From contig JAKAMV010000386.1 of assembly GCA_021812735.1 (NCBI GenBank), positions 1 through 8,572 on the forward strand: a stretch of DNA of 8,572 nucleotides. Direction: 5' to 3'. How positions within the stretch are numbered: the first letter of the stretch is position 1; every line of letters begins with the position of its first letter. Below are positions 1 through 8,572 of the stretch, one piece after another. The DNA is from Chloroflexota bacterium (lineage in GTDB: Bacteria > Chloroflexota > Limnocylindria > Limnocylindrales > CSP1-4). The notes beneath the pieces are model-generated. The model did not search any database. It saw only the letters and a program-made list of their open reading frames with translations, and was not told the origin of the DNA. Made by a program: the position numbers and the translations under genes.

Positions 1-9
1 GCAGCCACT

Positions 10-51
10 CCCGCCGCCCCGCCCCGCGGCACGCCCGCCGCCCCGCCCCGC
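10..51. repeat. Tandem 18-bp C-rich direct repeat upstream of gene 1
   Basis: The 18-mer CCCGCCGCCCCGCCCCGC occurs exactly at 10-27 and again at 34-51, a period of 24 bp. It sits directly upstream of the first gene and overlaps where its -35 region would lie. It may be simple slippage in a C-rich spacer; no function can be assigned. Confidence 0.7.
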
Positions 52-63
52 TATCATGCGGGC
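52..63 (+). promoter_or_regulatory. Candidate -10 element for a leaderless transcript
   Basis: TATCAT at 52-57 fits the TANNNT -10 consensus and is one of the few AT-rich hexamers near the gene. Counting its last base as -7 puts +1 at base 64, the first base of the GTG start codon. There is no Shine-Dalgarno sequence upstream of that GTG. The spacing TANNNT-N6-GTG is the typical layout of leaderless genes in GC-rich bacteria. No recognisable -35 hexamer is present. This is inference from spacing and could be chance. Confidence 0.42.
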
Positions 64-1857
64 GTGCTCCCACCGGAACCAGCGTCCGACCGGCCAGGAC
101 GCCGGTCCCGTCTGCTCGTCGTGCTCCTCGTCGCGGCCGCCATCCTGGCCCTCGCCGCGCTGCTTGCGTACCCGTTCCGCACCGAGATCCCGTTCTGGCC
201 CGGCCCCAATCGCCCCACGCCGGTGCCGACCGAGCCGCCCCTGACCCCAGCGCCCATCGCCACCGGCCAGGCGGTCGTGCCCGGTCCGGGCGCCACACCC
301 GAAGAAGCCGCGGACACCATGCCGCTCCACCGGCCCACCTTCCCCTACACCGGATCGCAGCCGTGGCAGATCGCCGTCGCGCCAGACGCCACCCGTGTCC
401 TCGAAGGCTACGCCTCGCGCCCCTCGTACCTGCCGGGCGAGACCCTCCGCCTCGCCGTCTCCACCACCGCCCCCTTCTACGACGTGCAGATCTTCCGTGC
501 CTCCGGCAGCGCGCCGGTCGCCGGGCCGTTCGTGCAGGTCGCCAGCATCGCCGGCCAGCCGGGGCGGTTGCAGCCACCCCCCACGGTCGATCCGGTGACG
601 AAGCTGGTGGCCGCGCGCTGGCGGTACGACGTCGTGTTCGCCATCCCCACGTCGTGGCGCTCGGGGATCTACCTCGTCCGGCTCTCCAGCAGCCAGGGCG
701 TCCAGTCGTACGTCCCGTTCGTCGTCCGCAGCCGGACCGCTCACCGGATCCTCGTCGTCTCGAGCGCCATGAACTGGGAGGCGTACAACCGCTGGGGTGG
801 GTCGAGCGTCTACACGAGCCAGGTGGGCGATCCGTTCCCCGGCGTGCACCGCGCGCTCGGGGTCTCGTTCGACCGGCCCTACGCGAGCGACGGGGGCGCC
901 GGGCAGCTCTTCTTCTTGGAGTTGCCCTTCGTCTCGTGGATTCTGCGCCAGCACCTCGACGTAGCCTTCACGACCGACTACGACCTCTCGCTCGATCCCG
1001 ACCGGCAGCCGTTGCCCCGCGTGGTCGTCTTCAATGGCCACGACGAGTACTGGGGCGTGCGGCTCTACCAATGGCTGGATCGGCACGTGAACCAGCTCGG
1101 TGACGTGGGACTGGCGATGCTCGCGGCCGACACGGGCTACTGGCCGGTGCAGTTCACGCACGAGACGGCCGACGGCCCGCGCGACATGCTCGTCTTCAAG
1201 AACGGACCGGTGCCGGCGTCGCTGCTGCCGCCGGGGGAGACGCCCGAGCCGACGGCGAGTGGCGCGCCTGAGGAAACGGCGTCGCCTGCAGGCGAGATCG
1301 AGGAGCGCAGCTCGCGGATCCTCTGGACGATCCCCGCGCACGGCCCGTATGTCGGCAGTCTGCCGGATCAGCCGATCTTCGGTGTGCATTACCAGGGAGT
1401 CACTACTGCGCTCGGCCGCTACTCGCTGGTCGAGCCTGGTCCGGAGGCGCCAGGTGGATCGGCCAGCGGCGCGCCTGCCAGCTCGGCCTCCGGCGCGGCA
1501 TCCAGCACCTTCGCGCGGCTCCTCGCGGGCACCGGGCTCGGCCCTGGCGATTCGCTCGGCTTCATCGCGGGCGGCGAGGTCGACGGCGTCAACGCCTCGT
1601 CCACCTGGTGGGGCCCGCTCGGTGGCCGCCACGACCATCTCTTCGCCGTTGCCGCGCTCATCCCCGGTCGGACCCCGCAGCTGCGCTGGACGGCTGAAGC
1701 GGTCTGGCGCGAGTTGCCGAGCGGCGGGCGGGTCTTCAGCTCAGGCACGTTCTATTGGGGCTGGGCGCTCGACCCGGCATGGGGGAGGGCACACGAGGTC
1801 CCGCCGGGGTTCGGTCAGCTGACGCGGAACATCGTGGCGTTTCTCGGCGGGGGATGA
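64..1857 (+). CDS. Membrane-anchored protein with N,N-dimethylformamidase large-subunit-type domain
   Basis: The product is 597 aa. Residues 1-15 are basic and polar (ending RRSR), residues about 16-37 form one hydrophobic helix, and a Pro/Thr-rich linker follows, so it is probably anchored in the membrane with the body outside. A beta-rich region (about 95-225) leads into the domain seen in the C-terminal part of the dimethylformamidase large subunit, with hallmarks MNWEAYNRWGG (236-246) and NGHDEYWG (324-331). In the characterised Paracoccus enzyme a mononuclear iron is held by two Tyr and one Glu; Tyr241, Tyr273 and Glu328 are the plausible counterparts by motif and order, which is my inference. 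Two low-complexity Ser/Ala/Pro/Glu inserts (about 385-415 and 457-482) interrupt the C-terminal half. Most relatives are uncharacterised, so amide hydrolysis is possible but not shown. The GTG at 64 is chosen because it includes the anchor and has a -10-like hexamer at the right distance; an ATG at 56 is out of frame. Confidence 0.85.
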   Translation: MLPPEPASDRPGRRSRLLVVLLVAAAILALAALLAYPFRTEIPFWPGPNRPTPVPTEPPLTPAPIATGQAVVPGPGATPEEAADTMPLHRPTFPYTGSQPWQIAVAPDATRVLEGYASRPSYLPGETLRLAVSTTAPFYDVQIFRASGSAPVAGPFVQVASIAGQPGRLQPPPTVDPVTKLVAARWRYDVVFAIPTSWRSGIYLVRLSSSQGVQSYVPFVVRSRTAHRILVVSSAMNWEAYNRWGGSSVYTSQVGDPFPGVHRALGVSFDRPYASDGGAGQLFFLELPFVSWILRQHLDVAFTTDYDLSLDPDRQPLPRVVVFNGHDEYWGVRLYQWLDRHVNQLGDVGLAMLAADTGYWPVQFTHETADGPRDMLVFKNGPVPASLLPPGETPEPTASGAPEETASPAGEIEERSSRILWTIPAHGPYVGSLPDQPIFGVHYQGVTTALGRYSLVEPGPEAPGGSASGAPASSASGAASSTFARLLAGTGLGPGDSLGFIAGGEVDGVNASSTWWGPLGGRHDHLFAVAALIPGRTPQLRWTAEAVWRELPSGGRVFSSGTFYWGWALDPAWGRAHEVPPGFGQLTRNIVAFLGGG

Positions 1858-1882
1858 CGGGGGCGCGTGCCCGCCGCCGCGC
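1858..1882. other. Short convergent intergenic gap
   Basis: Only 25 bp separate the stop codons of the convergent genes. A GGGC-gcgt-GCCC hairpin (1861-1872) could form in either transcript. Its stem is 4 bp and has no T-tract on either side, so it is at best a weak bidirectional termination or pause site. Confidence 0.25.
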
Positions 1883-3157
1883 TCACAGCCCCGCGACCGT
1901 CACCAGCACCAGCACCACCGACATCGCGGCCAAGGCGATCGTGACGCCCCAGCCGAGCGTCAAGTTGATCCTGCCGCTCGCCAGCCGCCCCAGCATCCGC
2001 CGGTCCGACGCCAGCAGCATCACGAAGACCAGCACGAACGGTAGCAGGAGCCCGTCGAGCACCTGCGAGAGGAACATCACCTGGATCAGCGGCAGCCCCG
2101 GGATCAACACGAAGAGCGCCGCGAACCCGACGAAGAACGCCAGCAACGCGTAGAACGCAGGCGCCTCGCGCCAGCTCCAGTCGACCCCCGCCTCCCAGCC
2201 GAACGCCTCGCACGCCGTGTAGGCGCTCGTCAGCGGGACCGTCCCGAGCCCCAGGAGCGAGGCCGCGAGCAGGCCGAGCGCGAAGAGCGTCTCCGCGCCC
2301 TTGCCCGCCAGCGGGCCCAACGCTCGCGCCGCGTCGGCCGCGTCGCTGATCACGATGCCGTGCGTCCAGAGCGTCGCCGCGCACGCCACCACGATGAAGC
2401 CGGCGACGGCGTTCGTGATCGTCGCCCCGAGCCCCACGTCGATCCGCGAGTACGGCAGATCCTCCGGTCCAAGGCGCTTGTCGACGACATATGCCTGGAT
2501 GAACGCCTGGCCCCAGGGCGTGATCGTGGTGCCCACGACGCCCACCACCGCCAGCCAATAGGTGGCGGTCAGGTTCCCGTGCGGGATGACCAGGGAAGTG
2601 GCCGCCTGGGCCCAGTCAGGCCGCGCCAGGAACGCCGAGATCACGTACGCCAGCGACGTCGCGATCCCGACGGCGACGAAGATGAGCTGGACGCGGCTGA
2701 AACTCCCCCGCGAGATCAGCAGGATGACCGCGACGGCCGAGAGTGCCGCGCTCACCGGGATCGGCACACCGAAGAGCGCGAGGGCCGCACCAATCCCCGC
2801 GAACTCGGCCACCGTATCGCCGAGGTTCGCGATGAGCATCGTGGCCACGGCGAAGACCGTCCAGCGCACCCCGAACCGGTCGCGGATCAGCCCCGAGAGC
2901 CCCTGGCCCGTGGCCAGCCCGAGGCGTGCCCCGATCTCCTGGGTGACGAACAGCACGAGCTGACTCGCCAGCACGACCCAGAGCAGCTGGTAGCCGAACT
3001 GGGCGCCGGCCAGCGAGTAGGTGGTGATCCCTCCCGCGTCGTTGTCGGCGAAGCCGCTGATCAGCCCCGGGCCAAGGACGGCGAGGATCGCGAGGCGCCG
3101 GAAGCGCATCCAGCGCCCGCCGCGGAGCGAGGAGAGCGCGGCACGGACCCAGCTCAC
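1883..3157 (-). CDS. NRAMP (SLC11)-family divalent cation carrier with non-canonical metal site
   Basis: The product is 424 aa with about 11 membrane helices, the usual core size of bacterial NRAMP carriers. Family landmarks are the helix 1 entry GPGLISG (29-35), the helix 3 segment LATGQGLSGLIRDRFG (81-96), the helix 6 segment GVVGTTITPWGQ (206-217) and the helix 10 segment LSQVLDGLLLPF (363-374). In Mn/Fe carriers helix 1 carries Asp-Pro-Gly-Asn and helix 6 Met-Pro-His. Here helix 1 reads D38-N-D-A-G-G and helix 6 reads T213-P-W, so the coordinating Met and the His are lost while one Asp and the helix 10 Gln365 remain. That argues for a hard cation such as Mg2+, as in the NRAMP-related magnesium carriers, rather than Mn2+ or Fe2+; this is inference. 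The GTG start lies one base after the stop of the upstream sensor gene, with no clear ribosome site, so translation is probably coupled. Met17 is a weaker alternative start. Confidence 0.92.
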   Translation of the reverse strand: MSWVRAALSSLRGGRWMRFRRLAILAVLGPGLISGFADNDAGGITTYSLAGAQFGYQLLWVVLASQLVLFVTQEIGARLGLATGQGLSGLIRDRFGVRWTVFAVATMLIANLGDTVAEFAGIGAALALFGVPIPVSAALSAVAVILLISRGSFSRVQLIFVAVGIATSLAYVISAFLARPDWAQAATSLVIPHGNLTATYWLAVVGVVGTTITPWGQAFIQAYVVDKRLGPEDLPYSRIDVGLGATITNAVAGFIVVACAATLWTHGIVISDAADAARALGPLAGKGAETLFALGLLAASLLGLGTVPLTSAYTACEAFGWEAGVDWSWREAPAFYALLAFFVGFAALFVLIPGLPLIQVMFLSQVLDGLLLPFVLVFVMLLASDRRMLGRLASGRINLTLGWGVTIALAAMSVVLVLVTVAGL

Positions 3158-3158
3158 C

Positions 3159-4424
3159 TCACGAGACCCGGCCGAAGACGCGCGGCAGCCGGCGCTTCCA
3201 GGCCGTGGGCAGGACCGTGTCGATGGCGTCGTCGACCGTCACGATCCCGAGGAGGACGCCCTTGTCGTCGACGACCGGCACGGCGAGCAGGTTGTAGCGG
3301 GCGACGACCTGCGCGACCTCGTCCTGCGGCGTGAGCGCACTGACCGCGACGGGTTCCTTGTGCATGAACTCACGGACGAGGGTATCCGGCTTGGCGACGA
3401 TCAGGTCGCGCAGCGAGAGGACGCCGACGAGTCGGCCTTGCGCATCGACGACATACACGTAGTAGATGGTCTCGGCGTCGGGCTCGAGCTCGCGCAGCCG
3501 CTCGATCGTCTGGGCTGCGGTCAAGTCTTCGGGGATCGCCACGTACGCGGTCGTCATGATGCCGCCGGCGGTGTCCTCCGGGTAGCCGAGCAGCTCGCGC
3601 ACCTCGTCGGCCTCGTCGCGTTCCATCAGCGGCAGAATCTCTGCCTTCGACGCCTCGGACAGGTCGGCAATCAGGTCGGCCGCGTCGTCCGGGCTCATCT
3701 CCTCGAGGATGTCCGCGGCGCGGGCTGGCTCCAGGTCCTCCAGCACGTCGACCTGGGTCTCGGGCTCCATCTCCTCCATCGCGTCGGCCACCGCCTCGTC
3801 GTCGAGGGAGGCGAGGACGCCCGCCCGGTCGCGCGGGGTGAGCTGGTCGATGATCGAGGCGAGGTCGGCCGGGTGCAGTTCACGCAGGCGCTGGTGGGGG
3901 ACGCGCAGGCGGATCGATGCGATCGAGGTCTCGAGCGGATCGACGTCGTCCCAGTCGATGTAGCGCTCGGGGATGTTCAGGTGGAGGTTGCGCGCGATCG
4001 TCCGCCAGGGTCCCTCGATGCCGAGGCGACGAAGCAGGCCCGCCGCCCCCACGTCGACGGCCACCAGGTGCAACTTGCCGTCGATCTCGTCGAGCCGCAG
4101 GTCGTTGACACGCACGACCCGCCGCCCGTCGATGTCGACGATCTGCTTGTCCTGGAGGTCCTGGTAGAGGAGGAGCTCGTTGGGACGCTGGCGGAACTTG
4201 CCGATGTCGATGGTCGCGGTCGACAGGCGCGCGCCAGTCTCGTCGAAGGTCGCGACGTCCGACCAAGGCACGAAGATCTTGCGTCGTCCGGTCGAGACGA
4301 CCAGGCCGGTGACCGGCGGGTACCGGTCGCCGATGGCCACGATGAGGTCAGCGACCTTGCCGATCGGCTCGCCTTGGCGATCGCGCACAGGCCGGCCGAT
4401 CACCTGGCTCAGGTAGAGCTGCAT
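3159..4424 (-). CDS. Stand-alone MgtE-type cytosolic sensor: PRC barrel, MgtE_N and paired CBS domains, no channel
   Basis: The 421-aa product is soluble, with no hydrophobic helix. Residues 1-60 look like a PRC-barrel (LSQVIGRPV near 5-13, KIFVPWSDV at 49-57), and residues about 82-130 resemble a second barrel. Residues about 178-280 are the acidic helical-repeat MgtE_N domain (LRELHPADLASIIDQL and similar repeats). The joint YPEDTAGGIMT (281-291) is the MgtE signature leading into CBS1 (about 289-345) and CBS2 (about 352-405). In MgtE these parts bind Mg2+ and close the pore through a plug helix. Here the chain stops after a short basic tail (408-421) where the plug helix and membrane domain would follow. 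The next gene, one base away, is an NRAMP-like carrier, so this protein most likely gates or regulates it according to cytosolic Mg2+ or nucleotide (inference). The ATG is supported by AGAGGTGG (4428-4435), ending 3 nt before it. Confidence 0.9.
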   Translation of the reverse strand: MQLYLSQVIGRPVRDRQGEPIGKVADLIVAIGDRYPPVTGLVVSTGRRKIFVPWSDVATFDETGARLSTATIDIGKFRQRPNELLLYQDLQDKQIVDIDGRRVVRVNDLRLDEIDGKLHLVAVDVGAAGLLRRLGIEGPWRTIARNLHLNIPERYIDWDDVDPLETSIASIRLRVPHQRLRELHPADLASIIDQLTPRDRAGVLASLDDEAVADAMEEMEPETQVDVLEDLEPARAADILEEMSPDDAADLIADLSEASKAEILPLMERDEADEVRELLGYPEDTAGGIMTTAYVAIPEDLTAAQTIERLRELEPDAETIYYVYVVDAQGRLVGVLSLRDLIVAKPDTLVREFMHKEPVAVSALTPQDEVAQVVARYNLLAVPVVDDKGVLLGIVTVDDAIDTVLPTAWKRRLPRVFGRVS

Positions 4425-4649
4425 CTGCCACCTCTGTGGGGCGCTGGCCCGACGCCCCCGGGGTGGCGCGCGACGCTGCTAGGCGCTAGCGGCCGCGCGG
4501 GGTTCCCGAGGTGGAGCGGACCGGCGCGATGGCCACGGCGCCCGAAGCGCCGCGGCGACTGGGTCCAGGTTCCACGGGGAGTTGGGAGCCTCCGATGCTT
4601 GTTCCGCGACGGCGCACACGCTGACGCAGTGCGTTGGGCGCGCACCGTC
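4425..4649 (-). promoter_or_regulatory. Predicted structured 5' leader of the sensor/carrier operon
   Basis: If transcription starts near 4649 from the promoter at 4656-4685, the operon has a leader of about 225 nt. In minus-strand RNA, bases 4650-4638 pair with 4607-4619 as 13 consecutive pairs, three of them G-U. The apical part can form a further ACGC/GCGT mini-stem (4634-4631 with 4627-4624). A second hairpin, GGCGC-UUCGG-GCGCC, lies near 4541-4555. The end carries the ribosome site AGAGGTGG. I looked for the M-box (magnesium) and yybP-ykoY (manganese) landmarks and did not find them, so no known riboswitch class is claimed. Confidence 0.4.
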
Positions 4650-4650
4650 G
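4607..4650 (-). ncRNA. 13-bp hairpin at the 5' end of the predicted leader
   Basis: Minus-strand RNA 4650-4638 (CGACGGUGCGCGC) pairs with 4619-4607 (GUGUGCGCCGUCG). The pairs at 4644/4613, 4641/4616 and 4639/4618 are G-U wobbles. On the plus strand these become A-C mismatches, so the stem is good only as minus-strand RNA, the sense strand of the operon. It begins within a base of the predicted transcription start. It may stabilise the mRNA or be part of a regulatory leader. Confidence 0.4.
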
Positions 4651-4655
4651 GGGTG

Positions 4656-4685
4656 ACGATAGCCCGGGCGTGGTCCGGGTGTCAA
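4656..4685 (-). promoter_or_regulatory. Sigma-70-type promoter TTGACA-N18-TATCGT for the sensor/carrier operon
   Basis: Read on the minus strand, bases 4685-4680 are TTGACA, a perfect -35 consensus. After an 18-bp spacer, bases 4661-4656 are TATCGT, a good -10. Such a pair is rare by chance in sequence this GC-rich, and it faces the sensor gene. The predicted +1 is about 4649. Confidence 0.6.
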
Positions 4686-4750
4686 TCGGCTGTCGCGGGC
4701 GTGTGGCTGTTCGCCGGGCGCGAGACTGCGGCCGTCCGGCCCTCGCCCTC
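4686..4750. other. Spacer between operon promoter and repeat arrays
   Basis: This short stretch upstream of the minus-strand promoter holds no recognised gene, operator or repeat. Confidence 0.5.
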
Positions 4751-4838
4751 TTCCCGCTCTCTTCCCGCTTTCTTCCCGCTGTCTTTCCGCTTTCTTCCCG
4801 CTGTCTTTCCGCTGTCTTTCCGCTTTCTTCCCGCTGTC
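4751..4838 (-). repeat. Eight tandem copies of an 11-bp unit
   Basis: On the plus strand there are eight head-to-tail units of TTYCCGCTNTC with no indels; variation is confined to position 3 (C/T) and position 9 (C/T/G). On the minus strand the unit is GANAGCGGRAA. The strand given is that of the core that caps the array. With an 11-bp period every reading frame cycles, giving Lys/Arg/Glu/Ser-rich peptides that are artefacts. The period is close to one turn of B-DNA, so each copy would present the same face. The array is purine-rich on the minus strand. Confidence 0.9.
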
Positions 4839-4863
4839 CGCCGACATCGCACGTCATGTGAAC
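4830..4863 (-). repeat. 34-bp direct repeat, copy 1 (cap of the 11-bp array)
   Basis: This is an exact 34-bp match to 4934-4967, offset 104 bp. It consists of the last 9 bp of the 11-bp array and a 25-bp tail. On the minus strand the tail begins GTTCACATGACGTGCGA and runs into the array, so the core precedes the tandem units. Confidence 0.9.
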
Positions 4864-4909
4864 CGGCCACGATCACGACCTCCGGCTGGTGGTCCGAGCC
4901 CTGACACTC

Positions 4910-4942
4910 TTTCCGCTGTCTTCCCGCCGTCCGCCCGCTGTC
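4910..4942 (-). repeat. Three degenerate 11-bp units beside the second cap
   Basis: Units TTTCCGCTGTC (4910-4920), TTCCCGCCGTC (4921-4931) and CGCCCGCTGTC (4932-4942) follow the same 11-bp pattern as the eight-copy array. They end in the same 25-bp cap. This is a shorter second instance of the same array-plus-cap module. Confidence 0.85.
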
Positions 4943-4967
4943 CGCCGACATCGCACGTCATGTGAAC
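4934..4967 (-). repeat. 34-bp direct repeat, copy 2
   Basis: Exact copy of 4830-4863. On the minus strand it begins GTTCACATGACGTGCGA at 4967 and continues into the 11-bp units at 4942-4910. Confidence 0.9.
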
Positions 4968-5116
4968 GGCGAGGCCCTCCCGCGCGGGGCTGGACGCAAG
5001 ACGGGCAGGTCGCGCGCCGACGCGGCGCCGTCCAGACTTCGCGCGATTCGAGGCCGAGCAGTGGCCCGGGTTCCGGCCGACGCCGCTCGCGTCCCAGCCG
5101 AGCGTGCACTCGGCCC
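4968..5116. other. Non-coding stretch between repeat families
   Basis: No convincing gene, RNA or promoter is seen. Open frames on both strands here are the long stop-free runs expected at this GC content, with Arg/Ala-rich translations and no ribosome site. Confidence 0.5.
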
Positions 5117-5138
5117 GGCTCGGGCGCTGGCACGCAGC
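5117..5138 (+). repeat. Partial third copy of the 73-bp repeat
   Basis: Twenty-two bases (GGCTCGGGCGCTGGCACGCAGC) match the inner part of the 73-bp repeat exactly. Just upstream, CGTGCACT at 5103-5110 matches the beginning of the repeat core, but the intervening bases have been lost. It reads as a deleted or decayed copy. Confidence 0.65.
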
Positions 5139-5274
5139 GTGGGTGCGCACCCGAGGCGAGCGTCCACTGACCTGAGCACGACGGACCGCGTGCCTCCGTC
5201 GCGCTCCCTCACGCGGCCGAGGTGGTGGCCCCCCGGGTTTCGTCGTGTGGTGAGGTGAGGCCACGTGGGCCGTA

Positions 5275-5347
5275 GCTCGTGCACTTGACGTGCGAATCCG
5301 CGGCCGCGGCGTGGCTCGGGCGCTGGCACGCAGCCTGGCTCGGGCGC
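5275..5347 (+). repeat. 73-bp direct repeat, copy 1
   Basis: Exact 73-bp match to 5384-5456, offset 109 bp. It begins with GTGCACTTGACGTGCGA at 5279-5295, passes through the palindrome CCGCGGCCGCGG (5298-5309), and ends in about 12-bp tandem units (TGGCTCGGGCGC, TGGCACGCAGCC, TGGCTCGGGCGC). The offset is not a multiple of three, so the two copies fall in different reading frames and are not a coding repeat. Confidence 0.93.
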
Positions 5348-5383
5348 CAGCGGCACCGCGGCCGGATGCGCGGCTGGCGCATG

Positions 5384-5456
5384 GCTCGTGCACTTGACGT
5401 GCGAATCCGCGGCCGCGGCGTGGCTCGGGCGCTGGCACGCAGCCTGGCTCGGGCGC
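5384..5456 (+). repeat. 73-bp direct repeat, copy 2
   Basis: Identical to 5275-5347. Its last bases form a hairpin with what follows: GGCGCTG (5452-5458) pairs with CAGCGCC (5467-5473) across an 8-nt loop. Identity over 73 bp suggests recent duplication or gene conversion. Confidence 0.93.
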
Positions 5457-5580
5457 TGGCGCGGCGCAGCGCCGGACCTTGTCGAGATCGTGCGGGAGAG
5501 TGCCGGTGCTGCTCGGCGAGAAGGGCGCCGCGCCGCTCCACGTGCCCGCTGGCCCGCGACGTCGGCCGAAGCATCGTGCA
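5457..5580. other. Non-coding stretch between repeat families
   Basis: Apart from the hairpin shared with the end of the 73-bp repeat (5452-5473), nothing recognisable is seen here. Confidence 0.45.
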
Positions 5581-5606
5581 TGGCACCACGCGGCGTGGTA
5601 AACGAC
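5581..5606. repeat. 26-bp imperfect direct repeat, copy 1, with a 15-bp palindrome
   Basis: It matches 5631-5656 at 22 of 26 positions, and the last 14 bases (GCGTGGTAAACGAC) are exact. This copy also contains the perfect inverted repeat ACCACGC-G-GCGTGGT (5585-5599). The palindrome is damaged in copy 2. It could be a protein-binding site, but no regulator is identifiable. Confidence 0.7.
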
Positions 5607-5630
5607 CAGGAACTGGGCGAACGGGGCGGT

Positions 5631-5656
5631 TGCCACCAACCTGCGTGGTAAACGAC
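5631..5656. repeat. 26-bp imperfect direct repeat, copy 2
   Basis: Second copy, offset 50 bp from the first, with GCGTGGTAAACGAC at 5643-5656 exact and four mismatches in the first 12 bases. Confidence 0.7.
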
Positions 5657-5682
5657 AACAAGAGCGGGGCCGAGCCGGCGCC

Positions 5683-5782
5683 CAGCGGCCTGGCGCGCGT
5701 GGCCGCACAGCGAGGGGGCTGGCGTGGCCGCCCAGCGAGCTGGCGCGCGTGGCGGCCCAGCGAGCTGGCGCGCGTGGCGGCA
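5683..5782 (+). repeat. Four tandem copies of a 25-bp unit
   Basis: The units are 5683-5707, 5708-5732, 5733-5757 and 5758-5782. All are 25 bp; units 3 and 4 differ only in the last base, and unit 2 is the most diverged. The consensus starts CAGCGAGCTGGCGCGCGTGG. The 25-bp period shifts frame at each copy, so this is not a coding repeat. Confidence 0.88.
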
Positions 5783-5899
5783 CCGACCCCTCTGGCCGCC
5801 AGACCGCTGTCTGCATCGCCACGCAGTACGTTCGTCCTGGTGCATGGCGGTACGATCGGGTGGCCGAGCGGCACAGGGCCGTCGCGTACCTTGAAGGGT
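5783..5899. other. Upstream region of the GAF-GGDEF gene
   Basis: No gene is seen. Two -10-like hexamers lie on the plus strand: TACGAT at 5851-5856 and TACCTT at 5887-5892. The second lies 7 bp before the in-frame GTG at 5900, which would allow a nearly leaderless transcript. Neither has a convincing -35. Either could drive the downstream cyclase gene. Confidence 0.3.
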
Positions 5900-5965
5900 G
5901 TGGACGGGACGCACCAGAGTGGACCCGTGTCTACGGCGAGGGGCGGGGCGGCCTCTTCGGGCAGC

Positions 5966-8434
5966 ATGTCGGCCGCGACGACGAGCGGGATGGCCGCGCT
6001 GTCCGGTGCGGCTGCCGCGACGCAGGGCACCGTAGCCGCGCCGGCGGCTGTGGCGGCCGACGACGCCCTTCTGGCACGTGCAAACGCGGACGCGCCGCCG
6101 ATCGATGGGGCCCGGTCTGAGCTCTCGACCGCGGCCGCCCCCGACTCGGCCCCCGCCGCCCCCGATCCGGCCTCCGCTGCCGACCACCCGCGAGCCGCCC
6201 CCGACCACCCGCGAGCCGCCGCCGCCGCCCCCGATTCGGCCCCCGGTCCAACCCCCCGCGGCGACACCACCGAGCGACTGCGCGCGCTCCTGGACGTCGC
6301 GCGCGAGCTCACCCGCACGTTCGACCTGTCGACCATCCTGCGCACCATCGTGCGCTCCGTGAACTGGCTCGTCGGCACCGACCTCGCGATCATCAGCCTG
6401 CGCGTCGACGATCAGGTCCTGAGACCCGTCGCCTGGGACGGACTCCCCGCAGACGTTGGATCCCTCGCGCCACTGCCCGCCGCCGCGCCCTTCGTCGCCG
6501 ACCTGCTCGCCGGACGGACCTGGACCTGCGACGACGCCGCCGAACCACCGGCCGGGCTCGAGCTGGTCGCCTGGAAACACTACGCGGCACACGCGCTCGT
6601 ACCCCTCATGCGCGACGGCCACGCCGTCGGGCTGCTCGAAGCCGCCTGGCGGGAGCCACACGCCTGGAGCGCCGAGGAGCTGGCGTTCCTGGAGATGATC
6701 GCGAGCCAGGCGGCGATCGCGATCCACAACGCCGACGCGGTCGCCGAATCCCACCGCTGGGCGGCGCAGCTCGCCGTCCTGCAGGCATCGATCAGCCGAC
6801 TCAACCGGCTCAACTCGGTCGAGTCGGTCGGTCGGGCGATCGTGGAGGAGACCCGCCGCATCGTCGATTACCACAACTGCCGCGTCTACCTGCTCCAACC
6901 ACCGGACCTGCTCGAGCCGATCGCGTCTGGCGGCGAGGTGGGCAGCTACGCTGACATCCCGGCCGACCTGCTGCGGACGAAAGTCGGCGTCGGCTTCACG
7001 GGCTGGGTCGCGCAGCACGACGAGCCGCTGGTGCTCGACGACGCGGGAGCCGATCCACGTGGCGCGAGAATCCCCGGCACGCCCGACCTCGCCGAGTCGA
7101 TGGTGGTCGTGCCCATGCATTTCGACGACCGCGTGATCGGCGTAGTGACGCTCTCGAAGCTCGGCCTGCGCCAGTTCGACAAGCGTGATCTGCACGTGAT
7201 GAGCATCCTGGCGGACGCCGCCGGGAGTGCCATCGAGAGCGCTCGGGCGTTCGAGGAGGTGCATCGGCGCGAGCGGGAGATGCGCAGCCTCCTCGCGCTC
7301 TCGGGCGAGGTGGCCGCCACCCTGGACCCCCAGCGCGCTGCCCACCTGGCCGCCCGGCACATCGCGAACGTCTTCGAGGCGGACAGCGTGGCGATCATCC
7401 TCTGGCGTCGGGAGCGCAACGGCATCGCCACGCTGGGCATGTACCCGCAGCCTGAGGGACCCGTGCCAGAGTTCAGGGGCCTCGACGCGCACCCGCTGCT
7501 CAAGCGCGTGATGGCCGAGCAGGAGCGCACCGTGGTCCGCACAGACGATCCACTGGCCGATCCCGCCGAGGCAGCGCGGCTGCGCGAGCTCGGGATGGCG
7601 ATGAGCGTCTTCGTGCCGCTCGTCGCGCAGAATGCCGCGATCGGTCTCCTGCGGCTGCGCTTCGTCGCGCCTCGACCGTTCGACGCGGCGGCGCTCGACT
7701 TCGCGCAGGCGATGGCGAACGAAGCGGCCATGGCGCTCGAGAATGCGCGCCTGTACGAGGCGGCACGCGACCTCGCGGACCACGACCCGCTGACGAACTT
7801 CTACAACTACCGTTACCTGCACGAACGGCTCGGCGAGGAGCTGCTCCGCGCGAGGCGCGCACGCCGGTCGGTGGGCCTGCTGATGATCGACCTGGACGAC
7901 TTCAAGCTCGTCAACGACACGCTCGGGCACCGGGTGGGCGACCAGGTCTTGCGGTGGGCCGCCGACCTGATCGGCTCGGCGCTGCGCGAGTCGGATGTGC
8001 CGGCGCGCTACGGCGGCGACGAGTTCGCCGTGATCCTGCCGGATGCCGATCGGGTGGCTGCGCGAGCGGTGGCGGCACGCATCGTGGGCGCGTTCCGCGA
8101 TGCGGCGTTCCAGGTGACCGACCGTCCGCCAGTGTCGATCGGTGCGTCGATCGGGATCGCCTCGTTTCCGGCTGACGCGCACTTGGCGGGGGAGCTGATC
8201 GCAGCGGCCGATGCCGACCTGTACCGGGCGAAGCGTGCCGAAGCGGACCGGGCGGCCGGCGACGATCCTGCGCCGGCGCGCCACGACGACTGCGCTGGGG
8301 CGAACGCCGAGACCGACCGACCGGCCGACGAGGTGGCCGATGGGGCCGACCGACCGGCTGAGGATGTGGCCGATGGGGCCGACCGACCGGCCGACGACCC
8401 CGGGGCTTCGGCCCACAGGCTTCCGGCAGTCTGA
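5966..8434 (+). CDS. Soluble diguanylate cyclase with three GAF domains and C-terminal GGDEF domain
   Basis: From the ATG at 5966 the product is 822 aa with no membrane helix, so it is a cytosolic sensor that makes c-di-GMP from two GTP. An Ala/Pro/Asp-rich disordered head (1-100) precedes GAF1 (about 103-255), GAF2 (about 265-425) and GAF3 (about 435-600), joined by helical linkers. The GGDEF domain spans about 605-760: entry DHDPLTNFYNYR (605-616), metal Asp642 in IDLDDFK, then NDTLGH, and the active loop RYGGDEF (681-687) with metal Asp685. The allosteric inhibition motif R674-E-S-D677 is intact, so the enzyme should be active and product-inhibited. No EAL or HD-GYP domain is present. GAF ligands cannot be read from sequence. 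A hydrophilic tail (761-822) contains 11-aa repeats. The start is uncertain: in-frame GTGs at 5900 and 5927 and an ATG at 5990 are alternatives, none with a strong ribosome site. The open frame continues upstream into the repeats, but that part is unlikely to be translated. Confidence 0.88.
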   Translation: MSAATTSGMAALSGAAAATQGTVAAPAAVAADDALLARANADAPPIDGARSELSTAAAPDSAPAAPDPASAADHPRAAPDHPRAAAAAPDSAPGPTPRGDTTERLRALLDVARELTRTFDLSTILRTIVRSVNWLVGTDLAIISLRVDDQVLRPVAWDGLPADVGSLAPLPAAAPFVADLLAGRTWTCDDAAEPPAGLELVAWKHYAAHALVPLMRDGHAVGLLEAAWREPHAWSAEELAFLEMIASQAAIAIHNADAVAESHRWAAQLAVLQASISRLNRLNSVESVGRAIVEETRRIVDYHNCRVYLLQPPDLLEPIASGGEVGSYADIPADLLRTKVGVGFTGWVAQHDEPLVLDDAGADPRGARIPGTPDLAESMVVVPMHFDDRVIGVVTLSKLGLRQFDKRDLHVMSILADAAGSAIESARAFEEVHRREREMRSLLALSGEVAATLDPQRAAHLAARHIANVFEADSVAIILWRRERNGIATLGMYPQPEGPVPEFRGLDAHPLLKRVMAEQERTVVRTDDPLADPAEAARLRELGMAMSVFVPLVAQNAAIGLLRLRFVAPRPFDAAALDFAQAMANEAAMALENARLYEAARDLADHDPLTNFYNYRYLHERLGEELLRARRARRSVGLLMIDLDDFKLVNDTLGHRVGDQVLRWAADLIGSALRESDVPARYGGDEFAVILPDADRVAARAVAARIVGAFRDAAFQVTDRPPVSIGASIGIASFPADAHLAGELIAAADADLYRAKRAEADRAAGDDPAPARHDDCAGANAETDRPADEVADGADRPAEDVADGADRPADDPGASAHRLPAV
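6181..6220 (+). repeat. In-gene 21-bp tandem repeat (7-aa) in the disordered head
   Basis: CGACCACCCGCGAGCCGCC occurs at 6181-6199 and 6202-6220. The 21-bp period keeps frame and gives two DHPRAA blocks in the Ala/Pro-rich head of the cyclase. It is flanked by similar APDSAP blocks, indicating expansion of a flexible linker. Confidence 0.75.
8315..8401 (+). repeat. In-gene 33-bp tandem repeat (11-aa) in the cyclase tail
   Basis: Two full 33-bp units (8315-8347 and 8348-8380) and a 21-bp partial (8381-8401) encode DRPADEVADGA, DRPAEDVADGA and DRPADDP. The period is in frame and the substitutions are conservative, as expected for a translated acidic tail. Unlike the intergenic repeats, it is therefore a coding repeat. 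Confidence 0.85.
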
Positions 8435-8572
8435 GCGGCGAGCGGGACGGGGGGCTGCGGCGGATGGCCACCCTCCGAGACAGTTCGCGAGCGCCGTGGG
8501 CGACGGCCCGCGCTCCGGAAGGCGCGGCCGCGACCCGTGCGCAGGCGGGCACGCTGCCGTCGGCGAGGGCCC
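8435..8572. other. 3' flank of the cyclase gene; possible hairpin and possible start of a next gene
   Basis: CCGCGC (8508-8513) and GCGCGG (8522-8527) can form a 6-bp hairpin without a T-tract, so a terminator is doubtful. An ATG at 8464, preceded by GGGGGG 12 nt upstream, opens a plus-strand frame to the window edge (MATLRDSSRAPWATAR...). It is too short to recognise and may be chance. Confidence 0.25.

Follow-up and report, generated by a model that had tools for sequence, protein, structure and literature searches.

The window analysed here, the whole 8,572-nt stretch of DNA from a Chloroflexota bacterium, encodes a soluble protein resembling the cytosolic half of the Mg2+ channel MgtE, followed at once by a membrane carrier of the NRAMP family (PF01566). 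The locus raises the question whether the sensor of a channel has been re-used as a separate subunit that gates a transporter of another fold. An earlier note on this sequence had proposed so, taking the carrier for an NRAMP under direct cytosolic Mg2+ control. Shin et al. 2014 reported that an MgtE-N-like gene adjoins most nrmT genes and speculated on a cytoplasmic feedback role of its product (PMC4072509). The sensor-NRMT association and the feedback idea are already known; this analysis adds the co-occurrence counts, the fusions, the basic tail and a second family of partners, DUF1003.

Organization of the locus

The features of the locus are listed in Table 1. The coordinates, strand and TGA-G-GTG junction given in the earlier note were exact on re-reading (...TCG TGA G GTG AGC), and its PRC + MgtE_N + CBS-CBS make-up of a soluble protein was borne out by Pfam. 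The promoter-like element occurred once in positions 4300–5300, compared with a mean of 0.0 in shuffled sequences. Among 49 measured sensor-carrier pairs, in which L001 and L115 are one contig entered twice, 14 had a gap of −4 nt and 10 one of +15 nt. The two genes probably form a translationally coupled operon.

Table 1. Sensor-carrier locus and its features (window coordinates)
Feature	Position	Strand	Basis
Sensor gene, PRC-PRC-MgtE_N-CBS-CBS, soluble, 421 aa	3159..4424	(-)	ORF, Pfam, Foldseek
First PRC-barrel, residues 3-57; second PRC stretch after it	4254..4418	(-)	PF05239, 55.2 bits, two stretches
MgtE_N, residues 183-284, contains D246 and D250	3573..3878	(-)	Pfam, alignment
CBS pair, residues 285-402, contains D399 and D402	3219..3572	(-)	Pfam, alignment
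Short basic C-terminal tail, residues 403-421	3162..3218	(-)	Alignment to MgtE and relatives
Single spacer base between sensor TGA and carrier GTG	3158..3158	(-)	Sequence
Carrier gene, NRMT-type PF01566, 424 aa from GTG	1883..3157	(-)	Pfam, structure-sequence comparison
TM1 metal-site motif D40-A-G-G43 (DxxG)	3029..3040	(-)	Sequence; motif per PMC8806188
TM6 metal-site motif T210-T-I-T213 (TxxT)	2519..2530	(-)	Sequence; motif per PMC8806188
Candidate Shine-Dalgarno-like AGAGGTGG ahead of sensor ATG	4428..4435	(-)	Sequence
Promoter-like TTGACA-18-TATCGT upstream of sensor	4656..4685	(-)	Consensus match only

The carrier belongs to the NRMT branch

The carrier matched the Pfam Nramp family with 286 bits. 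Against EleNRMT (7qia), its nearest relative of solved structure, it scored 334 bits, and against the best canonical NRAMP (DraNramp, 5kte) only 98 bits, although the overall family is the same. Its two metal-site motifs correspond to the NRMT signature, DxxG in TM1 and TxxA/T in TM6 (PMC8806188). The TxxT motif is followed by P-W, where canonical NRAMPs have a histidine; EleNRMT likewise has a Trp where the first histidine of helix 6b would be, and its Glu133 and Gln379 align with E118 and Q365 of the carrier. EleNRMT shares the DxxG motif but has TxxA instead of TxxT, and was described without any sensor protein in the accessible part of that report (PMC8806188). Neither Asn nor Met was found at the positions of the canonical DxxN and A/CxxM site in the window carrier and 58 relative rows, and all of these carry W or Y at the canonical-histidine position. 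Judged by its sequence and binding-site motif, the carrier belongs among the NRMTs, the branch of PF01566 that transports Mg2+, and its substrate is probably Mg2+. The NRAMP-type assignment thus holds at the level of the family, but a canonical NRAMP under Mg2+ control is ruled out by score and motif. Because the carrier falls in the NRMT branch, the proposed control would amount to a likely Mg2+ importer being regulated by its own product.

Mg2+ ligands are retained in the sensor

The sensor contains MgtE_N (94 bits) and CBS in two stretches, and was close to structures of the MgtE cytosolic domain in Foldseek (E about 1e-20 to 1e-23; TM-score 0.78–0.84 by target length). Over MgtE_N and CBS, 104 of 234 positions aligned with Thermus MgtE (2yvy/2zy9) are identical, and most Mg2+ ligands are kept. 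Unlike MgtE, the sensor has PRC units added and no PF01769 channel domain by Pfam, and stops at residue 421. For MgtE itself, lost regulation was revealed by an assay of Co2+/Ni2+ sensitivity (PMC5529423).

D246 and D250 are the equivalents of the Mg2+-site residues D91 and D95 of Thermus MgtE. D399 and D402 correspond to Thermus D247 and D250, where the plug helix begins; these two had been mutated as members of Mg4 and Mg5, the sites bridging to that helix (PMC5882242). D91, D95, D247 and D250 are identical in both proteins, whereas E59 is replaced by Asp and D226 by Asn; only half of Mg5 is therefore kept. In the ATP site, Y170, R187 and D188 are kept and F227 is Leu, as it is in 16 of 22 channel-bearing MgtEs compared. 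The sensor had been thought to end exactly before the plug helix. Instead, the plug-start aspartates are retained and a 19-residue basic tail, TVLPTAWKRRLPRVFGRVS, stands where MgtE has the remaining plug helix and the channel. Comparable tails occur in most relatives; L057, L078 and L094 deviate.

The same ligands were found in 50 rows of carrier-linked PRC sensors (49 distinct, L115 duplicating L001): Asp was present at D91 in 50/50, at D95 in 48/50 (Glu in the other two), at D247 in 50/50 and at D250 in 47/50, and the D226 position was Asn in 42/50. D91 was also Asp in 35 of 36 sensors without a nearby carrier. Since the ligands are equally kept in carrier-less sensors and in channel MgtEs, they are no marker of coupling to NRMT.

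The sensor is linked to NRMT-like carriers in genomes and in fusions

The earlier note had proposed a survey of MgtE_N-CBS proteins lacking the channel, including fused versions, and both searches gave positive results. In 151 Chloroflexota genomes, a listed NRMT-like gene lay within 3 kb of at least 46 of 78 channel-less sensors versus at least 1 of 54 channel-bearing MgtEs, both lower bounds from the 150 NRAMP rows listed. Five marginal MgtE_N rows among 83 channel-less ones were excluded from this count, as were five sub-cut-off PF01769 rows. With flanks fetched, 48/78 sensors had an NRMT-like gene nearby. None of the 44 canonical-score NRAMPs among the matches listed in these genomes adjoined a sensor. 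By these counts the pairing exceeds chance, and the neighbourhood is conserved in several phyla; its absence would have counted against the proposal. Among the matches listed, an NRMT-like gene was present in at least 62 of 69 sensor genomes versus at least 3 of 82 sensor-free ones, and an NRAMP-family gene in at least 68 of the 69.

Twelve fusion candidates were inspected. Of these, only P0026 and P0027 were intact, each an 882-aa protein with the sensor half first. In P0027 the ligand positions are retained; D226 and three of four checked ATP-site residues are not. P0028, P0043, P0111 and P0131 are of the same kind, yet contain damaged stretches, and P0004, P0005, P0006, P0007 and P0086 have out-of-frame stretches that look like assembly frameshifts. 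The junction of P0134 looks clean, but its start falls inside MgtE_N.

Conserved neighbourhood, genome co-occurrence, two intact fusions and retained Mg2+ ligands, all observed as are gene order and family membership, indicate that an MgtE-type sensor has been detached and now accompanies a transporter of another fold. This part of the original proposal stands, with an NRMT in place of the NRAMP.

Metal specificity of the pair

The best surviving alternative, though an unlikely one, is that the metal imported by the carrier and sensed by the altered sensor is Mn2+ or a different divalent ion. The NrmT of A. capsulatum (Acidobacterium), encoded beside an MgtE-N-like gene, behaved mainly as a Mn2+ transporter, and rescued a Mn2+ transport mutant but a Mg2+ mutant only weakly (PMC4072509); Mn2+ transport by EleNRMT is also mentioned (PMC8806188). 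The change of D226 to Asn, together with the other sensor changes, would fit such a role. So would the lack of a riboswitch in the window, where no Rfam match was found at E up to 1 and hence no M-box. The Shin nrmT pairs share with the window an NRMT carrier and an adjoining channel-less homologue of the MgtE cytoplasmic domain, but a subset of them has an M-box upstream (PMC4072509). In contrast to the Mn2+ reading, 6 of the 35 related loci that were scanned have an M-box Mg2+ riboswitch upstream of the sensor, the carriers at all six share the DAGG/TTIT motif of the window, and no manganese riboswitch was among the matches listed for the 35. In addition, an NRMT-like gene was listed in at least 13 of the 46 genomes that have a channel-bearing MgtE versus at least 52 of the 105 that lack one (p 0.02, Fisher, relatedness of genomes ignored), the pattern expected of alternative systems.

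Proposed contact between sensor and carrier, and a second partner family

Similarly unlikely is a sensor that responds to Mg2+ and acts elsewhere, as a chaperone, a buffer or the regulator of another membrane protein, being merely co-expressed with the carrier. Shin et al. listed a chaperone role as an alternative (PMC4072509). Many sensors have no carrier nearby (about 30/78 in Chloroflexota after flank fetching, partly from contig ends). The AlphaFold model of P0027, obtained in place of the co-folded complex that the earlier note had suggested, gave no confident sensor-carrier interface (pTM 0.52, linker of low confidence). This negative says little, because only 5 of 38 alignment rows were fused proteins spanning both halves, three of them damaged. 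According to the accessible part of Shin et al., Ca_c0685 and Ca_c3329 transport without needing the MgtE-N-like fragment, and co-expression of the A. capsulatum pair gave no better Mg2+ rescue (PMC4072509). Direct gating is unproven, given this missing gain and the lack of a confident AlphaFold interface. A literature search, with most subscription papers beyond its reach, found no later test of the feedback role.

Beside some sensors, a DUF1003 gene takes the place of the carrier. Among Actinomycetota MgtE_N matches, 14/66 had a DUF1003 neighbour, 21/66 an NRAMP neighbour and none both, in a count that took in 66 of 80 MgtE_N, 19 of 34 DUF1003 and 50 of 99 NRAMP rows; one of the 14 (G198) does not reach the Pfam cut-off and is located at a contig end. 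A left-out weak MgtE_N row (G194, 25.7 bits) adjoins an NRAMP (L133), and no further left-out NRAMP row was seen close to a sensor in this survey. The sensor-NRAMP link is therefore not exclusive. Even so, action elsewhere is opposed by the natural fusions, which join sensor and carrier in one chain, and by the NRAMP-family gene in nearly all sensor genomes; in the one sensor genome without such a listed gene (G068), the sensor adjoins DUF1003 (L100).

That the sensor is a functionless, decaying remnant of a split MgtE is highly improbable: although the channel and the greater part of the plug helix are absent, its Mg2+ ligands are retained across phyla, its coding bias is strong (GC3 0.92) and many lineages preserve its linkage to the carrier.

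A probable Mg2+ importer in two pieces

The locus is best explained as a Mg2+ importer in two pieces, in which a separate MgtE-type sensor provides feedback to the carrier, a reading to which we give a probability of roughly 0.6. The NRMT carrier would admit Mg2+, probably with most of its hydration shell and uncoupled from protons, both of which were reported for EleNRMT (PMC8806188). The soluble protein would sit on its cytosolic face as a detached regulatory subunit, with the PRC units or the basic tail possibly serving as docking parts. At high cytosolic Mg2+, the ion would bridge MgtE_N, the CBS pair and the plug-start aspartates, and the closed sensor would keep the carrier inactive; when Mg2+ drops, the sensor would open and transport would resume. 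In this reading, physical contact and the inhibitory direction of control are inferred.

The window is a well-preserved further example of the nrmT/MgtE-N-like pairing; PRC units, the basic tail, fusions and DUF1003 are not mentioned in the accessible main text of Shin et al. (PMC4072509). If gating is direct, one and the same type of Mg2+ sensor would govern both a channel and a LeuT-type carrier, whose folds are unrelated; this would be a clear example of a regulatory domain passing from one transport mechanism to another, and the intact fusions and the tail make the idea directly testable. More tentatively, PRC-MgtE_N-CBS may be a portable Mg2+-sensing subunit common to different membrane proteins. 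It might then occur detached beside NRMT or DUF1003 or fused to NRMT, and perhaps also attached to an MgtE-like membrane region itself beside NRMT. DUF1003 might in that case be a Mg2+-controlled membrane protein, and the pairing would offer a functional lead for the DUF1003 family.

Sensor and carrier genes in the window

The earlier note had described a channel-less MgtE-like sensor gene directly followed by a carrier gene, and the coordinates, the Pfam domains and the single base between the sensor stop and the carrier start confirmed a real pair. No Rfam family matched in the window at E values up to 1. The start given for the GAF/GGDEF protein falls in repeat-rich sequence and its true start is probably downstream of 5279. 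This protein and the DMFA2_C-domain protein look unrelated to the pair.

Features of the window and loci with a DUF1003 gene at the sensor
Feature	Position	Strand	Remarks
Sensor gene	3159-4424	-	421 aa, ATG start; Pfam: PRC, MgtE_N, CBS
Carrier gene	1883-3157	-	424 aa, GTG start; Pfam: Nramp
Shine-Dalgarno-like AGAGGTGG	at sensor ATG	-	sequence
Promoter-like TTGACA-18-TATCGT	~230 bases upstream of sensor ATG	-	consensus match only
Tandem repeat, 33-base unit, 2.7 copies	4749-4838		upstream of the sensor's promoter-like site
DMFA2_C-domain protein	64-1857	+	Pfam
GAF/GGDEF protein	about 5279-8434	+	Pfam
DUF1003-sensor loci	L054, L055, L056, L061, L063, L065, L069, L071, L072 near 5211

The carrier has the metal-site motifs of the NRMT branch

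Compared with solved structures, the window carrier scored 334 bits against EleNRMT (PDB 7qia), of the Mg2+-transporting NRMT branch, and at most 98 bits against other NRAMPs. The metal sites are DxxN and A/CxxM in canonical NRAMPs, and DxxG and TxxA/T in NRMTs (PMC8806188). The window carrier has DAGG (D40-G43) and TTIT (T210-T213), followed by P-W. Among 58 relative rows from 53 loci, which include fragments and tandem copies and in which locus L115 repeats L001, the first motif was DxxG in 57 and DAGA in one, the second was TxxT in 48, TxxA in 7 and TxxS in 3, and Asn or Met was found at none of the metal-site positions. At the position of the helix-3 glutamate (E118), 47 of these rows have Glu; at that of the helix-10 glutamine (Q365), 43 have Gln and 6 have a gap. 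Two carrier genes stand beside one sensor at L002:4119-6591, L118:2224-5043 and L114.

At Rfam gathering scores, at least 6 of 35 related loci (L016, L018, L019, L020, L021 and L023, titled Actinomycetes or Thermoleophilia) carry an M-box, the Mg2+ riboswitch, upstream of and in the same orientation as the sensor. This is a lower bound because four scanned loci (L005, L025, L034 and L046) have less than 400 bases of upstream sequence. No manganese riboswitch was found in the 35 loci at gathering scores. The carriers of the six M-box loci share the DAGG/TTIT motif of the window, which favours Mg2+ as the substrate of this carrier type.

The sensor retains most Mg2+ ligands and ends in a basic tail

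Residues 174-404 of the sensor aligned to Thermus MgtE with 104 of 234 positions identical, and its AlphaFold model (mean pLDDT 84, pTM 0.52, final residues below 50) matched MgtE cytosolic-domain structures in Foldseek with TM-scores of 0.78-0.84 by target length. For the Mg2+-site residues of MgtE named in PMC5882242, D91, D95, D247 and D250 are kept as D246, D250, D399 and D402, E59 is changed to D214 and D226 to N378. For the ATP-site residues named in PMC5529423, Y170, R187 and D188 are retained and F227 is L379. In 50 PRC-sensor rows (49 distinct) from carrier-containing loci, Asp occupies D91, D95, D247 and D250 in 50, 48, 50 and 47 rows, and 42 rows have Asn at D226. Sensors that lack a neighbouring carrier also keep the ligands (D91 in 35 of 36 rows), as do channel-bearing MgtEs (D91 in 21 of 22), so the ligands are evidence for Mg2+ sensing and not for NRMT coupling.

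Where MgtE continues with EEATEDI... and its channel, the window sensor has a short basic tail. The typical tail, DAID..LPTAWKKRLPRLF, is found in many Chloroflexi, Thermoleophilia and two archaeal-labelled loci (labels are record titles), Nitrospirae-labelled loci have a shorter tail of the KRKRRKV type, and the sensors of L057, L078 and L094 deviate. The same basic tail is present in some sensors without a nearby carrier.

Linkage of sensor and carrier across genomes

The scan for relatives of the sensor confirmed at least 581 stretches, of which the best 80 were kept. Among these 80 loci, 57 had a channel-less PRC sensor, 45 of them with a carrier, 9 with a DUF1003 gene and 3 with neither (L037, and L012 and L043, which are cut by the locus end). 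Their record labels include Chloroflexi, Thermoleophilia, Nitrospirae, Euryarchaeota, Methanomicrobia and Oligoflexia. Of 49 same-strand pairs measured, 14 have an intergenic gap of -4 nt and 10 have one of +15 nt.

The 137 MgtE_N matches in 151 Chloroflexota genomes comprised 54 with the channel domain and 83 without, 78 of the latter being retained for counting. Among the matches listed, an NRMT-like gene lay within 3 kb of 46 of the 78 channel-less sensors and near 1 of the 54 channel-bearing MgtEs; this one (genome G021, locus L117) is also PRC-like in its N-terminal residues. Flank inspection of the other 32 sensors gave two more carriers (L085, L094) and one unusual case. At this locus, L110:3289-5831, a PFK + MgtE_N frame overlaps a CBS + Nramp frame by 4 bases, which points to a large fusion broken by a frameshift or to an atypical pair of genes. 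When the 150 NRAMP rows listed were divided at a score gap (368 versus 330 bits) into canonical-score rows above and NRMT-like rows below, 48 of 106 NRMT-like and 0 of 44 canonical-score rows stood beside a sensor among the matches listed in these 151 genomes. Among the matches listed, an NRAMP-family gene was present in 68 of 69 sensor genomes versus 16 of 82 others, an NRMT-like gene in 62 of 69 versus 3 of 82 (Fisher 2e-30, ignoring relatedness), and NRMT-like genes in 13 of 46 genomes with channel-bearing MgtE versus 52 of 105 without (p 0.02).

Natural fusions and other partners

Two proteins, P0026 and P0027 (882 aa each, 94% identical), are intact sensor-linker-carrier fusions in which the cytosolic sensor precedes the carrier. 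Many relatives in the fusion search have 480-510 aa and sensor domains only (such as P0128, whose source name gives Acidimicrobiales), and the related locus L047 has sensor and carrier as separate genes. P0027 retains the D91, D95, D247 and D250 equivalents, has Arg at D226, and keeps D188 alone of the ATP-site residues Y170, R187, D188 and F227. Because its AlphaFold model has a pTM of 0.52 and a low-confidence linker (459-474), no interface is claimed.

In nine actinomycete loci, a DUF1003 (PF06210) gene overlaps or adjoins a channel-less PRC-MgtE_N-CBS sensor, Pfam-confirmed at L063. Two carrier-less Chloroflexota sensors also adjoin DUF1003 (L100:1713-2450, L105:3792-4358), and the genome of L100 (G068) is the sole sensor genome without an NRAMP match among the matches listed. 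For the 66 MgtE_N matches examined in 100 Actinomycetota genomes, the neighbour was NRAMP in 21, DUF1003 in 14 and both in none. Seven of these 21 NRAMP-adjoining proteins are longer (~600-630 aa), with PRC, MgtE_N, CBS and a C-terminal region that matches the MgtE-channel Pfam family below cut-off in three and not in four. Four similar long proteins without an adjoining carrier (G171, G200, G224, G235) occur with one NRMT-like gene per genome among the matches listed.

Proteins of ~600-630 aa with PRC-MgtE_N-CBS and an MgtE-like C-terminus lie immediately 5' of an NRMT carrier at L117:3441-5237 and L121-L127. The MgtE similarity of this C-terminal region is weak or undetected in several of them, and they are possibly an intermediate or a second arrangement of the module. 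L120:2300-5104 (-) encodes a 934-aa protein, in a frame that matched MgtE_N twice and the MgtE channel domain once.

Relation to published work

Shin et al. 2014 (PMC4072509) reported that most nrmT genes adjoin a homologue of the MgtE cytoplasmic domain, and speculated that this neighbour acts in feedback regulation or as a chaperone. In the same paper, Mg2+ rescue was not further improved by adding the MgtE-like fragment, and the A. capsulatum carrier is a likely Mn2+ transporter. A non-exhaustive literature search found no later paper on this partner, nor is it named in the passages of PMC8806188, PMC9606685, PMC10606218 and PMC9276622 that deal with MgtE or NRMT. The window pair is a well-preserved member of this already published, little-tested pairing. 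We favour, with a probability of about 0.6, a mechanism in which the detached MgtE sensor gives feedback gating of an Mg2+ carrier. What the present analysis adds to the published pairing is its quantitative linkage, the naturally fused proteins, the sensor's tail and DUF1003 as an alternative partner.
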